A stretch of DNA of 64,000 bases, from positions 1 through 64,000 of the forward strand of contig NZ_LHQS01000001.1 of NCBI RefSeq assembly GCF_004102725.1. The letters are read 5' to 3'. A program made the position numbers and the translations under genes. This document shows, one piece after another, positions 1 through 64,000 of this stretch. This stretch comes from Methanoculleus taiwanensis (GTDB lineage: Archaea; Halobacteriota; Methanomicrobia; Methanomicrobiales; Methanoculleaceae). The notes under the pieces were generated by a model. The model did not search any database, had not been told where the DNA came from, and saw only the letters and a program-made list of their open reading frames with translations. Numbering within the stretch: the stretch's first letter is position 1; every line of letters begins with the position of its first letter.

Positions 1-78
1 AGGGTTGCGTCCTGCGCACCCTCGCATGCGGCAACGAAACCAACCGCCCCTGACTGCATTCCCGCCGTGCTGCACGAA

Positions 79-270
79 TCACGGAGATTCGTCGGCACAA
101 CGAGAACTTGTGCAGGAAACTATGTTGGCTTTTCCAGCATATAAACCTTGTTCCCGCATCAGATCCGAGCACACCGGGCTCGCACCCTCATAGTTGCGCA
201 CCTGGCGGCACACCGGACAGACCACCCCGAAGGGCTGCACGACCGGGCGCCATACCAACGCAGCCTCCAT
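79..270 (-). CDS. possible small zinc-ribbon protein
   Basis: A 63-residue frame with a CPVC motif near residue 18 followed by a second Cys near residue 33 and further Cys residues near the C-terminus, the spacing expected of a small metal-binding ribbon. I recognise no family. There is no obvious ribosome-binding site, and a TATA-like stretch lies inside the frame near 140-147, which weakens the case. It may be chance in high-GC DNA. Confidence 0.28.
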   Translation of the reverse strand: MEAALVWRPVVQPFGVVCPVCRQVRNYEGASPVCSDLMREQGLYAGKANIVSCTSSRCADESP

Positions 271-299
271 ATGTTATCACTAACAGGACTTAAACCTTC

Positions 300-866
300 C
301 GCCTGATGGCAGATCAGACGCTGCCGGCGCTGATATGCCCCGGTGGAGGATTAAGGCGCCCCATAGCCTCAAAACAGCAATGAGCGCCGGTATACGCTTC
401 TGATTCGACCGGAACAACCGGTATCCAGGAACAATACATCACCTCACCACGATGAGGCAATGCACGCAGAATCTCCACAACCCAGGCAAGGCATATATAC
501 TCCGAACAGGATGGATACCCCTTCCAGGGCTCCGTTCACGCAGCAACCCCTGCAAAAATGTTCCGGAGTACGGCGCAGGGGACACTTTTCCCCATACAGG
601 GACACACCCCTGTGCGCGCAGATGGATGCAAAAAGTCCCGGTATCCTGCCGCAGGAGAGACGGAGAGGTCGCGATGCCCGCATCCAGACGGCATCCCCGG
701 AACCGTCACGCACAGAACGCGCACAGCGATCGATCGAAAAACCCGGATTTCACCCTCCGCACGACCGGGGGCGCGCACGATGCCGGAGAGCGAACCCCCC
801 ATACGACGGCGATACGGGGGAGGTGCGCACCCCCGCACGGGTCACCGGAGAGACCCGTCCCCCCGG
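300..866. other. 567-base stretch without a convincing gene
   Basis: Open frames exist on both strands, but all are rich in Arg, Pro and Gly and look like high-GC noise. A TATA-like run near 490-498 (ggcatatatactcc) could be a promoter in either direction, but nothing downstream reads as a protein. I see no repeat array or tRNA. Confidence 0.4.
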
Positions 867-1703
867 TCACCCTTCCTTTGTCCACCAGACCGCCGCGGTC
901 GGCCGGACCGACCGTTCGACGTACCTGCCCGAAGCGTCCCTGCGGAGCACCCGGGTGAAGTACTCGACGACCGGCGAAGGGTCTTCCAGGTCGGGGCTAT
1001 GCATCGTCACCCAGTTCTGGACGGCCTCGTCGACCGAGTCGTAGACCGCATCCCAGGCGGCATGGTAGATCCGGACGTTCGGGTAAATCCCGGCGTCGTG
1101 GAGGATGTTGACGGGATAGATATAGTCCGGATACCCCTTCTGCAGGGAGACCTCTTCCCCGAAGACCGCCCGGTACAGCACCATCTCGTCACGGCTCCGC
1201 CACTCCCCCGCATGCCAGAAGAGGTAGACCGAACGGGTAGCGGCGGCGTCGAGTTTCCCGAGAGCGGCGGCGAGATCGTAGAACCCGAGCGAGAACGCCG
1301 CGATAACCACATCGTGCGGTTCGATATCCCGGCCTACCACGGTATCCTCGAAGCGCATCCGGACGCAGGAGTAGTTGGTGCGCTTCGCCGCCGCCATCCG
1401 CTCTTCAAGGAGAGCGAGCATCCCACCCGACGGGTCGAGTGCGGTCACGTGCGCGGCGGTATGCGCGATCGGGACAGCAAGCCTCCCCGTCCCCGCCCCC
1501 ACGTCAAGCACGGTGTCGCCCGCCGCGAGATCGATGAACCTGAGTTCCTGCTCCGTCGCGTCCTTTTCGTCGCGGGTGGCGCGGTGGTAGGCGGCGGCGC
1601 GTTTATCCCAGACGGCGGCGGGGTCGCGGTCTTTCTCGGCCCGCCCCGGCGAACTTGCGTGGATCGCTTTCCAGAGCTCGTTCCAGTCGATAATCCGGTG
1701 CAT
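867..1703 (-). CDS. class I SAM-dependent methyltransferase
   Basis: A 278-residue protein with the Rossmann SAM-binding motif I (VLDVGAGTGRLAVPIA, about residues 65-80) and an acidic motif II residue in ALDPSGGML. The C-terminal half carries an aromatic-rich region (LFWHAGEW) seen in standalone small-molecule methyltransferases. The ATG at 1703 is preceded by a GGAGAGG ribosome-binding site; a longer start 39 bases upstream has no such support. The substrate cannot be told. It is the downstream neighbour of an uncharacterised small beta-rich protein, 58 bases away, with which it may be co-transcribed. Confidence 0.8.
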   Translation of the reverse strand: MHRIIDWNELWKAIHASSPGRAEKDRDPAAVWDKRAAAYHRATRDEKDATEQELRFIDLAAGDTVLDVGAGTGRLAVPIAHTAAHVTALDPSGGMLALLEERMAAAKRTNYSCVRMRFEDTVVGRDIEPHDVVIAAFSLGFYDLAAALGKLDAAATRSVYLFWHAGEWRSRDEMVLYRAVFGEEVSLQKGYPDYIYPVNILHDAGIYPNVRIYHAAWDAVYDSVDEAVQNWVTMHSPDLEDPSPVVEYFTRVLRRDASGRYVERSVRPTAAVWWTKEG

Positions 1704-1761
1704 GTACCTCTCCTCTCCCCGAAGAAGGATAAGCGCTTGCAAACGGGATGCCCGACAGCCT

Positions 1762-2244
1762 CTACCCGGGCAGCTGCTTCGTCAGGTGTATCGTCATCGT
1801 CGAGTCGAGCAGGCCGTCGATCCGCTCTACGTACTCAAGGGTCATCGCACCGGGACGCACCACACGGATGGTAAAATCTTCCCGAAACGGCTTACCGCCC
1901 TTCAGTCCGTCATACCTCCCGTGCAGGGTTGTTTCATCGGACCAGCAGGCGGTATGATCGTGCGTCTCCGCCATATTGGTGAGGCTGTAGATATGCAGCG
2001 TACCGGTCTCGGTGTCGATGCCGAAGAGGCTGTCGAGCGCGTAGTCGCCGAACCCCTCGATGACCGACTCCATCGATACCCGCACTCCCCATCCTCCCGC
2101 GGCCGTGACAAAACGCCACCGTCCGGCGACCTTCATCGTATCGCCGCCAGCCTTCAGCACTCCTTCACCGTGCCAGTCACCAAGAAAGACCCACAGCCGC
2201 TCAATCTCTGCCGGAATTGGATACAGTTCACGTATTGTCGGCAT
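1762..2244 (-). CDS. uncharacterised beta-rich protein, DUF1579/lipocalin-like
   Basis: A 160-residue cytoplasmic protein without signal peptide or membrane segment. The sequence alternates short beta strands around WxFLGDWHGEGV near the N-terminus and LEYVERIDG near the C-terminus. The early FLGxWxGxG pattern resembles DUF1579 and nitrobindin-like barrels, which bind small hydrophobic ligands or haem. The similarity is by eye only. The gene reads in the same direction as the downstream methyltransferase. Confidence 0.6.
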   Translation of the reverse strand: MPTIRELYPIPAEIERLWVFLGDWHGEGVLKAGGDTMKVAGRWRFVTAAGGWGVRVSMESVIEGFGDYALDSLFGIDTETGTLHIYSLTNMAETHDHTACWSDETTLHGRYDGLKGGKPFREDFTIRVVRPGAMTLEYVERIDGLLDSTMTIHLTKQLPG

Positions 2245-2451
2245 TTGATCTCCCCCATTCTCCCTTCGTGACCCTTCTGCACTATTAAGTCATGGATACC
2301 ATACCGGAGAACGAACAGGAGGATTCCGATCAGGGAAACAGGCCGGAAGGCGTCATACGAAGACGCGTAACGTATACTTCCGCCCTCTCCGCACCACCCG
2401 TGCCAACGATTATATCCCTGGCGATCACCTTCCCCGTCTGAGGGAGGTGCC

Positions 2452-3075
2452 ATGGCAGAAGAACCGGCCGGCCTGATCCGCCTGAAAAAGGCCGATATCG
2501 GCCCTGCGACCGAGGTGCTCGCCCGTGCGTTCGAGCGGGACCCCAAAATGGAGTACTTCACGTCCGATACCGGAGATCATCGTGCACTTACACGCCAGAT
2601 TCTCAGGTTCGAGCTTGCGTACGGGATTCTGTACGGGGAGGTCTACGCACCATCGCCCGCGATGGAGGGCGTGGCTGTCTGGCTCCCCTCGAAGAAGGCC
2701 GAGATCTCGTTCTGGAGGGCGGTCCGTGCCGGTGCGCTCTCCCTTCGCCGGCACGTCGGCGGAGACGTCATGAAACGGATCCTCGCATTCTCGGAGTACA
2801 TCGACGCGCTCCACCGGGAGCACCTGCCGGACGCGCACTGGTATCTCTTCTTTATCGGGGTGGATCCTGACCACCAGGGAAAGGGGATAGCAAGCCGCCT
2901 CATCCGGCCGATGCTCGCACGGTTCGACCGGGAAGGGGTCTCCTGCTACCTCGTCACGCAGAACGAGCAGAACGTGCCCCTGTACGAGCACTACGGCTTT
3001 GGCGTGATCAGTCGCAGCACCATTCCCGGGTGCGACGTCGGGCACGTCGAGATGCTCCGCAAGGCGGGGCAGTAA
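2452..3075 (+). CDS. GNAT family N-acetyltransferase
   Basis: A 207-residue protein with the GNAT fold. The acetyl-CoA pyrophosphate-binding loop is visible as GVDPDHQGKGIASRLI at about residues 137-152, followed by the NVPLYEHYGF motif B at about residues 176-185. The N-terminal half is the diverged helical segment typical of family members with unknown substrates. The ATG follows a GGGAGGTG ribosome-binding site with good spacing. A second, unrelated GNAT gene follows 47 bases downstream on the same strand but has its own TATA element, so co-transcription is uncertain. Confidence 0.88.
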   Translation: MAEEPAGLIRLKKADIGPATEVLARAFERDPKMEYFTSDTGDHRALTRQILRFELAYGILYGEVYAPSPAMEGVAVWLPSKKAEISFWRAVRAGALSLRRHVGGDVMKRILAFSEYIDALHREHLPDAHWYLFFIGVDPDHQGKGIASRLIRPMLARFDREGVSCYLVTQNEQNVPLYEHYGFGVISRSTIPGCDVGHVEMLRKAGQ

Positions 3076-3122
3076 CCCGCCTCACTCTTATAGCACCGGA
3101 GCGGATCTGAGTATACCTGACC

Positions 3123-3689
3123 ATGCAGCTCATCACCCCGAGTTCCGTGCTCCGCACCTGGACGCCCGGAGACACCGGGTCGCTGGTGCGGCACGCGAAC
3201 AATCCCCGGATCGCGGCTATGATGCGCGACGGATTCCCGTTCCCCTATACGCCGGCGGATGCACGCCTTTTCATCCGTAAGGCTATGGACACCTCTTCCC
3301 GCCTGTTCCTTGCGATCGAGGTCGGCGGCGAGGCGGTGGGTGGCATCGGCATCCAGCCCGGGGACGATATCAGGCACCGGACGGCCGAACTCGGCTACTG
3401 GCTCGCCGAACAGTACTGGGGGCGGGGCATCGTCACCGACGCGGTGCGCTCGCTCGTGCCGGTCGCTTTCGAACGGTTCGCTATCGTCCGGCTTGAGGCG
3501 GGCATCTTCTCGAACAAACCCGCATCGATGCGCGTCCTCGAAAAGTGCGGCTTTACCCGTGAGGCAGTTCACAAAAAAGCCATCACGAAGCACGGCGTCG
3601 TCCTCGACGAGGTGGTGTACGTGCATTTCAGAGATGGCACCGGGTCCGGGGGCAGGTCTCCCCACACGAGCACCGACACGCTTCTCTAA
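3123..3689 (+). CDS. RimJ/RimL-type GNAT acetyltransferase
   Basis: A 188-residue protein of the Acetyltransf_3 subgroup, which acetylates N-terminal amines of proteins or aminoglycoside-like and amino-acid substrates. Visible motifs are ELGYWLAEQYWGRGIVTDAV (about residues 80-99, acyl-CoA loop) and NxASMRVLEKCGF (about residues 129-142). A TATA element (cttatag, near 3087) sits roughly 30 bases before the ATG and no ribosome-binding site is seen, so the message is probably leaderless. The substrate is not predictable. Confidence 0.88.
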   Translation: MQLITPSSVLRTWTPGDTGSLVRHANNPRIAAMMRDGFPFPYTPADARLFIRKAMDTSSRLFLAIEVGGEAVGGIGIQPGDDIRHRTAELGYWLAEQYWGRGIVTDAVRSLVPVAFERFAIVRLEAGIFSNKPASMRVLEKCGFTREAVHKKAITKHGVVLDEVVYVHFRDGTGSGGRSPHTSTDTLL

Positions 3690-3784
3690 AGGCATACTGC
3701 GCCATTCCATCCGGCTTCAAAGATCCTTCTGGCAGAATAACGGAAATGAGCAGCCCGGATCTATTCTTCCCTTTTGTCCGGGCA

Positions 3785-5704
3785 TCACCCAGTCACCCGC
3801 AGGACAACGACCGTGATATCGTCCGACTGCAGATCGTCCCCGGCGAACGCCGCGACGGCGTCCCGGATCGCGTCCGCGACTGCACCGGCAGGAAGGGCGG
3901 CAGCATCCTCAACAACGGCGCGGAGCCGCTCTTCGCCGAACATACCGCCGCTCCCGCTCTCCGCCTCAGTCACGCCGTCGGTGTAGAGGACGAGCAGATC
4001 GCCGGGCAGCAACGGGATCGTGACCTCGCCGTACTCCATACCTTCGAGGAACCCGATCACCGGCCCGGTCGGCTCGAGACACTCGACCGTACCGTCCGCC
4101 CGCCGGAGGAGCGGCGGATTGTGGCCGGCGTTGACGTAGGTGAGGGTGCGTGCCTGCTCGTCGACGACCGCGTAGAAGAGGGTGACGAAGCTGACGGAGC
4201 CCGCATCCTCGATGACGGTATCGTTCGCCCGGCGGATGGTCTCCGCAGGCATCCGGCACCAGCGGGCGACGGTGCGGACGGCCGTCCGGGAGAGCGCCAT
4301 GTAGAGCGCGGCCGGCACGCCCTTCCCGGCCACATCGGCGATGGCGACGGCATACCTTCCGTCACCCTGGCCGAAGAAGTCGTAGAAGTCTCCCCCGACC
4401 TCCCTGGCCGGGAGAGTGAACGCGGCTATGTCGCACCCCCGGGGCTGCGGGATGCCGCGGGGCAGAAACGCAGTCTGAATGCCGGCGGCAATCCGGATCT
4501 CCGACTCTTTCCGCTCTATCTCCTCGCTGTACTCCCTTATCCGCTGCACCATCCGGTTGATGCTCCCTCCGAGCCGTACGAACTCGGTCGTGTTCAGCCC
4601 CCGGACGGTGTGGTCGAGGTCACCGCCGGCGATACGGTCGGCATCATCGATGACCGCCCCAACGGCGGCACCGACGGATCGGGAGAGCCATGCGGCGAGA
4701 CCGAGTCCGAGCAGGGCGGCGGCAAGTCCGATCGCCAGGTACACGATCAGCAGGTGCTCGCCGACGGCATCGACCCGGGAACGGTCGAAGATCAGTTCCA
4801 GCACCACGCTGCCGTCGGTCACCGTGGCCGGGTCGCGGAGGTCGACGAAGACCAGACGGGTCGTCGTCCGGCCGGCGGGATCCTCGATCGTTGCCGAGGT
4901 GCGGTTTGCAAGAACGTCCATGACATCGGCACCCGCAACTTTCCCAGCGGTGTCGCCGGCGACGACGTTGCCGTAGACATCGATGATCCTGACGGCGGCG
5001 AGATCGGGGTTGTTCTCAAGCAGGATCCGGACGGTATCGGCATACGAGAGGCGCGACCGGACGAGCCCGAACTCGGTCGTGTCAATCCCGAGTTCAAGGA
5101 CGTAGCGGTGGTCGCTGGTAGGGAGGTAGGCGAACTTCCGCAGTCGCCCGGAGACGTTCAGGTCGTTTCGGTTCTCGATCGAGCGAACGACGCGATCGGC
5201 GGCGAAGGCGTCTCCCTCACGGATGGCGGTCAGGCGGGTGTAGAATGCGGGAAACTGGCGGAAATCGACTCCCAGAACGTCCGGGACGGTCGAGAAACGG
5301 ATGACCCCGTCGGCGTCGATGATATAGAGGTCGAGGTCGCCCGGGAATCCGGGGGCGAGGCGATCTCTCAGGGCGACGAGATCGATCGCGGACGGATCGT
5401 CGCCCGCCGCATCGTAGGCACCGGAGAACTCCTCGAGCCCCTCCTCCATGCGGGGATTAAGGTCGTCGTCGACGAGACTGAGACCCTTATCGACGAGACA
5501 GACGGATCCGATCCCATTCTGCTCGGTGTACTCCCGGAGGGCGTCGTACTGCCGGAAGGCGTCGCCGCTCGCCTGCAGGTAGGAGACCGCCAGCACCAGG
5601 CCGACGACGACGACGACGATGAGGGCAACGAAGACTGCAAGAACGGTTCGGATCGAGCGAGCGGGCGTCTCCCCCTCTCCGCTCCGGCGGCTTGCAGATC
5701 CCAT
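3785..5704 (-). CDS. membrane sensor with HAMP and SpoIIE-type PP2C phosphatase
   Basis: A 639-residue RsbU/SpoIIE-like serine phosphatase. A basic N-terminus leads into a transmembrane helix (about 20-45), then an extracytoplasmic domain of about 270 residues of Cache-like character, a second membrane helix (about 318-341), a HAMP linker with a short coiled coil, and a C-terminal PP2C-SpoIIE domain. The phosphatase metal motifs are intact: REVGGDFYDFF and ADVAGKGVPAALYMA, then YVNAGHNPPLL and LYTDGVTEAES. Family members dephosphorylate STAS-domain partners, and the gene just upstream, 17 bases away, encodes one. The pair therefore looks like a stimulus-controlled partner switch. No RsbW-like kinase is encoded nearby. 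Confidence 0.9.
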   Translation of the reverse strand: MGSASRRSGEGETPARSIRTVLAVFVALIVVVVVGLVLAVSYLQASGDAFRQYDALREYTEQNGIGSVCLVDKGLSLVDDDLNPRMEEGLEEFSGAYDAAGDDPSAIDLVALRDRLAPGFPGDLDLYIIDADGVIRFSTVPDVLGVDFRQFPAFYTRLTAIREGDAFAADRVVRSIENRNDLNVSGRLRKFAYLPTSDHRYVLELGIDTTEFGLVRSRLSYADTVRILLENNPDLAAVRIIDVYGNVVAGDTAGKVAGADVMDVLANRTSATIEDPAGRTTTRLVFVDLRDPATVTDGSVVLELIFDRSRVDAVGEHLLIVYLAIGLAAALLGLGLAAWLSRSVGAAVGAVIDDADRIAGGDLDHTVRGLNTTEFVRLGGSINRMVQRIREYSEEIERKESEIRIAAGIQTAFLPRGIPQPRGCDIAAFTLPAREVGGDFYDFFGQGDGRYAVAIADVAGKGVPAALYMALSRTAVRTVARWCRMPAETIRRANDTVIEDAGSVSFVTLFYAVVDEQARTLTYVNAGHNPPLLRRADGTVECLEPTGPVIGFLEGMEYGEVTIPLLPGDLLVLYTDGVTEAESGSGGMFGEERLRAVVEDAAALPAGAVADAIRDAVAAFAGDDLQSDDITVVVLRVTG

Positions 5705-5721
5705 CGCTCCTCAGCGGGTGC

Positions 5722-7014
5722 CTACACCCGCTCGATCCGGGTGACCGGCGCAATCCCGACCGTGGCGCTCCGGAGCTTCGTGATCGGGAGGAGGTGATGG
5801 AGTGCCGAAAACTCCCCCTCCTTGAGCGCTGTCACGACCCCTTCTTCAAGAACGCCCGGTTCCACGAAGGGAACACGGGTATACACCGCTCCGCTCGCGT
5901 AGATGAAGAGGGATGAAGCCGGAGCACCGGGACGGGTGTAGAAGAGCGCTTCGAGCACGGCGGGATCGAACACCGATTCCGCCCGTGCCCGGTCGATGAC
6001 GTAGCCGAACGCGATAAGCGTCTCGCCGTCGTACCGCGGCTCGATATCGGTGGCGATGACCCTTTCGGCTGCGAGAGCGCCGGGCCGCATCCCGAAGTAC
6101 ATCGAGTGCGGCTGTGCTTTCCCTGCATCTCCCGAGGCACGGTGCGCCTCCAGCAGCGAGGATCTGATATCCGCACTGCAGACACCCCGGGCGGCGCCCC
6201 GGAGCAGGAATGAAAAGATGCCGGTGTAACCCGGGTCGGTCTCGCTCAGGTGACCGGCGATCTTTTCGGCGATCTCCTGCAGCGCGATCCCATCGGGTCC
6301 GTCCGCCGCGAGGGTGAGCTGTGCGGAGAAACGGCCGTCGATACCGGCACGGAACGCGCTCGCCAGTGTGATATGCCCGGCCTCGAGGTGTTCGGGCAGG
6401 ATATAGTCGGGCGTGAGGTTTCCGTCCGCCGGCATGGTGTAGGCGGTGCCACCGATGCAGAGCATCTCCCCGACGAGCGGGGCAGCCGCTTCCATATCCG
6501 GTGCGGCCGCTCCGACGCCGACCATATAGCCCCCGACGGGCACCGGGACGGCGGTGATCTCCTGCTCGGAGAACGGTCCGGCATAGACCGCCCGGAGGCT
6601 GCCCGCGTAGCGCAGGATCGCACCCGCGCCGCCGAGGTCGGTGAAGACGCCGCTTGCCTCCTCCGCACCGGCCCCGGTCGGCTGGAGATCCGCGAGTGCA
6701 GCAGCGAGATCGGGGTACTCCTCGATGACCCGCAGGAATCCGCCCATCGCGAAGATCTTGTGGACGTACTCGCCGACACCGGCGACGGCGACCCGCCCGT
6801 TCCGCTCCTTCATGGTGATGTAGAGCGACTGGAAGAACCGCAGCCCCGCCGAGCTCATGAAGTCCACGCCGCTCATGTCGATGACAACCGCCCGATCGCC
6901 CTCGTGCAGGGAAGAGCGGAGAAGATCGTCCGCTTTCTCTGCTCCGAACCCGTCCAGCCTCCCGAACGCCGACAGTACTATGACATTTCCCTCTCGCGTC
7001 ACCGTGCAGTCCAT
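5722..7014 (-). CDS. STAS-domain protein with long C-terminal extension
   Basis: About 430 residues. Residues 1-110 form a STAS (anti-sigma-factor-antagonist-like) domain. The segment DMSGVDFMSSAGL aligns with the phosphorylation loop of Bacillus SpoIIAA, keeping a Ser (about residue 55) at the phosphoacceptor position. The remaining 300 residues are soluble alternating helix and strand that I cannot assign. A TATA-like element near 7053-7062 would place transcription start near 7030, favouring the ATG at 7014 over one at 7035. The gene is followed after 17 bases by a SpoIIE-type phosphatase, so the two are almost certainly an operon and an enzyme-substrate pair. Archaea lack sigma factors, so the downstream target is unknown. 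Confidence 0.8.
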   Translation of the reverse strand: MDCTVTREGNVIVLSAFGRLDGFGAEKADDLLRSSLHEGDRAVVIDMSGVDFMSSAGLRFFQSLYITMKERNGRVAVAGVGEYVHKIFAMGGFLRVIEEYPDLAAALADLQPTGAGAEEASGVFTDLGGAGAILRYAGSLRAVYAGPFSEQEITAVPVPVGGYMVGVGAAAPDMEAAAPLVGEMLCIGGTAYTMPADGNLTPDYILPEHLEAGHITLASAFRAGIDGRFSAQLTLAADGPDGIALQEIAEKIAGHLSETDPGYTGIFSFLLRGAARGVCSADIRSSLLEAHRASGDAGKAQPHSMYFGMRPGALAAERVIATDIEPRYDGETLIAFGYVIDRARAESVFDPAVLEALFYTRPGAPASSLFIYASGAVYTRVPFVEPGVLEEGVVTALKEGEFSALHHLLPITKLRSATVGIAPVTRIERV

Positions 7015-7278
7015 GAAATCACAATGATGCATCAACCGGACGTAAGAAAAGGATTATTATTCTCTTCCGGCGGGATCGTGTAGCAGTTTGTGGATATCGG
7101 GGCAGGTCTCCGGCGGGAGCGGGAAACTACGGGACATAGCGGTTATCTGCCCTGACCGTCGGCGTTCGTGCCGATTAAAAAGTGCTCCGGGCTCAATGCA
7201 GAACCCCATATCCCGGCATCGCCAGAGCCCTATGCCGGTGTCAAACCATCAGGTATCTTTTGACATGCTGCCGGACGG

Positions 7279-7692
7279 TTATCGGGCGCTCTCGTCCTCC
7301 TGCATCATCCCGAAGGTGTTGCCCTCGGTATCGGTGCAGTACGCGAGCCAGCCGATGCCCGAGACCGCCATCCTGGGGACGGCGATCTTTCCGCCGGCTT
7401 TCTGCACTCTGGCGAGGGAGGCGTCAAGGTCAGCAACGCCGAGCGTGCAGATGTAGGCGTTCACGGCCTGCCCCCCGGCAGGCGCCGGACGACCCCGGCG
7501 GAACATGAGCCCGCCGTTGATTCCGGGCTCTCCTTCAGGCCCGGTCATGACCGTCCAGTACCGGTTCTCATCTTCCATCTCCACACCGGGCAGGCGATAC
7601 TCCTCGATCTTCCAGCCGAATACATCGCCGTAAAACCGCGCCGCCCGCTCCGGGTCGCCTGCGTGTATCTCAAAATGGATTACCCGGTTCAT
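7279..7692 (-). CDS. VOC (glyoxalase/dioxygenase superfamily) protein
   Basis: A 137-residue protein built from two beta-alpha-beta-beta-beta repeats. It starts MNRVIHFEIHAGDPERAARF, with VFGWKIEEY after it, and ends in DTEGNTFGMMQED. His7 of VIHFEIHA and the Glu/Asp of the C-terminal repeat are candidate metal ligands. This subgroup (MNRVVHFEI start) is common as standalone enzymes of unknown substrate. The ATG at 7692 follows GGAGGAACA, which fixes the start; the open frame extends upstream but only with Arg/Pro-rich noise. A convergent or divergent partner is not evident. Confidence 0.88.
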   Translation of the reverse strand: MNRVIHFEIHAGDPERAARFYGDVFGWKIEEYRLPGVEMEDENRYWTVMTGPEGEPGINGGLMFRRGRPAPAGGQAVNAYICTLGVADLDASLARVQKAGGKIAVPRMAVSGIGWLAYCTDTEGNTFGMMQEDESAR

Positions 7693-7799
7693 TGGATTGT
7701 TCCTCCTGACATACGCTATGATCCCCCCCACCTCGCCATAAGGTTTTGCCGGGGGTTCCGGCTGCCCGCCGCGAGGGGATGAGAGAGGGGTATTCCCTC

Positions 7800-8303
7800 T
7801 CACCCGAGCGCCGGTACGCCGTCCGCCCAGGTCTCGACCGTGGTGCGGATCGCGTCGTCCTGGTAGCTCGTGATCCGGACCGCGTTCCTGCTGAACGTGA
7901 CGTAGTAGATCTCGCCGGACGGGTCGTGGCACTTCAGCTGGCACGAGTAGGAATCGTGCTCGGCGTCACGGACGGCCTCGCCGCCCATCGCGGCCGCGAG
8001 GGTCGCATCGCCCATGATCTCGGTAGCGACGCTGCCGAATGCGACGACCGTCGGCGCCCGTGCGGAGATCGCTCCGACCCGCTTGCCGTCGTTGTCCTCG
8101 TAGTTCACCTTCGCGGTGTAGGACTCGCGGTTCCGGGTCACGCCGTCATACGTGACGCCGCTCTCGATGTAGTCCACGCACCCGAAGGGGTTGTCTGCGA
8201 GCACGCTTCCGACGATAGCGTCGAAGGTGCCGATGTCGGCGATCGGCAGGGAAAGCTCCCGGACCGCCGTTTTGGTGTTGCTCTTCTCGACAAAGTCTGC
8301 CAT
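7800..8303 (-). CDS. uncharacterised soluble protein
   Basis: A 167-residue cytoplasmic protein starting MADFVEKSNTKTAVRELSLP, without signal peptide or membrane helix. I remember similar proteins from other methanogens but no function. It contains a conserved-looking core (NPFGCVDYIESGVTY, then SYTAKVNYEDNDGK) and a Cys-containing C-terminal segment (SYSCQLKCHDPSGEIYYVTFS). The start at 8303 follows CAGGAGC. A perfect 8-base inverted repeat lies 49-67 bases upstream and overlaps the probable TATA region, suggesting repression or activation by a dimeric regulator. Confidence 0.7.
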   Translation of the reverse strand: MADFVEKSNTKTAVRELSLPIADIGTFDAIVGSVLADNPFGCVDYIESGVTYDGVTRNRESYTAKVNYEDNDGKRVGAISARAPTVVAFGSVATEIMGDATLAAAMGGEAVRDAEHDSYSCQLKCHDPSGEIYYVTFSRNAVRITSYQDDAIRTTVETWADGVPALG

Positions 8304-8351
8304 TGGTTTTGCTCCTGCCTGCCGAGTCCCGGGATGACAGACAATCACAAG

Positions 8352-8370
8352 ATATTACCCGAGGTAATAT
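8352..8370. promoter_or_regulatory. perfect inverted repeat, candidate operator
   Basis: ATATTACC at 8352-8359, three-base spacer, GGTAATAT at 8363-8370. The arms are perfectly complementary. It overlaps the AT-rich promoter region of the leftward gene starting at 8303. A similar 19-base element with the same spacing occurs at 10804-10822. Confidence 0.55.
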
Positions 8371-8421
8371 ATGCCTGCCTTGACCGGCGGGTTCGTGCGG
8401 ATGAAAACAGGGATTGCATGG

Positions 8422-10683
8422 TCAGTGCAGAACCTCGTACCCCGGCATCCCGAGGACGTGCCGGGCGAGGTACATCGCGTCGGCGAGGGTGAGCGTCTCG
8501 CCGGCCGCGACCATCCCGACGCTCTCGGTCATCGGGTAGCCCTCGATCCCGAGGACGTGCCGGGCGGTGTAGACCGCGTCGTAGAGCGTAACCCGGTTAT
8601 CCAGGTTCGCATCCCCGTTCTTCACGACCGTGAGCGGGATCGAGACGGAGGTGTTGCCGATCCCATTTGCATCGGTCGCGTTCACGGCGAGGAGCACCGG
8701 GATGTAGGCGCCGTCCACGAATGGTGACGGGGCGATTGCCGTGACGTTCGCCGTCCAGGTGCCGTTCCCGAGGCCGGTCATCGGCGCCGCCACAGATCCG
8801 CCGAGCCCGGAGAGGTTTACCGTCACGGATGCGACAGCCGCACCGCCTGTCACGGAGAGCACGGCCGTCTCACCCGCTCCTGCGAAACCGTCGGTATCGG
8901 TCGGGATGAGGGTGGGCGTCGCCCGGGGATCGGTCAGGGACTCCACCACGAGGAAGGACGAGCAAACATACGCGTCGGATCGTGACCTGTGGATGGCGTT
9001 CAGAAAAGCGACAGAGGCTTCCATGCGTTCCATCGCGCCGAGATCGATCTCGCTCCCCGCGGCGTCGCGGATCCAGGTCTCGTTGACGGGGACGACATCC
9101 GGTATCCCGTCCGTCCCCGGATGCTGGATCACGACAGAGCACCATCCGGGTGTCATGTTCAGCGTCTCGCTGCCGGTAATGACGTTCGCAAAGGAGCCGT
9201 TATCCGCACCGCCGGCCGGCCGTGCAAAACTGCGATACCCCTCGCCGAAGAGCCAGACCGAGACGTTCTCCGGGAAAGCGGATATGGTTCCGGAGATCGT
9301 CAGGCTGTCACCCCTGGCAACGAAGTCCGCACTCAGCGTCACGGTGATGGAGTCCCTCTTCACGACGACCGAGGTGGTGGCGTACTTCACCTCTCCGACG
9401 TGTGCCTTGTCCCGCGGGGCAGAAACGGCGTAGATCGTGTACGCGCTGGAATCCACGTCCACGACCTGACGCACGGCGGAGGTGTTCCATCTGTACTCCC
9501 AGGTGGCATCGCTCTCGACGCCAGCCTGGGCGAAGGTACTGCCCTCGCCGTCGACGACGGGCACCGTGATATCGTCGAGTTTGACACCGTTCTCCGGGAG
9601 GTCAGGGCCGGTGAGGAAGAGGTAGGTGGTCGCATTATCAGTGTTGGTGCCGGAGAGCGTGAACTCCTCGCCGATGTAATAAACACCGGTACCCGACGCG
9701 GTCACGCTGACATCTCCCCGCGTCACCGCCACCGAAACGGCGTCGGAAACGCTCGGGTCGGCAGGGTCGACGACGGTGATCGTGAAGCTCCGGATCTCGG
9801 TGGTGAACGAGGTGTTGAACTGCACCGTACGGGTTCCGGCGGCGTTGGTGGTCAGGTTCGCCTTCGTATAGGGGAAGTCTGCGGCTTCATCTGCCAAAAC
9901 GCCGGTGCCGGGCAGAACACCGGGCTGGCCGGGCGCGATCAGGGGATACTGCTCCTCGCTCGCAAGACCGGCGTCGTTGACGTACAGAGAATACACCGTA
10001 GCCGGCTCGCCGACCATGGTCACGACGAAGTTGTTGTCGTAGACGACGCTCTCCTTGTTCGCTTCGATGGTCGGCGGCGCCGTGCTCCCGACGACGATAT
10101 TCTGTGTTGCGACCTCGCTGCCGTCGACGAGGACGCTGACCTGAACGCTCCCCTCACCGATGCCCGCAATGCCGAAGGTGATCGCCCCATTCCCGACCCC
10201 TGACGCCTCGCCGCTGATCTCGGCGGTCAGATCGACCGTTTCAACCTCTGCCATCGCCTCGCCGGAGACGCGAACCAGATCGAGAGGAGCACTGATAGCA
10301 TTGTACCCTACAGCAAGATCCACGATCCCGTTCTGCCCCAATGCTTCGAGGCTCTTAGCGGTGCTGCCGGTCTGTACCCGGACTCCTGCGCGTTCGACCG
10401 GTTCCGCACGGACGCGGATATCGGGGTCGGTAAGCGTGAAAGGCATGGTCACACCGGTCATATCAAAAACGAAACTATTCAGGCCATCGGGGGTTATTTC
10501 AGGCTCCGTCCGGAGCGTAAACGAGCTCCCGGCGGGGAGATCGGAGATATCGACGGTGACGGTGCCCCCGCTTCCGATGCTGTCCGGGGAGATGGTTACT
10601 GCAAGTGCCGCCGCTCCCTCGATGACGATGGAAAAGAGCAGGCATACGATCAGCGTACGGAGGATGCGGCGGCGGGGTGTCAT
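8422..10683 (-). CDS. secreted S-layer-like glycoprotein with C-terminal dockerin-type repeats
   Basis: A 753-residue exported protein. Residues 1-31 are a signal peptide (MTPRRRILRTLIVCLLFSIV, then small residues). The body is beta-rich, Thr/Ser/Val-heavy, with repeated Ig-like or beta-sandwich units and many N-x-S/T sequons; the segment with TYLFLTGPDLPENGVKL and WEYRWNTS matches what I remember of Methanoculleus S-layer proteins. Residues about 690-753 carry two dockerin-like calcium-binding repeats (NGDANLDNRVTLYDAVYTAR and a second ending DAMYLARHVLG). The ATG at 10683 was chosen because it immediately precedes the signal peptide. Dockerin modules pair with cohesins; no cohesin is seen in this window. 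It may be glycosylated by AglB encoded further on. Confidence 0.85.
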   Translation of the reverse strand: MTPRRRILRTLIVCLLFSIVIEGAAALAVTISPDSIGSGGTVTVDISDLPAGSSFTLRTEPEITPDGLNSFVFDMTGVTMPFTLTDPDIRVRAEPVERAGVRVQTGSTAKSLEALGQNGIVDLAVGYNAISAPLDLVRVSGEAMAEVETVDLTAEISGEASGVGNGAITFGIAGIGEGSVQVSVLVDGSEVATQNIVVGSTAPPTIEANKESVVYDNNFVVTMVGEPATVYSLYVNDAGLASEEQYPLIAPGQPGVLPGTGVLADEAADFPYTKANLTTNAAGTRTVQFNTSFTTEIRSFTITVVDPADPSVSDAVSVAVTRGDVSVTASGTGVYYIGEEFTLSGTNTDNATTYLFLTGPDLPENGVKLDDITVPVVDGEGSTFAQAGVESDATWEYRWNTSAVRQVVDVDSSAYTIYAVSAPRDKAHVGEVKYATTSVVVKRDSITVTLSADFVARGDSLTISGTISAFPENVSVWLFGEGYRSFARPAGGADNGSFANVITGSETLNMTPGWCSVVIQHPGTDGIPDVVPVNETWIRDAAGSEIDLGAMERMEASVAFLNAIHRSRSDAYVCSSFLVVESLTDPRATPTLIPTDTDGFAGAGETAVLSVTGGAAVASVTVNLSGLGGSVAAPMTGLGNGTWTANVTAIAPSPFVDGAYIPVLLAVNATDANGIGNTSVSIPLTVVKNGDANLDNRVTLYDAVYTARHVLGIEGYPMTESVGMVAAGETLTLADAMYLARHVLGMPGYEVLH

Positions 10684-10803
10684 AGGAGAAGGGATCTGTA
10701 CTCTTCGGTAATAGAGCTTTTTGCCGTTTAGCCACACCGGGATCGCCCTATAGCCAAACAGGAATATGTGATGGTCCCGATCTGGTTCGAGTTACCCCGA
10801 CGC

Positions 10804-10822
10804 ATATTACCTCAAGTAATAA
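10804..10822. promoter_or_regulatory. imperfect inverted repeat matching the 8352 element
   Basis: ATATTACC, spacer TCA, then AGTAATAA: the same left arm and spacing as the perfect palindrome at 8352-8370, with two mismatches in the right arm. It lies about 44-62 bases upstream of the rightward gene at 10866 and 121 bases upstream of the leftward S-layer-like gene. Confidence 0.5.
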
Positions 10823-10865
10823 TTATCCCCCGGGAGCACCAACCCCTCCTCCATCGGAGGGAGGA

Positions 10866-11111
10866 ATGCCGGAGGAGAAGACCACCCGGGAGCTGATGTA
10901 TGAAACGAGCCGCGACGTCAAGTGGATCTGCCGGACGCTGCAGCGGATGGAGGAGCAGGCCGGCGACCACGAGGAACGCCTGCGAGACCTCGAGGGCTGG
11001 CGCGAGCGGAAGATCGGCGAGGAGCAGCGAGCCTGCCGGATCGGCGCCGGTGCCGGCGGCCTCGTCGGTGGAATCGTGGCGATGCTGGTGCGGCTGCTCG
11101 GGTTCGGGTGA
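10866..11111 (+). CDS. small coiled-coil protein with C-terminal membrane helix
   Basis: An 81-residue protein. Residues 3-55 are highly charged and helical (TSRDVKWICRTLQRMEEQAG, then DHEERLRDLEGW) and should form a coiled coil. Residues 58-79 are a Gly-rich membrane helix (IGAGAGGLVGGIVAMLVRLL). The plan resembles XhlA-type phage holin partners and other small coiled-coil anchors, but no phage genes adjoin it. A strong GGAGGGAGG ribosome-binding site precedes the ATG by two bases. A candidate operator lies about 45 bases upstream. Confidence 0.8.
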   Translation: MPEEKTTRELMYETSRDVKWICRTLQRMEEQAGDHEERLRDLEGWRERKIGEEQRACRIGAGAGGLVGGIVAMLVRLLGFG

Positions 11112-11143
11112 GCGTCCCGGATCAGACCCGAAGGCACCCGGGT

Positions 11144-11548
11144 TCAGCACTCCGGCACGCCCGCTCGCGACCTGTGCTCCCGGATCGCTCCGGCGATCAC
11201 CTGCGCGAGGCTCCCGTACAGAACCGCCGGAACGCCGTCCTTCCGGAGCACGGCATCGGCCCCGGCACCGAGACAGTCAGCGGCTATCTCATCCCGGGAG
11301 CGCCCGGAGAGCACGATGATCGGTATTTCATGCCACCGGCTCCGGATCTCCCTGATGAAACCCGCCCCCTCGACATCCGGCATGGTATAATCCGTAACGA
11401 TTGCATCGAACCGCTTCTCTTCGAGCCGTGCCACCGCATCACCGGGCGACCCGGCGGTCGTGACCGAGAAGTCGCCCGACCGCTCGAGGAAGATCGTCCC
11501 GATCTCCAGGAGCGCCGGTTCGTCGTCGATGAGGAGGACAGAAACCAT
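11144..11548 (-). CDS. single-domain response regulator (receiver)
   Basis: A 134-residue CheY-like receiver. The acidic pair is Asp8-Asp9 (LLIDDEPALL), the phosphoacceptor is Asp53 in IVTDYTMPDVEG, the conserved Ser is in IIVLSGRS, and the Lys is in VLRKDG. There is no output domain, so it acts by protein-protein contact. It follows a CheW-like gene by 13 bases and closes a receptor-CheW-receiver set, although no histidine kinase is encoded here to phosphorylate it. Confidence 0.93.
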   Translation of the reverse strand: MVSVLLIDDEPALLEIGTIFLERSGDFSVTTAGSPGDAVARLEEKRFDAIVTDYTMPDVEGAGFIREIRSRWHEIPIIVLSGRSRDEIAADCLGAGADAVLRKDGVPAVLYGSLAQVIAGAIREHRSRAGVPEC

Positions 11549-11561
11549 AACGGCACGGCGG

Positions 11562-12041
11562 TCAGGCGCCCGTCACCTGCTCCTGCAGGAGCCGCCGGAC
11601 GTCGAGCCAGATGATGAGATTGGTCTGATCGGCATCTCTGCCGTCGGTCTCCTCCTCGGCGCCGAGCTTGATGATACCTTTGACGTAAGCGGTGCTCGAG
11701 GCCGCATCGTCCATCTCCTCGATGTCTCCTTCGGCCACCTGGCGGACACTGCTGACGTCGTCTACGATGATCCCGACGTTCGAACCTCCCGCAGCCTCCC
11801 GGACGAGGACGATGATCTTCCGGTTCTCAGCCGCCTCGCCGTCCGGCAGCCCGAGGAGGACGTTTACATTGATGATATTCGTAATCTCTCCCCGCAGGTT
11901 GATGATCCCTGCAATGTACGGGGGCGAGCGGGGAAGGGAGGTGATCGGCATCATCTCCACGATCTCCCGGGCGAGCTGGATATCCAGGGCATAGTGCTCT
12001 TTTCCGAGCTGAAACTCCACAACGTCGACGCATTGAACCAT
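11562..12041 (-). CDS. cheW: CheW-like coupling protein
   Basis: A 159-residue CheW domain protein. It begins QCVDVVEFQLGKEHYALDIQ, continues with PITSLPRSPPYIAGIINLRG (the conserved GxxNLRG signature) and ends with VRRLLQEQ. Such proteins bridge receptors and the CheA kinase. The ATG follows a GGAGGG ribosome-binding site. It lies 13 bases downstream of a cytoplasmic receptor gene and 13 bases upstream of a receiver gene, so the three are one operon. The middle contains an insertion with an acidic stretch around EEMDDAAS, slightly unusual for the family. Confidence 0.92.
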   Translation of the reverse strand: MVQCVDVVEFQLGKEHYALDIQLAREIVEMMPITSLPRSPPYIAGIINLRGEITNIINVNVLLGLPDGEAAENRKIIVLVREAAGGSNVGIIVDDVSSVRQVAEGDIEEMDDAASSTAYVKGIIKLGAEEETDGRDADQTNLIIWLDVRRLLQEQVTGA

Positions 12042-12054
12042 GTCGTCCCTCCGG

Positions 12055-14445
12055 TCAGACGCGGAACCGATTCATCTTCGCCCGCAGGTCTCCGGCCATC
12101 TGGTTGATCTCGTGGGCGGCGCTGCCGATCTCCTCAGTCGAGGCGCTGGCCTCCTCGGCGAGAGCCGCAAGGTCTTCCATCTGGCTCTGGGTTCCCTTGG
12201 TCAGGCGGGTTCCTTCCGCCATACCCTGGACGACGCTGTTCGTCGCGTTGGCCTGGTCTTCGGTCGCCCGGGCGATCTCGCCGAGCCCGTGCGTCACGAC
12301 CTCGGCCTCGCTGATGATCGTGTTGAGCGCCTCGATGGTCTGGGTAACGCTCGCAACCCCTGCCCCGATCTCGGTATGGGCCGACTTTATGGCGGTCGCG
12401 GTCTTCTCGCTGCTCGTCTGGATACCGGCGATCACCTTCTCGATATGCTGCGTCGCGCTTTTCGCTTCCCCGGCGAGGTTCCGCACCTCCCCGGCGACGA
12501 CGGCAAACCCGCGGCCGTGCTCTCCTGCCCGGGCGGCCTCGATCGCAGCGTTCAGCGCCAGCAGGTTGACCTGATTCGCGATATCGGTGATGAGCCTGAC
12601 AATGTTGTTGATCTCCCGCATCTGGGCGTTGAGCCCCTCGATCTCCTCGACGCTCTGCTGCGCGATCTGCTCGACCACCGCCATCTTCCGGTTCGCCCCG
12701 TCACCCAGCGTCTGAGCATTCATACCCTGTTGTGCGGCGTTCCGGGCGCGTCCGAGGACTTCCTGCGTCGTGCTTGCGATCTCCTCGTTCGACGCGGAAA
12801 GATCGGCAATCTGCCGGTCTATCTGCTCGATCTGCAGGAGCACCTGTTTGGAGAGGTCGGCGCACTTCTGGCTGGTATTCGCAACCTGCTCCGCAGCCTT
12901 TGCAATCTCCTCCGACCCCTTGCTCGTCTCGGCGGTGCCTGCCTCGACCTGCCCGATGGCCAGGTTGATCTCCCTGATGGCGGTTCCAATTGCACCCATG
13001 GCGTTGTTGAAATCGGTTTTCACCAGCTCGAGCGGGTCGGCCCTGCCGATCGCCACCGCGCACGTCAGGTCGCCCTTCGCGACCGCGGCAAGACCCGCAG
13101 CAAGCTCCTGAACGCTCCGGTCGAGGGCATCGGCCTTCCCCTGCGCCTCATCCATCAGAGCCTGCACCTGCCGCTCCTTCTCCCGCTGTTCGGTGATGTC
13201 CACGAAGACGGCGAGTATCTGCCTGACGTCGCCTTTTTCGTCGAGCAGGGGGATCGCCCATTCCTGGAGGATGAAGAGACCCGCCGGCATCTGCACCGTC
13301 ACTTCCCCGAAGACACGCTGCTTGTTTTTGAGGGCGCCGGCAAGCCCTTCTCCCTGCACGTCACGGATATCGAAGTTCCTGACGTTCATCTTGAGGACCT
13401 GCTCACGGCTGTACCCGGAGAGGTCGATGAATGCATCGTTCGTCTCGAGGATCTGCATCGTCGTGTCGACGAGCAGCATCGGAACGGGGTTCTGCCGGAC
13501 GATGGCGTCGGACTGCTGCTGCAGCTGCTGAACCTCCTCGACTTTTTGCTGCTGTTCCGTCCAGTCGTTCCAGACGTAAAACGCCATCTCGACCGTCCCG
13601 TTCGGATCGAGGATCGGGATGGCATTCAGGGTCAGGTACTTCTGCACTCCGTCCGGCCACTTCGCGAGTACGTCCGTCCGCGCCCGCTTCTTCGTCTCGT
13701 AGCAGGCGTAGAAATCGTCGCCGCCGATGACCGTGATGTCGTAGTCGTAGAGTTTCTTCCGCATCGTCTCTTCGCGGGTGCCCCGCCACATCCGGGCATA
13801 CTCATCGTTGATGTCAAGACGGCTCTTGTCCGCCCGGAGAACGGCGATCGCGAGGGGGTTGTCCTTAATCATCGTGTCGTTCCGCTGCTGTACCTTCTCG
13901 ACCTCCTCCATCTTCTCGTGGAGCTCCGTCCAGTCGTTCCAGACGTAGAAGGCTATCTCGATCTCGCCCTTCTCATCGAGGATGGGGATGGCGTTCAGGG
14001 TCAGGTATTTCCGGACGCCGTCGGGCCACTTCGCGAGCACATCCGTCCGCGCCCGCTTCTTCGTCTCGTAGCAGGCGTAGAAATCGTCGCCGCCGATGAC
14101 CGTGATGTCGTAGTCGTAGAGTTTCTTCCGCATCGTCTCTTCGCGGGTGCCCCGCCACATCCGGGCATACTCGTCGTTGATGTCAAGACGGCTCTTGTCC
14201 GCCCGGAGGACGGCGATCGCGAGGGGGTTATCCCGGATCATCTGCCGGAACCGTCTCTTTTGGGCGTTCGCTTCGCGGAGTTCCTCCTGATACGACTGAT
14301 CGCGCTCCCCGAGTGCGGCCAGTGCGGCGTTGAGCTGGTGTGCGAGCGGCTGGAGGTCATCTCCAACGGCAGCTGCATCAATCCGGGCGGCATAGTTCCC
14401 GGCGATGAGCTGGTCAAGTGCTTCTTTCAATGCTGCTGTATCCAA
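12055..14445 (-). CDS. cytoplasmic PAS-containing methyl-accepting chemotaxis receptor
   Basis: A 796-residue receptor without any membrane helix. The order is a short helical N-terminus, three PAS domains (about 73-173, 196-296 and 310-420), a HAMP-like segment, and the methyl-accepting coiled coil whose CheA/CheW-binding hairpin is intact (QVNLLALNAAIEAARAGEHG and what follows, about 615-650). PAS1 and PAS2 are almost identical in protein and DNA. The conserved HxxxC-free cores give no clear cofactor; the YDYDITVIGGDDFYACYE segment is shared by both copies. The start is TTG at 14445, supported by AAGGTGA seven bases upstream. The gene heads an operon with CheW and a receiver. Confidence 0.92.
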   Translation of the reverse strand: MDTAALKEALDQLIAGNYAARIDAAAVGDDLQPLAHQLNAALAALGERDQSYQEELREANAQKRRFRQMIRDNPLAIAVLRADKSRLDINDEYARMWRGTREETMRKKLYDYDITVIGGDDFYACYETKKRARTDVLAKWPDGVRKYLTLNAIPILDEKGEIEIAFYVWNDWTELHEKMEEVEKVQQRNDTMIKDNPLAIAVLRADKSRLDINDEYARMWRGTREETMRKKLYDYDITVIGGDDFYACYETKKRARTDVLAKWPDGVQKYLTLNAIPILDPNGTVEMAFYVWNDWTEQQQKVEEVQQLQQQSDAIVRQNPVPMLLVDTTMQILETNDAFIDLSGYSREQVLKMNVRNFDIRDVQGEGLAGALKNKQRVFGEVTVQMPAGLFILQEWAIPLLDEKGDVRQILAVFVDITEQREKERQVQALMDEAQGKADALDRSVQELAAGLAAVAKGDLTCAVAIGRADPLELVKTDFNNAMGAIGTAIREINLAIGQVEAGTAETSKGSEEIAKAAEQVANTSQKCADLSKQVLLQIEQIDRQIADLSASNEEIASTTQEVLGRARNAAQQGMNAQTLGDGANRKMAVVEQIAQQSVEEIEGLNAQMREINNIVRLITDIANQVNLLALNAAIEAARAGEHGRGFAVVAGEVRNLAGEAKSATQHIEKVIAGIQTSSEKTATAIKSAHTEIGAGVASVTQTIEALNTIISEAEVVTHGLGEIARATEDQANATNSVVQGMAEGTRLTKGTQSQMEDLAALAEEASASTEEIGSAAHEINQMAGDLRAKMNRFRV
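13558..14229. repeat. 369-base tandem duplication inside the receptor gene
   Basis: Two copies, about 13558-13860 and 13927-14229, offset by exactly 369 bases (123 codons), each encode one PAS domain. Over roughly 180 bases in the left part of each reading (from cgcccgcttcttcg onward) I count only about three differences, including at synonymous positions. This points to recent duplication or gene conversion. Confidence 0.85.
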
Positions 14446-15028
14446 TGCTTGTCACCTTGTCTGATTGTAAAACGGCGGATGGTTCCAAAGGGCGGCGAGC
14501 ACCGCACCGGGGTTTTTAGCCCTCGTATGAAACAGAGAGAGCAGACGACGAACCCGGGCGTTCCGAAGGCAGCATTCGAAGAGAATGACAGCGGTTCCGG
14601 ATTGTCCCGTGCCGGCTACGAGAGGACGGGCCGTGTCGTGCAGTGCCCTGCTGATTGCCTGGCAGATCTGCCGAATGCTAAGCAGATCTGATTGCCTTTG
14701 TCCCGGTAGTTAATCGTAAATTATAAAGGTTTCGATACTTTTTTGCCAAAATCCGAGGATTTTAATACTTTATCTCAGAAAAGCAGGAAGGATTTTAGGA
14801 TCAAGACCATATAAAACCTTTGTTTACGAGAGGGGGAGGCCGAAGACGACACCGCGGTTATTTTACGCCTCGTTCAGGTGGAACCCGCCGGAGCGCCGCC
14901 ACCGCGATCGTATACCCGTCCCCGGCAGCCCGGCACGGGTCGGCGACGCGGGTGACGGCGGGCGACCCGCTCCGCGCAGGGAGGTCCCGCCGCCCGCGTC
15001 CGGAGGCGACCTACAGATTAATGCTGCT
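14446..15028. other. 583-base intergenic region with repeats and AT-rich promoter-like DNA
   Basis: No convincing gene. GCAGATCTG occurs at 14662-14670 and 14682-14690, exactly 20 bases apart, flanked outside by GATTGCCT at 14653-14660 and 14690-14697. The stretch 14700-14820 is unusually AT-rich and has three TATA-like elements (near 14720, 14761 and 14811) and a T6 run near 14738. It could hold the promoters of the divergent receptor and lipoprotein genes, a small RNA, or both. Confidence 0.5.
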
Positions 15029-15493
15029 GTGATTCGACGTATCATAATGCACCAGTCTCCGATGCACCTGCTTGCCGCTCTGCTTCTCCTTGCCGGGACA
15101 TGCGTCTCGGGCTGCACGGGGCAGGATACCGTGGTCTCCGGCGAGGAGCGAGCGATCATAGTCGCGTACGCCGATCCGATCGCCGAGAACCTCCTGCAGG
15201 GGTTCAACGAGGGCAATTACACGATCTACTCACGGGATTTCGGCGTTGAGATGAAAAGGAGCCTTACCGAGGCGGTATTTCTGCAGAACCGCAAGTTCGT
15301 CACGTCCAGAATAGGGCTCTACGAGTCCCGGGGCGACCCGATCGTTACGGAGCAGGGCGAGTATATCGCCGTCAACTATCCGGCGACGTTCGAGCGGGAG
15401 GACGGCGTGAACGTCCGGCTTGTCTTCAGAAAGGGCGATCCGTCGCACCTGCTCTACGGGCTCTGGTTCAATTCACCGGCGCTGCAACGGTGA
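15029..15493 (+). CDS. small lipoprotein, DUF3887-like
   Basis: A 154-residue exported lipoprotein from a GTG at 15029, or 148 residues from the ATG at 15047; neither has a strong ribosome-binding site. The signal peptide ends in the lipobox VSGC. The mature part (about 125 residues) has the pattern of DUF3887-type NTF2-like domains: NLLQGFNEGNYTIYSRDF near its start, then RLVFRKGD and LYGLWFN at the end. Such proteins probably bind small ligands at the cell surface. It stands alone between the long intergenic region and a convergent Cys-rich gene. Confidence 0.78.
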   Translation: MIRRIIMHQSPMHLLAALLLLAGTCVSGCTGQDTVVSGEERAIIVAYADPIAENLLQGFNEGNYTIYSRDFGVEMKRSLTEAVFLQNRKFVTSRIGLYESRGDPIVTEQGEYIAVNYPATFEREDGVNVRLVFRKGDPSHLLYGLWFNSPALQR

Positions 15494-15509
15494 TACACCG
15501 CCTGCCGCC

Positions 15510-15905
15510 TCACCACGCCTCTCCGCACCGCAGGCAGCGGTTCCGGTGGACGCAGAGGATAGCTCCACAGTGCGGGCAGGTCCACCGGGTCTTCTCCTGT
15601 TCGATGAATTCGTCGATCCCCCGCTCCCGTATTGCGTGCAGATTGTCGAGCATGCTCATCCAGTATTTCACGTACCGTTTGTCGAGCCGTTTCAACCGTG
15701 CACAGGGGTATTCGGCGCAGTCGTAGCAGTAGTCTCCCGTCCGGTCTTCGCACTGCCGGATGCGGCACCTGGCGCAGGACGGGCGCAGTCCGGCGGCATC
15801 CTCCGTCCGACAGCCGGGACATCGGTTCTTCTCCCGCAGGTAGCCGATGCAGAGCCCACAGTTCATACCGCAGGGAGCGATCAGGGCAGGAGAGAGGCGG
15901 GTCAT
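15510..15905 (-). CDS. Cys-rich DUF3795 protein
   Basis: A 131-residue protein. The N-terminal APCGMNCGLCIGYL and NRCPGCRTED, then CARCRIRQC and YCYDCAEYPC are the typical DUF3795 cysteine pattern, probably one or two Zn or Fe-S sites. The C-terminal TRWTCPHCGAILCVHRNRCL adds a zinc-ribbon extension. DUF3795 proteins are frequent in methanogens and anaerobes; their role is unknown. The gene is convergent with the preceding lipoprotein gene, 16 bases apart. Confidence 0.85.
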   Translation of the reverse strand: MTRLSPALIAPCGMNCGLCIGYLREKNRCPGCRTEDAAGLRPSCARCRIRQCEDRTGDYCYDCAEYPCARLKRLDKRYVKYWMSMLDNLHAIRERGIDEFIEQEKTRWTCPHCGAILCVHRNRCLRCGEAW

Positions 15906-16005
15906 TGCTTCTCGTATGCTCGCCGCAGGGCAAGAAGTCTCTTTCGGGAGCGGGCGGTCACCTGCAATTGCACGGCAGCCATGGAGAGGGGGTGAAGAAG
16001 ACGGT

Positions 16006-16758
16006 TCAGCGGCTCCTCAGAATGAAGAACTCGTAGCCGTACTCGTCTCCGTGCTCCCGGTGCACCGCGATCTCCCGCTCCGAGAACGCGACGAACGCTT
16101 CCGCGTCGGGATTGCCGGCGGCCACCTTCTTCAGGTCGGGCAGCCGCTCTATGAGCGGCGTATAGTAGTGATCCCACCAGACGGACCCGGGAAGTGGGAA
16201 GGTCGCGACGACCTCGTAGCCGGCCTTTTCAGCGATCGCACAGGTCTCCGGAACCGTTGTTATCGCCGGGTAGCAGTCGTTCCAGAACGCCGCCGCCTCC
16301 GGCGAGGGCTGATCGGTGAACCAGACCGCTTCGCTGAGGCAGAAGTAGCCGCTCGGCCGGAGAAGCCGCTTCCACAACCGGAGTCCTTTCTCAAACCCCA
16401 CGATGAAGATAGAACTCTCCGCCCAGAGGACGTCGAAGGCTGCATCCTCAAACGGCAGATCGTCCATGGACTCTCTCACCGTCGTGATCCTGTCCCCCAC
16501 CCCGGCCGCTGCCGCCTTCCGGGCGAGATCGTCCAGGTACGGCTGGTGGATGTCGACGGCGGTGATATGACAGTTCGGGCATATACGGCCGAGCTCGATC
16601 GTCTGCATCCCCGCCCCACACCCGATATCCAGGATCTCCGGCTGGTCCGGGAGATTTTTCAGCATCGAAAACGCTTTTTGCGTGCACGCGTTGCTACCCG
16701 GCCCCTGGCGGGGCAGTCCCTCGTGCATGGTGAAGAGGAATGACATATCCATTACCAT
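16006..16758 (-). CDS. class I SAM-dependent methyltransferase
   Basis: A 250-residue protein with motif I EILDIGCGAGMQTIELG (about residues 41-57), motif II ITAVDIHQPYL, motif III MDDLPF followed by FDVLWAES. The N-terminal HEGLPRQGPGSNACTQKAF resembles methanogen methyltransferases that act on small molecules. Three in-frame ATGs lie at 16758, 16752 and 16746; the first is taken. Substrate unknown. The fold is different in detail from the methyltransferases at 867 and 22372, so these are not recent copies. Confidence 0.87.
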   Translation of the reverse strand: MVMDMSFLFTMHEGLPRQGPGSNACTQKAFSMLKNLPDQPEILDIGCGAGMQTIELGRICPNCHITAVDIHQPYLDDLARKAAAAGVGDRITTVRESMDDLPFEDAAFDVLWAESSIFIVGFEKGLRLWKRLLRPSGYFCLSEAVWFTDQPSPEAAAFWNDCYPAITTVPETCAIAEKAGYEVVATFPLPGSVWWDHYYTPLIERLPDLKKVAAGNPDAEAFVAFSEREIAVHREHGDEYGYEFFILRSR

Positions 16759-16901
16759 TCATGCGCCGTCTGATCCGATAAAGGAGCAGGCGACAGGCCG
16801 GAATAAGCCGGCCATGCAGACCAGACCGAAGCGCCCGCAGTACCTTCCACCGACACCCTCATAGCACCACCCCGCCCATACTCTCTCCGGGAAGTACCGG
16901 A

Positions 16902-17642
16902 ATGGACCTTGCAACGTTCTTTGAAGACGCAGAAGTCGACGTCTTCGCCAGGGTCGGGATCGACGACCTCGCCGACGCGGACAGGGCGGCGGTTCTGCAG
17001 TTCCTCCCGGCAGCCCGGTCCGTGATCATCTTCGGGAAGGAAGTCCCGGTCGCGGTCTACCGGATGGGGCAGAAAGAGAAGACCAGGGAGATGCTCCGGA
17101 TTGCAGAGGGACTCGACGAAACCGCCGTGCGGCTCGCCGACCGCCTGAAGGCCGACGATATCCCGGCCCGCCCCGTTCCGCTCTACCTGCCCGTACGGTT
17201 CGCCGGCGGGAGGGTGCAGGGCGTCGTCCGGCTCAAGTCGATCGCAGCGGCCGCCGGAGTCGGGGAGATCGGCAGGAACACCGTTCTCCTCACGCACCGC
17301 TTCGGCCCGCGGCTGCTCCTCGCCGGCGTCGTGACCGCAGAGCCGGCTCCGGAGTCCAGAACAACCGCTGCTGCGCCGCTCTGCACCGGGTGCGGAGACT
17401 GCATCCGGGCCTGCCCGGAAGGAGCGATAGGGCCGGACGGTGTCGACGCATTCCGGTGCCGGACCGTCCGTGCCTGGGTGCCGCCCCCGGTCGTCCCGGC
17501 CGTGACGTGGCTGCTCCGGCGGCAGGCGCTCGTCGGGAGCCTCGCCCCGCTTGCACCGTGGATTGCGAAGACCGCGACGATCCGGTGCAGCCGCTGCGTC
17601 ACCGAATGCCCGCGGTTTGCGGGAGACGAGGGGAAGGGATAA
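16902..17642 (+). CDS. QueG-like 4Fe-4S protein
   Basis: A 246-residue iron-sulfur protein. The N-terminal domain (AARSVIIFGKEVPVAVYRMG, about 38-57) resembles the corrinoid-binding part of epoxyqueuosine reductase-like proteins. One classic [4Fe-4S] set is visible, CTGCGDCIRACPEGAI (about 164-179), and a second Cys cluster, CSRCVTECPRF, at the C-terminus. It is shorter than true QueG (about 350 residues) and lacks its HEAT repeats, so a role in tRNA modification is doubtful. Methanogens carry several such QueG-related ferredoxin-type reductases. The gene appears monocistronic; a degraded Orc1/Cdc6 remnant converges on it. Confidence 0.8.
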   Translation: MDLATFFEDAEVDVFARVGIDDLADADRAAVLQFLPAARSVIIFGKEVPVAVYRMGQKEKTREMLRIAEGLDETAVRLADRLKADDIPARPVPLYLPVRFAGGRVQGVVRLKSIAAAAGVGEIGRNTVLLTHRFGPRLLLAGVVTAEPAPESRTTAAAPLCTGCGDCIRACPEGAIGPDGVDAFRCRTVRAWVPPPVVPAVTWLLRRQALVGSLAPLAPWIAKTATIRCSRCVTECPRFAGDEGKG

Positions 17643-17700
17643 GTCACCGCACCCCCGCCTCGCGGGAGCGGTAGACGGCTTTTCCGGCATCGCAGACCGT

Positions 17701-17886
17701 GTGCCGGGCGGGCCGCGGAGGACGGCGCTCTCCGGGCTGCCGCCGTGGAGAACCGGCCGTGCGAGGAAGGCAAGCTCGCGGAGCTGGTCGTCGCGGTGGT
17801 TGAGCTGATCGGGCGTAGGTGAACTCGAAAACCTTGCGGTCGCGGAAGAGCGTCTGGTCGTGGCGCAGGGTTTCTTTCTGCCTCAT
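17701..17886 (-). pseudogene. Orc1/Cdc6 N-terminal remnant
   Basis: Reading leftward from the ATG at 17886 gives about 25 residues (RHDQTLFRDRKVFEFTYA) typical of the start of archaeal Orc1/Cdc6. The frame then shifts near 17811-17813 and continues as DQLNHRDDQLRELAFLARPV, then ending with VLRGPPGT. The Walker A motif (expected GPPGTGKT) is broken after GPPGT, and nothing of the remaining 300 or so residues follows. It is therefore a frameshifted, truncated initiator gene. Identification is from memory of the family pattern. Confidence 0.7.
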
Positions 17887-17943
17887 AGGTAAGCGTTCAG
17901 GAGACGGAGTCATATAAAATCGCGGCGGGCGCGGGTTGAAAGT

Positions 17944-17950
17944 AAAAAAA
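17944..17950 (-). terminator. poly-T terminator after the cytosine deaminase gene
   Basis: Seven consecutive A on the plus strand read as T7 on the minus strand, about 41 bases after the stop of the leftward deaminase gene. Archaeal RNA polymerase terminates at such U-tracts. Confidence 0.5.
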
Positions 17951-17990
17951 GAGCATGATACGATGCCGGGACGGTGAAGAGCGATCGTCC

Positions 17991-18434
17991 CTACTCTTCT
18001 TCCCCGATATCCTCATACCACAACGCGGGATTCGCGGCAATGAACTCCTGCATCAGCCGCAGGCACTCCGGATCGTCCAGGACTACCAGTTCCACGCCCC
18101 GCGAGCGGAGATACTCTTCAGGCCCCTGGAAAGTCCGGTGTTCACCGATCACGACCCGGGGTATTTTGTAGAGCAGGACTGCGCCGCTGCACATGTCGCA
18201 CGGGGAGAGCGTCGAGTACAGCACCGCCCGGCGGTAATCCCCGGGCTTGAGCCTGCCCGCATTCTCCAGGCAGTCCATCTCGGCGTGCAGGACGGCGCTG
18301 CCCTTCTGCACTCTCCGGTTATGCCCCCGGCCGACGATGGTGCCGTCGATCACCAGCACCGAGCCGATGGGAATCCCCCCTTCTATCAATCCCTTTCTGG
18401 CCTCTTCGATAGCGGCCTGCATGAATGCATCCAT
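17991..18434 (-). CDS. cytosine deaminase, yeast Fcy1-like
   Basis: A 147-residue zinc-dependent deaminase converting cytosine to uracil in pyrimidine salvage. The catalytic HAE is at residues 50-52 and the zinc-binding PCDMC at 78-82. Beyond these, the match to yeast Fcy1 that I recall runs along the whole protein: EGGIPIGSVLV, GRGHNRRVQKGSAVLHAE, LENAGRLKPGDY, LYSTLSPCDMCSGA, IPRVVIGEHRTFQG, and the C-terminal WYEDIGE, which closes the yeast active site. A tRNA adenosine deaminase would lack this tail. The ATG at 18434 is preferred; a frame extension of 13 residues upstream has no family support. The gene is monocistronic. Confidence 0.85.
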   Translation of the reverse strand: MDAFMQAAIEEARKGLIEGGIPIGSVLVIDGTIVGRGHNRRVQKGSAVLHAEMDCLENAGRLKPGDYRRAVLYSTLSPCDMCSGAVLLYKIPRVVIGEHRTFQGPEEYLRSRGVELVVLDDPECLRLMQEFIAANPALWYEDIGEEE

Positions 18435-18619
18435 TGCTGTAACACCCCCGGGTAGAGATGGCCGGTGAGACATTGAATATTGCGATCTCTGACTCGGGAC
18501 GCATCAGCATCGAAGCGTGAGATGGTACAGGTGATCATCACGGGTAATCCGGGCATCCGGCAGGAATGCCGGGTCGGAAGGTCACAATGTTTATTATACC
18601 GATCATACTATTCGCACCC

Positions 18620-20569
18620 ATGGCACTACCGAAACGCTATGCACTACTTTTGTGTCTCCTGATACTGCCGGGAACGCTCCTCGTGTCCGGATGCCTCTCC
18701 GACCGGCAGGTTACTGCCATAACCAGCACACCGTCCACAACGGATCTGACCTACTATACCGAGCAGAATCCGCCCTACAACTTCGAGGAGAACGGGACAC
18801 TGCAGGGGATCTCCGTCGAGCTCCTGGAGTTGATCACCGCGAAGATGGGCGAAAACGTCTCCCGCGAGGCGGTGCGTCTGGTACCCTGGACAGAAGGCTA
18901 CCAGGCGGCACTGACCCAGAATAAGACCGTGCTCTTCACTACGGCCCGGCTACCCGAGCGGGAGCAGTCCTTCAAATGGGTCGGGCCGATCTATACCTAC
19001 ACGAATGTCCTCTTTGCCCGCCCGGAGAGCGGGATCGTGATCGACGAACCGGGTGACCTTAAGGAGTATCGGATCGGGGTGATCGTCGATGATGCGGCCG
19101 TCCAGCAGCTGCTGGATGCGGGAGTGAACGAGAGCCAGCTCGTCTACGAAACCGATCTGTTCGCAGTCATCGATAAACTCGAGAACGGCGAGATCGACCT
19201 CTGGGCCTACCCGAAGGAATCAGGCCGATACTTCACCTGGCAGGCGACCGGGAACGCGTACGCTTTCAGGATCGTCTCTGCCCTGCCGGCCCTGGAAGGC
19301 TACTACGCGTTCAGCAGGGACGTTCCCGATGCAACCATCCGGTCTTTCCAGCAGGCGCTGGATTCCTTGAAAGCCGAGAAGGATGCGACGGGGATCAGCA
19401 CCTACGAGAGGGTTCTGGGGCGGTACGCCCCCGTGATCGGCCTGGCTCAGCTGCAGTACCTGACCGAGGAACTGGCACCCTATAACTTCGAGGAGAACGG
19501 GACGGCAAGCGGTATCGCGGTCGAGATCCTGGAGGCGGTTTTCAAAGATATCGGGGTGAACGCATCCCGGGAAGACATCCGCATCGTTCCGTTTGCCGAG
19601 GGGTTGCAGGCGGCGCAGAACGGCAGCACCGTGCTCTTCTCCGTCGTTCGCACACCGGAACGCGAGCCGCTGTACGAGTGGGCGGGGCCGTTCACCAGTG
19701 GGAGAGTCGTGATCTATGCACCGATGGAGAGAGATATCACGATCGCCTCCGACGAGGATCTGAACCGGTACCAGATCGGCGCCGTCCAGGCCTCCGTCGA
19801 GAACGATCTCCTCGCCGACCGGGGGGTGAACACATCCCGGATCGTCAACGGCAAAGCCCCCGAGGATCTCTTGCGGATGCTTGAATCAGGAGAGATCGAC
19901 CTCTGGGCGACGGGCGATCTCGCCGGACGGCACCAGATGCTGCAGACGGCGGAGAACCCGGACGCCTACGAGATCGTCTACACCTTAAGCGAGAACGACC
20001 TCTACTATCTCTTCAGTAAGGACGTCCCGGATCTGCTGGTCAGCGCCTTTGAACAGTCGCTCGAGAACGTACGGAACCAGAAGGATGCCACAGGGGTCAG
20101 CGAGTACGAGCGGATCCTGTACCGCTACCTGGGAGTGGGGTGCGCCCGGCAGACGTTTACCGATGCCGAGGTGACGACGCTCGTGAACAGAACCGCTACC
20201 GACATCGAGAAGAACGCCACCGGGACGCTCCGGGCGATCAACGCGGGGAAGGCTCCCTACCAGGACCCGGAGAATCCGGCTCTCTACGTCTTCGTCTACG
20301 ACGAGAACGTGACGATGGTTGCCAACGCAGACAACATCCAGCAGGTCGGCATCAACTACCGGGGCAAGACCGACGTGACGGGCAAGCCGTTCCGTGACGA
20401 GATCGTCGCCGGTGCGCAGGAGAACGGCACCGGGTGGGTGGAGTACGTCTACAGCAACCCGGCCGAGACGAACCTGTACTACAAGACCACCTACTACCGC
20501 CTGACCGAAGGGAGCGACAATAGGACCTACATTGTCTGCAGCGGCAGGTTCAAGGGCTGCGAGGAGTGA
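18620..20569 (+). CDS. lipoprotein with two solute-binding (SBP_bac_3) domains and a Cache domain
   Basis: About 649 residues. A signal peptide ends in the lipobox VSGC, so the protein is anchored outside the membrane. Residues about 40-280 and 285-520 are two tandem family-3 solute-binding domains; each begins with PYNFEENGT and contains GEIDLWA, so they arose by duplication. The last 140 residues form a single Cache_2-type domain (PALYVFVYDENVTMVANADN, ending YIVCSGRFKG). This is the extracellular layout of a chemosensor or transducer, yet no membrane helix, kinase or receptor module follows. The ATG at 18620 starts the signal peptide. It may present ligands to a separate receptor. Confidence 0.87.
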   Translation: MALPKRYALLLCLLILPGTLLVSGCLSDRQVTAITSTPSTTDLTYYTEQNPPYNFEENGTLQGISVELLELITAKMGENVSREAVRLVPWTEGYQAALTQNKTVLFTTARLPEREQSFKWVGPIYTYTNVLFARPESGIVIDEPGDLKEYRIGVIVDDAAVQQLLDAGVNESQLVYETDLFAVIDKLENGEIDLWAYPKESGRYFTWQATGNAYAFRIVSALPALEGYYAFSRDVPDATIRSFQQALDSLKAEKDATGISTYERVLGRYAPVIGLAQLQYLTEELAPYNFEENGTASGIAVEILEAVFKDIGVNASREDIRIVPFAEGLQAAQNGSTVLFSVVRTPEREPLYEWAGPFTSGRVVIYAPMERDITIASDEDLNRYQIGAVQASVENDLLADRGVNTSRIVNGKAPEDLLRMLESGEIDLWATGDLAGRHQMLQTAENPDAYEIVYTLSENDLYYLFSKDVPDLLVSAFEQSLENVRNQKDATGVSEYERILYRYLGVGCARQTFTDAEVTTLVNRTATDIEKNATGTLRAINAGKAPYQDPENPALYVFVYDENVTMVANADNIQQVGINYRGKTDVTGKPFRDEIVAGAQENGTGWVEYVYSNPAETNLYYKTTYYRLTEGSDNRTYIVCSGRFKGCEE

Positions 20570-20596
20570 GCGGGCGGGGGAGGAAACCCTCCCGGA

Positions 20597-22072
20597 TCAG
20601 GCCAGCCCGTCCCCGATCCGGATGACTTCCCGGACGAGGAGGTCGAAGTCGTCCCGGCGGCTGCGATGGTTGGCGATCCCGGCGTGCAGGTAGTTCCTGC
20701 CCCGGAGGGTGACGGTCGAGACGACGACCGTCCCCTGCTCCTGGAGTTCGGTCTCGATCCGCTTGTTCAGCCTGTCGAGTGCGGCGTCGCTCATGCCGGG
20801 CCTGACGTAGCGGAAGTTGACGATGTTCAGCGAGACCGGCAGCGCCAGCTCGAGCTCCGGAGCGGCCGTGACCAGTCCTGCCAGGTAGTGCGCCTGGTCG
20901 ATATTCTGCTCGATGATCCGCCCGTACCGCTCGGTGCCGTGCTCCTTGATCGTCATCCAGGCCTTAAGCGCGTGAAAGCCCCTGGAGAGTTCGAAACCGT
21001 AATCGGAGAGCCAGGGGACGTCGATTCCGGTCAACCCGTGTTCTCCTTCCCCGTGGGCGAGGTACGTCGGGGTCAGCGAGAACGCCCGGCGGTGCTCGTC
21101 GGCGTTCCTGACGAGGACGCAGCCGATAGGGTACTGCAGGTACATCCACTTGTGCAGGTCGAACGCCAGGGAGTCGGCCCGCTCCATACCGGCGACGAGG
21201 TGGTTGTACTTCGGAGCGATGGCCGTCCAGGCGCCGCACGCACCGTCGACGTGGAACCAGCACCCCTCTTCGGCGCAGATGTCCGCGAGCGCGTTGAGGT
21301 CGTCGATGGCGGCCGTGCTGGTCGTCCCGGCGCACCCGACGATGCAGACGGGGCGGAAACCGTCCGCACGGTCGCTTTTGATGGCCGCTTTTAGGGCCGC
21401 AAGATCGATCTGCATGGACTCGTTCACCGGGATCCGGCGCAGCGCATCGTCCCCGAAGCCGAGCAGTTCGACGGCCTTCTGGATCGAGGAGTGGGCTTCC
21501 TCCGAGCAGTAGAGGGTCATCTGCTGCGGCGCATTCGTCATTCCCCTGCTCCGCACGTCGAACCCGGCCAGGGCGTTCCGGGCGACGGCCAGGGCGATCA
21601 GGTTCGAGGCGGAGCAGCCGCTGGTCAGAAGGCCGGTGGCGGTGGGAGGATACCGAAGGAGGGTCTTGCACCAGTCGACGATCTGAAACTCGACGTAGTT
21701 GTTGCTGACGTAGGAAAAGGCTCCGCTGACAGCATCGGTCGAAGCCGCCAGCAGTTCGGCGAACATGCCCATCACCGTCCCGGACCCGGCGACCCAGCCC
21801 CAGAACCGCGGGTGGCTGTTGCCGAGCTGGTAGGGGAGGATGCACTCGAGGTACTCCCGGTAGACCTCGTCGGGCGATTCGGGGCCGGGCGGCGGCGGCC
21901 CGGCGAAGTGGGCTTTCACCTGCGGCGGCGCATGCTCCCAGACGGGACGGTCGCGCAGCGTCTCGAGATAGTCCATGGCGTCGTCGAGGATCCGGTGCCC
22001 GAGAGCCCGCATGGCCTCCCAGTCTTGCGGGTCCAGGGTTTCTTCGGAGCGTGCTTCGGTCGCTTGGTTCAT
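20597..22072 (-). CDS. group II pyridoxal-dependent decarboxylase (aromatic amino acid type)
   Basis: A 491-residue PLP enzyme of the aromatic-L-amino-acid/glutamate/diaminobutyrate decarboxylase group. The PLP-binding His lies in VDGACGAW context (WFHVDGACGAW), the Schiff-base Lys is about residue 308 in AFDLHKWMYLQYP, and NSHPRFWGWV near residue 86 is the family N-terminal signature. It is about 100 residues longer than MfnA, the tyrosine decarboxylase of methanofuran synthesis, and resembles bacterial and plant enzymes more, which hints at horizontal transfer. The ATG at 22072 is preceded by GAGG and a TATA element near 22108-22116. Substrate uncertain. Confidence 0.88.
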   Translation of the reverse strand: MNQATEARSEETLDPQDWEAMRALGHRILDDAMDYLETLRDRPVWEHAPPQVKAHFAGPPPPGPESPDEVYREYLECILPYQLGNSHPRFWGWVAGSGTVMGMFAELLAASTDAVSGAFSYVSNNYVEFQIVDWCKTLLRYPPTATGLLTSGCSASNLIALAVARNALAGFDVRSRGMTNAPQQMTLYCSEEAHSSIQKAVELLGFGDDALRRIPVNESMQIDLAALKAAIKSDRADGFRPVCIVGCAGTTSTAAIDDLNALADICAEEGCWFHVDGACGAWTAIAPKYNHLVAGMERADSLAFDLHKWMYLQYPIGCVLVRNADEHRRAFSLTPTYLAHGEGEHGLTGIDVPWLSDYGFELSRGFHALKAWMTIKEHGTERYGRIIEQNIDQAHYLAGLVTAAPELELALPVSLNIVNFRYVRPGMSDAALDRLNKRIETELQEQGTVVVSTVTLRGRNYLHAGIANHRSRRDDFDLLVREVIRIGDGLA

Positions 22073-22371
22073 GACGTTCCTCGTTTCACAGTCTTCGGAT
22101 GAGCATATAATACTGTTCTATGCGGGGGACAGCGGGAGCGACGGAGGAGAACGGGGTTTTTCGTTCTGATCCGACACAGAGGGTATATCATCGATCAGAG
22201 ACAATTTGAACCTGTTGAACGCAGAATAAGCAGGAAAAATACTTCCTGAAGATATCACGGCCGCCCGACGGGCTAATCCCCGGGGAGAACAGATACCGCG
22301 AATATTCCGGGGACGTTAGGGGCCGCAAACAGGTTGACCTTCGAAAAAAACCATACAATACGGAACGTTAT

Positions 22372-23214
22372 ATGCACATAAGCAGATTGCCGGAGACGAC
22401 GAAAGCTCCCCGGCTCTACGAAAAAGGCACGGCAAGTATGTGGGAGGACGACCACATATCCGGGCACCTCCTAAAGATGCATCTCCATCCGGAGATCGAT
22501 GCCGCAAGCAGGAGAGGAACTGCAATCAGGAAGACCGTGCAATGGATAGAATCGCACCTGCACGGAGGAGAAAGGCGCATTCTCGACCTCGGGTGCGGCC
22601 CTGGGCTGTACTGCGAAATGCTGGCAGAAGCCGGCCACTGGGTAACCGGCGTGGATTTTTCAGAGCGATCCATTGCCTATGCGCGGCAGGAGGCCGCACG
22701 GAAGGAGCTTGCTATCGAGTATCTCCACCAGAACTATCTCGACCTTGCCTTCGAAGACCGGTTCGATCTCGCGATGATGATCTACTGCGACTTCGACGTG
22801 CTGATCCCCGAGGATCGGGACCGGCTCTTGCAGAACATCTACCGGGCTCTCAGACCGGGAGGGCTGTTTATCTTCGATACCCTCAACGCGAAAGCGCCGG
22901 AGAGGATGAAGGTTCCCGGCAGATCCTGGGAGACTGCCGAAAGCGGATTCTGGAAAGACGAGCCGTACCTGGCCCTCTCGGAGACGTTCCACTACGACGA
23001 GGCGAACGTGATTCTTCAGCAGCACGTCGTCTGCTCGGAAGCGGACGGAGAGGCCGTATACCGGTTCTGGACGCATTACTACGGTCCGGAGACGCTGACG
23101 TCCATCCTTGAAGGACAGGGGTTTTCAGAGGTTGCTTTCTACGAAAGCCCGTTCCCGGACGGCGGCGACGGAGCGAGCGAGATGGTCACGTTCGTTGCAG
23201 CACGAAGAATGTAA
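22372..23214 (+). CDS. class I SAM-dependent methyltransferase
   Basis: A 280-residue protein with motif I RILDLGCGPGLYCEMLA (about 64-80), motif II TGVDFSERSIAYARQEA, a motif IV-like MIYCDFDVL and motif VI RPGGLFIFDT. The N-terminal LYEKGTASMWEDDHISGHLL and HPEIDAASR match a family common in Methanosarcina and Methanoculleus, which argues for the start at 22372 rather than the ATG at 22438. Substrate unknown. The 299 bases upstream contain AT-rich DNA with the divergent promoter of the decarboxylase gene. Confidence 0.86.
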   Translation: MHISRLPETTKAPRLYEKGTASMWEDDHISGHLLKMHLHPEIDAASRRGTAIRKTVQWIESHLHGGERRILDLGCGPGLYCEMLAEAGHWVTGVDFSERSIAYARQEAARKELAIEYLHQNYLDLAFEDRFDLAMMIYCDFDVLIPEDRDRLLQNIYRALRPGGLFIFDTLNAKAPERMKVPGRSWETAESGFWKDEPYLALSETFHYDEANVILQQHVVCSEADGEAVYRFWTHYYGPETLTSILEGQGFSEVAFYESPFPDGGDGASEMVTFVAARRM

Positions 23215-23296
23215 TGGCCGGGATCGAAACAGCCCCCCATTTTTCAGGCTGCTGCAGAACAACGGCGGATTCCGGGATGCACGCAGACCGCACGAC

Positions 23297-24118
23297 CTAG
23301 CTGAACGTGACGTCCAGCACCATCATCGTTACAAAACCGACGAGCAGGCTCATCGTGGCGAGATCCGTATGCCCGTGCCGCTGCGACTCGGGGATCACCT
23401 CTTCCCCGACGACGAAGATCATCGCACCGGCAGCAAATGCGAGGGCGTACGGGAGCAGCGGCTGGACAATAAGGACCAGGGCTGCCCCGAAGACGGCGGC
23501 AACCGGTTCCACCACCGCGGAGAGCTGGCCATACCAGAAACTCCCGACCCGGGAGTAGCCCTCCCCGGCGAGCGGAGCCGATACGGCGAACCCTTCCGGG
23601 AAGTTCTGCAGCCCGATGCCGACGGTAAGAGCAAGCGCTGCTCCCAGGGTCTCGTAGGGGAGACCTCCGGCGGCTGCGCCGACGGCGCCGAAGGCCACCC
23701 CGATCGCAAGCCCCTCCGGAATATTGTGCATCGTGATGGCGATCACGAGGAGCGTCGCCCGGTGCAGGGACGAACGCGGCCCTTCCGCCTCCTGGAGGGG
23801 ATAGCCCGGGTGGAGGTGCGGGAGGAGGGTATCGAGGCCTCGCAGAAACACCCCGCCGGCGATGAACCCGACCGCTGCCGGAGTACAGGCCGCAAGACCG
23901 GTCGAGCCGGAGAGCTCGACCGCGGGCAGCAGGAGCGACCAGAAACTGGCGGCGATCATAACGCCGGCGGCAAACCCCAGCATGCCGTCCAGCCTCCGGC
24001 GGTTCATCTCCCGCGAGAGGAAGACGCCCCCGGCACCGAGAGCGGTCATGCTCCAGGTGAAAAGCCCGGCAAGAAGCGCCTGGAGAACCGGATGTAACCC
24101 GGCAAAATAGGCGAGCAT
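23297..24118 (-). CDS. ZIP-family divalent metal transporter
   Basis: A 273-residue integral membrane protein with about eight helices. The two ZIP signature helices are present: LLVIAITMHNIPEGLAIGVAFG (H-N-x-P-E-G) and GIGLQNFPEGFAVSAPL (Q-N-x-P-E-G), which together form the binuclear metal site. The cytoplasmic loop between helices III and IV is short with His residues (LLPHLHPGY). These proteins import Zn, Fe or Mn. It lies next to the convergently reading methyltransferase gene and 54 bases downstream of a DPS-like ferritin on the same strand, so metal uptake and storage may be co-expressed. Confidence 0.92.
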   Translation of the reverse strand: MLAYFAGLHPVLQALLAGLFTWSMTALGAGGVFLSREMNRRRLDGMLGFAAGVMIAASFWSLLLPAVELSGSTGLAACTPAAVGFIAGGVFLRGLDTLLPHLHPGYPLQEAEGPRSSLHRATLLVIAITMHNIPEGLAIGVAFGAVGAAAGGLPYETLGAALALTVGIGLQNFPEGFAVSAPLAGEGYSRVGSFWYGQLSAVVEPVAAVFGAALVLIVQPLLPYALAFAAGAMIFVVGEEVIPESQRHGHTDLATMSLLVGFVTMMVLDVTFS

Positions 24119-24172
24119 TGTGGCACTCCGGGGCGGTCGGCCGGAAAAGAAGAGGGAACGCCCGCCCTCCTC

Positions 24173-24724
24173 TTAGCGAAGGAACTTCGAGACAAAAGGC
24201 GACGTCTCTCCTCTCCGCAGGAAATGACCTGAAGGCCCTTCTCCGAGAAACTCCGAGAACCAGGACTCGTGCTCGATCTCCTCGTTGAGAATAGCGAGCG
24301 AAAGGTCGTAGGTGCGGTGGTCTTTGCCGGCGGTCAGGTTGCAGATCTCCGTATACCCCCGCACGGCACACCGCTCCGCGTTCACCAGCACCGTAAGTAT
24401 CGCCATAACGTCTCGCGGGTTCTCCGGTAACCGCGCAGGCTTGCAGGCGGAGATGTCGTGGAACTCCACCATATTCTCGGGGAGTTTGCCGTCCAGTTCA
24501 TAAATGCGGGGAACAAGCGCCTCGAAGTGGTTGCGATCTTCGATGCGTGCCGTCTCGGCGATCTCTTTTACCCCCTCTCCTTCAAGCCCGATCAGGTTGA
24601 AACGGAGAATCGTATAGTAGTAGTACGTGGTCAGTTCGGCCGATGCATTCTTTACGAGCAGCTCGAGGAGTTTCTCGACGTCGACGCCTGCTTTCTCCAC
24701 CATTTCACGTGCAACTTTCGCCAT
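24173..24724 (-). CDS. DPS-like ferritin (DpsL/bacterioferritin-type)
   Basis: A 183-residue four-helix ferritin-fold protein. Likely metal-binding residues are seen in the helix motifs NASAELTTYYYYTI, ARIEDRNHFEAL (E-x-x-H type) and ILNEEIEHESWF (E-x-x-H). A Cys pair (SACKPARL and NAERCAVRGYTE) resembles the thioferritin/DPSL signature, an oxidative-stress protein of anaerobic archaea. The ATG at 24724 follows GAGGTGG. A TATA element (ttatatacc, near 24775) lies about 50 bases upstream. It precedes a ZIP transporter gene on the same strand. Confidence 0.88.
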   Translation of the reverse strand: MAKVAREMVEKAGVDVEKLLELLVKNASAELTTYYYYTILRFNLIGLEGEGVKEIAETARIEDRNHFEALVPRIYELDGKLPENMVEFHDISACKPARLPENPRDVMAILTVLVNAERCAVRGYTEICNLTAGKDHRTYDLSLAILNEEIEHESWFSEFLGEGPSGHFLRRGETSPFVSKFLR

Positions 24725-25344
24725 TATTCCACCTCGGTAGGATCGCGACCGGATCAGGCAACAGATCCCTCTTCCGGTATATAACTCTTGAGACGAGAAT
24801 GGGCACACCATTGCCCGGGGAAACAGTTCTGTCCCGGCGACAACATGACCGTGCGGCCGGTGGGATCGCGCCTCCGCCAAGACAGGGAACGGAACCGACA
24901 GATGCTCATCCCGGTTTCCCCGCGGCACTTCCGTGATCCTGAGGTCCGACCGTTACCGGCTGGTCGAGCCCCCCCATCGGGGAGGGGCGCCACCTTTGCC
25001 CTGCAAGGGTGACACTACAATCCATGCCCCGTCCCACACACAGAGCGCCCGGTGACTGGATTGCACGCGAGGCAATTCCGTTCTCTCCCGATTCGCCCGG
25101 GATATCTTCAGAGGTAATGCAAACGCTATCGGAAAAGAGAACCGGTGGAGGATGCAGAACGGGAGAGAGGGATTGCCCCCTTTCAGAGCGCGGCGGCGTT
25201 CAACGAGATCGTCCTGAAGGAGGCCATTGCGGACGCGGCCTCATCGGGGCTGAAATCCCGGAGGGACGCCTTCGTCACGCTCTGCCCTATCCGGAGCATC
25301 TCCGGCCGGAGCGGTTGTTTACAAGAAAAGGGGAAAGGTCGGCC
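24725..25344. other. 620-base region without a convincing gene
   Basis: The right edge of the DPS-like gene's promoter lies at 24770-24790. Two short frames are open: one ending near 25012 is Arg/Pro-rich noise, and one at 25145-25402 has a better composition in its middle (FNEIVLKEAIADAASSGLKS) but matches nothing I know and overlaps the next gene. It could be a gene remnant. Confidence 0.35.
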
Positions 25345-25794
25345 TCAACTCCGTTTCAGCACGTTGATGGCGATGCTGAAGGGATCGGATCCGTCCGAGT
25401 AGACGAGTTCCATCTCGTCGGGAGCGATGAGGGTGCCCGAAGAAGACCCGCCGCCGTATTCGATCAACCGGATCGTCTTACCGTCGCGGCCGATCACTCC
25501 GGCGCAGGGAGCGGTCTCCCAGACCGGGGAACCGGTCTCGTTCGTGAAGAAGATCTCTCCCGAGAAGATCCGGTCGTTCTGTTCGGTGACGCTCATCGTG
25601 ATGGTATACCCGGAGAAGTCGGTGTAGCCCATTCCATACTCGTAGCCTACCATGGTGCCGGTCCAGTTCCCGATGAGGTCCGGCGTCCCGGCAGCGGCAG
25701 CAACAGTGTTCGCCTGGGAGGTGGTGGTCGTGCAGCCGGAGATCAGCACCGCGATGAGGAGAATAAGTGCACAGAGGACGATTTTTCCGTTCAT
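25345..25794 (-). CDS. small exported lipoprotein
   Basis: A 149-residue lipoprotein with signal peptide MNGKIVLCALILLIAVLISG ending in the lipobox ISGC, then a Thr/Ser linker. The mature part is beta-rich: LIGNWTGTMVGYEYGMGY, ITMSVTEQNDRIFSGEIFF, and a C-terminal strand with FSIAINVLKR. This layout is shared by many Methanoculleus and Methanosarcina lipoproteins of unknown role that look like small lipocalin-type barrels. The ATG at 25794 starts the signal peptide. No operon partner is apparent. Confidence 0.82.
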   Translation of the reverse strand: MNGKIVLCALILLIAVLISGCTTTTSQANTVAAAAGTPDLIGNWTGTMVGYEYGMGYTDFSGYTITMSVTEQNDRIFSGEIFFTNETGSPVWETAPCAGVIGRDGKTIRLIEYGGGSSSGTLIAPDEMELVYSDGSDPFSIAINVLKRS

Positions 25795-26058
25795 ACTGGT
25801 TGGGTGAAGCCCGATACGAGATAAACCTGATCTTTTCGGGCGGCCGCTGCCAACCTTCGGGATCGACGCTCTCTCCAGCGTCCCGTATCGAAGAGCGGGG
25901 TGCACAGGGATCGGGTACCTGCCGCATCCCTGCCCCGGGGCAGACTCATGGCCTTTTTCTCCTGCGACGCCCACCATTGATCCGATCGCGGCGACGGCAT
26001 ATCAGAAGGGCGAATCTGCTTTTCACCCGCCGGCGTGCAAGAGAGGAGGAGTACCGAT

Positions 26059-26547
26059 ATGGATACACGAGAATTCTGCGTAAAACCGGTAGGCGTCGTC
26101 CACGCCGGCGGGGAATCGTACTCGATCGAGATCGCCGAACCGTTCCGGCCTGCCCTCGCCGGCCTCGACGGGTTTGGCCATATACTCGTGCTCTGGTGGG
26201 CCGATCAGGTTGCCACCGAAGAGCTCCGGAGCGAGACCGTATGCAGAAAGCCGTACACAAAAGGCCCGGATACGATCGGGATCTTCGCCACCCGGTCGCC
26301 GGTCCGGCCGAACCCGATTGCCCTATCAACGGTTCCGGTTCTCGGGATCGATACCGCCGCCGGGATCATCGAAGTTCCGTTCATCGATGCCGACGACGGG
26401 ACGCCGGTGCTGGACATCAAGCCCTACTTACCGGCAACCGAGCGTATCCGGGAGGTGAGAGTGCCTGCCTGGTCCGCTCACTGGCCGCAGTGGTACGAAG
26501 ACAATTGGGGATTCGACTGGGCGGCGGAGTTCACCTTCGAGGACTGA
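26059..26547 (+). CDS. TsaA/TrmO-like tRNA methyltransferase
   Basis: A 162-residue protein of the TsaA/VirR/TrmO family, a SAM-binding beta-barrel. The family signature GIFATRSPVRPNPIALSTVP is intact at about residues 75-94, and IDADDGTPVLDIKPYLP follows. TrmO N6-methylates t6A37 in certain tRNAs; archaeal relatives probably do similar work. GAGGAGGA precedes the ATG at 26059. The neighbours are unrelated, so it is probably monocistronic. Confidence 0.88.
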   Translation: MDTREFCVKPVGVVHAGGESYSIEIAEPFRPALAGLDGFGHILVLWWADQVATEELRSETVCRKPYTKGPDTIGIFATRSPVRPNPIALSTVPVLGIDTAAGIIEVPFIDADDGTPVLDIKPYLPATERIREVRVPAWSAHWPQWYEDNWGFDWAAEFTFED

Positions 26548-26605
26548 ACGTATCCGGATCACGTCCCGCACGGGAAGAGCATGGTCCCGGTTCAGGACAT
26601 TTCGC

Positions 26606-26932
26606 TTACGCTCCGGGCCGAACCGGGTGGCGTACCCAGAAGTCGGCGAGCGCCCCGGCCATGCCGCCGACGTTCTGCATCTGCATCCCGTGCGCAGCGC
26701 CCGGGAGGATAAAAACCCGGACATCCGGGAACCACTCCAGAAGCAGCCGGTGCGTCTCCCCGAAACGTTCCCAGAGGGCGTTGCTTTCGCTCCCGAGGAC
26801 GGCGAGAACCGGCTCGGACAACAGCGGTCGGAAAGAATCCGCGATGAGAGCACCGTGAATGAAGAGCGCGGGCTCACCGCTGCCCGTTACCTCGTACTCA
26901 AGCGTGATACCGTCTATAACCACGTTCTCCAT
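26606..26932 (-). pseudogene. alpha/beta hydrolase with large internal deletion
   Basis: A 108-residue open frame that joins the first about 40 residues of an alpha/beta hydrolase (IDGITLEYEVTGSGEPALFI, then HGALIADSF) directly to its last about 65 residues (LAVLGSESNALWERFGETHR, then LPGAAHGMQM and LADFWVRHP). About 150 residues, including the GxSxG nucleophile elbow, are missing, while the frame stays open. It cannot be a working hydrolase of the usual type. Its start codon overlaps that of the rightward methyltransferase remnant. Confidence 0.75.
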
Positions 26933-27205
26933 GCGTCCTCCGTATCAGATCTGCCCCGGCATGACGGTGCTGGATGCGGGGTGCGGCTCCGGCGGTGAGG
27001 TGACGGCGATCGATATGCAGGAAGCGATGCTGCACGAGGCGGAGCGGCAGGCACGCAGAGCAGGCCTCACGAATGTCCGGTTCTCCGCATAGGGCTCGGC
27101 GAGATCCCGGCCCGGGAAGCAACACTCCAGGATCTCTTCGGAGCGCTGAAACCCGGGGGTCGTCTGCCGGTCGAAGAGAGGGATGGCTGCCCGCATTTCA
27201 GGATT
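26931..27205 (+). pseudogene. methyltransferase remnant
   Basis: From the ATG at 26931 one reads PYQICPGMTVLDAGCGSGGE, then VTAIDMQEAMLHEAERQARR and AGLTNVRFSA before a stop at 27090. The loop normally separating GCGxG from the VTAID strand is missing. After the stop another frame resumes with LGEIPAREATLQDLFGALKP, then GGRLPVEE, the expected C-terminal half, itself shortened. Two internal deletions and a frameshift make this a relic. Confidence 0.72.
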
Positions 27206-27324
27206 TACGGCCTGAAAACCTTCCGGCGGCGGGGTGAGCCGGCAACCATCCCGCCTGTACGTCCCTCGGAGTCCGGGTTCGTTCTGAAGGGCAACGCCTC
27301 TCTGGGTGAACGTCTGAACGACAG

Positions 27325-27330
27325 AAAAAA
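27325..27330 (-). terminator. poly-T terminator
   Basis: A6 on the plus strand gives U6 on the minus strand, 17 bases after the stop of the leftward gene ending at 27347. Confidence 0.4.
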
Positions 27331-27346
27331 GGGTGAAGAAACAGAG

Positions 27347-27649
27347 TTACTTCCCCGGCGCCGCCCGTTGGATACATTCAATACACTCGTCAACGGTCAG
27401 TACCGGCTTGATATCGAAGACGACGTAGGGTATCCATTTTAGTACTGCAGCGTACAGAGATTTTTCATCTGTCTCAGCAAACGCGTAGCCTGCGCTCGCG
27501 TCACTGCACGAGCCCCAGTCGGTTAATCTACCTTCTTTCAGGTCTGCCTTTACCATCTCAAGCATCCGCATCCAGAGCTTCGCCAGCTCCTCCTGATCGG
27601 TAGGCGCTGCCAGCGGATTCAGATGCCACCTCATGTAAAACCGGGCCAT
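27347..27649 (-). CDS. uncharacterised small protein, DUF3303-like
   Basis: A 100-residue soluble protein starting MARFYMRWHLNPLAAPTDQE and containing a ferredoxin-like alpha-beta layout, with SDASAGYAFAETDEKSLYAA in the middle and a C-terminal LTVDECIECIQRA. The pattern of a Trp-His strand followed by DWG and TDEKSL resembles DUF3303 and dimeric alpha-beta barrel proteins; this is a tentative comparison. A strong GGAGGGTGA ribosome-binding site fixes the ATG at 27649. It is monocistronic, with a T6 terminator. Confidence 0.72.
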   Translation of the reverse strand: MARFYMRWHLNPLAAPTDQEELAKLWMRMLEMVKADLKEGRLTDWGSCSDASAGYAFAETDEKSLYAAVLKWIPYVVFDIKPVLTVDECIECIQRAAPGK

Positions 27650-27998
27650 TCGTCTCACCCTCCGTTACGACCGTCTACTCTGCGGATTCCTGTCGCAATA
27701 AAAAATAGGGGAAATCATTCTCCCGAACAATCCCTGCTACCCTTTCAGAGTGCGTGCCCGATACGATTGGGCTACCATAATACTATCGGAGGTGCGGAGT
27801 GCATGCAGTTTTATCATCGTAGCCGTACGGTACAGCCCCGGGAAGCAGGCAGGATTTTTGTTTCGAGAATCCTACTTCTGCGCATTCTTTCATGCAACCG
27901 TGGAAACCGGCATACTGCAACAGTTCATGTTCATCCGCACCTCGCGGGAGCGTGCGAGAGCCCCGGAATTATATACGGTTACAACCAACCCCAACTAC

Positions 27999-28163
27999 GT
28001 GGAACGACCAGACAGGAACCTGGGCTACCTGGGATTCGTAGGGTTCATCGGTATCTTTGGCATCATCGCCTTCACCATCACGGGGGATGCCGCGTATCTT
28101 GGCCTTATGGGGTTTTTTGCGTTCTTTTACTGGTTTACGTATCTTTTCAAAGATCGGGAATGA
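27999..28163 (+). CDS. small two-helix membrane protein
   Basis: A 54-residue protein with two membrane helices separated by TGDAAYLGLMG. The first is NLGYLGFVGFIGIFGIIAFT. It resembles DUF3796-type proteins, whose role is unknown. The frame extends far upstream to 27750, but a TATA element (ttatatac, 27969-27976) lies about 25-30 bases before the GTG at 27999, so a leaderless start there fits the archaeal promoter pattern. An ATG at 27928 is the main alternative. Confidence 0.6.
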   Translation: MERPDRNLGYLGFVGFIGIFGIIAFTITGDAAYLGLMGFFAFFYWFTYLFKDRE

Positions 28164-28272
28164 TGCCGGAGGAGTGTTCGGGGACAGGCATGGCAGCCAT
28201 CCCGCCTCTATCCTCCCCCGCGTTCCGGGGCATTCCCTGGAAGTGCATGTAAGACCTCGTCACCCACCCGGA

Positions 28273-28542
28273 TCACGCCGGCCCTTTCGGGCTCGCTGCG
28301 TCCGCCGGTAGGGCGACGAGCGTCTCGATCTCCATCCGGTCGAGCCGCCGGAGAGCCATCTCCATCGCTGCTTTCTCGTCCGGGGCTTCGAAGAGCACGA
28401 CGGTATCGTACCTCCCGAGCGTCCAGTAGATGCCGAGGTAGCGAACCCCTCCTTCCGTATCGGTCTCAATATCCTTCAGGTTCTCGGCAACAATCTCGTC
28501 GGTCAGCTTCTGTTTGAACTTCGCCAGTGCAATAAAGAGCAT
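28273..28542 (-). CDS. GYD-domain protein
   Basis: An 89-residue protein of the GYD family, named for a motif seen here as WTLGRYDTVVLFEAPDEKAA. The fold is a small alpha-beta ferredoxin-like dimer of unknown function. It starts MLFIALAKFKQK; two adjacent ATGs exist and the second is better spaced from GAGGTGA. Standalone. Confidence 0.85.
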   Translation of the reverse strand: MLFIALAKFKQKLTDEIVAENLKDIETDTEGGVRYLGIYWTLGRYDTVVLFEAPDEKAAMEMALRRLDRMEIETLVALPADAASPKGPA

Positions 28543-28545
28543 CAT

Positions 28546-28973
28546 TCACCTCTTCCCCGCGTTTGGGCATTCCAGCATGCGAGAGCGAACCAGATAAAGG
28601 TAGTGTACTGGATCTGCACCCTTAAAGGGAGTTAAAAGCGATAATGACGAAGGAGGAGGGAGATTCTCTACGGCAGCGTGGCAGAAGCGAATTCCGACGC
28701 TCTCACAGATGCGGGGTTTCCCCTTCTCCCCTCCGTCCCCGGGTGACGGACGTGTTCCGGCTGTTACCGATAGACCGGAGGTGACACCGGACGAAACCCG
28801 GGCATCGGTAACCGTGCATCTGCTCTCCTCCGTGACGATCGGATTCAACCCGGAACAAGAGAAGGATCACTGTAAACATTGAGGATACGATGCACTCGCA
28901 GGGCAGGCGGAAGTATCCAGGCAAAGGTTTTTCTCGTGCAAAGGGTATTGCAATCGCAAAGGAGGGGAAGTAT
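28546..28973. other. 428-base intergenic region
   Basis: It holds the promoters of two divergent genes and no convincing coding frame. A 47-codon frame at about 28643 with a plausible start reads into Arg-rich sequence and is not supported. The strong AAAGGAGGGG at 28959-28968 is the ribosome-binding site of the next gene. Confidence 0.4.
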
Positions 28974-30446
28974 TTGAGACGTTATATAATACTCGCACTG
29001 ATAGTAGCCGTGTTCGTAAGCCCTGCCCTTGCGCAGAACGAAACACCGGGCGACGTGGATGCGTTCCGGCAGGCGCTGGAACAGGACGGCTTCACCGTAC
29101 AGGAAGGCGAGGTCGGATCCTTTGATTTCATTAAGCTCTATGAGGCGGGCGTGCTGCCGTCCGCGTACGGCAACAATCCCGCCACGAAGTACCTGATCTA
29201 TTTCGTTCCGCCGGCCCCGGGCCGTGCGATGGACGAACGGATAGCAACTATTGCACGGGCGCTCGGTATGAGCGGGAACGCATCGTCCTTCTGGAACCTC
29301 GGTCCCGACGAGGCCGTCGTCTTCGTCGGAAAAACACCGCCGGAGTGCCGGTACTTCAGCTACGATCACTATCTCATAGGCAGGACGTATGACGGCGAGC
29401 AGCGGTGGATCTTTGCCAACATCGCCGATACGCTGAACAACCTGGTCATCAACACGGACGGCCCGCAGGGGGACCCGTACAACCGGACGACGATGATCGT
29501 CTCTACGGCCGATCGGGGAATCGACGAGCGTATCCGCACCGCCGCGAGATCGGCGGGATACCCGGACGGCATGATGAACACGCAGGTGTTCCCCGCATCC
29601 GTGCTGAATCTCGGCGTTGAGAACGACTCCGATACCTTCGCCGTATACATCCGTCCGGCTCTCTTTGCGGATCAGCAGGCCGGCGCCGGGTACACCAATG
29701 ACACCCCGGCGACCGTCTTCCGCGTGACGCCGAAGAACACGACGGAGCCCGACCCGTATCCGTATCCGACTCTCCGGGTCCGCGGAACCGGGGAGACGGA
29801 GTTCGACCTCACGGACGACCTCGACGACCTCAGGGACGCTATCCTCGAGCGATACGGCAACCTGAGCGCTACGGAGCTGCCGACGGCTCGGGGAGTCCCG
29901 ATAGGGAGCGATGCTATCCAGCGGGGGGTCGACGCCGTCGGCCCGACCAACGATGCAGTGTACTTATGGTCCGCAAACCAGACTGCCGATGTGCCGACGC
30001 CGCCGTTCTTCGACACCACGCAGTACTATGACTTCCTGCAGCAGCCCCCGATCACCCTCGGGAACGGCACGGACGAGTTCATCATCGTCTACGGAGTCAA
30101 CCACGTAGCCACCGGGAAGGCGACGTACGCGAACTTCGCCCTCTACGGTGCGGACATCTGGAACGGCGTTGGATCGATCACCGACGTGGACTTCACCGGA
30201 ACGGCTGAAGAGTACCTCCCGGACAACCCGAACGCACAGTACCTCTACGTCTACAAGATAGCGAGGAACTGCGAGGGAGAGCAGAACTGCTTCGCGGTTC
30301 CATCAGGCGTCGGAGGTTACGGCATCGAGCCGGATCAGCCGATCTTTATCGCGTGGAGGCTGTACCTGGAGAATGCCACAGCGACCGGGCCGTCCTACGC
30401 GGAGGTCGTGTACGACCGGGCGATAAAGTTCGGCCCGGAGAGTTAG
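28974..30446 (+). CDS. large secreted protein of unknown function
   Basis: A 490-residue exported protein. The start is TTG at 28974, fixed by an excellent GGAGGGG ribosome-binding site and by the signal peptide that begins there (LRRYIILALIVAVFVSPALA, cleavage after ALA). The frame is open 28 codons further upstream, but those residues are basic and not signal-like. The mature part is Asn/Asp/Thr-rich with several N-x-S/T sequons, two roughly similar halves (IYFVPPAPGRAMDERIATIA versus STADRGIDERIRTAARSAGY) and a C-terminal beta-rich region. I recognise no family. Internal duplication and secretion suggest a cell-surface role. T5 at 30492 may terminate it. Confidence 0.8.
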   Translation: MRRYIILALIVAVFVSPALAQNETPGDVDAFRQALEQDGFTVQEGEVGSFDFIKLYEAGVLPSAYGNNPATKYLIYFVPPAPGRAMDERIATIARALGMSGNASSFWNLGPDEAVVFVGKTPPECRYFSYDHYLIGRTYDGEQRWIFANIADTLNNLVINTDGPQGDPYNRTTMIVSTADRGIDERIRTAARSAGYPDGMMNTQVFPASVLNLGVENDSDTFAVYIRPALFADQQAGAGYTNDTPATVFRVTPKNTTEPDPYPYPTLRVRGTGETEFDLTDDLDDLRDAILERYGNLSATELPTARGVPIGSDAIQRGVDAVGPTNDAVYLWSANQTADVPTPPFFDTTQYYDFLQQPPITLGNGTDEFIIVYGVNHVATGKATYANFALYGADIWNGVGSITDVDFTGTAEEYLPDNPNAQYLYVYKIARNCEGEQNCFAVPSGVGGYGIEPDQPIFIAWRLYLENATATGPSYAEVVYDRAIKFGPES

Positions 30447-30566
30447 GGTGAGCGGAACCGGGATGGGGAGAGCGAAAACCCCATCTCTTCATTTTTGACG
30501 GCGGGAATCACACCATGCCCGGTTGTTTCCATGAGGTCGCAGAGGAGGGGTAGGGTATGGTTCCCA

Positions 30567-31238
30567 TCACCGCTGTTCTCCCGGCACCCGGCGGGCACGC
30601 CCGAAGACTACTCCCAGCAGGAGAAACACGACTATGGAGACACCGGCGTAGCCGATGATGCCAATATTACGGAGATTCATGTCGGCAAGGGGGACACCGA
30701 CAAGTCCCGCGAGGCTCAGTACGCCGCTGACGATCATAAGCACCCGGACCGTCCTCTCCAATCGACCTCTCTTGAAGACAGGCGCGGCAAAGAGCATGGC
30801 GAGGGCAAAGAAGATGTCCCACGCAAGGATGTCCAGTGCATAGGCTACTGACGGCCACGTAAACGAGAAGAAGAGCGAACCCCACGGGAATCCTGCGGAC
30901 TCGATCAGGTGGCTTACCGTGAGGATAACGAAGTGGACGCTGGAGGTGATACCCGCCATGAGGATCATGAACGCCAGCGCCGTGAGGCTATACATCCCGG
31001 CCTCAGGGGACGCATACGCATGCACGGCGACCATGACAACGACCATCAGTGGCGCGATGACGACGATGAGCGATTCCAGGATAGAGAAGTACGGATCGCC
31101 GATCGGATCCTGCGGCGACGCGAGCGAGAGAAAACCGAGAATCAGCGTAATCAGGTATGCGATCAGGAGGAAGGAGACACCCAGAGCCGCAGCTCGTCCT
31201 GCCATCCGATGGGTTCTCGTGAAACCTTCCTGCACCAT
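30567..31238 (-). CDS. six-helix membrane protein, unknown
   Basis: A 223-residue integral membrane protein with about six helices, among them LGVSFLLIAYLITLILGFLS, the region around IVVIAPLMVVVMVAVHAY, and IIGYAGVSIVVFLLLGVVFG. Charged loops are short. It has no signature I can name; the general look is of a DUF998-like or archaeal membrane protein of unknown role. The N-terminus RTHRMAGR is basic, placing it inside. Standalone. Confidence 0.78.
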   Translation of the reverse strand: MVQEGFTRTHRMAGRAAALGVSFLLIAYLITLILGFLSLASPQDPIGDPYFSILESLIVVIAPLMVVVMVAVHAYASPEAGMYSLTALAFMILMAGITSSVHFVILTVSHLIESAGFPWGSLFFSFTWPSVAYALDILAWDIFFALAMLFAAPVFKRGRLERTVRVLMIVSGVLSLAGLVGVPLADMNLRNIGIIGYAGVSIVVFLLLGVVFGRARRVPGEQR

Positions 31239-31325
31239 GCCTGGCTCCGTTTATCACCGCAGTACCGATCGACCGGCTACAACATAAGAAAGGGGGATGG
31301 GGAGACGGTTATCCCCGGTGCGATC

Positions 31326-31730
31326 TCAGGCCGGAGGGGCGGGGACGACGAGGTACGTGGCGTAGCCGTCGCCGATGTTCCTCGTCACGTGACCCCTGCC
31401 CGAGGTGTCCTCGAGGAGGACGAGGTCGCCGGGCACGAACCGCCTGACCTCGCCGTCCGTCGTCTCCATCTCCACCTCGCCCGAGAGGAGGGCGAGGAAC
31501 TGCCGGGCGGGAGCCGGGTGCAGTTCGCCGACCCAGCCGGGCTCGAAGGTGTAGAAGCGGTACTTCGACGCGGGCTTATCCTCGGAGACATAGAACGGGG
31601 CAGCGGGCGGCGCTGCCTGCACAAGACGCTGCTTTACCGTCACGCTGTCGAAGTGCGAGTCGCCCTGCTCGTCTGTAGAGATGCGGTGGTACGTCACCTG
31701 GCCCGGATTGAAGGAGAATATCTTCGTCAT
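31326..31730 (-). CDS. cupin-fold protein
   Basis: A 134-residue single-domain cupin. The motif pair is visible as YTFEPGWVGELHPAPARQFL (about 59-78) and FVPGDLVLLEDTSGRGHVTR. His71 and His114 are candidate metal ligands; the Glu of a classical metal motif is replaced. It resembles the cupins that bind small acids or act as dioxygenases, but no substrate can be named. The ATG follows GGGGGAAACC. Standalone. Confidence 0.82.
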   Translation of the reverse strand: MTKIFSFNPGQVTYHRISTDEQGDSHFDSVTVKQRLVQAAPPAAPFYVSEDKPASKYRFYTFEPGWVGELHPAPARQFLALLSGEVEMETTDGEVRRFVPGDLVLLEDTSGRGHVTRNIGDGYATYLVVPAPPA

Positions 31731-32000
31731 GGTTTCCCCCGGTGCGATCTGCGGGTCGGGATATGCTTCCCGACAGGATTACAGACTGCCGGGGGAGGGA
31801 TAAAGGTTGCGACGGGGCGGTCGGGTGGGAGGAGGGATAGACTGCCGGGTTCATCGAGAGGGGAACCTTCGGGAGTTGGTTCTTGTCGCTCTGACCTCTG
31901 CAAAGCCCCGGCCGGTCGATCCGAAGACGCCGATATTCACGCCGCTTTCAATCCTCTAAAACGGTTCCCCCGCAGGTGCGATCAGGCGCAGGCCCGGGAT

Positions 32001-32437
32001 CTAGTCGATACGGGAGAGGATCCCCTCGATCGTGATCGCGTAGGTAACCGTCTCTCCCGCAAGGGGGTGATTTCCATCAACGGTGACGCTTTTGTCGTCC
32101 ACGTCGAGTACGGTTACCCGGCAGGGTTTTCCCAGCACCTCAACGGTGATGAACTCGCCGGGAACCGGTTCGTGGTCGAGTTTAAGCTTTCTGCGTTTTA
32201 TCGTGACCACGAATTTCCGCCGGAACTTCCCGTAGGCCTTCTCCGGGGCAGCACCACGGCCACCGTCTCGCCCGGCTCTCTGCCGATCAGCGCCTCCTCA
32301 AAGAGGGGATTGATCTGCTTCGCTCCGAGGGTAACCCGGACCGGCTCGCCCGACCGCGTATCCTCGAAGATCTCGCCGTCGGGGCGGGTGCTGGTGAAGT
32401 GCAGGAGCAGGGTGTCGCCGTCCGTTACGGGTGCCAT
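32001..32437 (-). pseudogene. FKBP-type peptidyl-prolyl isomerase split by a frameshift
   Basis: The start at 32437 opens MAPVTDGDTLLLHFTSTRPD, then GEIFEDT and FEEALIGREPGETVAVVLP, the beginning of a SlyD-type FKBP. The frame then shifts at a run of four G (32245-32248): one added base would give LPPEKAYGKFRRKFVVTIKR and join the second frame, which ends with VLDVDDKSVTVDGNHPLAGE, then TVTYAITIE, the rest of the insert-in-flap domain. The full product would be about 145 residues, the normal size. Either a real one-base deletion or a homopolymer sequencing error broke it. FKBPs of this type fold cytoplasmic and metal proteins. Confidence 0.88.
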
Positions 32438-32739
32438 ATGCTACCTGATCGGTTTGTCGGGGGGTACTTTAATGCACCGGGAGTACGGAGCGGCTTTGCC
32501 GTCTCTCCCGGAAGGCTTCCAGGCAAACGGAGTTTCCACGGCGGAGGAGGGCTTGTTCCACCACGCATCCTATCACTCGCGGTTCTCATTGTGCATGCCA
32601 GCGTAGCAAATATGGCCGACTTCAACCTGGCCGCTCGCTGTTTCAGGCTGCTCCCGACTCCAGTGCCGATTGTACTGATAGGGTTACTACCCGAAAACGG
32701 AAAATCGGAACGTAATCGCAAAAAGAACGCAAAAACCCA
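32438..32739. other. 302-base intergenic region with tRNA terminator
   Basis: No gene seen. On the minus strand directly after the tRNA-Val gene lie T5 at 32731-32735 and another at 32720-32724, a likely terminator for the tRNA transcript. The rest has no recognisable feature. Confidence 0.45.
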
Positions 32740-32813
32740 TGGGCTCGCTGAGATTCGAACTCAGGATCTTCGCCGTGTGAAGGCGACGTCATGACCAGCT
32801 AGACCACGAGCCC
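32740..32813 (-). tRNA. tRNA-Val (CAC)
   Basis: A 74-base cloverleaf. The acceptor stem GGGCTCG pairs with CGAGCCC, the anticodon loop is TTCACAC giving CAC, and the T-arm contains GTTCGAATC. The discriminator is A and no CCA is encoded. No intron. It follows tRNA-Gly after three bases, so they share a transcript. Confidence 0.95.
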
Positions 32814-32816
32814 TGA

Positions 32817-32887
32817 TGCATCGACCGGGAATTGAACCCGGGCTATTGGCTTGGAAGGCCAAAGTCATACCACTAGACCATCGATGC
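32817..32887 (-). tRNA. tRNA-Gly (TCC)
   Basis: A 71-base cloverleaf with acceptor GCATCGA pairing with TCGATGC, anticodon stem TTGGC/GCCAA and loop CTTCCAA (anticodon TCC), and T-arm GTTCAATTC. Discriminator A, no encoded CCA, no intron. A TATA-like element is seen about 35 bases upstream (tttattatccg, near 32922-32932). Confidence 0.95.
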
Positions 32888-32963
32888 GCTGCACAACGTG
32901 CCTACGTAGTTTGTCGGTGCCGGATAATAAAGGTTGAGATTATCGGAAGGGTTCCGGGGTGGA

Positions 32964-33845
32964 TTAGTACCCCCGGACCTCCGACTCGAGCGCCTCGAGG
33001 GCGGCAACGCGCTTCTCGAGCGACGGGTGGGTGGAGAAGAGCTCCATCAGGGTGTTCCCCGAGAGAGCGGGGATGATGAAGAACGCGTTCGCACCCTCCA
33101 CCTCCTGCTTCTTCTCGGCGGGGACGTAGTCCATCCTGCCGCTTATCTTCTGGAGCGCCGAGATCAGCGCCCGCGGGTTCCCGGTCATGTAGGCGCTGCC
33201 CCGGTCGGCCGCGAACTCCCGGTAGCGGGAGAGCGCCCGTATAAGGAGCGTGCTCATAACCCAGACCAGGATCGACGCGATGAAGACGACGATCAGCGCC
33301 CCGGCGTTGTTGTCGCGCCGGCCGAAGAGCCCGATGAAGAACCAGTTGCGCATCACCAGGAACGCAAGCATCGAGATGAAACTCGCGAGCGTCAGGGTCA
33401 GCATATCCCGGTTCTTGACGTGGGAGAGTTCGTGGGCGAGCACGGCCTCGAGCTCCTCTTTCGAGAGGATGCGCATGATCGAGTCCGTCACCGCAACCAC
33501 GGCGTTGTTGTAGTTCCGCCCGGTCGCGAACGCGTTCGGGACGGGGGATGCCATAATCCCGATCTTCGGCATCGGCAGGCCCGCCTCGGTCGCGAGACGC
33601 CGCACCGACCGGTGGAGGTCGGGGTACTCGTCCTCCTCGACGATGCGGGTGCCCGTACTCCAGAGCACGAGCTTGTCGGAGAAGAAGTACTGGGCAAACG
33701 CCATCCCGGCCGCGACGATCAGGAGGAACTCGAAGCTGAATCCTAGAGCGGATAAGACGCCCAGGAAGATCAGATAGACGATGAGCAGCAGGAACGACGT
33801 CAGCGCCATTCGTGCGGTCAGCCCAAAGTCACGGGTCCATTTCAT
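32964..33845 (-). CDS. htpX: HtpX membrane zinc metalloprotease
   Basis: A 293-residue M48-family protease that degrades misfolded membrane proteins. Four membrane helices: two near the N-terminus (about 12-34 and 36-54) and two in the middle (about 150-168 and 176-195). The zinc site HELSH is at residues 138-142 and the third ligand Glu lies in YREFAADRGSAYMTGNP. Length matches the family. A TATA element (tattaatatg, near 33872) lies about 30 bases upstream of the ATG, so the message may be leaderless. It is the first gene left of the Thi4 gene and divergent from it. Confidence 0.95.
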   Translation of the reverse strand: MKWTRDFGLTARMALTSFLLLIVYLIFLGVLSALGFSFEFLLIVAAGMAFAQYFFSDKLVLWSTGTRIVEEDEYPDLHRSVRRLATEAGLPMPKIGIMASPVPNAFATGRNYNNAVVAVTDSIMRILSKEELEAVLAHELSHVKNRDMLTLTLASFISMLAFLVMRNWFFIGLFGRRDNNAGALIVVFIASILVWVMSTLLIRALSRYREFAADRGSAYMTGNPRALISALQKISGRMDYVPAEKKQEVEGANAFFIIPALSGNTLMELFSTHPSLEKRVAALEALESEVRGY

Positions 33846-33995
33846 ATCGAGCTACTGTTAGACGGGAGGCATATTAATACATCCGCCCATGAATCCGGAA
33901 ACGGACGGAAATGCTCACCCCGAGAGCCGCCGGGGCGTATCCGCGCCACTGGCATTATTAGGAGACAGCGTCAACAGATAAGCGAGGAAATCCGG

Positions 33996-34760
33996 ATGGA
34001 CCTTGATGAAGTGACAATCAGCAGAGCCATCGTACAGGAGCAGAGCAGGGTGCTCCTCGAGTACATGGAGATGGACGTTGCAATCGTCGGCGGCGGCCCT
34101 TCCGGCCTTGCCTGCGCCGCACTCCTCGGTGAGCGGGGCATCAAGTGTGCGCTCATCGAGAAGAAACTCAGTATCGGCGGCGGGATGTGGGGCGGGGGCA
34201 TGATGTTCCCCCGGATCGTCGTCCAGGAAGAGGCCCGGCGGCTGCTCGACCGGTTCGGCATCGCCTACCGCGAGCACGCCCCCGGCTACTACGTCGCGAG
34301 CTCCGTCGAAGCCGTCTCGAAACTGACCGCCGCGGCCTGCAGCGCCGGCGTCGAGTTCTTCAACCTCACCACCGTCGAGGACGTCATGGTCAAGGGCGAC
34401 GGGCGGGTGAGCGGCCTTGTCATCAACTGGACGCCCGTCGAGATGGCGGGACTGCACGTCGACCCCTTCACGCTCGCCTGCTCGTATACGATCGACGCCA
34501 CCGGCCACGACGCGGTCGTCGCCCGTCTCGTCGAGGCGAAAGGCACCGACCTCGCGGTGAAGGGCGAGGGGTTCATGTGGGCGGGCAGAGCCGAAACCAA
34601 CATCATCCGGCACACCCGCGAGATCTACCCGGGTCTCGTCGTCACCGGCATGGCCGCGAACGCCGTCGCCGGCGAGAACCGGATGGGGCCGATCTTCGGC
34701 GGCATGCTGCTCTCGGGAGAGTTCGCCGCCGGGCTCGTCGCAGAACGGCTCGGGAGATAA
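33996..34760 (+). CDS. thi4: Thi4-family sulfide-dependent thiazole synthase
   Basis: A 254-residue FAD/NAD-type enzyme that makes adenylated thiazole for thiamine from NAD, glycine and sulfide. The dinucleotide loop VAIVGGGPSGLACAALLGER is at about 28-47, followed by EKKLSIGGGMWGGGMMFPRI, and the C-terminal MAANAVAGENRMGPIFGGML is the family signature. At the position of the suicidal Cys205 of yeast Thi4 this protein has His154 (AGLHVDP), the mark of catalytic, iron- and sulfide-using archaeal enzymes. The start is supported by GCGAGGA. A second gene follows after 12 bases in the same direction. Confidence 0.92.
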   Translation: MDLDEVTISRAIVQEQSRVLLEYMEMDVAIVGGGPSGLACAALLGERGIKCALIEKKLSIGGGMWGGGMMFPRIVVQEEARRLLDRFGIAYREHAPGYYVASSVEAVSKLTAAACSAGVEFFNLTTVEDVMVKGDGRVSGLVINWTPVEMAGLHVDPFTLACSYTIDATGHDAVVARLVEAKGTDLAVKGEGFMWAGRAETNIIRHTREIYPGLVVTGMAANAVAGENRMGPIFGGMLLSGEFAAGLVAERLGR

Positions 34761-34772
34761 CCGGAGGCTACC

Positions 34773-35429
34773 ATGACCACCGGGACTGATGAAGCGGCAA
34801 CCTTCGCCGACCTGGCCTACGGGATCTTCGAGATCGTCCTCAACCGCGAGCTCTCTCACGCGGGAGCACCGCTCTTCGAACGGGTCGAGAGCGGGCAGGA
34901 GTTCCGCGCCGACCTCGAGGCGATCTTCGCCGGGTTCGCCGAGGACTACCCCGAGCTCGCCGGTGCACTGACGAGCCGGTTCGGTTCGACCGAAGCCATA
35001 TACGAGCTCCTCCTCGCCGGGGAAGGCGTCACGCCCTCCAAGACCACGCAGATGTACTGGATCGTCGAGGACGCCCCGAACGCCGGATGCAGCCCTGTCG
35101 ACGACGAACTCGGCGGCAAATGGCTCATCTTCGCCGAACCGGCCGACGCGGACGAGGCGTGGCGGCGCGTCCGGAACGAGACCGCCGCCGGACGGCTCGG
35201 CACCTCGGCGCGGGTCAGCACCGCAAAAGAGAACCCCGACGCCCGCGACAACCGGACGGTCATCTACGTCTACACCGCCGACTGGCGGGACGAGGCGGAC
35301 GTCATGCGGGTGCGCGAGCGGCTGCGCGAACTCGGGTTTGTCGACCGGCTCGGCTACAAGCGCAACATCGAGACCTACCAGGGCGAGTACAGCGAGAAAG
35401 GGAAGAAAGTCACGTTCTACAGTGCGTGA
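34773..35429 (+). CDS. uncharacterised protein, putative phosphothreonine-lyase-like/BLES03-like
   Basis: A 218-residue soluble protein. The N-terminal half (LSHAGAPLFERVESGQEFRA and on) is helical and acidic with no assignment. The C-terminal half, from MYWIVEDAP to the end, with GGKWLIFAEPADADEAWRRV, RLGTSARVSTAKENPDARDN, VIYVYTADWRDEADVMRVRE and RLGYKRNIETYQGEY, resembles small proteins annotated as putative phosphothreonine lyase domain or BLES03-like. It follows thi4 by 12 bases and is probably in its operon, though no link to thiamine is known. Start ATG preceded by CGGAGG. Confidence 0.68.
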   Translation: MTTGTDEAATFADLAYGIFEIVLNRELSHAGAPLFERVESGQEFRADLEAIFAGFAEDYPELAGALTSRFGSTEAIYELLLAGEGVTPSKTTQMYWIVEDAPNAGCSPVDDELGGKWLIFAEPADADEAWRRVRNETAAGRLGTSARVSTAKENPDARDNRTVIYVYTADWRDEADVMRVRERLRELGFVDRLGYKRNIETYQGEYSEKGKKVTFYSA

Positions 35430-35544
35430 CGCTCCCGCAAAGGCTCGAAAAAGAGAGTGGCTGATCCACGGAGAAGAATCCGGGGAGGCCTGTCCTTATT
35501 TTCCGTATCGTTCCGGCTCTCCGGCGTCTACCGGGCGTCAGGGA

Positions 35545-35691
35545 TTATGCCTTCCGCTCTTTCGACTTTGCCCGGAGGTTCTCGTATCCGCACTTGCGGC
35601 AACGGGTTGCGCGGATTGCGTTCCGTGCATTGCATTTCATGCAGATCTTTACATTGAGTAACCGTGCTTCTGCTTCAGCGAATCGTGCCAT
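35545..35691 (-). CDS. rpl40e: 50S ribosomal protein L40e
   Basis: A 48-residue basic zinc-ribbon protein read leftward from the ATG at 35691. It starts [20 protein letters not shown] and continues [20 protein letters not shown] before a Lys-rich tail. The CxxC-x10-CxxC pattern binds zinc. Size and sequence fit archaeal L40e, which in eukaryotes is made as a ubiquitin fusion. It lies downstream of the XTP pyrophosphatase/Kae1 genes only on the other side of 70 bases, and probably has its own promoter. Confidence 0.93.
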
Positions 35692-35763
35692 GAATCAAAC
35701 ACCACTTGTCAGTTTACTACTATTCGTTCTCTGAACTTTTAACAGTTCTGTCGGTATGCCGGC

Positions 35764-36300
35764 CTATCCGGCGAGCGTGCCTGCCAGCCACTCGCTGAAC
35801 AGAGCGAGCGCCCGCGCCCGGTGCGAGATCCGGCTCTTCTCGGCGAGCGGGATCTCGGCGAGCGTCCGGCCTTCGTACTCGAAGATAGGATCGTAGCCGA
35901 ACCCCGCATCCCCGCGCGGCTCGACGATGGTGCCCGGGAGCACCCCGCGGAAGATCCGGATCCCCCGCTCGTCCGCATACGCGATCGCCGTCTCGAAGTG
36001 CGCGTTCCGGTCGGCTTCGCCCGCCATCAGCTTCAGAATCCCGGCATTGCCGATAGTGCCGGCGACGTAGGCGGCATACGGCCCAGGGAACCCCCGGAGA
36101 GCGTCGACACAGAATGCCGTATCGTCGACGATCAGCGGGCGGCGCAGAACCTCGAAGGCATACCGCGCCTTCTCGCGGGCGATCTCCCCGACATCGTCGG
36201 CGCGGTACTCCGGGCACTCGAGCGGGACGTGCTCGGCCTCAAGCAGCCCTGCAAAGGACGCGGCGACCTCGCGTGCCTTGTGCGGGTTGCTCGTCACCAC
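35764..36300 (-). CDS. XTP/dITP pyrophosphatase (HAM1/RdgB)
   Basis: A 178-residue house-cleaning NTPase that hydrolyses inosine and xanthosine triphosphates. The start is GTG at 36300, giving VVTSNPHKAREV, the family TSNxxK signature; the stop codon of the upstream Kae1-Bud32 gene is only 9 bases before it. Further motifs are IVDDTAFCVDALRGFPGPYA and GDAGFGYDPIFEYEGRTLAE, ending with SHRARAL. Length and order match archaeal Ham1. It is translationally coupled to Kae1-Bud32. Confidence 0.95.
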   Translation of the reverse strand: MVTSNPHKAREVAASFAGLLEAEHVPLECPEYRADDVGEIAREKARYAFEVLRRPLIVDDTAFCVDALRGFPGPYAAYVAGTIGNAGILKLMAGEADRNAHFETAIAYADERGIRIFRGVLPGTIVEPRGDAGFGYDPIFEYEGRTLAEIPLAEKSRISHRARALALFSEWLAGTLAG

Positions 36301-36308
36301 CGCAAGCT

Positions 36309-37892
36309 TCAGAGGTACCGCCCCCGGAGCTCCACCTCGCGCTCGCGGGCGAGCACCTCGCCGGCACCAGGAAAGACTCCTGCATACCCCCGAGCGAAGG
36401 CCGCTTTCAGTTCCTCGTGCTCGTCGGTCGTGCTCTCGAGCGTCTGGAAGAGGACGTGCAGATCGACGCCGCGGCTCTCAAGCTCGGCCGAGACGTGGGC
36501 GAGCCCGAAATCGATCAGCACGCACCGGTTATCTTCGAAAATCATATTGCTCGTCGTGAGATCGCCGTGGATGATCCCGGCGCCGTGAAGCCTGCCGACG
36601 GCGACCCCGGCGAGCCGGAGCGTCTCTTCGCTCATCGCGTACTTCAGCACGTCGCCCTCGACCCGCTCCATCACGATGGTATCGGCGGTGACATCCCGGA
36701 TGACTGGCGTCCGCACCCCCGCCCGCCGGGCTGCCGCAATAAGCCGCGCCTCGGCACGCGTCCGTTCGGTAATCAGCCTTCGATCGAGGAGCTCGTTCCG
36801 GTAGCGCTTGCTGACCCGGCGCTTGGCGACGTCGCCGCCCTGCACCTCGACGACCGCCTCAGCCCCGCGGAGGGGGCCGCCTTCGAGCGTGAGCCCCCGG
36901 ACGGCCTCGCCGGGCTCGGAACGCCAGACGACCGGCACCTCGTCGGCGCGGTAGCCGGGCCGGACCTGCGACTCCTCGATCGGGAGCAGGGCGCCGTGCT
37001 CGAGCATCACCCTGCCGGTATAGGCGATCATCGCCCCGTTATCGCCGAGGTACGTCCGCTCAGGCACCGCGAAGCGGGCACCGCGGTCTTCGCACATCTC
37101 GCGCAGCATCTCCTGGAGACGGCTATTCGCACCGACCCCGCCGACGAGGAGCACCTCGTCCTTCCCGGCGTGGGCGAGCGCCCGCTCCGTCACCTCGACG
37201 CACATCGCGAACCCCGTCTCCTGCAGCCCGTGGCAGACGTCCTCGATCGGCGCCTTGCTCTCCTGCGCCGCACTGATGAGACCGGAGAACGCGAGGTCCA
37301 TCCCTTTGACCGTATACGGGAGTTCGATATAGTTCCCGTCCCGGGCGAACCGTTCGACCACCGGCCCGCCGGGGTGCGGAAGGCCGTGGCTCCGGGCGAA
37401 CTTATCGAGGGCGTTCCCGATCCCGATATCGAGCGTCTCGCCGAAGATCCGGTACCTGCCGTTCAGGTACCCGAGCACCTGGGTATTCGCCCCGCTCGCG
37501 TAGAGGACGATCGGGTCGTCAAACCCGGTCGCCCACCGCCCGATCTCGACGTGCGCCACGCAGTGGTTCACGCCGACGAGCGGCAGGTCGAGGGCGAGCG
37601 AAAGCGCCCGGGCCGCGGTCGCAACGGTGCGCAGGCACGGCCCGAGCCCCGGCCCCTGCGAGAACGCTATCGCCTGCAGGTTTTCAGCGGCAGGCAGGAC
37701 GCGGGCGATCACCTCCCGCATCACGGAGGCATGGTGCTGCGCCGCCTCGCGGGGATGAATCCCTCCGGTGGGAGGAGCGTACGGTGACGAGTGGAGCGCG
37801 ACGAGGTCGTCTCCAAAAACAGCGGCGCTGAGGTTCCATGCTGTGCCTTCAAGTCCCAGCACCTCGCCGACCGGCGGCTTTAATTCAGGCAT
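36309..37892 (-). CDS. Kae1-Bud32 fusion, KEOPS t6A synthase and kinase
   Basis: A 527-residue fusion of two KEOPS subunits that make t6A37 in ANN-decoding tRNAs. Residues 1-325 are Kae1/TsaD, with the metal-binding His110-x3-His114 (VNHCVAHVEIG), the ASGANTQVLGY ATP loop, and VGGVGANSRL. After a short linker, residues about 345-527 are the Bud32 RIO-like kinase, with KRYRNELLDRRLITERTRAE, the catalytic HGDLTTSN (His442-Asp444) and the metal-binding DFG (Asp461), ending in the conserved Arg/Tyr tail RGRYL. Such fusions are common in Euryarchaeota. It is coupled to the downstream XTP pyrophosphatase. Confidence 0.97.
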   Translation of the reverse strand: MPELKPPVGEVLGLEGTAWNLSAAVFGDDLVALHSSPYAPPTGGIHPREAAQHHASVMREVIARVLPAAENLQAIAFSQGPGLGPCLRTVATAARALSLALDLPLVGVNHCVAHVEIGRWATGFDDPIVLYASGANTQVLGYLNGRYRIFGETLDIGIGNALDKFARSHGLPHPGGPVVERFARDGNYIELPYTVKGMDLAFSGLISAAQESKAPIEDVCHGLQETGFAMCVEVTERALAHAGKDEVLLVGGVGANSRLQEMLREMCEDRGARFAVPERTYLGDNGAMIAYTGRVMLEHGALLPIEESQVRPGYRADEVPVVWRSEPGEAVRGLTLEGGPLRGAEAVVEVQGGDVAKRRVSKRYRNELLDRRLITERTRAEARLIAAARRAGVRTPVIRDVTADTIVMERVEGDVLKYAMSEETLRLAGVAVGRLHGAGIIHGDLTTSNMIFEDNRCVLIDFGLAHVSAELESRGVDLHVLFQTLESTTDEHEELKAAFARGYAGVFPGAGEVLAREREVELRGRYL

Positions 37893-38001
37893 GAAACGGC
37901 CGATTGCTCCTATGGATTACTTATGAAAGACTGGTTATTCAATCGCCAGACCCGGTGAAAAGGTTCACACGTTGTTCCTGGAGACCGAGCCTCTCTGGTA
38001 T

Positions 38002-38154
38002 CTACTTGTTAAATTCGGTATAGCCGCACTTGCCGCAGGCGCTGCGGTCAGGGTGCGCCGCCATCAGAACGCCGGGGCCGCACCGGGGGCAGTGCCGCTT
38101 CTGCAGGACTGCGCGGTCGCCCTCGACCGTGTAGCACGCTGAACGCTTCGCCAT
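38002..38154 (-). CDS. rps27ae: 30S ribosomal protein S27ae
   Basis: A 50-residue zinc-ribbon protein. From the ATG at 38154: MAKRSACYTVEGDRAVLQKR, then HCPRCGPGVLMAAHPDRSAC and GKCGYTEFNK. The two CxxC pairs hold a zinc ion. Length and sequence match archaeal S27ae. The ATG is two bases after the stop of the S24e gene, so the two are one operon. Confidence 0.95.
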   Translation of the reverse strand: MAKRSACYTVEGDRAVLQKRHCPRCGPGVLMAAHPDRSACGKCGYTEFNK

Positions 38155-38156
38155 AT

Positions 38157-38450
38157 TCAGGCCTCACTCTCGCCGGCGGCGGCTCCCCGCTTGAGCAGGT
38201 ACTCGCGTTCGGTCTGCAGCTTGCTCTCTTCGGAGTCGTAGATCCGGGCAACGCCGGTCGCTTCCATCTTCCCGAAACGGGTCTTTAACGAATCGATCAC
38301 GACCAGGTTCTCGTTCTTGTTCTGGAGCGCGGCAATCTTCTCGAGGATAATCTTCCGGGACGGGGTTGCGCCTTCGTAGGTAAGGGTAAACGCAAGCTCC
38401 CGCCGGTTTAACAGTTCGTTCCTCGCATCACGTGTGAATTCAAACTCCAT
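38157..38450 (-). CDS. rps24e: 30S ribosomal protein S24e
   Basis: A 97-residue protein starting MEFEFTRDARNELLNRRELA and containing the S24e signature TRFGKMEATGVARIYDS, with ATPSRKIILEKIAAL before it. The family is archaeal/eukaryotic and lies next to S27ae in nearly all archaea, as here. The gene follows the dephospho-CoA kinase gene by 54 bases that are AT-rich (atatttatttaaaac, near 38473) and could serve as a promoter. Confidence 0.96.
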   Translation of the reverse strand: MEFEFTRDARNELLNRRELAFTLTYEGATPSRKIILEKIAALQNKNENLVVIDSLKTRFGKMEATGVARIYDSEESKLQTEREYLLKRGAAAGESEA

Positions 38451-38504
38451 CGGTATCCCTCAAATATTGTAGACATATTTATTTAAAACATAGGGCTCAC
38501 CGGC

Positions 38505-38990
38505 TCATCCGGTGACGAAGAGGCGGAGCAGGGATGCCGCCTCTTCTTTCGCCTTCGCATCGACGATGCGCAGGACGACGCCCTCTCCGGGCTGGCCGTA
38601 GAGAACGGCCGAACCGATCGGAGCCGCGATCACCATCGGGATCACCCCGAGGTCTTCCTCGCCGTCGACGACAATGAGCCGTGGCGGATCGGCGACCGCT
38701 TCCTCGATCGCCGTAATGAGCTCGCCGGTTATCATCCCTGCAGGGTTCCAGGCGCCCACCCTCCGGCTCCGGAGGAGAGGCGACCGGGTGACGGGTGTCC
38801 GCATCGTAAACCCGTCGATAACGGCAACGTCGGGGGTGATGCCCAGTTTCACGAGGTTCTGCGTGACGACATCCCCGACGACGTAGATCTTCCGGCCTTC
38901 AAGCGCGGGGAGAAGGCCTGCGATGTCGGGATAGAGGACACCGAAGGGCTTTTTGAAACAATCCCGATGCTCGTCCGGAAGCCTGTACAT
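38505..38990 (-). CDS. GTP-dependent dephospho-CoA kinase (DUF359)
   Basis: A 161-residue enzyme that makes CoA from dephospho-CoA using GTP, the archaeal substitute for CoaE. Motifs of the family: VVGDVVTQNLVKLGITPDVA, VIDGFTMRTPV, then ITAIEEAVADPPRLIVVDGE and EEDLGVIPMVIAAPIGSAVL, ending in GQPGEGVVL. The start ATG at 38990 overlaps the Spt4 stop by one base (TGATG). It lies between the Spt4 and S24e genes, its normal archaeal position. Confidence 0.95.
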   Translation of the reverse strand: MYRLPDEHRDCFKKPFGVLYPDIAGLLPALEGRKIYVVGDVVTQNLVKLGITPDVAVIDGFTMRTPVTRSPLLRSRRVGAWNPAGMITGELITAIEEAVADPPRLIVVDGEEDLGVIPMVIAAPIGSAVLYGQPGEGVVLRIVDAKAKEEAASLLRLFVTG

Positions 38991-39196
38991 CAGCGGACCT
39001 TCAGGGCGTACCGTCCGGCCATGGTGATCTTCATCTTCTTTGCGATCTCCGAGTGCTCGGGATCGATGATCACCAGGTAACCAGCCCAGTCTTCGCTTAA
39101 ATTGGACGTTCCGCAGATCACGCAGGCCTCGCCGTCGACGACCCGGTGACACTCCCTGCAGACCCGCAGCTGCTTTTTGGCCTTACGCACCGCCAT
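38990..39196 (-). CDS. spt4: transcription elongation factor Spt4 (RpoE'')
   Basis: A 68-residue protein that pairs with Spt5 to raise RNA polymerase processivity. The zinc ribbon is CRECHRVVDGEACVICG (two CxxC pairs, about 12-28); the rest, TSNLSEDWAGYLVIIDPEHS, is the Spt5-binding sheet. From the ATG at 39196, it begins MAVRKAKKQLR; the gene overlaps the RpoE' 3' end by 14 bases. Confidence 0.95.
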   Translation of the reverse strand: MAVRKAKKQLRVCRECHRVVDGEACVICGTSNLSEDWAGYLVIIDPEHSEIAKKMKITMAGRYALKVR

Positions 39197-39764
39197 GGGC
39201 ACCACTCCGCTCCTTCTCCCGCTCGAGCTCCTCTTCCAGCCACTTCTCGGTGCCAAGCCCGGACTGCCGCATGGTGAGGCCGATCTTGCTCTCCCGGGGC
39301 TCCCGCTCGTTCAGCGAAAGTGCCACGATACGTGCCCGGACACCGTCGCCGACCGCGATGTAGCGTTTCGACTCCTGGCAGATCAGGCGGGCGTTCTTCT
39401 CGTCGTAACTGATGTAGTCGTCGGAGATCTGGCTCACGTGCAGCATCGCGTCGATAGGCCCGAGGCTCACGAACGCACCGAAACTGGTCGTCTCGACGAC
39501 CTGCCCCTCGATGACCTCCTGCAGGGCGAGGCGGAGCACCAGCGCTTCGAACCGGACGTCGTAGTATACCGCCCCGTCCCCGGGGATCAGTTCTCCCTGG
39601 CCGACGTTCAGTATCTTCGTGACGGCAATGTAGATGCCGATCTCTTTTGTAATGCTTCCTTCGAGCTGCTCCTGCAGCACATTCAGGATAACTTTCTCAA
39701 GATCCTCACCGAGGCGGCTCGGGGGAACCCGAACCTTATCCTCCAGCGTCATTTTGAAATACAT
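39183..39764 (-). CDS. rpoE1: RNA polymerase subunit E' (Rpo7)
   Basis: A 193-residue homologue of eukaryotic Rpb7. The N-terminal RNP domain begins MYFKMTLEDKVRVPPSRLGE and contains IYIAVTKILNVGQGELIPGD; the C-terminal S1/OB domain has EGQVVETTSFGAFVSLGPID and HVSQISDDYI. It forms the polymerase stalk with Rpo4. The ATG at 39764 is six bases downstream of the PIN gene stop. Confidence 0.96.
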   Translation of the reverse strand: MYFKMTLEDKVRVPPSRLGEDLEKVILNVLQEQLEGSITKEIGIYIAVTKILNVGQGELIPGDGAVYYDVRFEALVLRLALQEVIEGQVVETTSFGAFVSLGPIDAMLHVSQISDDYISYDEKNARLICQESKRYIAVGDGVRARIVALSLNEREPRESKIGLTMRQSGLGTEKWLEEELEREKERSGAHGGA

Positions 39765-39769
39765 GTTAT

Positions 39770-40150
39770 CTATCCCCGGATCAATTCCAGCGTCTTCTGT
39801 TTTCTCATCGTAACGACGGCGATACCCAGGCGGAGCAGGGTCTTTCTGAGATTTCTGTCGTTGGTGACAACGATGCAACCTTCCCGCTCGGCATACTCGA
39901 CCATCCGTTCGTCGACGTACCGGCGGTCGCTCATGCTCGGGACGATCGTCGAACGGCCTGCCATGGCAAGGCCGATACGTGCGGCGGCAGCGTCTTTCCC
40001 GCGGCCCCGGGCGAGGCCCGAGAGCTCGGCGACCACATCTTCGAGCGTAACCGCGTCATAATCTCCGACAAGCATGCGGAGCTCGTCATAGATGTCGATG
40101 CCAAACTGTCCCGGCATCATCAGGGCGTTGGCGTCCAGCAGTACTTTCAC
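39770..40150 (-). CDS. PIN-domain protein, Fcf1-like
   Basis: A 126-residue PIN-domain nuclease. From the GTG at 40150 it reads [20 protein letters not shown], with catalytic Asp at residue 6 and later acidic residues in [19 protein letters not shown]. Fcf1/Utp24-like archaeal PIN proteins next to eIF2 gamma are thought to act in rRNA processing. The GTG overlaps the eIF2 gamma stop (GTGA), so the two are coupled. Confidence 0.9.
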
Positions 40151-41382
40151 TCGGTCAGGACTCCCATGCCGATCAACCGCCATCGTCCCCCTACCTGCCG
40201 GCTGATGGCAATGCGTGCACCGATCTCCGCACAGACCGGCCGCTTGAGCAGAACCTCGATCGTGTCTTTCTTCGTGTTCACCACGACACCGACGGTCACC
40301 GCCGTGCCGACGGAGAGCATGAGCGGTTCTTTATGCTTCAGCGGTTCGATGAGCTGCTCGCTGTCGGAACCGACGACGCGGTCCATCAGCGTCACCTCGA
40401 ACTTCATCCTCTCCCAGACGGGAGGCAGTTTATCGACGTGCCCGGCCACCTGTCCCGCAAGCGTGTCGCTCTTCGTGAGAGACGGATCGAGTTTCGTCGC
40501 GAGACCAAGCAACCCGCCCGGCGTCGCCTCGGTGACCTTGATAGAACCGGCGTTGATGGAGGTGACCTTCGTCGTTATCGGTTCCCACTTCGTCCGGTTC
40601 TCGACCTGGAGCTGCCGGCCGGGCCGGATCTCGATATCGTCGCCCTCTTTGAGAATACCCCGGGTCAGCGACCCGCCGATAACGCCGCCCTTCACATCCC
40701 GCCAGCTGCAGCCGGGTTTGTTGATATCGAACGACCGTGCGATGAGCATGATCGGTTCGTCATCGGGGTTCCGCTCGGGTTCGGGGATCGTCTCGTCGAG
40801 AGCCTGGATCAGGGCGCCGATATTGATCCCCTTCTGTGCCGAGACCGGGATGATCGGAGCGTTCTCCGCGATGGTGCCCCTCACGAACTCTTTTATCTGC
40901 TGGTAGTGCGCCACCGCCTCGGTCTGGGAGACGACATCGATCTTATTCTGGACGATGACGATATTCTGTATCCCGATCAGTTCAAGCGCCATCAGGTGCT
41001 CTTTCGTCTGGGGCTGGGGACAGGCCTCGTTAGCGGCGATAACGAGCATCGCTCCGTCCATGAGTGCCGAACCGGAGAGCATCGTCGCCATCAGCGTCTC
41101 GTGGCCGGGTGCATCCACGAAAGAGACTGTCCGGAACGCCTCTACCTTCGACCCGCACTTCGGGCACTCCGGGGTGCTCACATAGGCATCAAAGCCCTCG
41201 CACCCCTCGCACCGGTAAAATGTGGCGTCGGCATACCCGAGTCGGATGGAGATACCTCGCTTGATCTCTTCACTATGCCTGTCCGTCCAGACTCCCGTCA
41301 ATGAACTGACAAGCGTGGTCTTGCCGTGATCGACATGACCTACAAGCCCAATATTGACACCCGGAATGTGTACATCACGCAA
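40147..41382 (-). CDS. eif2g: translation initiation factor aIF2 gamma subunit
   Basis: A 411-residue GTPase that brings Met-tRNAi to the small ribosomal subunit. G1 is GHVDHGKTT (residues 15-23), followed by the zinc knuckle [21 protein letters not shown]3 DAPGHE, and G4 NKID; domains II and III follow, ending in [18 protein letters not shown]-like sequence. The start is TTG at 41382 ([12 protein letters not shown]); an AAGGAGG ribosome-binding site lies 12 bases before it, and a TATA element (tatatag) further upstream. Length and motifs match archaeal aIF2 gamma. Confidence 0.96.
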
Positions 41383-41393
41383 AAGTACTCGAA

Positions 41394-41412
41394 CCTCCTT
41401 ACTCTATATATG
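41394..41412 (-). promoter_or_regulatory. promoter and ribosome-binding site of the aIF2 gamma operon
   Basis: On the minus strand a TATA element reads ccatatatagag at about 41403-41414, followed by AAGGAGG at 41394-41400 and then the TTG at 41382. This supports the TTG as the real start. Confidence 0.6.
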
Positions 41413-41592
41413 GTGACACTACTTATACATAATCAGTGATGGTTATCGAATCGCTCCCTTTTATGAATTACACGTTTTCCTGATCTACTCCATACAACAA
41501 CGCGAGAGGAAACATACTTCGTATGAAAAATCTTGCCGAAACGAGGGAAAGTTTAAACATTGCGTACGAGTAATACAACAGTGAACACGAGT

Positions 41593-42015
41593 ATGACAGG
41601 TGATGCAGAACTATCACGAATCGGGATCTCGCTTCCGAAGAACCTGCTTGACAAATTCGATGAAATTCTGACCCTTCGGGGATATTCGTCCCGTTCGGAG
41701 GGGATACGGGATTCAATTCGGAGTTATATCACGCACTACCAGTGGATCTCCGATGTCAAGGGCGAACGCCAGGGCGTCATCACCATGGTCTACGACCACG
41801 ACCAGCGGGGACTCCTGCAGACGCTCACCGAGATCCAGCACGACTACGCGGGGATCATCCAGGCTTCGCTCCACTCGCACGTGACGCATAACAAATGCCT
41901 GGAAGTCATCCTGATCCGGGGCGACGGAACGGAACTCAAAAATATCGCCGAGAAACTGATGTCGCAGAAAGGAGTGGAATCGGTCAAGCTGACGACGATT
42001 CCGATCGCCGATTAA
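41593..42015 (+). CDS. nikR: nickel-responsive regulator NikR
   Basis: A 140-residue ribbon-helix-helix repressor controlling nickel uptake. Residues 4-46 are the RHH DNA-binding domain (SRIGISLPKNLLDKFDEIL), and the C-terminal ACT domain has the nickel ligands His83, His94, His96 and Cys102 (QHDY, LHSHVTHNKC). Nickel is needed for coenzyme F430, hydrogenases and CO dehydrogenase. The ATG at 41593 is taken; a GTG at 41581, near the expected transcription start after the TATA element at about 41550, is an alternative. Its last four bases overlap the convergent DUF2098 gene. Confidence 0.93.
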   Translation: MTGDAELSRIGISLPKNLLDKFDEILTLRGYSSRSEGIRDSIRSYITHYQWISDVKGERQGVITMVYDHDQRGLLQTLTEIQHDYAGIIQASLHSHVTHNKCLEVILIRGDGTELKNIAEKLMSQKGVESVKLTTIPIAD

Positions 42016-42305
42016 CCGCCTCCTTCGCAGCTCTGGTCGGTGGTCACCCAGGCCTCTTTGAGCCTCTCCGCAAACTCTTTTTCCTGCTCGACGAACGTAT
42101 CGATATTCCGCTCTTCTTCGTGTCTCCGCTCGACGGGACCCGCCTGCCCGATGACAACGAGCTCGTCCACCAGGTAGAAGAGATGGGTGCTGTCGAGCTC
42201 GGCGTACTGTCTGCCGTCTATCTCCGCGAGCGCGAGGACGGTACCCGACGTCCCCGTCCGGGGATACCGCACCGGAATACCGACTGCAACCTCGTCAACC
42301 TTCAT
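42012..42305 (-). CDS. DUF2098 protein
   Basis: A 97-residue protein found mostly in methanogens. The beta-rich N-terminal half (VGIPVRYPRTGTSGTVLALA and the following WxxLDST-like YAELDSTHLFYLVDELVV) is the DUF2098 domain; the C-terminal half is a charged helix. Function is unknown. It overlaps NikR's 3' end and begins 55 bases from the divergent YcaO gene; a TATA-like element between them could serve both. Confidence 0.9.
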   Translation of the reverse strand: MKVDEVAVGIPVRYPRTGTSGTVLALAEIDGRQYAELDSTHLFYLVDELVVIGQAGPVERRHEEERNIDTFVEQEKEFAERLKEAWVTTDQSCEGGG

Positions 42306-42324
42306 ACGGTAGGATCTAATCTGC

Positions 42325-42334
42325 TAAACTATAA
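42325..42334. promoter_or_regulatory. shared bidirectional TATA element
   Basis: The 55 bases between the DUF2098 and YcaO start codons contain one AT-rich run (actataaatg). It lies about 25 bases from the leftward start and about 30 from the rightward one, the right distance for both, so both messages may be leaderless. Confidence 0.5.
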
Positions 42335-42360
42335 ATGATCCCCTTGCCTGATCTGTACCA

Positions 42361-43542
42361 ATGAAGTGCACCATCCGGCAGGTTCAGAAGCGCTACTTCG
42401 ACGGTACGCACCGGTTCAAATCCCCCGAGGAGACATACGCCGATATCGCCCCGCTGATGGATCAGGCAGGGGTCACCGAGGTCGTCGATATCACCCACCT
42501 CGACCGGCTCGGCATCCCGGTCTACTCCGCCTCCCGGCCGAATGCCGCTCCGGGATCGGTCAGGGTGCATGCAGGGAAAGGGAAGGAGCCTATCCACGCG
42601 GAGGTCTCCGCCATGATGGAGGCGCTCGAACGCTACTGTGGCGAGTACCGCGGCGACCGCATGGATTACGCGACCTACGGGGAGATGGGCATTCACCGGG
42701 CGGTCGACCCCGAAGACCTCCTCATCCCGCGCCGGATCGGGCAGCATGAGAAGATCCACTGGACTCCCGGGTGGGACATCCTGAACGACGAAGAGGTCTA
42801 CCTCCCGAGCAACGCCGTCTTCCACCCCTACGACACCCTCGGCATGACGACGCCGATCTTCCGGAGCGATACGAACGGGCTTGCCTCCGGGAACGTCCTC
42901 GAAGAGGCGATCCTCCACGGCATGCTCGAGGTGATCGAACGGGCTGACTTAAGCATCGCCGAAGAGCGCCGCTCGCTCGGTCGGCGCCTCGTCATCGGGC
43001 ACGACTGCCCGGCGCGGGAGGTTATCGACCGGTTCGAGGAGAACGGCATCGAGATGCACCTCTGGCTGCTTGCGGGGAAGACAGGGATCCCGACGGTTGC
43101 CGCGGCGGCGGACGATACCGTCACCCGCGACCCCGCCATGCTCGTCATGGGCTCGGGGACGCACACCTGCCCCGAGATCGCCGCGCTCCGTGCGGTCACC
43201 GAGGTGGCGCAGAGCCGGGCGAGCTACCTGCAGGGCGGCCGTTCGGATCCGCAGCGCGAACTCTTCATGCAGAAGGTCGGCTACGACCGGTTCAAGCGGA
43301 TCAACAAAATGTGGTTCTGCGAGGCAGAATCCGTCGATATCGCGGATCTGCACGATTACAGCACCCCGTACTTCGACGAAGATATCAGGCGGACCCTGCA
43401 GGAAGTCGGCGAGCACGCGGACCGCGTCTGCGTCTGCGATCTCTCCCGGACACCGGTGCCGGTCGTCAGGGTCGTCATCCCCGGGTTCGAGGTCTCGCAT
43501 ATCGATAAGGATCGGCGCCGGCAAGCTCCCCGAAATCAATAA
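42361..43542 (+). CDS. YcaO protein for McrA glycine thioamidation
   Basis: A 393-residue ATP-dependent YcaO enzyme of the methanogenesis marker 1 type, which turns a backbone glycine in the McrA subunit of methyl-coenzyme M reductase into thioglycine. YcaO sequence markers: YFDGTHRFKSPEETYADIAP, LDRLGIPVYSASRPNAAPGS, HAEVSAMMEALERYCGEYRG (ATP/Mg Glu residues) and MGSGTHTCPEIAALRAVTEV. The C-terminus VPVVRVVIPGFEVSHID is close to the marker family. The usual partner TfuA is not nearby. The gene is probably leaderless. Its 3' end overlaps the convergent deacetylase gene by seven bases. Confidence 0.9.
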   Translation: MKCTIRQVQKRYFDGTHRFKSPEETYADIAPLMDQAGVTEVVDITHLDRLGIPVYSASRPNAAPGSVRVHAGKGKEPIHAEVSAMMEALERYCGEYRGDRMDYATYGEMGIHRAVDPEDLLIPRRIGQHEKIHWTPGWDILNDEEVYLPSNAVFHPYDTLGMTTPIFRSDTNGLASGNVLEEAILHGMLEVIERADLSIAEERRSLGRRLVIGHDCPAREVIDRFEENGIEMHLWLLAGKTGIPTVAAAADDTVTRDPAMLVMGSGTHTCPEIAALRAVTEVAQSRASYLQGGRSDPQRELFMQKVGYDRFKRINKMWFCEAESVDIADLHDYSTPYFDEDIRRTLQEVGEHADRVCVCDLSRTPVPVVRVVIPGFEVSHIDKDRRRQAPRNQ

Positions 43543-44513
43543 AACTGCACTTTTTTCAGGATGGAGACGATCTCATCCGTCGCATGCCGGACGGGCTCCG
43601 TCTCCGCCCCCGCAAGGTCGGTACGCCTCCCCTGCAGGGCACCGAAGATGTTCCGGATCGCTTCGCCATGGCTGGGCCCGTATCCCCCTTCGAGGACGAG
43701 GGAGAGGGGCATATCAATTTCGTCGATCAAAAGGCCGGTCAGTACCTGAAAGTCCGAAGGAACGAGCAGCATCCGGCCGTGCTCGTCGTCGAAGAGGGGA
43801 TCCTGGCCTGCCGAGACGATCAGAACGTCGGGTCTGAAGCGGTTGATCGCGGGAATGAAGACGTCCCGGAAGACGGCCAGGTAGTCGGCGATGGTCGAAC
43901 CCGGCAGGAGCGGGGCGTTGAGCGTATACCCCCGCCCCCGGCCGGCGCCGACCTCGTCCACCCATCCGGTCTTCGGAAAACTGTCCGCCTCGTGGACGGA
44001 GCAGTACAGCACCCGGTCGCTGCCGTAAAAGATTGCCTGGGTGCCGTTCCCGTGGTGCAGGTCCCAGTCGAGGATCGCGACGCGGTCGACGGATTCAAGC
44101 GCCCGTGCCGCCGCCACCGCGGCGTTGTTGAAGATGCAGAACCCCATCGCCCGATCGGCCTCGGCGTGGTGGCCGGGCGGGCGCACCAGGGCAAAACAGT
44201 GTTCTCCATCGAGCGACCGGTCTACCGCGAGCGAGGCCGAACCGGCGGCGTAGGAAGCCACGTCGAAGGACTGGCCGGTGACGTAGGTGTTCGCGTCGAG
44301 GTAGTAGGTTCCGCTCGTAAACTCACGGATCCACCGGACGTGCTGGGGGCGGTGAACCCGCTCGAGGTCGGCAACCGACGCCCTGACCGGGTCGCGCCAC
44401 TTCAACCCGTCCGGGACGCCGGAGAGCACCGTCCGGAGACGGGCGCCGGACTCGGTGTGGTGCTCCATGTCGTGGCGGGCAAACACATCACCGTAAACTA
44501 CCGAGCACCTCAT
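43536..44513 (-). CDS. histone deacetylase family protein
   Basis: A 325-residue zinc-dependent amidohydrolase of the HDAC/AcuC class. The catalytic HH is at residues 115-116 (RPPGHHAEADRAMGF), the zinc-binding segment ILDWDLHHGNGT at about 147-158, and a third zinc ligand Asp is in VSAGQDPLFDD; the tail has LEGGYGP. Archaeal members may deacetylate lysines in DNA-binding proteins or small acylated amines. It starts 6 bases from the AglB stop and is the last gene of the glycan cluster. Confidence 0.93.
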   Translation of the reverse strand: MRCSVVYGDVFARHDMEHHTESGARLRTVLSGVPDGLKWRDPVRASVADLERVHRPQHVRWIREFTSGTYYLDANTYVTGQSFDVASYAAGSASLAVDRSLDGEHCFALVRPPGHHAEADRAMGFCIFNNAAVAAARALESVDRVAILDWDLHHGNGTQAIFYGSDRVLYCSVHEADSFPKTGWVDEVGAGRGRGYTLNAPLLPGSTIADYLAVFRDVFIPAINRFRPDVLIVSAGQDPLFDDEHGRMLLVPSDFQVLTGLLIDEIDMPLSLVLEGGYGPSHGEAIRNIFGALQGRRTDLAGAETEPVRHATDEIVSILKKVQFY

Positions 44514-44519
44514 CGCACG

Positions 44520-47114
44520 TCAGTTGATAGAGCTCCCCTGCAGGATAGCATCTTCGGTGACGTCGAACGTGAGCGTTGTCCCGGCGATCCGGTACGGTCC
44601 GGTCGCCTTCACCTCGCCCTGCCCGCCGGTCGTGGCATACGGAACGACAAACGTACCGTTGACGCTCTCCTGCCGGTAGGTGAAGGTTCTGCCGGTGTTG
44701 GTGACGATCGGAACCTCGATCGTGCCCTCGCCCGCGATCGTCGCACCCGGGACGTACTCGAAGATCTTGACGTACTTGATGCCGGCCGGATAGCCGGAGA
44801 GGCCGAGCGGGGACTCGTGGACGAGCCGATAGTGCTGCAGGGCACTCACCCGTCCGGTCGGGGCATTAATAGTGGTGCTGACGACCGTCGCGTGCGACCC
44901 TGCCGGTGCGTTCTTATTGAACGCCTCGACGGCCGCGCTGGCTGCAGACGCATCCATCATCTGCGAACTCGTGATCACGGGAAGAGAGGTTCCGGCAAGG
45001 CCCGCGTCGCGGTACTCGACATAGAAGACCGACGAGGGTTCGGCCATCGAACCGTCGAAGTTGTGCAGCCGTGAAACCATCGTCTCGTAGTAGTTCTGGT
45101 TGAAGGGTGCGACGGCGGTGTAGGAGGTCGACCCCGGCGCCGACGGCATCAGGAACTGCGGTTGGAAGGGTGTTACGCCCGCCGTGGCGTTCGCCCAGGT
45201 GGCCATCGCCCAGAACTTCCCGGTATCCATCTCGATATCGGTGATGACGTAGCGGACACCGAGCAGATCGGAGATCTCGTTCGCGGTCTCTTCGGAGGTC
45301 GCGGTGAAGTAAGCCGCCGCTCCGTACTGCCCGGCGACGCCCCGCTGGAACGGATTGGCGGTTGGGATCCGTTTCGAGATGAAGGTTATCCAGTGGCCGT
45401 AGTCCCACCAGGAGATCACGCCGTAGGCCTCCTCCGGGTAGGTGTAGGAGTTCGTGTCGATCGCGTAGTAGTCGACGCCGGTCTCGGGAGTGTTCTCCCC
45501 GAACCAGGCGAGCGACTCCTGCCACTGCGAGTTCATGCTGCCGTAGTGGGCGCTCGAGGAGAGGGCGATATCGCTCATCGTGGAGGAGGCGGCGAAGAGG
45601 AGACCGACGGCGACGACCACCGCCACCGCTCCGACCTTCAGGTAGTCGGGCTGGTGCTTTGCGGCGGCTTTCGGTTTCTGCGGTTTTGCTCCCTTCTGCC
45701 CCTTCTTCGAGGGCTCGGCAGGGGTATTCCCACCGTCCGGTGCCGGGGGAGACGGCTCCGTTCGGGCACCGACGAGACGGCGGATCTCCGGCCACCCGGC
45801 ATCCACGACAAAGCCGATGAAGATCGCCGAGAGGAGCGCGATGTTTGCGGCGAGGTAGTACTCGTATCTGATGTGGGCGATCGTCGAGTAGAGGATGATC
45901 ACCGACCAGATGAGGACGAAGACCTGTGCGGGATGCTCTTCGCGCCGGTTCCGGTAGAGGAGCGCCGCAAATCCGCCGACCATCAGCAGGAGGCCCCAGT
46001 GGAACGTCCGCCAGGCATCGTCGAAACTCCATGCCCGGGCTTCCTGGACGGTCGTCGTGATCGCCTGCGAACCGAAGAATGCACCGATGCTGCCCATGAT
46101 GATATTAAAGAAGTCAGGAGCGGCGGCAAAGACGGCGAGCAGCCCGACAACGGCGATCCCAACGATGGAGAGGGGGTAGAGGAACTTCTGCTTTCCCTGC
46201 AGGTACGCGGCAAGGCCGTACAGGAGGAACGTGCCGACGATCACGAGGAGGTAGGCGATGACGTGCATCATCGAGTACTGGGAGAGGCTGAAACCCGGAT
46301 GCGGCATCCCGAAAACGAACATCCCGAGGATAGCGACGCCGAAGACCACCAGGTTCAGAAACGCCAGGTACTCGCCCGTCCTGCCGCGGTAGTAGTCCCA
46401 GATGAACTGCACGAGCGTAAAGAGCCCCACGATCAGGGCGAAGAGCACCATCGTCGGCATCGTGTAGAGGCCGAGAAGGTAGGCGATCCCGGCGAAAGCC
46501 GCAAGGAGAGCGGGCTTTTTGAGCGTCTCGAACTTCCGGATATCGAACTCCGGGCTTCGGACGGCACCAAGCGCGACGATATACGCCAGGACGAAGAGCG
46601 TCGCGAAGAGCACCTCCGCGATGTGGTGGTCGACGAACCCGAAGAGCGACCGGTAGACGTACTGCCCTGACACGACGGCGATCAGGCCTGCCGAGAGGAG
46701 ACCGGTCTTCCAGTCCGCCATCTTCGCGCCGAGGCCGTACATGACCGGCACCATGGCCGCGGCCATCAGCGGCGGGACCCAGGAGGCCACGACCATGATA
46801 TCGGGGCGGGCGCTAGCACCTGCGAGGATCGAGAGCGTCGAGATGATGTAGATGAAGAGCGGACCCCAGTAGACCGTCTCCCCGTGCGGGAAGTGGGTCA
46901 TCGCGTCGAACCAGGCATAGCCGGGGTAGTTCGCGATCGTCTGCTCGACCTGCCGGAGATTGTACCAGGGATCGTTTCCGAGGAGATCGACCCCGGCGGC
47001 GGTGATCATCTGATCCGCGGCGATAACCCGTATCCAGAGCGCGAACACGGAGAAGATGATGAGTAATGCGATAATGATATACGTCCGGTACTTAGTCAGT
47101 TCTGCTCGAGCCAT
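44520..47114 (-). CDS. aglB: archaeal oligosaccharyltransferase AglB
   Basis: An 864-residue membrane enzyme that moves a lipid-linked glycan to Asn of surface proteins. About 12-13 membrane helices fill residues 10-480 with the catalytic DxD-like sites near the N-terminus (LGNDPWYNLR) and DHHIAEV further on. A Pro/Lys-rich linker (KKGQKGAKPQKPKAAAK) precedes the soluble domain, with the WWDYG signature starting at Trp569 (GVISWWDYGHWI). The ATG is preceded by GAAGGAGGG. It lies in a cluster with sugar-nucleotide genes, the natural source of its donor. Confidence 0.96.
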   Translation of the reverse strand: MARAELTKYRTYIIIALLIIFSVFALWIRVIAADQMITAAGVDLLGNDPWYNLRQVEQTIANYPGYAWFDAMTHFPHGETVYWGPLFIYIISTLSILAGASARPDIMVVASWVPPLMAAAMVPVMYGLGAKMADWKTGLLSAGLIAVVSGQYVYRSLFGFVDHHIAEVLFATLFVLAYIVALGAVRSPEFDIRKFETLKKPALLAAFAGIAYLLGLYTMPTMVLFALIVGLFTLVQFIWDYYRGRTGEYLAFLNLVVFGVAILGMFVFGMPHPGFSLSQYSMMHVIAYLLVIVGTFLLYGLAAYLQGKQKFLYPLSIVGIAVVGLLAVFAAAPDFFNIIMGSIGAFFGSQAITTTVQEARAWSFDDAWRTFHWGLLLMVGGFAALLYRNRREEHPAQVFVLIWSVIILYSTIAHIRYEYYLAANIALLSAIFIGFVVDAGWPEIRRLVGARTEPSPPAPDGGNTPAEPSKKGQKGAKPQKPKAAAKHQPDYLKVGAVAVVVAVGLLFAASSTMSDIALSSSAHYGSMNSQWQESLAWFGENTPETGVDYYAIDTNSYTYPEEAYGVISWWDYGHWITFISKRIPTANPFQRGVAGQYGAAAYFTATSEETANEISDLLGVRYVITDIEMDTGKFWAMATWANATAGVTPFQPQFLMPSAPGSTSYTAVAPFNQNYYETMVSRLHNFDGSMAEPSSVFYVEYRDAGLAGTSLPVITSSQMMDASAASAAVEAFNKNAPAGSHATVVSTTINAPTGRVSALQHYRLVHESPLGLSGYPAGIKYVKIFEYVPGATIAGEGTIEVPIVTNTGRTFTYRQESVNGTFVVPYATTGGQGEVKATGPYRIAGTTLTFDVTEDAILQGSSIN

Positions 47115-47206
47115 CAGACCCTCCTTCTGTCACGTTTCTGTTTCTCTGTACACCGTTAATAAAGTTGGCCTGTTGCCGGAGTGTCGCGACCGAAATCGGG
47201 CTTAAT

Positions 47207-48349
47207 TCAGGCGGAACCCGTAATTCTCTCGAATATCTCCTCAAATGCTGCAGCTTTGTTCCGCCAGCTGTGTTCGCTGACAAGGGCATCGTAGCAGACA
47301 GGCCTTTCTGCAATCTCGAGGACTTTCGAAGCGAATTCGTCCGGCGTCCGGTAGATGAAGAGATGCTCACCGCCCATCCGGATCATGTCGGGGATCGGTG
47401 TTGAAAGAATGGGTTTACCGCAGGCCGAGTACTCGAAGTACTTGTTCGGGAGAGCGATATCGATCCACTGCGGCGGTGAGAGCGGGACGGTGCAGAGATC
47501 CATCGGTGCGATGTAGGCAGCCATATCCCGGTACGCGACCGCCCCGGTGAAGACGACCCGGTCCGCGATACCGAGCTCCCGTGCGAGTTCCTTGAGTTCT
47601 TCCGAGTAGTTCGTGAAGAGCGACCCGCCGACGATCAGGAGGTATGCGTCCGGCCGGGCGGCGAGAACCCGCCGGAATGACCGGATAACCTCGTCGAGAG
47701 CATACCACCGCTCGATTGCACCGGCAAACCCGAGGACGAAGGCATCTTCGGGGATATCGAGGGAGGAACGCATCGCCCGGCCGTCCATGGGGCGGAAGAG
47801 GTCGGTGTTGACACCGTTCGTGATCAGCTCGGCCGTATACCCGTAGCGCCGGAGTTTCTCAACGAGCCCGGGGGAGACCGTCGTGATGAGATCGCTCCGG
47901 TCGAGGTTGTAGCGGGTGATCGCGAGCACGCCGCTCCGGAGCGCCCACTGCAACGCGGGGTTCTTGTAGTAGGCCGCCGCGGAGTCGGGGAACCAGTCCT
48001 TGAGATCGAAGATGACCGGGACATCGTACTTCTTCGCGGCGTGGATCATCGCCGTCCCGGCGAGGACGTGAGCACCGACCACCACGTCGATATCGTTCTC
48101 CCGGATGATATCGCGGAGCACCCGGTAGTGGTGGGGAGCGTTTAAGGTATAGTGGAAGAGCGGGCTTTCGACCGGGTACTTCGTCGCCTCGTGGACGACC
48201 AGCCTCGTCTCCCGTTCAGGGCCGCGGCTGACGTGGAAGTGCGGAACGTGCACCTCGTGGCGGATAGCGAGCTCCTCGAAGATATTGTGATGCCGGGAGG
48301 GGATCGGGTGGTGGATGTAGTCCTGGGTCGAGACGAGAAGGATCTTCAT
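47207..48349 (-). CDS. GT4-type glycosyltransferase
   Basis: A 380-residue GT-B fold enzyme. The N-terminal domain starts MKILLVSTQDYIHHPIPSRH and contains DVVVGAHVLAGTAMIHAAKK; the C-terminal nucleotide-sugar-binding domain has VLGFAGAIERWYALDEVIRS, then LLIVGGSL, and the family E-x7-E-like PNKYFEYSACGKPILSTPIP. It probably adds one sugar to the lipid-linked N-glycan. It overlaps the aminotransferase gene by four bases (ATGA) and lies 92 bases before AglB. Confidence 0.92.
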   Translation of the reverse strand: MKILLVSTQDYIHHPIPSRHHNIFEELAIRHEVHVPHFHVSRGPERETRLVVHEATKYPVESPLFHYTLNAPHHYRVLRDIIRENDIDVVVGAHVLAGTAMIHAAKKYDVPVIFDLKDWFPDSAAAYYKNPALQWALRSGVLAITRYNLDRSDLITTVSPGLVEKLRRYGYTAELITNGVNTDLFRPMDGRAMRSSLDIPEDAFVLGFAGAIERWYALDEVIRSFRRVLAARPDAYLLIVGGSLFTNYSEELKELARELGIADRVVFTGAVAYRDMAAYIAPMDLCTVPLSPPQWIDIALPNKYFEYSACGKPILSTPIPDMIRMGGEHLFIYRTPDEFASKVLEIAERPVCYDALVSEHSWRNKAAAFEEIFERITGSA

Positions 48350-49449
48350 GGGTTGTCACTGATAGACTTCAGGCTTGCAGCAATGCGGGCGAGGTCGTCG
48401 TCCGTCACCAGCGGGTGGACGGGGAGACTCAGCACGGAGGCCGCGAGCCGTTCGGAGACGGGACAATGGCAGCCTTCCGCCACCTCCCGGTAGACGGGCT
48501 GAGCGTGGATCGGGATCGGGTAGTGGACGGCGCTCCCGATCCCCTCCTCGTGCAGGCGCTGCATCAGGTCGTCCCGCGAGAGCGGGAACGACGCCGGCAC
48601 CGTGACCACGTACTGGTGGTAGACGTGCCGCACGCCGTCCATGCGGTGCGGCGGGAGAAGGCCGCTTTCGCGGACGCACCGGTCGAGGGCGGCGGCATTA
48701 TGGATCCGCCGCTCGTTGAAGCCTTCGAGCCGCGAAAGCTGGACGAGGCCGACGGCGGCGCCCATGTCGGTCAAGCGGAAGTTGTAGCCGATGGCGGTGT
48801 GCAGGTACTTTCTGCTCTGGCCGTGGTTGATGTAGAGCCGGACCCGCTCGGCGAGCGCGGGGTCGTCCGTCGTGACCATGCCGCCTTCACCGGTGGTCAT
48901 GTTCTTTGTCGGGTAGAACGAGAAACACCCGAAGTCGGCGAAGCCGCCGACCCTTTTGCCGCGGTAATCGGCGCCGTGCGCCTGCGCCGCGTCCTCAATC
49001 AGGAGGAGGCCGTGGTCGTCGCATATCTCGCGGAGCGGTCGGACGTCGAAGGGCTGGCCGTAGAGGTGGACACCGACAACCGCCTTCGTATCGGGGCGGA
49101 GCGCCTCAAGGACGGCATCGGGGTCGAGCGTGAACGTCCGCTCGTCGACGTCGGCAAAGACCGGAGCCGCTCCGGTCATCGAGACGCTCGTCGCGGTCGC
49201 GATGAACGAGAACGACGGGACGACGACCGAGTCGCCCGCCCCGATACCGGCCGCGAGGAACCCGGCGTGGAGAGCGGTCGTGCCGTTGCTGGTCGCGACC
49301 GCGTGCCGGACATCGGAGTATTCGGCGAATCGGCGCTCGAACTCCGTGACTTTCGGGCCGGAGGCGATCATTCCGGATCGCATCACCTCCGCGACCGCGG
49401 CGATCTCCTCCTCCCCGAGATAGGGTTTTGCGACGGGGATGTACGTCAT
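48346..49449 (-). CDS. DegT/DnrJ/EryC1/StrS sugar aminotransferase
   Basis: A 367-residue PLP enzyme that aminates keto-sugars bound to nucleotides. Starting MTYIPVAKPYLGEEEIAAVA, it has the cofactor Asp153 (LIEDAAQAHGA) and Schiff-base Lys182 (CFSFYPTKNMTTGEGG). The product is likely a 3- or 4-amino sugar that the following acyltransferase acetylates, as in WbpE/PglE systems. It overlaps both neighbours by four bases (ATGA pattern), showing tight translational coupling. Confidence 0.94.
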   Translation of the reverse strand: MTYIPVAKPYLGEEEIAAVAEVMRSGMIASGPKVTEFERRFAEYSDVRHAVATSNGTTALHAGFLAAGIGAGDSVVVPSFSFIATATSVSMTGAAPVFADVDERTFTLDPDAVLEALRPDTKAVVGVHLYGQPFDVRPLREICDDHGLLLIEDAAQAHGADYRGKRVGGFADFGCFSFYPTKNMTTGEGGMVTTDDPALAERVRLYINHGQSRKYLHTAIGYNFRLTDMGAAVGLVQLSRLEGFNERRIHNAAALDRCVRESGLLPPHRMDGVRHVYHQYVVTVPASFPLSRDDLMQRLHEEGIGSAVHYPIPIHAQPVYREVAEGCHCPVSERLAASVLSLPVHPLVTDDDLARIAASLKSISDNP

Positions 49450-50042
49450 CGCCGCTCCGCACCGGGAGGGAGGTCTCTGAACCGTGCCGGCGACCCGACC
49501 GCGAGCGTCCGCGGCGGGACGTCCTTCGTCACCACGGCACCGGCGGCGACGAACGCCCCTTCGCCGATCGTGACGCCGGGGACGATCGTCGCGTTCGCCC
49601 CGATGACGGCATCGTCGCCGATCACCGGCCCCTCGAGCGGGACCTTGCCGCTCGGCGGGTAGCGGTCGTTGGTGAGAACGGTGTTCGGGCCGATGAAGAC
49701 CCGATCGCCGATACGGGTGTCGGTCGGGATGTAGACCATGCTCTGGAGCCGGACATCGTCGCCGATCACCGCACTCCCCTCGATGATCGCGCCCGTTCCG
49801 ATAGCGACGCGATCCCCGATCGTCGTCTTCTCGCGGATCAGCACGTTGTGACCGGTCTGGAAATCGTCGCCGATCGTGACGTCGCAGTAGATGATCGTCC
49901 CCGAACGGAGGACGGCATTCTTCCCGATCACCGCTCCGGGGAAATCCTGCTGATCCATACGCTCCCTCGACGGGAACCCTATCGACACGGGTTCGAATAT
50001 CCGTGCGCCGGGGCCGATGGTGTTTCTGCCGTAGTCAGTCAT
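49446..50042 (-). CDS. left-handed beta-helix acyltransferase
   Basis: A 198-residue hexapeptide-repeat enzyme from the ATG at 50042. Repeats such as AVIGKNAVLRSGTIIYCDVT, IGTGAIIEGSAVIGDDVRLQ and PVIGDDAVIGANATIVPGVT build the helix; RYPPSGK marks the loop found in WbpD-type sugar N-acetyltransferases, which acetylate the amino group placed by a DegT enzyme. It overlaps GlmS upstream (ATGA) and the aminotransferase downstream. Confidence 0.92.
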   Translation of the reverse strand: MTDYGRNTIGPGARIFEPVSIGFPSRERMDQQDFPGAVIGKNAVLRSGTIIYCDVTIGDDFQTGHNVLIREKTTIGDRVAIGTGAIIEGSAVIGDDVRLQSMVYIPTDTRIGDRVFIGPNTVLTNDRYPPSGKVPLEGPVIGDDAVIGANATIVPGVTIGEGAFVAAGAVVTKDVPPRTLAVGSPARFRDLPPGAERR

Positions 50043-51778
50043 TCGACGGTCACGCTCTTTGCCAGGTTCCGGGGCTTGTCGATATCGCACTGCAGGGCGC
50101 AGGCAGTGTGGTACGAGAGGAGCTGCAGGACGACCGAGGTCGTGAGCACCTGCACCATCGGGTGGGTATCGGGGATCGGGATGAAGATATCCACGATCTC
50201 CTCGAGCTCCGAATCGCCCTTCACCCCAAGGGCGATGATCGGCGCCCGGCGTGCCTTCATCTCCTTGATATTCGAGACCATCACGGGATAGGTGGCACCC
50301 GGCGGGCAGACCGCGACCACCGGGGTCTCCGGCGTCAGCAGGGCGAAGGGCCCGTGCTTCAGTTCGCCGGCCGCGTAGCCCTCGGCGTGGATGTAACTTA
50401 TCTCCTTCATCTTGAGGGCGCCCTCGAGCGAGACCGGATAGAACGGCCCCCGCCCTACGAAGAAGACGTGCTCCGCCGTCCGGCAGAGAGCAACGGCATC
50501 CGCCATATCCTGCAGGAGCACCTCGTCGATCGCGAGGTGGGCGTGCGCGAGCATATCGTCGAAGGCGCCGTCGCACCGGATGTTCACGATCTGCATCAGC
50601 GCCGCGAGCTGGGCTATGTAAGACTTCGTCGCCGCGACGCTGATCTCGGGTCCCGCCCGCATCATCAGGGTTGTATCGGCGATCCGGGTGACGGTGCTCC
50701 CCTGCACGTTGGTGATCGCGAACGTCGGGCAGTTATGGGCTTTGGCCATCTTGAGGGCGGCCATGGTATCCGCGGTCTCGCCCGACTGGGTCACGGCGAT
50801 GACGAGGCCGCGGAGCGGCGGCGGGTAGTACTTGAACTCCGAACCGAGTTCGACGCGGATCGGGATATTGCAGAGCGGCTCTGCCAGGTACTTGAAGATC
50901 AGCGCCGTGTGGTACGACGTCCCGCAGGCGACGAGCGTGATCTCCTCGGCGCTCCGGATCACCTTCCGCACCGCATCGTCGACGCCGACGCGGATCGTCT
51001 CGTAGAACGCCTGCGGCTGCTCGAAGATCTCTTTGAGCATGAAGTGGGCGAACCCGCCTTTCTTAGCATCCTCGACGCACCAGTTCACGAGCTCGATCTC
51101 GCGCTCAACCTTCTCGCCCTCGTGGTAGACCTGGACGCCTTCCGGCGTTATCTCGGCGATATCCCCGTCTTCGAGGAAGACGATACGCTCGGTGTGCTCG
51201 AGGAGCGGCGTCATATCCGACGCGGCGAAGAGCTCGCCGTCGCCGATGCCGAGCACCAGGGGGCTCGCGTCGCGGGCGGCGACGATCCGGTCGTCGTGCG
51301 CGGAGACCGCGAGGATTGCGTAGGAGCCCTTCAGGAACGGCACCGTCTTTCTGACGGCCTCGAGGAGATCGCCGGTGTACTGCTCCTCGAGGAGGTGGAC
51401 GATCACCTCGGTATCGGTCTCGGAGCGGAAAGTATGCCCGCGTTCGAGGAGCTGCTTCTTGAGCTCGATGTAGTTCTCGATAACCCCGTTGTGGACGAGC
51501 GCGAGCCTCCCCGTGCAGTCGGTATGCGGGTGGGCATTGACGTCGTTCGGCTCTCCGTGCGTCGCCCACCGCGTATGCCCGATCCCGACGGAGCCATGCA
51601 GCGTAACGGCGCCCGACTCGCTCTCCGAGATCCGCCCGCGCTTTTTAAAGAGATCGATGTCGCTCCCCACCGTAGCGATGCCGAACGAGTCGTACCCACG
51701 GTATTCCAGCCTCTTCAAACCCTGAATCAGGAGCGGGGTCGCTTCCCGCCTTCCTATGTAACCCACGATTCCGCACAT
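50039..51778 (-). CDS. glmS: glucosamine-6-phosphate synthase (isomerizing)
   Basis: A 579-residue glutamine amidotransferase that turns fructose-6-phosphate into glucosamine-6-phosphate. Cys2 of MCGIVGYIG is the N-terminal nucleophile; the glutaminase domain has RWATHGEPNDVNAHPH. Two SIS isomerase domains follow (ACGTSYHTALIFKYLAE and FVGRGPFYPVSLEGALKMKE), with the C-terminal KPRNLAKSVTVE signature. It supplies amino sugar for the glycan genes around it. Confidence 0.97.
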   Translation of the reverse strand: MCGIVGYIGRREATPLLIQGLKRLEYRGYDSFGIATVGSDIDLFKKRGRISESESGAVTLHGSVGIGHTRWATHGEPNDVNAHPHTDCTGRLALVHNGVIENYIELKKQLLERGHTFRSETDTEVIVHLLEEQYTGDLLEAVRKTVPFLKGSYAILAVSAHDDRIVAARDASPLVLGIGDGELFAASDMTPLLEHTERIVFLEDGDIAEITPEGVQVYHEGEKVEREIELVNWCVEDAKKGGFAHFMLKEIFEQPQAFYETIRVGVDDAVRKVIRSAEEITLVACGTSYHTALIFKYLAEPLCNIPIRVELGSEFKYYPPPLRGLVIAVTQSGETADTMAALKMAKAHNCPTFAITNVQGSTVTRIADTTLMMRAGPEISVAATKSYIAQLAALMQIVNIRCDGAFDDMLAHAHLAIDEVLLQDMADAVALCRTAEHVFFVGRGPFYPVSLEGALKMKEISYIHAEGYAAGELKHGPFALLTPETPVVAVCPPGATYPVMVSNIKEMKARRAPIIALGVKGDSELEEIVDIFIPIPDTHPMVQVLTTSVVLQLLSYHTACALQCDIDKPRNLAKSVTVE

Positions 51779-51780
51779 CT

Positions 51781-52932
51781 CTAGATCACCCTGGCAGCGT
51801 CCTCGATGAGACCGGTGACGATCCTTCCGTCTCCAACCGTGACATTGTTACCGACGACGCAGTTCTTAAAGATTGTGAACGGAGCGGCTTTAACGCCGTC
51901 TCCAAGCACCGCTCCGAACTCGGCCTTCATGACACCCCCGCCGACCTCGAAGAAGGCCTCTCTCGGGTAGGTGGTGGTATGGTCGCCGAGTACGCACCCT
52001 TCGCCGAAGACCGCGTTCACGATCCGGGAGTGCGACCCGATACGCACGTCGTCCATGATCAGCGAATCTTTCACGTACGTGAACGGCTCGATCGCCACCC
52101 GCGACCCGATACTGGTATCCGGCATGATGACGGTATGCGGCCCGATCGTGCAGTCCTCCCCGATGGTGACCGGGCCGTGAATGACCGCATTCGCTCCTAT
52201 TGTCGTCCCCTTCCCGATCCTGACGAGCCCTCGGAGCGAGGCGGTGCTGCTGACCGTGCCGGCGAGTTCGGCCGGAATGCCGCGAAGCATTCTCCCGTTG
52301 AGCTTTAAGAGATCCCAGGAGTAGATGGCATCCTGCCAGTCCTCGGCGGGAAGAGCCCGTATCCGTTCACCGCTCGCGATCATCGACCCGATTGCATCGG
52401 GAAGCTCGTTGCTCTTTAGGTGGTTGAAGATCTCGCGGGTGAACGAAAAAACGCCGGTGCTGACGGTGAAGGTCGGGGCGTCCTCGGGCTTCTCGATGAG
52501 GTCCTGGACAAACCCGTCCCGGATCACGACGACCCCGAAGTTCGAGGGGTTCCGGTGCTCCGCGACCAGCATGGCGTTCCGTTCACCCCTGATCCTCGCG
52601 ATGGACGCGGGGCTGATGTAGTTATCCCCGGGAAGGAGGAGGAAATCGCCGGAGATCTCCGCTTCGGCGCTCCGGAGAGCGTCGGCCGTCCCGAGCTGCC
52701 GCTCCTGCACCACGACCTGGATCGGAGCGTCGAGCCGGTTTAAGTAGCGGATCACGTGCTCTTTCCGGTACCCCACGACGACGACGATATCCCGGATACC
52801 GTTCTCGAGGAGGGCGTCGATGACGTACTTGATGATCGGGCGGTCCGCGACCGGTATCATCGCTTTCGGCCTGCTCCGGGTCAGCGGCCGAAGCCGGTTC
52901 CCCTCCCCTGCTGCGAGAATTACTGCCTGCAT
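51781..52932 (-). CDS. bifunctional sugar-1-phosphate nucleotidylyltransferase/acetyltransferase
   Basis: A 383-residue GlmU-like protein. The N-terminal Rossmann domain starts MQAVILAAGEGNRLRPLTRS and has RPIIKYVIDALLENGIRDIV; the C-terminal half is a left-handed beta-helix (GPVTIGEDCTIGPHTVIMPD). Archaeal relatives make UDP-GlcNAc or related nucleotide sugars. It lies two bases from GlmS and four from its paralogue, so the two enzymes are probably divided between different sugars or steps. Confidence 0.93.
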   Translation of the reverse strand: MQAVILAAGEGNRLRPLTRSRPKAMIPVADRPIIKYVIDALLENGIRDIVVVVGYRKEHVIRYLNRLDAPIQVVVQERQLGTADALRSAEAEISGDFLLLPGDNYISPASIARIRGERNAMLVAEHRNPSNFGVVVIRDGFVQDLIEKPEDAPTFTVSTGVFSFTREIFNHLKSNELPDAIGSMIASGERIRALPAEDWQDAIYSWDLLKLNGRMLRGIPAELAGTVSSTASLRGLVRIGKGTTIGANAVIHGPVTIGEDCTIGPHTVIMPDTSIGSRVAIEPFTYVKDSLIMDDVRIGSHSRIVNAVFGEGCVLGDHTTTYPREAFFEVGGGVMKAEFGAVLGDGVKAAPFTIFKNCVVGNNVTVGDGRIVTGLIEDAARVI

Positions 52933-52936
52933 GGTC

Positions 52937-54136
52937 TCACCGCACCACCGTTTCGTCCTCGATGCACCCCTCGACCATTGAATGGGGGGCGATCAGCACG
53001 TTGCTCCCTATCCGGCTCCCGACGTTGACGGAGCAGTTGATCCCGAACTGGACGCCGTCGCCGATGATGGCGCCGAACTTTTTCCGCCCGGTGCTCTTGC
53101 CGCAGACCTTCACCGGCCCGTGGTCGTGGCGGAGGTTCGCGACCTTGGTGCCGGCACCGAAGTTGCAGTTCCTGCCGATGACGGAGTCGCCGACGTAGTT
53201 GAAATGCGGTATCTTCGTCCCGGCCATGACGATCGAGTTCTTGACCTCGGCCGCGTGGCCTATATGGCAGCCGTCGCCGATCGAGGTCGAGCCCCGGATA
53301 TAGGCGTGCGGCCCGATCGTGCAGTTCTCCCCGATCACACAGGCTCCCTCAATATAGGTGCCCGCTCTGATAACCGAGCCTTTCCCGACCGTCACGGTCT
53401 CGGGCATGGTGACGCCGCCTTCGACGGTGCCGTGCCGCTCGTGCCGGATCCCGGCGAGCAGGAGTTCATTGGCCTCGAGGAGATCCCAGGGCTGCCCGAC
53501 GTCGAGCCAGTCGGCAAGGTGGTATGCCCGGAGGGTGCCGGCCTGGATATAGGCTTCGAGGGCGTCGGTGAGCTCGAACTCGCCACGGCCCGAGACCTTC
53601 ACGCCCGCCAGAATGTCGAAGATCTCCGTATCGAAGAGGTATGCACCGGCATTGATGAGATTGCTCTTCGGGGCTTCCGACTTCTCTTCAAGCCCCGTCA
53701 CGAGGCCGTCCTCGACCGTCACCACCCCGTAATCCTGCGGGTGGTCGGTATGGTAGATCCCGACGCACGGGGCAGGCTTCCCGCAGAGCTCCCTGATATC
53801 GGCCGCCTGCAGGATCATATCCCCGTTTAAGAGGAGGAAACGGTCTTTGATCAGACCCGCCGCCGCCCGCAGGGCATCTGCCGTCCCGAGCTGGTGGCGC
53901 TGGGTGACGTAGGTGATCTTCACGCCGAGCGACTCGCCCTCGCCGAAGTGGTTCCGGATCTCACGCTCGCAATAGCCGACGACGAAGACGAACTCGTCTA
54001 TCCCCGCATCGCGTGCCGCCGCAACAAGGTGCTCCATCATCGGTCGGTTCGCGATCGGCAGCATTACCTTCGGCCGCTTTGCAGTCAGGGGCCGCATCCG
54101 TTTGCCTTCACCTGCTGCGAGTACTACACACTGCAT
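52937..54136 (-). CDS. second bifunctional nucleotidylyltransferase/acetyltransferase, GlmU-type
   Basis: A 399-residue paralogue of its downstream neighbour. The pyrophosphorylase domain has MQCVVLAAGEGKRMRPLTAK and RPMMEHLVAAARDAGIDEFV; the beta-helix contains GRNCNFGAGTKVANLRHDHG, which is the archaeal GlmU acetyltransferase signature for glucosamine-1-phosphate. I therefore take this copy as the main GlmU. It follows GlmM after 22 bases. Confidence 0.93.
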   Translation of the reverse strand: MQCVVLAAGEGKRMRPLTAKRPKVMLPIANRPMMEHLVAAARDAGIDEFVFVVGYCEREIRNHFGEGESLGVKITYVTQRHQLGTADALRAAAGLIKDRFLLLNGDMILQAADIRELCGKPAPCVGIYHTDHPQDYGVVTVEDGLVTGLEEKSEAPKSNLINAGAYLFDTEIFDILAGVKVSGRGEFELTDALEAYIQAGTLRAYHLADWLDVGQPWDLLEANELLLAGIRHERHGTVEGGVTMPETVTVGKGSVIRAGTYIEGACVIGENCTIGPHAYIRGSTSIGDGCHIGHAAEVKNSIVMAGTKIPHFNYVGDSVIGRNCNFGAGTKVANLRHDHGPVKVCGKSTGRKKFGAIIGDGVQFGINCSVNVGSRIGSNVLIAPHSMVEGCIEDETVVR

Positions 54137-54158
54137 CCTAACACCAGTCCCCCGTCCA

Positions 54159-55409
54159 TCAGGAACGTTTTCCTTTGTTTAGAAGCTCCCGGCCTTTTTC
54201 AATCATGTCCTTTGATTTTCCGGGGGTTTTCCCCTCGGCGGTGATCCGGACCTTCGGCTCGGTTCCGCTCGCCCGGATAAGGCACCAGCCCTCCTCGTCC
54301 GCGACCCGGATACCGTGGGTCGGTTCGTCCGCACCGAGCGCCGTTACGATCTCGCGGGGGTTATCGACGTGGAACGATTCCCGGAGAATGGTGTAGCGGG
54401 GCATCTTATCGAGTTCCTCGGCGATATCCCACTCCGACGCGATCTCGCAGAAGAGTGCGCCCGCGTGGATCCCATCGGGGCAGTAGGAGTATTCAGGGAA
54501 GATCCAGCTCCCGGAGGGTTCGCCGCCGAAGTCGCCCCAGGCGAGGAGCTCCTCGGAGACGAAACTGTCGCCGACCGGTGTCCGGTGCACCTCGGCGACC
54601 TCTTCGATCGCCATCGAGGCGTCGACCGTCGTCACGACCTTGTCGCTCCCGAGGTACTTCGCAAAGAGCATCAGAAGCTGGTCGCCGTCGATATACCTGC
54701 CCCGGCCGTCGAACGCCATCATCCGGTCGGCATCGCCGTCGTGCACGACGGCGCAGTCCGCACCGGTCTTCCGCACCATCTCCCCGACGTAGGGAAGGTT
54801 CGCCTCGAGCGGTTCGGAAGGGCGCGCAAACCGTCCTGAGACGTTGCAGTTCAGGCCGACCACGGCGGCGCCGGCGTCCGCGAGGAGGCCCGGGGAGATG
54901 ACGCTCCCCGCACCGTTGCCGCAGTCGAGCACCGTTCTGATCTCGCGGGAGAAGTTCACCCGGTCGAGGATCGCTTCCCGGTGGGCGGCGACCATATCGA
55001 CCTCGCAGAGGCTGCCCTGCTCCTGCCAGCCCGTCCAATGCTTCTCCGTCACGAGCTGCTCGATCTCGGCCTGCTGCTGCAGCGTGAACGACGACCCGTC
55101 GGGGTTGAAGAGCTTGACGCCGTTATACGGCTCCGGGTTGTGCGAGGCGGTGATCATGCACCCGGCCTCGATATCCCGGGTGCCGAACGCAACGGTAGGC
55201 GTCGGAGCAATCCCGCAGGAGTAGACGTTTCCTCCGGCCGAGAGCATACCTGCTATGGCGCTGTGCGCCAGAAGCCCGCTTGTCGTGCGGGTATCGGTAC
55301 CCACAATGATTTCAGATGCACCTGCGGCAACCGCAGAACCGACTCTGAGCACCAGATCGACGAGTCCGGGGTCAAACTGCCGCCGTATTCCCGAAGAGCC
55401 AAAAAGCAT
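54159..55409 (-). CDS. glmM: phosphoglucosamine mutase (GlmM-type)
   Basis: A 416-residue phosphohexomutase. The catalytic phosphoserine is Ser89 in GCMITASHNPEPYNG, the metal loop is DGDADRMMAFDGRG, the sugar-binding loop EPSGSWIFPEY, and the C-terminal phosphate-binding loop IRASGTEPKVRI. It turns glucosamine-6-phosphate into the 1-phosphate. It is the first gene of the leftward cluster that also holds GlmS and two GlmU-like genes. Confidence 0.95.
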   Translation of the reverse strand: MLFGSSGIRRQFDPGLVDLVLRVGSAVAAGASEIIVGTDTRTTSGLLAHSAIAGMLSAGGNVYSCGIAPTPTVAFGTRDIEAGCMITASHNPEPYNGVKLFNPDGSSFTLQQQAEIEQLVTEKHWTGWQEQGSLCEVDMVAAHREAILDRVNFSREIRTVLDCGNGAGSVISPGLLADAGAAVVGLNCNVSGRFARPSEPLEANLPYVGEMVRKTGADCAVVHDGDADRMMAFDGRGRYIDGDQLLMLFAKYLGSDKVVTTVDASMAIEEVAEVHRTPVGDSFVSEELLAWGDFGGEPSGSWIFPEYSYCPDGIHAGALFCEIASEWDIAEELDKMPRYTILRESFHVDNPREIVTALGADEPTHGIRVADEEGWCLIRASGTEPKVRITAEGKTPGKSKDMIEKGRELLNKGKRS

Positions 55410-55445
55410 AGAGCATAATCACCCTGTTTTCCTAGAAAAAGGTAT

Positions 55446-56051
55446 TCATCGCCCGTACGGGCACCAGTGTTCCTGATCGAGCAAACCCGAGACCCCGACC
55501 GTCGAGGGGCCGAGAAAGAGCATCCGCCTCTTCCCCCGCCAGGCGTCGATGGCCGCGAGTCCGGCGTCGGAGACGAGACCCTGCCCGGTTATGAGAAAGA
55601 TATCGGCCTCTTCGGGGTTCTCCGTCACCTGCGACCGCATCGTCTCGCTCACGACATAGTTCTCGCCGACGAGGTAGATCCGCCCGCCGCCGATCTCCGC
55701 GGCGAGGTCGGCGCGGCACTGCCGGTAGCGGTCAGGCGTACAGGCGTGCACCTTCCGCGTAAGGCAGAGGAATGCAGAGACGGCGTTAATGATGGCGCAC
55801 GCAGCCCCCCGCTGTTTCGGGTCGGCAAACAGAGCGCCGAACATAAACGAGACCCGCGTGGTCGCCCGGACCGGGTCGGTTGTCAGGAACTCCCCGGTGC
55901 CGCCGGCGTAGACCGCCTCCATGCAGACACCCTTCGGGTACTGGCATTTCTCGGCCTCGTAATTCACCTGCAGGGTGACGGTTCCGCTCTCGCATCCGCT
56001 GTGCTGCAATCGCTCTTCCAGTTTTTTGACCGCATCGCTTATCGTACTCAT
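55446..56051 (-). CDS. DUF364-like protein
   Basis: A 201-residue protein from the ATG at 56051, preceded by GGAGGAAG. The C-terminal half (YLVGENYVVSETMRSQVTEN, ADIFLITGQGLVSDAGLAAI and MLFLGPSTVGVSGLLDQEHW) has the Rossmann-like pattern of the DUF364 putative metal-chelation domain; the N-terminal half contains CQYPKGVCMEAVYAG and several Cys. I am unsure of the assignment. It ends one base before the cyclase-family gene's reading begins, so both are one operon. Confidence 0.7.
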   Translation of the reverse strand: MSTISDAVKKLEERLQHSGCESGTVTLQVNYEAEKCQYPKGVCMEAVYAGGTGEFLTTDPVRATTRVSFMFGALFADPKQRGAACAIINAVSAFLCLTRKVHACTPDRYRQCRADLAAEIGGGRIYLVGENYVVSETMRSQVTENPEEADIFLITGQGLVSDAGLAAIDAWRGKRRMLFLGPSTVGVSGLLDQEHWCPYGR

Positions 56052-56052
56052 A

Positions 56053-56673
56053 TCATCTTCCTCCGGTAGTTTCCGCATCAGAGAGCACCACCCGTGCCGG
56101 CGACCCGTCGCAGCCCTTAAGGCGGAGCGGCAGCGCAACCATCGTGTAGTCGCCTGCAGGGACGCTCGTGAGATCGAGGAGCTCTATGATGGCGACCCCG
56201 GCAGCGAGGAGGTGGCGGTGGACCGCACCGTCGCCGTCGTACACCTCGATGGAGGGGGTATCGATCCCGACGCACACCACACCGCTCTCCGTCAGGAGAC
56301 GGGCTGCCTCGAGCGAGAGAGCGGGATACACCGGATCGAAGCGGGTTGCTTCCGAAAACCAGGTCTTGAGCAGGAGCCGTTCCGTTCCGGCAAGGTGGGG
56401 CTCTATCTCCCCGGCCGTTATCGCACCCCGGACAGAGCGGAGATCCGCGACCCGTGCCCGGCCCATGAGCCGTTCGAGCGGGATCTCGTCGACCGTCGCA
56501 CCGCCCTCGAGGAAATGGGACGGCGCATCGATATGCGTCCCGCTGTGCGAGCAGAGGGTGAGGGCGCTGATCCGGGATGCGCCGGTATCCTCCTGCACCA
56601 TCCGGGGAGCGGGGTCGCCCGGGTAGACCATCGCGTCGTCCGGGAGCGGGCGGGTGATGTCGCGGACCGGCAT
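56053..56673 (-). CDS. cyclase family metal hydrolase
   Basis: A 206-residue protein related to kynurenine formamidase. Metal ligands are in LCSHSGTHIDAPSHFLEGGA (H-x-G-T-H-x-D), and the second conserved segment is VCVGIDTPSIEVYDGDGAVH. The N-terminus DITRPLPDDAMVYPGDP is a family mark. Substrates are amides or lactones; not predictable here. Two bases separate it from the isoaspartate methyltransferase gene and one from the DUF364-like gene. Confidence 0.92.
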   Translation of the reverse strand: MPVRDITRPLPDDAMVYPGDPAPRMVQEDTGASRISALTLCSHSGTHIDAPSHFLEGGATVDEIPLERLMGRARVADLRSVRGAITAGEIEPHLAGTERLLLKTWFSEATRFDPVYPALSLEAARLLTESGVVCVGIDTPSIEVYDGDGAVHRHLLAAGVAIIELLDLTSVPAGDYTMVALPLRLKGCDGSPARVVLSDAETTGGR

Positions 56674-56675
56674 GC

Positions 56676-57335
56676 CTAGTCAGCCCCGCGCCACCCGTAC
56701 TCGCCGATGAGCGGGACGAAACAGACTCCACCGAAGGTCGTCCGCTCCACCTGCCCGCCGCGTTTGACGAGCCGCACGAGATCCTGGCAGTCGCGGGGAC
56801 CCGTCGGTGCGACGAGGCGGCCGCCTTCCGCCATCTGCTCGATCAGCGGCTCCGGGACGGTCGGTGTCGCGGCGGTGATGAGGATCGCATCGTACGGCGC
56901 CTCCGCCGGGTAGCCCTTCGTCCCGTCGCCGACGATGATTGTGACATTCCCGACCCCTGCCCGCTTGAGGTTCTCCCCGGCCTGTTCGGCGACCGATGCT
57001 ATCCGCTCGACGGAGATGACGCGGCCGACGAGCTCACCGAGAATCGCCGCCTGATAACCGCTCCCGGTACCTATCTCGAGCACCGTATCGCCGGGTTTGA
57101 GCGCTAAGAGTTCGGTCATGACGGCGACGATGTAGGGCTGCGAGATCGTCTGCCCCTCGCCGATGGGAAGCGGGTTATCCTGGTAGGCGGCACGCTCGTA
57201 GGCGGGGGGGACAAAAAAGTGGCGGGGAATCTTCCGCATGGCGGCAAGGAGGCGCTGGTCGCTGACGCCCCGTGCCCGGATCTGGCCTTCGACCATCGCG
57301 TGGCGAAGCTCGGTGTAGGGGTCGGCGCCGCTCAT
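56676..57335 (-). CDS. pcm: protein-L-isoaspartate O-methyltransferase
   Basis: A 219-residue repair enzyme that methylates isoaspartyl residues in aged proteins. From the ATG at 57335: MSGADPYTELRHAMVEGQIR. The PCMT signature IPRHFFVPPAYERAAYQDNP, then GEGQTISQPYIVAVMTELLA and the SAM loop VLEIGTGSGYQAAIL are intact. The start is placed by homology; the frame is open further upstream into the SufB gene's 3' end. It follows SufB after 22 bases. Confidence 0.95.
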   Translation of the reverse strand: MSGADPYTELRHAMVEGQIRARGVSDQRLLAAMRKIPRHFFVPPAYERAAYQDNPLPIGEGQTISQPYIVAVMTELLALKPGDTVLEIGTGSGYQAAILGELVGRVISVERIASVAEQAGENLKRAGVGNVTIIVGDGTKGYPAEAPYDAILITAATPTVPEPLIEQMAEGGRLVAPTGPRDCQDLVRLVKRGGQVERTTFGGVCFVPLIGEYGWRGAD

Positions 57336-57357
57336 AGGGGATCTCCGGAGTCCCGAA

Positions 57358-58458
57358 TCAGAACCCTGACTCGGCTTTATCGATCGCAGCATCGATCTGC
57401 TGCTGCAGGACTGCGGGCAGTCCGCTGATCTTAACATCCAGGAACCCACGTATAATGGTTGCGGTGGCCTCTTCCTCGTCGAGGCCGCGGGACATGAGGT
57501 ACTCGATCTCGTGCCGGGCGATCTTGCCGACCGCCGCTTCGTGGGAGAGCTCGGTGCCGGTCAGGCGTCCCTCGATCTCCGGGATGGCGTGGATAGTGCC
57601 GTCTTTCAGGATCAGACCCTTGCACTCGATGTGACCGCGGGTTTTGTCGGTGCCGCCGAGGACGTGGCCGCGGGAGATGATGGTCCCGCCCGTCGTGATG
57701 GCGCGGGTGATCAGTTCGGCGCTCGTATCCTCGGCCTCGAGCAGCGCCCGCGACCCGAGGTCGAGGTACGACCCGGGCGTCGCGACGACGATGCTGCTGA
57801 ACCTGCCGACGGCGCCTTTCCCGGCGAGGCGGGCGGTCGGATACATCTGGATCTTCCGGACAGGCTGCATACAGACGTAGTTCGAGAGGAAGACGCCACC
57901 TTCCTCGACGACGGCCATGCTCCGCGGGAAGACGCTGATGCCGGGGCTCCAGTTGTGGATCATCGTCGAGGTCACTTTGGCGTCCTTCCCGACGTAGATC
58001 TCGGTGACGCCGAGGTGCGCCCCGTGCTCTTTCTGTGAGGAACTCGCGCAGCCCGAGATGAGGTGGATCTCCGCACCCTCCCGGGCGATGATGATGTTAT
58101 GGACGTGCTGGATCTTCTCTTCCCGGAGGAAGAGGCACGCCTGCAGCGGCGTCGCGGAGCGGGCTCCCTCGTGGGCGATGACGACGACGCCCTGCGGTTC
58201 GGCCTGCCGGGCGACGTACTCCGTATACTTGTCTTTGTCCTTCGGGACGGCCTTCCAGTAGTAGTCAGAGACCCAGTCGTACTTCTCGAGGGCGACGGCG
58301 ATCGGCAGGATCTCGATACCTTCCGCGACGCAGGAGGAGTGGACGACCTCCTGGTCGATCTGGAAGAAACTGCCGCAGCGGTTCGTCATCCCGAGATCAA
58401 GACCCGTCAGTGCCAAGCGGTCTTTATCTTCACGGGAGAGATTTTCGATCTCGTTCAT
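57358..58458 (-). CDS. sufB: SufB/SufD-like Fe-S cluster assembly protein
   Basis: A 366-residue scaffold subunit that pairs with SufC. From the ATG at 58458, which overlaps the SufC stop (ATGA). The C-terminal SufBD signature is visible: TRGHIECKGLILKDGTIHAI and RLTGTELSHEAAVGKIARHE, then IEYLMSRGLDEEEATATIIR. It is shorter than bacterial SufB (about 480) as usual in archaea. Together with SufC it forms the minimal SUF system that supplies clusters in methanogens. Confidence 0.95.
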   Translation of the reverse strand: MNEIENLSREDKDRLALTGLDLGMTNRCGSFFQIDQEVVHSSCVAEGIEILPIAVALEKYDWVSDYYWKAVPKDKDKYTEYVARQAEPQGVVVIAHEGARSATPLQACLFLREEKIQHVHNIIIAREGAEIHLISGCASSSQKEHGAHLGVTEIYVGKDAKVTSTMIHNWSPGISVFPRSMAVVEEGGVFLSNYVCMQPVRKIQMYPTARLAGKGAVGRFSSIVVATPGSYLDLGSRALLEAEDTSAELITRAITTGGTIISRGHVLGGTDKTRGHIECKGLILKDGTIHAIPEIEGRLTGTELSHEAAVGKIARHEIEYLMSRGLDEEEATATIIRGFLDVKISGLPAVLQQQIDAAIDKAESGF

Positions 58459-59186
58459 ATCTGTTTGCACGCCAGACACTCCTTGTATCCCTTTTCTTTG
58501 ACGACTTTCAGGATCTCGCGGGGGTTCCCGTGACACCGGATCTGACCGTCGATCATCACGTGCCCCTGGTCGGCATCCACGTAGTCGAGAATGTACCCGG
58601 TATGGGTGATGATGAGACCGCTCCGCTGCCGGTTGACGATGTGCACGTCCTTTTCAAGGAGGTGAGCAACCTCGCCTCCCATCAGCACCATATTCTCAAG
58701 GTCGACGCCGCTTTCGGGTTCGTCGAGCATGATGAACTTGGGCTGCTGCACCTTCAGCTGGAGCACCTCGCTCCGCTTGATCTCGCCGCCAGAGAATCCG
58801 ACGTTGATGTCGCGGGTGAGGAAGTTCTCCATGTTGACGGACTCCGCAAGCGCCTCAATAGCATCGTCGCCGAGCTCTGAGGTCGCGGTCAGCAGCTTGC
58901 CGAGCTTGAGCCCCGCTATCGCCGGCGGACGCTGGAAGAGCATCCCGATACCGAGTCCAGCCCGCTCGTGAATGGGCATCGCGGTTATATCCGTCCCCTT
59001 AAACAGTATCGAACCTTTGGTGACTTTGTAGCCCCCAAACCCCATAATCGTCATGAGGAGGGTGCTCTTCCCCGAGCCGTTCGGCCCCATCAAGACGTGG
59101 GTCTCCCCATCCCCGATCGTGAGGTTGATGTCGTGGAGCACTTCCCGATCTTCCACGGTTACGTGCAAATCCCTGATCTCCAGCAT
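58455..59186 (-). CDS. sufC: SufC ATPase
   Basis: A 243-residue ABC ATPase of the SUF system. Walker A is GPNGSGKST (residues 34-42), the SufC-type signature FSGGEIKRSEVLQL follows, Walker B is KFIMLDEPESGVDLENM, and the H-loop is ITHTGYIL. It is the first gene of a leftward operon with sufB. Confidence 0.97.
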   Translation of the reverse strand: MLEIRDLHVTVEDREVLHDINLTIGDGETHVLMGPNGSGKSTLLMTIMGFGGYKVTKGSILFKGTDITAMPIHERAGLGIGMLFQRPPAIAGLKLGKLLTATSELGDDAIEALAESVNMENFLTRDINVGFSGGEIKRSEVLQLKVQQPKFIMLDEPESGVDLENMVLMGGEVAHLLEKDVHIVNRQRSGLIITHTGYILDYVDADQGHVMIDGQIRCHGNPREILKVVKEKGYKECLACKQI

Positions 59187-59337
59187 AAGGCAACCTGCTA
59201 TTAATTACGACGACCCATCCAATAAACGCTTGCGTGAAAGCAATCTCACCTTCGATGCACATTCACGAGATTTCAGGGCGGCGAAATGCGGCCGATGACG
59301 CTTCGCCGGTTCACTTTCACACCGCACCCCGCGTACC

Positions 59338-59346
59338 CTCTTATAC
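59338..59346 (+). promoter_or_regulatory. TATA element of the small leaderless gene
   Basis: ctcttatac lies 25-30 bases before the ATG at 59369, the spacing of an archaeal promoter with transcription beginning at or next to the start codon. Confidence 0.5.
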
Positions 59347-59368
59347 GCTCGTTTCCCTGTTTCATAGT

Positions 59369-59515
59369 ATGAGTGGAAAGACATTCTCGTATCTCGCCGA
59401 CCGGGCTAAAGAACACGCTACCGTTACCCGCAGGAGCCAGATGCACAAGGTATGCTATATGATCAGCACCGGGCAGCGGCCGGCCTTCATGCCGATCCCG
59501 AAGGGCTACCCTTAA
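59369..59515 (+). CDS. 48-residue basic protein, leaderless
   Basis: From the ATG at 59369: MSGKTFSYLADRAKEHATVT, ending GQRPAFMPIPKGYP. The promoter spacing supports this start over an in-frame ATG at 59234. There is no Cys pair (one Cys) or membrane helix. The composition is balanced and not like high-GC noise. I recognise no family. It reads in the same direction as the DNA methyltransferase 43 bases downstream. Confidence 0.6.
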   Translation: MSGKTFSYLADRAKEHATVTRRSQMHKVCYMISTGQRPAFMPIPKGYP

Positions 59516-59558
59516 ACAGTCGAGGCGCATACTGCCCCGGCGGGGGGGGCACCGGCGG

Positions 59559-60476
59559 ATGGGAGCAAGAGGCGTCCGGGAAAGGAACGCGAAAGAACAG
59601 GTCAGAAAAGGGACGAAAGCGGCAAAGATACCACTGCATCCGCCCGACCCGCAGGCTATCGGGCCGTATGAGAACACGATCATCTGCGGAGACGCAGAAA
59701 AGGTTCTCCCGGCGATACCGGACGAGAGTATCGATATCATCATCACCTCGCCGCCGTACAACTTCGGCCACCACTACGCAGGCGACCCTGCCGCCGACAC
59801 ACGGGAGTGGAACGAGTACTTCACCGGCCTTGCCGCAGTCTGGGCAGAGACGTACCGCGTCCTGAAACCCGGCGGGCGGATCGCGGTCAACATCCAGCCT
59901 CTCTTCTCTGATTACATCCCGACGCACCATATGATCTCCCGGCAGCTCGCAGAGCTCGGGTTCCTCTGGAAGGCGGAGGTGCTCTGGGAGAAGCACAACT
60001 ACAACGCCCGGTACACGGCATGGGGCAGCTGGAAATCCCCCTCGATGCCGTACCTGAAGTATACCTGGGAGTACATCGAGATCTTCGATAAAGAGTCCCA
60101 TAAAAAGACCGGTCGCCGGGAGGATATCGACATCACCGGCCCTGAGTTCAAAGAGTGGGTCAACGCCCGCTGGTCGTTCCCGCCGGAGACCCGGATGAAA
60201 GAGTACCGCCATCCGGCGATGTTCCCCGAGGAGCTGCCGCGGCGGCTGCTGAAACTCTTCTCCTACCAGGGCGACGTGGTCCTCGATCCCTTTAACGGGG
60301 CGGGAACGACGACATGCGTCGCATACGGCCTCGGAAGGCGGTTCATCGGCATCGATATATCCGGCGAGTACTGCTTGACCGCGATGCAGCGGCTCGGGAA
60401 CCTCAAGGGCGAAAGAAAGCCCGGGCGGTTCCCCTCACCCCGCCTCGTCCACTGGGAGGAGGTTACCGGGGGGTGA
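59559..60476 (+). CDS. solitary DNA methyltransferase, beta class
   Basis: A 305-residue DNA amino-methyltransferase. Motif IV TSPPYNFG is at about 63-70 and comes before the SAM-binding motif I DPFNGAGTTTCVAYGLGRRF (from about Asp243), the beta-class order; SPPY favours N4-cytosine modification, though N6-adenine enzymes with it exist. Between them lies a target-recognition region rich in Trp and Tyr (YTAWGSWKSPSMPYLKYTWE). No restriction nuclease is encoded next to it. The gene overlaps the convergent transglutaminase-fold gene by 14 bases. Confidence 0.92.
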   Translation: MGARGVRERNAKEQVRKGTKAAKIPLHPPDPQAIGPYENTIICGDAEKVLPAIPDESIDIIITSPPYNFGHHYAGDPAADTREWNEYFTGLAAVWAETYRVLKPGGRIAVNIQPLFSDYIPTHHMISRQLAELGFLWKAEVLWEKHNYNARYTAWGSWKSPSMPYLKYTWEYIEIFDKESHKKTGRREDIDITGPEFKEWVNARWSFPPETRMKEYRHPAMFPEELPRRLLKLFSYQGDVVLDPFNGAGTTTCVAYGLGRRFIGIDISGEYCLTAMQRLGNLKGERKPGRFPSPRLVHWEEVTGG

Positions 60477-61614
60477 GCGCTTCCGGGAGGTGCTCCGCGA
60501 CGAGGCGGTACGTACCGGGACGGTCGTAGGCGTGCAGAACGATCCGGTTGTATAGTCCGATAGAGGCTTCCGACTCTTCGATCAGACGGTTGTACTCGTC
60601 GACGCTCCGTTTGTACTCGTCCAGGAGAGCGTTATAGCCGGGGACAAGGGCGTTGTAGCCCTGGTGGTCGGCGAGGGTGGACAGCCGGTCAAGTTCTGCT
60701 CGAAGCTCCGCGAGCCGCACGTAGAGAGCCTGGTATTCCGCCTGCCGGGCGTCGATGAGCGGTGCGAGTGCGAGGATACGTGCGTAGGCGAGATCCCGGG
60801 CGTTCCGGATCGCCTCAATCTCGGTGCAGTTCTCATATGCGCCCGTCCCGTTCCCCACCGGAACCACGATCGGGGCCGAAGCGAGCACCGTTCCGTCTGC
60901 AAGTTCGTTCGGCAGAATCCCGACGTAACTTACGTTCGTGGCCTCGATGTAGGCATACGGCATGCCGTTCCAGAGGCAGCCGGTGCTGTTCACCCCGACC
61001 GCCATATGCTCTTCCGCCTCGAAGGAGAAGAGTGCCGTCCCGTAGCCTTCCCGGGCGAGGAGCGCTGCGAGGAGGAGGCTTTTATCGTCGCAGTCGCCCC
61101 TGCCGTCGACAAAGGTTTCTACCGGAAACTTCGGTTCGACCGCGAGGCTGTCGGTCTCGTAGGGGATCGACTGGACGAAGACCACGAGCAGTTCGAGGTA
61201 GCGGTCGGCGTCAAGTCCCTCGCGGTCGCGTATCGCCCGGAACTCGGCAAGAAGCGCGGTATAGAACGGCTCCTGGTCGGCATCGTCGATGAATGCCCGG
61301 TAGTAGAGCGGCAGCCACTCCTCCCGGGTGAAGTTCTCGTAGAGGTAGATCGCCTTGTCGGCCTCCTTCGCGCCCCCGTAGACGGCGGGGTCGACCCGGA
61401 CGCGGATCGTCTCGTTGCCCTGCCCGAAGGGGAACGTATACACGGTCTCGTTCTCGAGCGTATACCCCGCCACCGGCACGATCTCCGGAGCCACCGCCGC
61501 GGGGTGGAGGAGGGCGCCGAGGGAGCCGGAAAGGCCGAGCACTCCGGCGAGGACGAGAAGAGAGCAGAGCAGCACCAGAACCGCCCCGAACCGGGCTCCC
61601 GTCCCCCCGGCCAT
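60463..61614 (-). CDS. membrane-anchored transglutaminase-fold protein
   Basis: A 383-residue protein with an N-terminal signal anchor (about 8-30). The transglutaminase/cysteine-protease triad is present: Cys175 (DGRGDCDDKSLLLAALLARE), His203 (EEHMAVGVN) and Glu224 (YIEATN) in place of Asp. N-x-S/T sequons fit a position outside the cell. The last 120 residues are a coiled-coil helix (NARDLAYARILALAPLIDAR and further). Members act as peptidases or peptide cross-linkers. It overlaps the DNA methyltransferase gene at its 3' end. Confidence 0.88.
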   Translation of the reverse strand: MAGGTGARFGAVLVLLCSLLVLAGVLGLSGSLGALLHPAAVAPEIVPVAGYTLENETVYTFPFGQGNETIRVRVDPAVYGGAKEADKAIYLYENFTREEWLPLYYRAFIDDADQEPFYTALLAEFRAIRDREGLDADRYLELLVVFVQSIPYETDSLAVEPKFPVETFVDGRGDCDDKSLLLAALLAREGYGTALFSFEAEEHMAVGVNSTGCLWNGMPYAYIEATNVSYVGILPNELADGTVLASAPIVVPVGNGTGAYENCTEIEAIRNARDLAYARILALAPLIDARQAEYQALYVRLAELRAELDRLSTLADHQGYNALVPGYNALLDEYKRSVDEYNRLIEESEASIGLYNRIVLHAYDRPGTYRLVAEHLPEALTPR

Positions 61615-61615
61615 A

Positions 61616-62347
61616 TCAGAGATACTCCGGGAGGGCGGCCAGCGATTCGATGACGAGATCGGGGGTGACGCCCGACCGCCTGACGACCTCTTCACGATAC
61701 TTGCCGGTCTTCACGAGGATGCCGGCAAGTCCTGCCGCCTGCGCACCGCCGACGTCGGTGAAGATGTCGTCGCCGATCATCGCCGCACCGTCCGGGGAGA
61801 CCCCCATCTCGCGGAGGGCGAGGGCGAAGAACGCCTGTGAAGGTTTTCCCATCACCTCGGCACGAACCCCGGCGGCATACTCGAGACCCGCGACGAACGG
61901 GCCGGCGGAGAGCATCAGGCCGTCGCCGCCCATCCAGTAGCGGTCTTTCTCGAGCGCCACGAGCTCCGCACCGTTCTCAAGCAGGCGGAACGCGGCGTTC
62001 ATCCGGTCGTAGGTGAAGTTTTCACCCGCATCACCGACGATGACGACGTCCACATCCTCTTCGGCGACGGCAATCCCCTCCTGCTCGAAGTCTTCACGGA
62101 CGTCTCCGGTGGTGAGCAGGAAACAGCGGCGCTGCCCCCTCTCGCGCATCCGGGCGACGGCCGCCACCGGCGAGGTGACGATCAGATCGGCCGGGATACG
62201 GTAGCCGAGCCCGGCGAGCCGCTCGGCGATGGAGCGGCGCGAGCGCCGGGTGGTGTTCGAGACGAACCGGAACGGCACCTCCCGCTCTTCGAGGAACGCA
62301 AGAGTCTCCCGCGCCCCCGCGACCGGTGCGTCGCCGACGTAGAGCAC
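61616..62347 (-). CDS. HAD-type (NagD-like) phosphatase, start out of frame
   Basis: A 243-residue reading from a GTG at 62347. The HAD body is intact: FRFVSNTTRRSRRSIAERLA (motif II Thr-like Ser/Asn), MGKPSQAFFALALREMGVSP (motif III Lys) and MIGDDIFTDVGGAQAAGLAG (motif IV). The catalytic DxD motif, however, lies just upstream in the same frame (AFLIDIDGVLYVGD), and no ATG, GTG or TTG precedes it before the stop of the amidotransferase gene. A GTG at 62388-62390 that overlaps that stop is the natural start, but in another frame; removing one base near 62375 joins them (MTYGDEAFLIDIDG). See the finding. Confidence 0.85.
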   Translation of the reverse strand: MLYVGDAPVAGARETLAFLEEREVPFRFVSNTTRRSRRSIAERLAGLGYRIPADLIVTSPVAAVARMRERGQRRCFLLTTGDVREDFEQEGIAVAEEDVDVVIVGDAGENFTYDRMNAAFRLLENGAELVALEKDRYWMGGDGLMLSAGPFVAGLEYAAGVRAEVMGKPSQAFFALALREMGVSPDGAAMIGDDIFTDVGGAQAAGLAGILVKTGKYREEVVRRSGVTPDLVIESLAALPEYL

Positions 62348-62386
62348 CCCGTCGATATCGATGAGAAACGCCTCTGTCTCCGTAGG

Positions 62387-63040
62387 TCACGCACCTCCCT
62401 GCAGGAAGAGAGAGACGATCTCCCTGCAGAATCGTTCGCTCCCGTCGAGGTACCGGGGTGTCCCGGCACGGATCCGCTCGCGCTCGTTCTCATCGAGCGT
62501 TTCCGTCCAGGTCTCGATGATCTCCGGCGTCGCCTCGATATGGAACTGGACGCCGAGTGCGGTCTTCAGCGTGTAGAGCTGGTTCGGCACCTCGCTTCCC
62601 CAGGCAAGCAGCTCGGCGCCGTCGGGGAGATCGAAGGTCTCGCCGTGCCAGTGAAAGACCTTCAGGCGATCGGGACAATCGGGCAGCAGATCGTTTCTGA
62701 TGATATCGACGCCGCACCAGCCCCGCTCGGGTATTCCGGGAGCGACCCGCTGCCCGAACGCACTCGCGATCAGCTGGGCGCCGAGGCAGATCCCGAGCAC
62801 AGGGGCTCCTGCCCGGATACTCCGCCGGATCAGTTCTTTCTCCCCTTTGAGGAACGGGTACTCCCGCTCGTCGTTGACGCTCATCCGCCCGCCGAGAAAT
62901 ATCAGGGGGGACGTGCCGACAGGCGGTATCACCTCACCTTCGTAGAGGCGGACGATCCGGTACTCGCAATCCCGTTCGGAGAGGACCTGTTCCAGGAAGC
63001 CTGCGGGTTCCGTCTCCCCGTGCTGGAAGATTGTGATCAC
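62387..63040 (-). CDS. class I glutamine amidotransferase
   Basis: A 217-residue GMP-synthase-like GATase. Cys85 is in VLGICLGAQL, His lies in GVQFHIEATPEII, with Glu next to it. It has no synthetase partner domain. The GTG start at 63040 is preceded by GAGGG and lies about 22 bases after the transcription start expected from the TATA element at 63084-63093; an in-frame ATG at 63076 would be upstream of it. Members hydrolyse gamma-glutamyl amides or peptides. It is followed by the HAD phosphatase gene with an overlap. Confidence 0.88.
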   Translation of the reverse strand: MITIFQHGETEPAGFLEQVLSERDCEYRIVRLYEGEVIPPVGTSPLIFLGGRMSVNDEREYPFLKGEKELIRRSIRAGAPVLGICLGAQLIASAFGQRVAPGIPERGWCGVDIIRNDLLPDCPDRLKVFHWHGETFDLPDGAELLAWGSEVPNQLYTLKTALGVQFHIEATPEIIETWTETLDENERERIRAGTPRYLDGSERFCREIVSLFLQGGA

Positions 63041-63146
63041 TGCTGTTCCCTCGAGAATTATCACCTTACTATGCACCGCTGGTATTTATGCGCGATCGGG
63101 GAGGCGGGCGGGGCAGCGAGCACTTTCGCTCTCCGCCGATCCGGTT

Positions 63147-63153
63147 CTTATAG
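63147..63153 (+). promoter_or_regulatory. TATA element of the exonuclease gene
   Basis: cttatag lies about 30 bases before the ATG at 63183. There is no ribosome-binding site, so the message is probably leaderless. Confidence 0.45.
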
Positions 63154-63182
63154 ATTCCCGGGAAAACGTGATCTCCATACCG

Positions 63183-64000
63183 ATGGCCGGATTCTTCAGC
63201 CGCCCCGACGGCACGAGCGTCTCCGACTACGACCGCGCCCGGCGGCTGAAGCACCGGCTCCTCGAGCGGTACCGTGATATCCCGCTCGAGACCGTCTTCT
63301 GCGGCAGGGAGGAGGCGACCCCTGCCGGTGCCTGCTACGTCGTCGAGTCGTCGGAGACGCTCGCGATGGAGGGAGCAGACCGTGAACGGGCACGGGCGAC
63401 GATACTCGCCGACCTGACGCTCGTTCGCGGGATCGGGGAGCGGACAGCGGCACGGCTCCGGCAGCAGGGGTACCGCACGGTCACCGACCTCACCCGGCAC
63501 CCGAGGTATGGAAGCGACGCCGGCCTGCTGCTCCGGCAGGTCTCATCCGGAACGACCGCCGACCTCATGCAGTCCATAGGGAGGCGCCACCAGGTCTCCC
63601 ACCCGCTGGTGCTCAAGACGAGCCGGTTCCACGATCCCGGGGACTTCGTCTTCCTCGATATCGAGACGCTCGGGCTCTTCTCCCGGCCGGTCATCCTCGC
63701 CGGCGTTGCTCTGGTCAGCGGTTCTGCGATCACCGTCCGCCAGTACCTGCTCCGCGATATCGACGAGGAGGCGGCGGCACTCTCTGCGACGGTCGGGCAC
63801 CTCGCTGCGAAGAACGCCTGCCTCGTCACCTTCAACGGCAAGGCCTTCGATCTCCCGTACGTGCAAGACCGGCTCGCCCACCACGGCATCGCCGCGGACC
63901 TCGGCGTCCCGCACTTCGACGCCCTCCATTTCTCGCGGCGGTGCTGGAAGAAGCAGGTCGGGAGCTGCCGCCTGACCGCGCTCGAGCGGGCGGTCTTCGG
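63183..64000 (+). CDS. RNase H-fold exonuclease, C-terminus cut by window end
   Basis: Open from the ATG at 63183 to the window end, 272 residues, incomplete. Residues about 79-100 contain a helix-hairpin-helix segment (LVRGIGERTAARLRQQGYRT). From about residue 155 an RNase H-like exonuclease domain begins, with the catalytic DIETLG (FVFLDIETLGLFSRPV) and a second motif TFNGKAFDLPYVQDRLAHHG. The family (YprB/RNase_H_2 type) is found beside helicases or alone; the role is probably in DNA repair. Confidence 0.85.
   Translation, partial: MAGFFSRPDGTSVSDYDRARRLKHRLLERYRDIPLETVFCGREEATPAGACYVVESSETLAMEGADRERARATILADLTLVRGIGERTAARLRQQGYRTVTDLTRHPRYGSDAGLLLRQVSSGTTADLMQSIGRRHQVSHPLVLKTSRFHDPGDFVFLDIETLGLFSRPVILAGVALVSGSAITVRQYLLRDIDEEAAALSATVGHLAAKNACLVTFNGKAFDLPYVQDRLAHHGIAADLGVPHFDALHFSRRCWKKQVGSCRLTALERAVF

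Follow-up and report, generated by a model that had tools for sequence, protein, structure and literature searches.

A decayed Orc1/Cdc6 gene start in the window (the whole stretch of 64 kb analyzed here) is very probably one end of a dead, internally deleted replication module of a Methanomicrobiales mobile element. The initial annotation had described about 62 Orc1/Cdc6 codons at 17701-17886, in two frames and ending in a broken Walker A motif, and had offered two readings of them: an integrated element that carried its own initiator, or a lost replication origin. Alignment and the profile NF001624 bear out that description, and for the coding part the span needs no correction; the remnant as a whole is longer, 17644-17946, and of the two readings the integrated element is supported and the lost origin is not. 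The evidence for the module comprises both of its ends, their fusion, an orthologous decayed copy in a sister genome, the predicted folds of its larger protein and its spread among relatives. Coordinates are collected in Table 1.

Table 1. Parts of the remnant and its two flanking genes in the window.
Feature	Position	Strand	Evidence
Upstream (putative promoter) part of element cdc6	17887..17946	-	DNA alignment with intact copies begins at 17946
Orc1/Cdc6 codons 1-24, ATG at 17886	17815..17886	-	NF001624 positions 2-24, E 7e-4; alignment with intact copy
Orc1/Cdc6 codons about 26-63, second frame, truncated Walker A	17701..17813	-	NF001624 25-63, E 9e-10
Fragment of C-terminal zinc finger, element primase-helicase	17657..17701	-	82% identity with L023:10178-10222 across 45 nt
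Last bases and stop codon of primase-helicase gene (TGA 17646-17644)	17644..17656	-	Alignment with four intact genes
Flanking intact 4Fe-4S protein gene, not element	16902..17642	+	Pfam Fer4 matches
Flanking deaminase gene, not element	17991..18473	-	PF00383, E 1.1e-21

The cdc6 stub lies on the minus strand (17886..17701) and corresponds to Orc1/Cdc6 codons 1-63 in two frames, of which the first reads MRQKETLRHDQTLFRDRKVFEFTY and the second PDQLNHRDDQLRELAFLARPVLHGGSPESAVLRGPPGT in translation. The frame break is one 2-nt deletion at about 17814, and the stub stops within Walker A, at GPPGT. Both translated pieces match the NCBIfam profile NF001624 (ORC1-type DNA replication protein), and they are consecutive, since the second takes up the profile at the position after the first leaves it; their scores fall far under the whole-protein cut-offs, as expected for fragments. 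The second-frame piece also matches TIGR02928 (E 6e-8) and residues 20-63 of the Cdc6 at locus L023 (70% identity, E 3.5e-15). Pfam gave no match to the 24-aa piece and only sub-threshold ones to the 44-aa piece, namely AAA_16 at E 0.012 and, at chance level, BCL9 at E 0.071. As DNA, 17946..17701 shares 87.5% identity with an intact cdc6 of the same genome (306 bits, compared with 29.2 bits for the best of 100 dinucleotide shuffles), and the stub protein shares 50 of 62 residues with its best intact relative, which is likewise in that genome.

Ahead of the start codon, a TATA-like TTTTATAT at 17919-17912, 26-33 nt from the cdc6 ATG, is a putative promoter. Compared with archaeal Orc1/Cdc6 proteins (NF001624/TIGR02928), the stub represents the first 63 residues: the N-terminal segment up to Walker A is homologous, but Walker A is cut, and the complete AAA+ domain (Walker A, B and lid) and the C-terminal winged helix are missing, a search of all 64 kb of the window at E 0.01 having matched nothing more of cdc6. 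Because the gene is cut at GPPGT and the window holds no more of it, the stub is a pseudogene of the family and not a functional member. Rfam, searched at the gathering score over 15000-20000, gave no match.

The cdc6 piece is joined at 17701 to a second gene, which encodes a primase-helicase and of which the C-terminal zinc-finger end is left. The finger fragment (17657..17701) scores 46.4 bits against L023, where the best of 200 shuffles reaches 29.2, and eight of the nine places found for this stretch by blastn lie inside primase-helicase genes or pieces of them, the exception being G000:C1:382675 in the window's own genome (G000). About 60 nt of the finger are missing between this fragment and the last bases of the gene, whose end reads GGGGGTGCGGTGA (or GGGGGTGCGATGA) in all four aligned intact genes. 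In the intact module of the same genome (G000:C2), the two join points are L023:5554 and 10178, 4.6 kb apart; in L025 they are likewise separated by 4.6 kb, and in L037 by 4.5 kb. GCAC occurs at the break points of both parents of this large deletion and the smaller deletion sits between copies of CGCGAGG, so the breaks would fit deletion between short repeats. Two points about the 3' fragment tell against our explanation: at only about 58 nt it was too short for tblastn with the whole primase-helicase, which missed it in the window at E 0.01 and in the genome search as well, and it could derive from a stand-alone zinc-finger ORF, many finger-only pieces being in existence.

The same locus in the sister species Methanoculleus sp. 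FWC-SCC1 (genome G001, locus L027) keeps both module ends, decayed differently from those in the window. Codons 2-26 of cdc6 survive at L027:5017-5091 with the start codon lost, and finger residues 893-913 and 934-953, with the stop codon at the end, at L027:6301-6431; the order is deaminase, cdc6 piece, unrelated gene, finger pieces, lipoprotein gene. The module ends share their order, orientation and deaminase and lipoprotein neighbors in the two genomes, with 15029-15493 as the counterpart of the lipoprotein gene in the window, and the deaminase, 89% identical in G001 and standing there beside the orthologous remnant, marks the locus as shared. Since both ends lie among the same neighbors and carry different deletions, one insertion before the species split is the best fit; judging from these alignments, the insertion probably predates the split, and two separate insertions into one site are the less likely course. 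Three window genes (15510-17642) between the remnant and the lipoprotein gene were not found in L027, so the locus has been rearranged in other ways too, which also counts against our explanation. The 4Fe-4S gene is convergent with the remnant, which its stop codon abuts, and has homologs in 21 of the 41 genomes at E <= 1e-20, with none in G001.

The deaminase is divergent from a solute-binding/Cache gene in the window (17991-20569), and the two are also paired in G001, G031 and G040; in other family members with a deaminase match, the match is distant only (55-60%). At four of four other deaminase loci checked (L044-L047), no match to the remnant was better than E 0.1. We rejected the deaminase neighborhood as an empty site, the neighborhoods of L044-L047 being too different to define an unoccupied one.

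The intact module consists, in order, of cdc6, two small ORFs and one gene with primase, MCM-like helicase, HTH and zinc-finger parts; in the intact copy of the window's genome this second gene, downstream of cdc6, encodes 953 aa. Pfam gave nothing above cutoff for the 953-aa protein from L023; among 25 relatives, only a minority had matches to AAA, HTH and other families, all of them weak. The HTH is a weak MarR_2 match at 649-696 (E 0.009, below cutoff), with HTH matches in at most 4 of the 25 members, and two CxxC pairs lie near the C terminus. Structure predictions were made on the homolog from L117 (959 aa). The model of its N-terminal 342 residues has a mean pLDDT of 89.7, and residues 1-236 resemble archaeo-eukaryotic (AEP) primases (6zp9_A best, Z 16.7, rmsd 2.4, 173 aligned); the full-length model has a mean pLDDT of 68.7 and a pTM of 0.41, and residues 353-646 resemble MCM helicases (6mii_A best, Z 21.9, rmsd 3.5, 271 aligned). 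Searched by sequence with the primase-helicase, solved structures yielded nothing useful (best E 0.44) and PHROGs a weak match of unknown function (E 2.8e-5). A reading of the protein as viral or plasmid-borne was rejected: viral contigs gave 73 loci, all within query residues 1-355 and at identities of up to 56%, two phage records covered 32% of the query, and none of the 13 plasmid records matched covered 80%.

Primase-helicase matches were found in 28 of 41 genomes (the window's own and 40 relatives), with as many as 10 match rows in a single genome and with many fragments among them; the window's own genome has three long copies and three fragments. We surveyed the neighborhoods of the best 80 of 246 confirmed named loci. 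Of these 80, 20 had a related tyrosine recombinase and 16 a cdc6, eight times upstream on the same strand and eight times downstream on the opposite strand, and two small conserved ORFs occurred in 38 and 39; all of these counts are lower bounds, because contig ends cut many loci. The eight loci with upstream cdc6 come from records named Methanoculleus (seven) and Methanomicrobiales (one), and the scar in the window fits the upstream arrangement only.

The type of Cdc6 was examined in a non-exhaustive tree of 26 proteins from selected loci, with the long orc1 branch left out. The remnant falls in a clade with 17 other Cdc6 rows (100/100 support), apart from the chromosomal cdc6-2, and by their coordinates a primase-helicase match adjoins 14 of these 17. 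It is 81% identical to the C2 copy of its own genome and 50% to chromosomal cdc6-2. On the strength of these protein comparisons the remnant groups, at the level of the clade as a whole, with element-type Cdc6; this grouping, together with the join to the 3' end of the primase-helicase gene, supports the integrated-element reading of the initial annotation. Elsewhere, the window's genome has orc1 and cdc6-2 intact; an element-type cdc6, also intact, lies at C2:893 kb, and C2:551 kb has a fourth gene of the family. Counting against our explanation, the Cdc6 proteins of G007, G009:C11 and G012 belong to the clade without a primase-helicase nearby, and G007 and G012 have none genome-wide. The downstream, opposite-strand Cdc6 of G037 falls outside the clade.

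A further point against our explanation is that Cdc6 and integrase are seldom found together: among the best 80 of 246 loci, only 1 of the 16 with cdc6 (L138) also has an integrase. The same count, and the lack of any integrase match in the 64-kb window, would suit an arrival of the module copy by segmental duplication or homologous recombination instead of integrase-mediated insertion of a whole element. We consider such an arrival unlikely, since copies without cdc6 (L121, L122, L127, L164, G000C2b and G020 among them) have, about 1-5 kb upstream, a tyrosine recombinase and published elements of the same domain order are described as having integrases, some with mapped integration sites (PMC4158269). 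Because no integrase was found in the window itself, we infer, and do not observe, entry by site-specific integration.

The intact TATA-like sequence and start codon, and the retention of a cdc6 5' end in other broken copies (L029, L030, L040 and L041), might suggest that the scar has been kept for a function, either as the source of a short transcript or peptide from the upstream region or with the cdc6 5' end as a recombination anchor. This is very improbable: the G001 ortholog has lost its start codon, the remnant-specific substitutions are distributed 4, 3 and 6 over the codon positions (small counts), some copies retain a middle or 3' part rather than the 5' end, and good conservation of the 5' part means that an excess of 5' ends may be a detection bias. 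Among the matches listed, the preference for cdc6 5' ends is an impression by eye to which the same bias may contribute, and we make no claim of it.

Scarcely credible is a chromosomal origin with a third orc1/cdc6 that stood at the remnant and then decayed, with the stub in the element-type Cdc6 clade and fused to the end of a primase-helicase gene. In its favor, archaeal orc1/cdc6 genes are described as commonly adjoining origins (PMC3984812), the stub retains its upstream region, and cumulative GC skew, computed over the window only, has a shallow local minimum at 12-20 kb; however, a deeper minimum lies at 40-44 kb, so there is no singular skew signal at the remnant. The orc1 locus carries origin boxes of the type TTCCACTGGAAACGAAGGGG, and all five matches to them in the genome at <=2 mismatches (one in the reversed control) lie at C1:243,229-246,931 near the intact orc1, about 225 kb from the remnant. 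None was found near the stub or anywhere else in the window at <=3 mismatches, a pattern that boxes of another type would escape, although no sign of an origin with such boxes was seen; a shorter core of the box has one match in the window versus 2.58 expected by chance. Canonical-looking boxes stand at L001:168-530 near the intact orc1, with more about 2 kb downstream of orc1. By the placement of the boxes, the chromosomal origin likely lies at about 243-247 kb of G000:C1.

Under our preferred explanation, a decayed element module, the locus would already have contained the module when this lineage and Methanoculleus sp. FWC-SCC1 separated, each then losing different parts. Loss of 4.6 kb in the window lineage would have fused codon 63 of cdc6 to the zinc finger, most of which would have gone in a further deletion of about 60 nt; the 2-nt deletion would have shifted the cdc6 reading frame, leaving a copy that is presumably inert now. 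In a living element, Cdc6 may bind the element's own origin and help to load the MCM-like helicase domain, which would unwind DNA while the fused primase starts synthesis; the tyrosine recombinase near some copies would integrate the element.

Small integrated archaeal elements have been described that encode a protein with primase, helicase, HTH and zinc finger, Mpal_2033 of Methanosphaerula palustris (arCOG07809; PMC4158269, 2014). The intact source copies have the same domain order, as judged from fold prediction, a weak HTH and CxxC pairs and with Mpal_2033 known by its description only; the remnant does not have this order. The window copy differs from those elements in being a 300-nt relic, and some Methanoculleus copies differ in carrying cdc6 beside the module. 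Section 10 of the same paper names, as recognizable further ORFs besides integrases, two endonucleases only, and its table includes an Orc/Cdc6-related family in dark-matter islands in general (PMC4158269). The helicase is assigned there to superfamily I, whereas our structure model predicts an MCM AAA+ match. A literature search with most subscription journals outside its coverage found no paper on Cdc6 in arCOG07809-type elements. The element protein also distantly resembles the Rep-like protein of the 4.4-kb Methanothermobacter marburgensis plasmid (NC_014409) over residues 366-666 (23% identity, E 1e-8), a match to the helicase part only, 32% of the query.

The remnant is an ordinary, well-resolved fossil of a known kind of element, and the association of Cdc6 with a primase/MCM-like protein is its most interesting part. 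We tentatively suggest, as a possibility that may well fail, that the family is a mobile replicon with self-contained, eukaryote-like initiation, a Cdc6 initiator/loader with a single-chain primase/MCM-like helicase, across the Methanomicrobiales, and that scars of a cdc6 5' end and a primase 3' end would be a usual end of dead copies. Encoded side by side, Cdc6 and the primase/MCM-like protein offer a compact system for testing helicase loading by Cdc6. The remnant also illustrates that a broken archaeal orc1/cdc6 need not mark a lost origin, since this one could be followed, base by base, back to the module of a mobile element.

The window scar is one of several decay products. At L105:6890-7705 (G001:C3), the cdc6 upstream region and three codons stand 147 nt before primase-helicase residues 728-924, and further truncated 5' ends of cdc6 occur in L029, L030, L040 and L041. 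In L030:6192-6488 and L041:3016-3120, from two other genomes, the ORFs that come after the cdc6 5' fragment begin alike, as if by a recurrent recombination event or at a hot spot; by eye, the G022 ORF after the cdc6 fragment resembles an HTH and nucleotidyltransferase protein.

Two small genes of unknown function found near cdc6 in several Methanoculleus loci (L124, L125, L126 and L129) have homologs elsewhere in the window, at 7806-8303 (-) with 56% identity and at 10866-11108 (+) with 68%. Between the two homologs lies a 771-aa ORF that reads as a dockerin-type surface protein, and large ORFs separate the same pair of small genes near the C2 element. A chemotaxis-like cluster, with a response regulator, a CheW-like protein and a methyl-accepting sensor named from their translations, occupies 11144-14445 (-).
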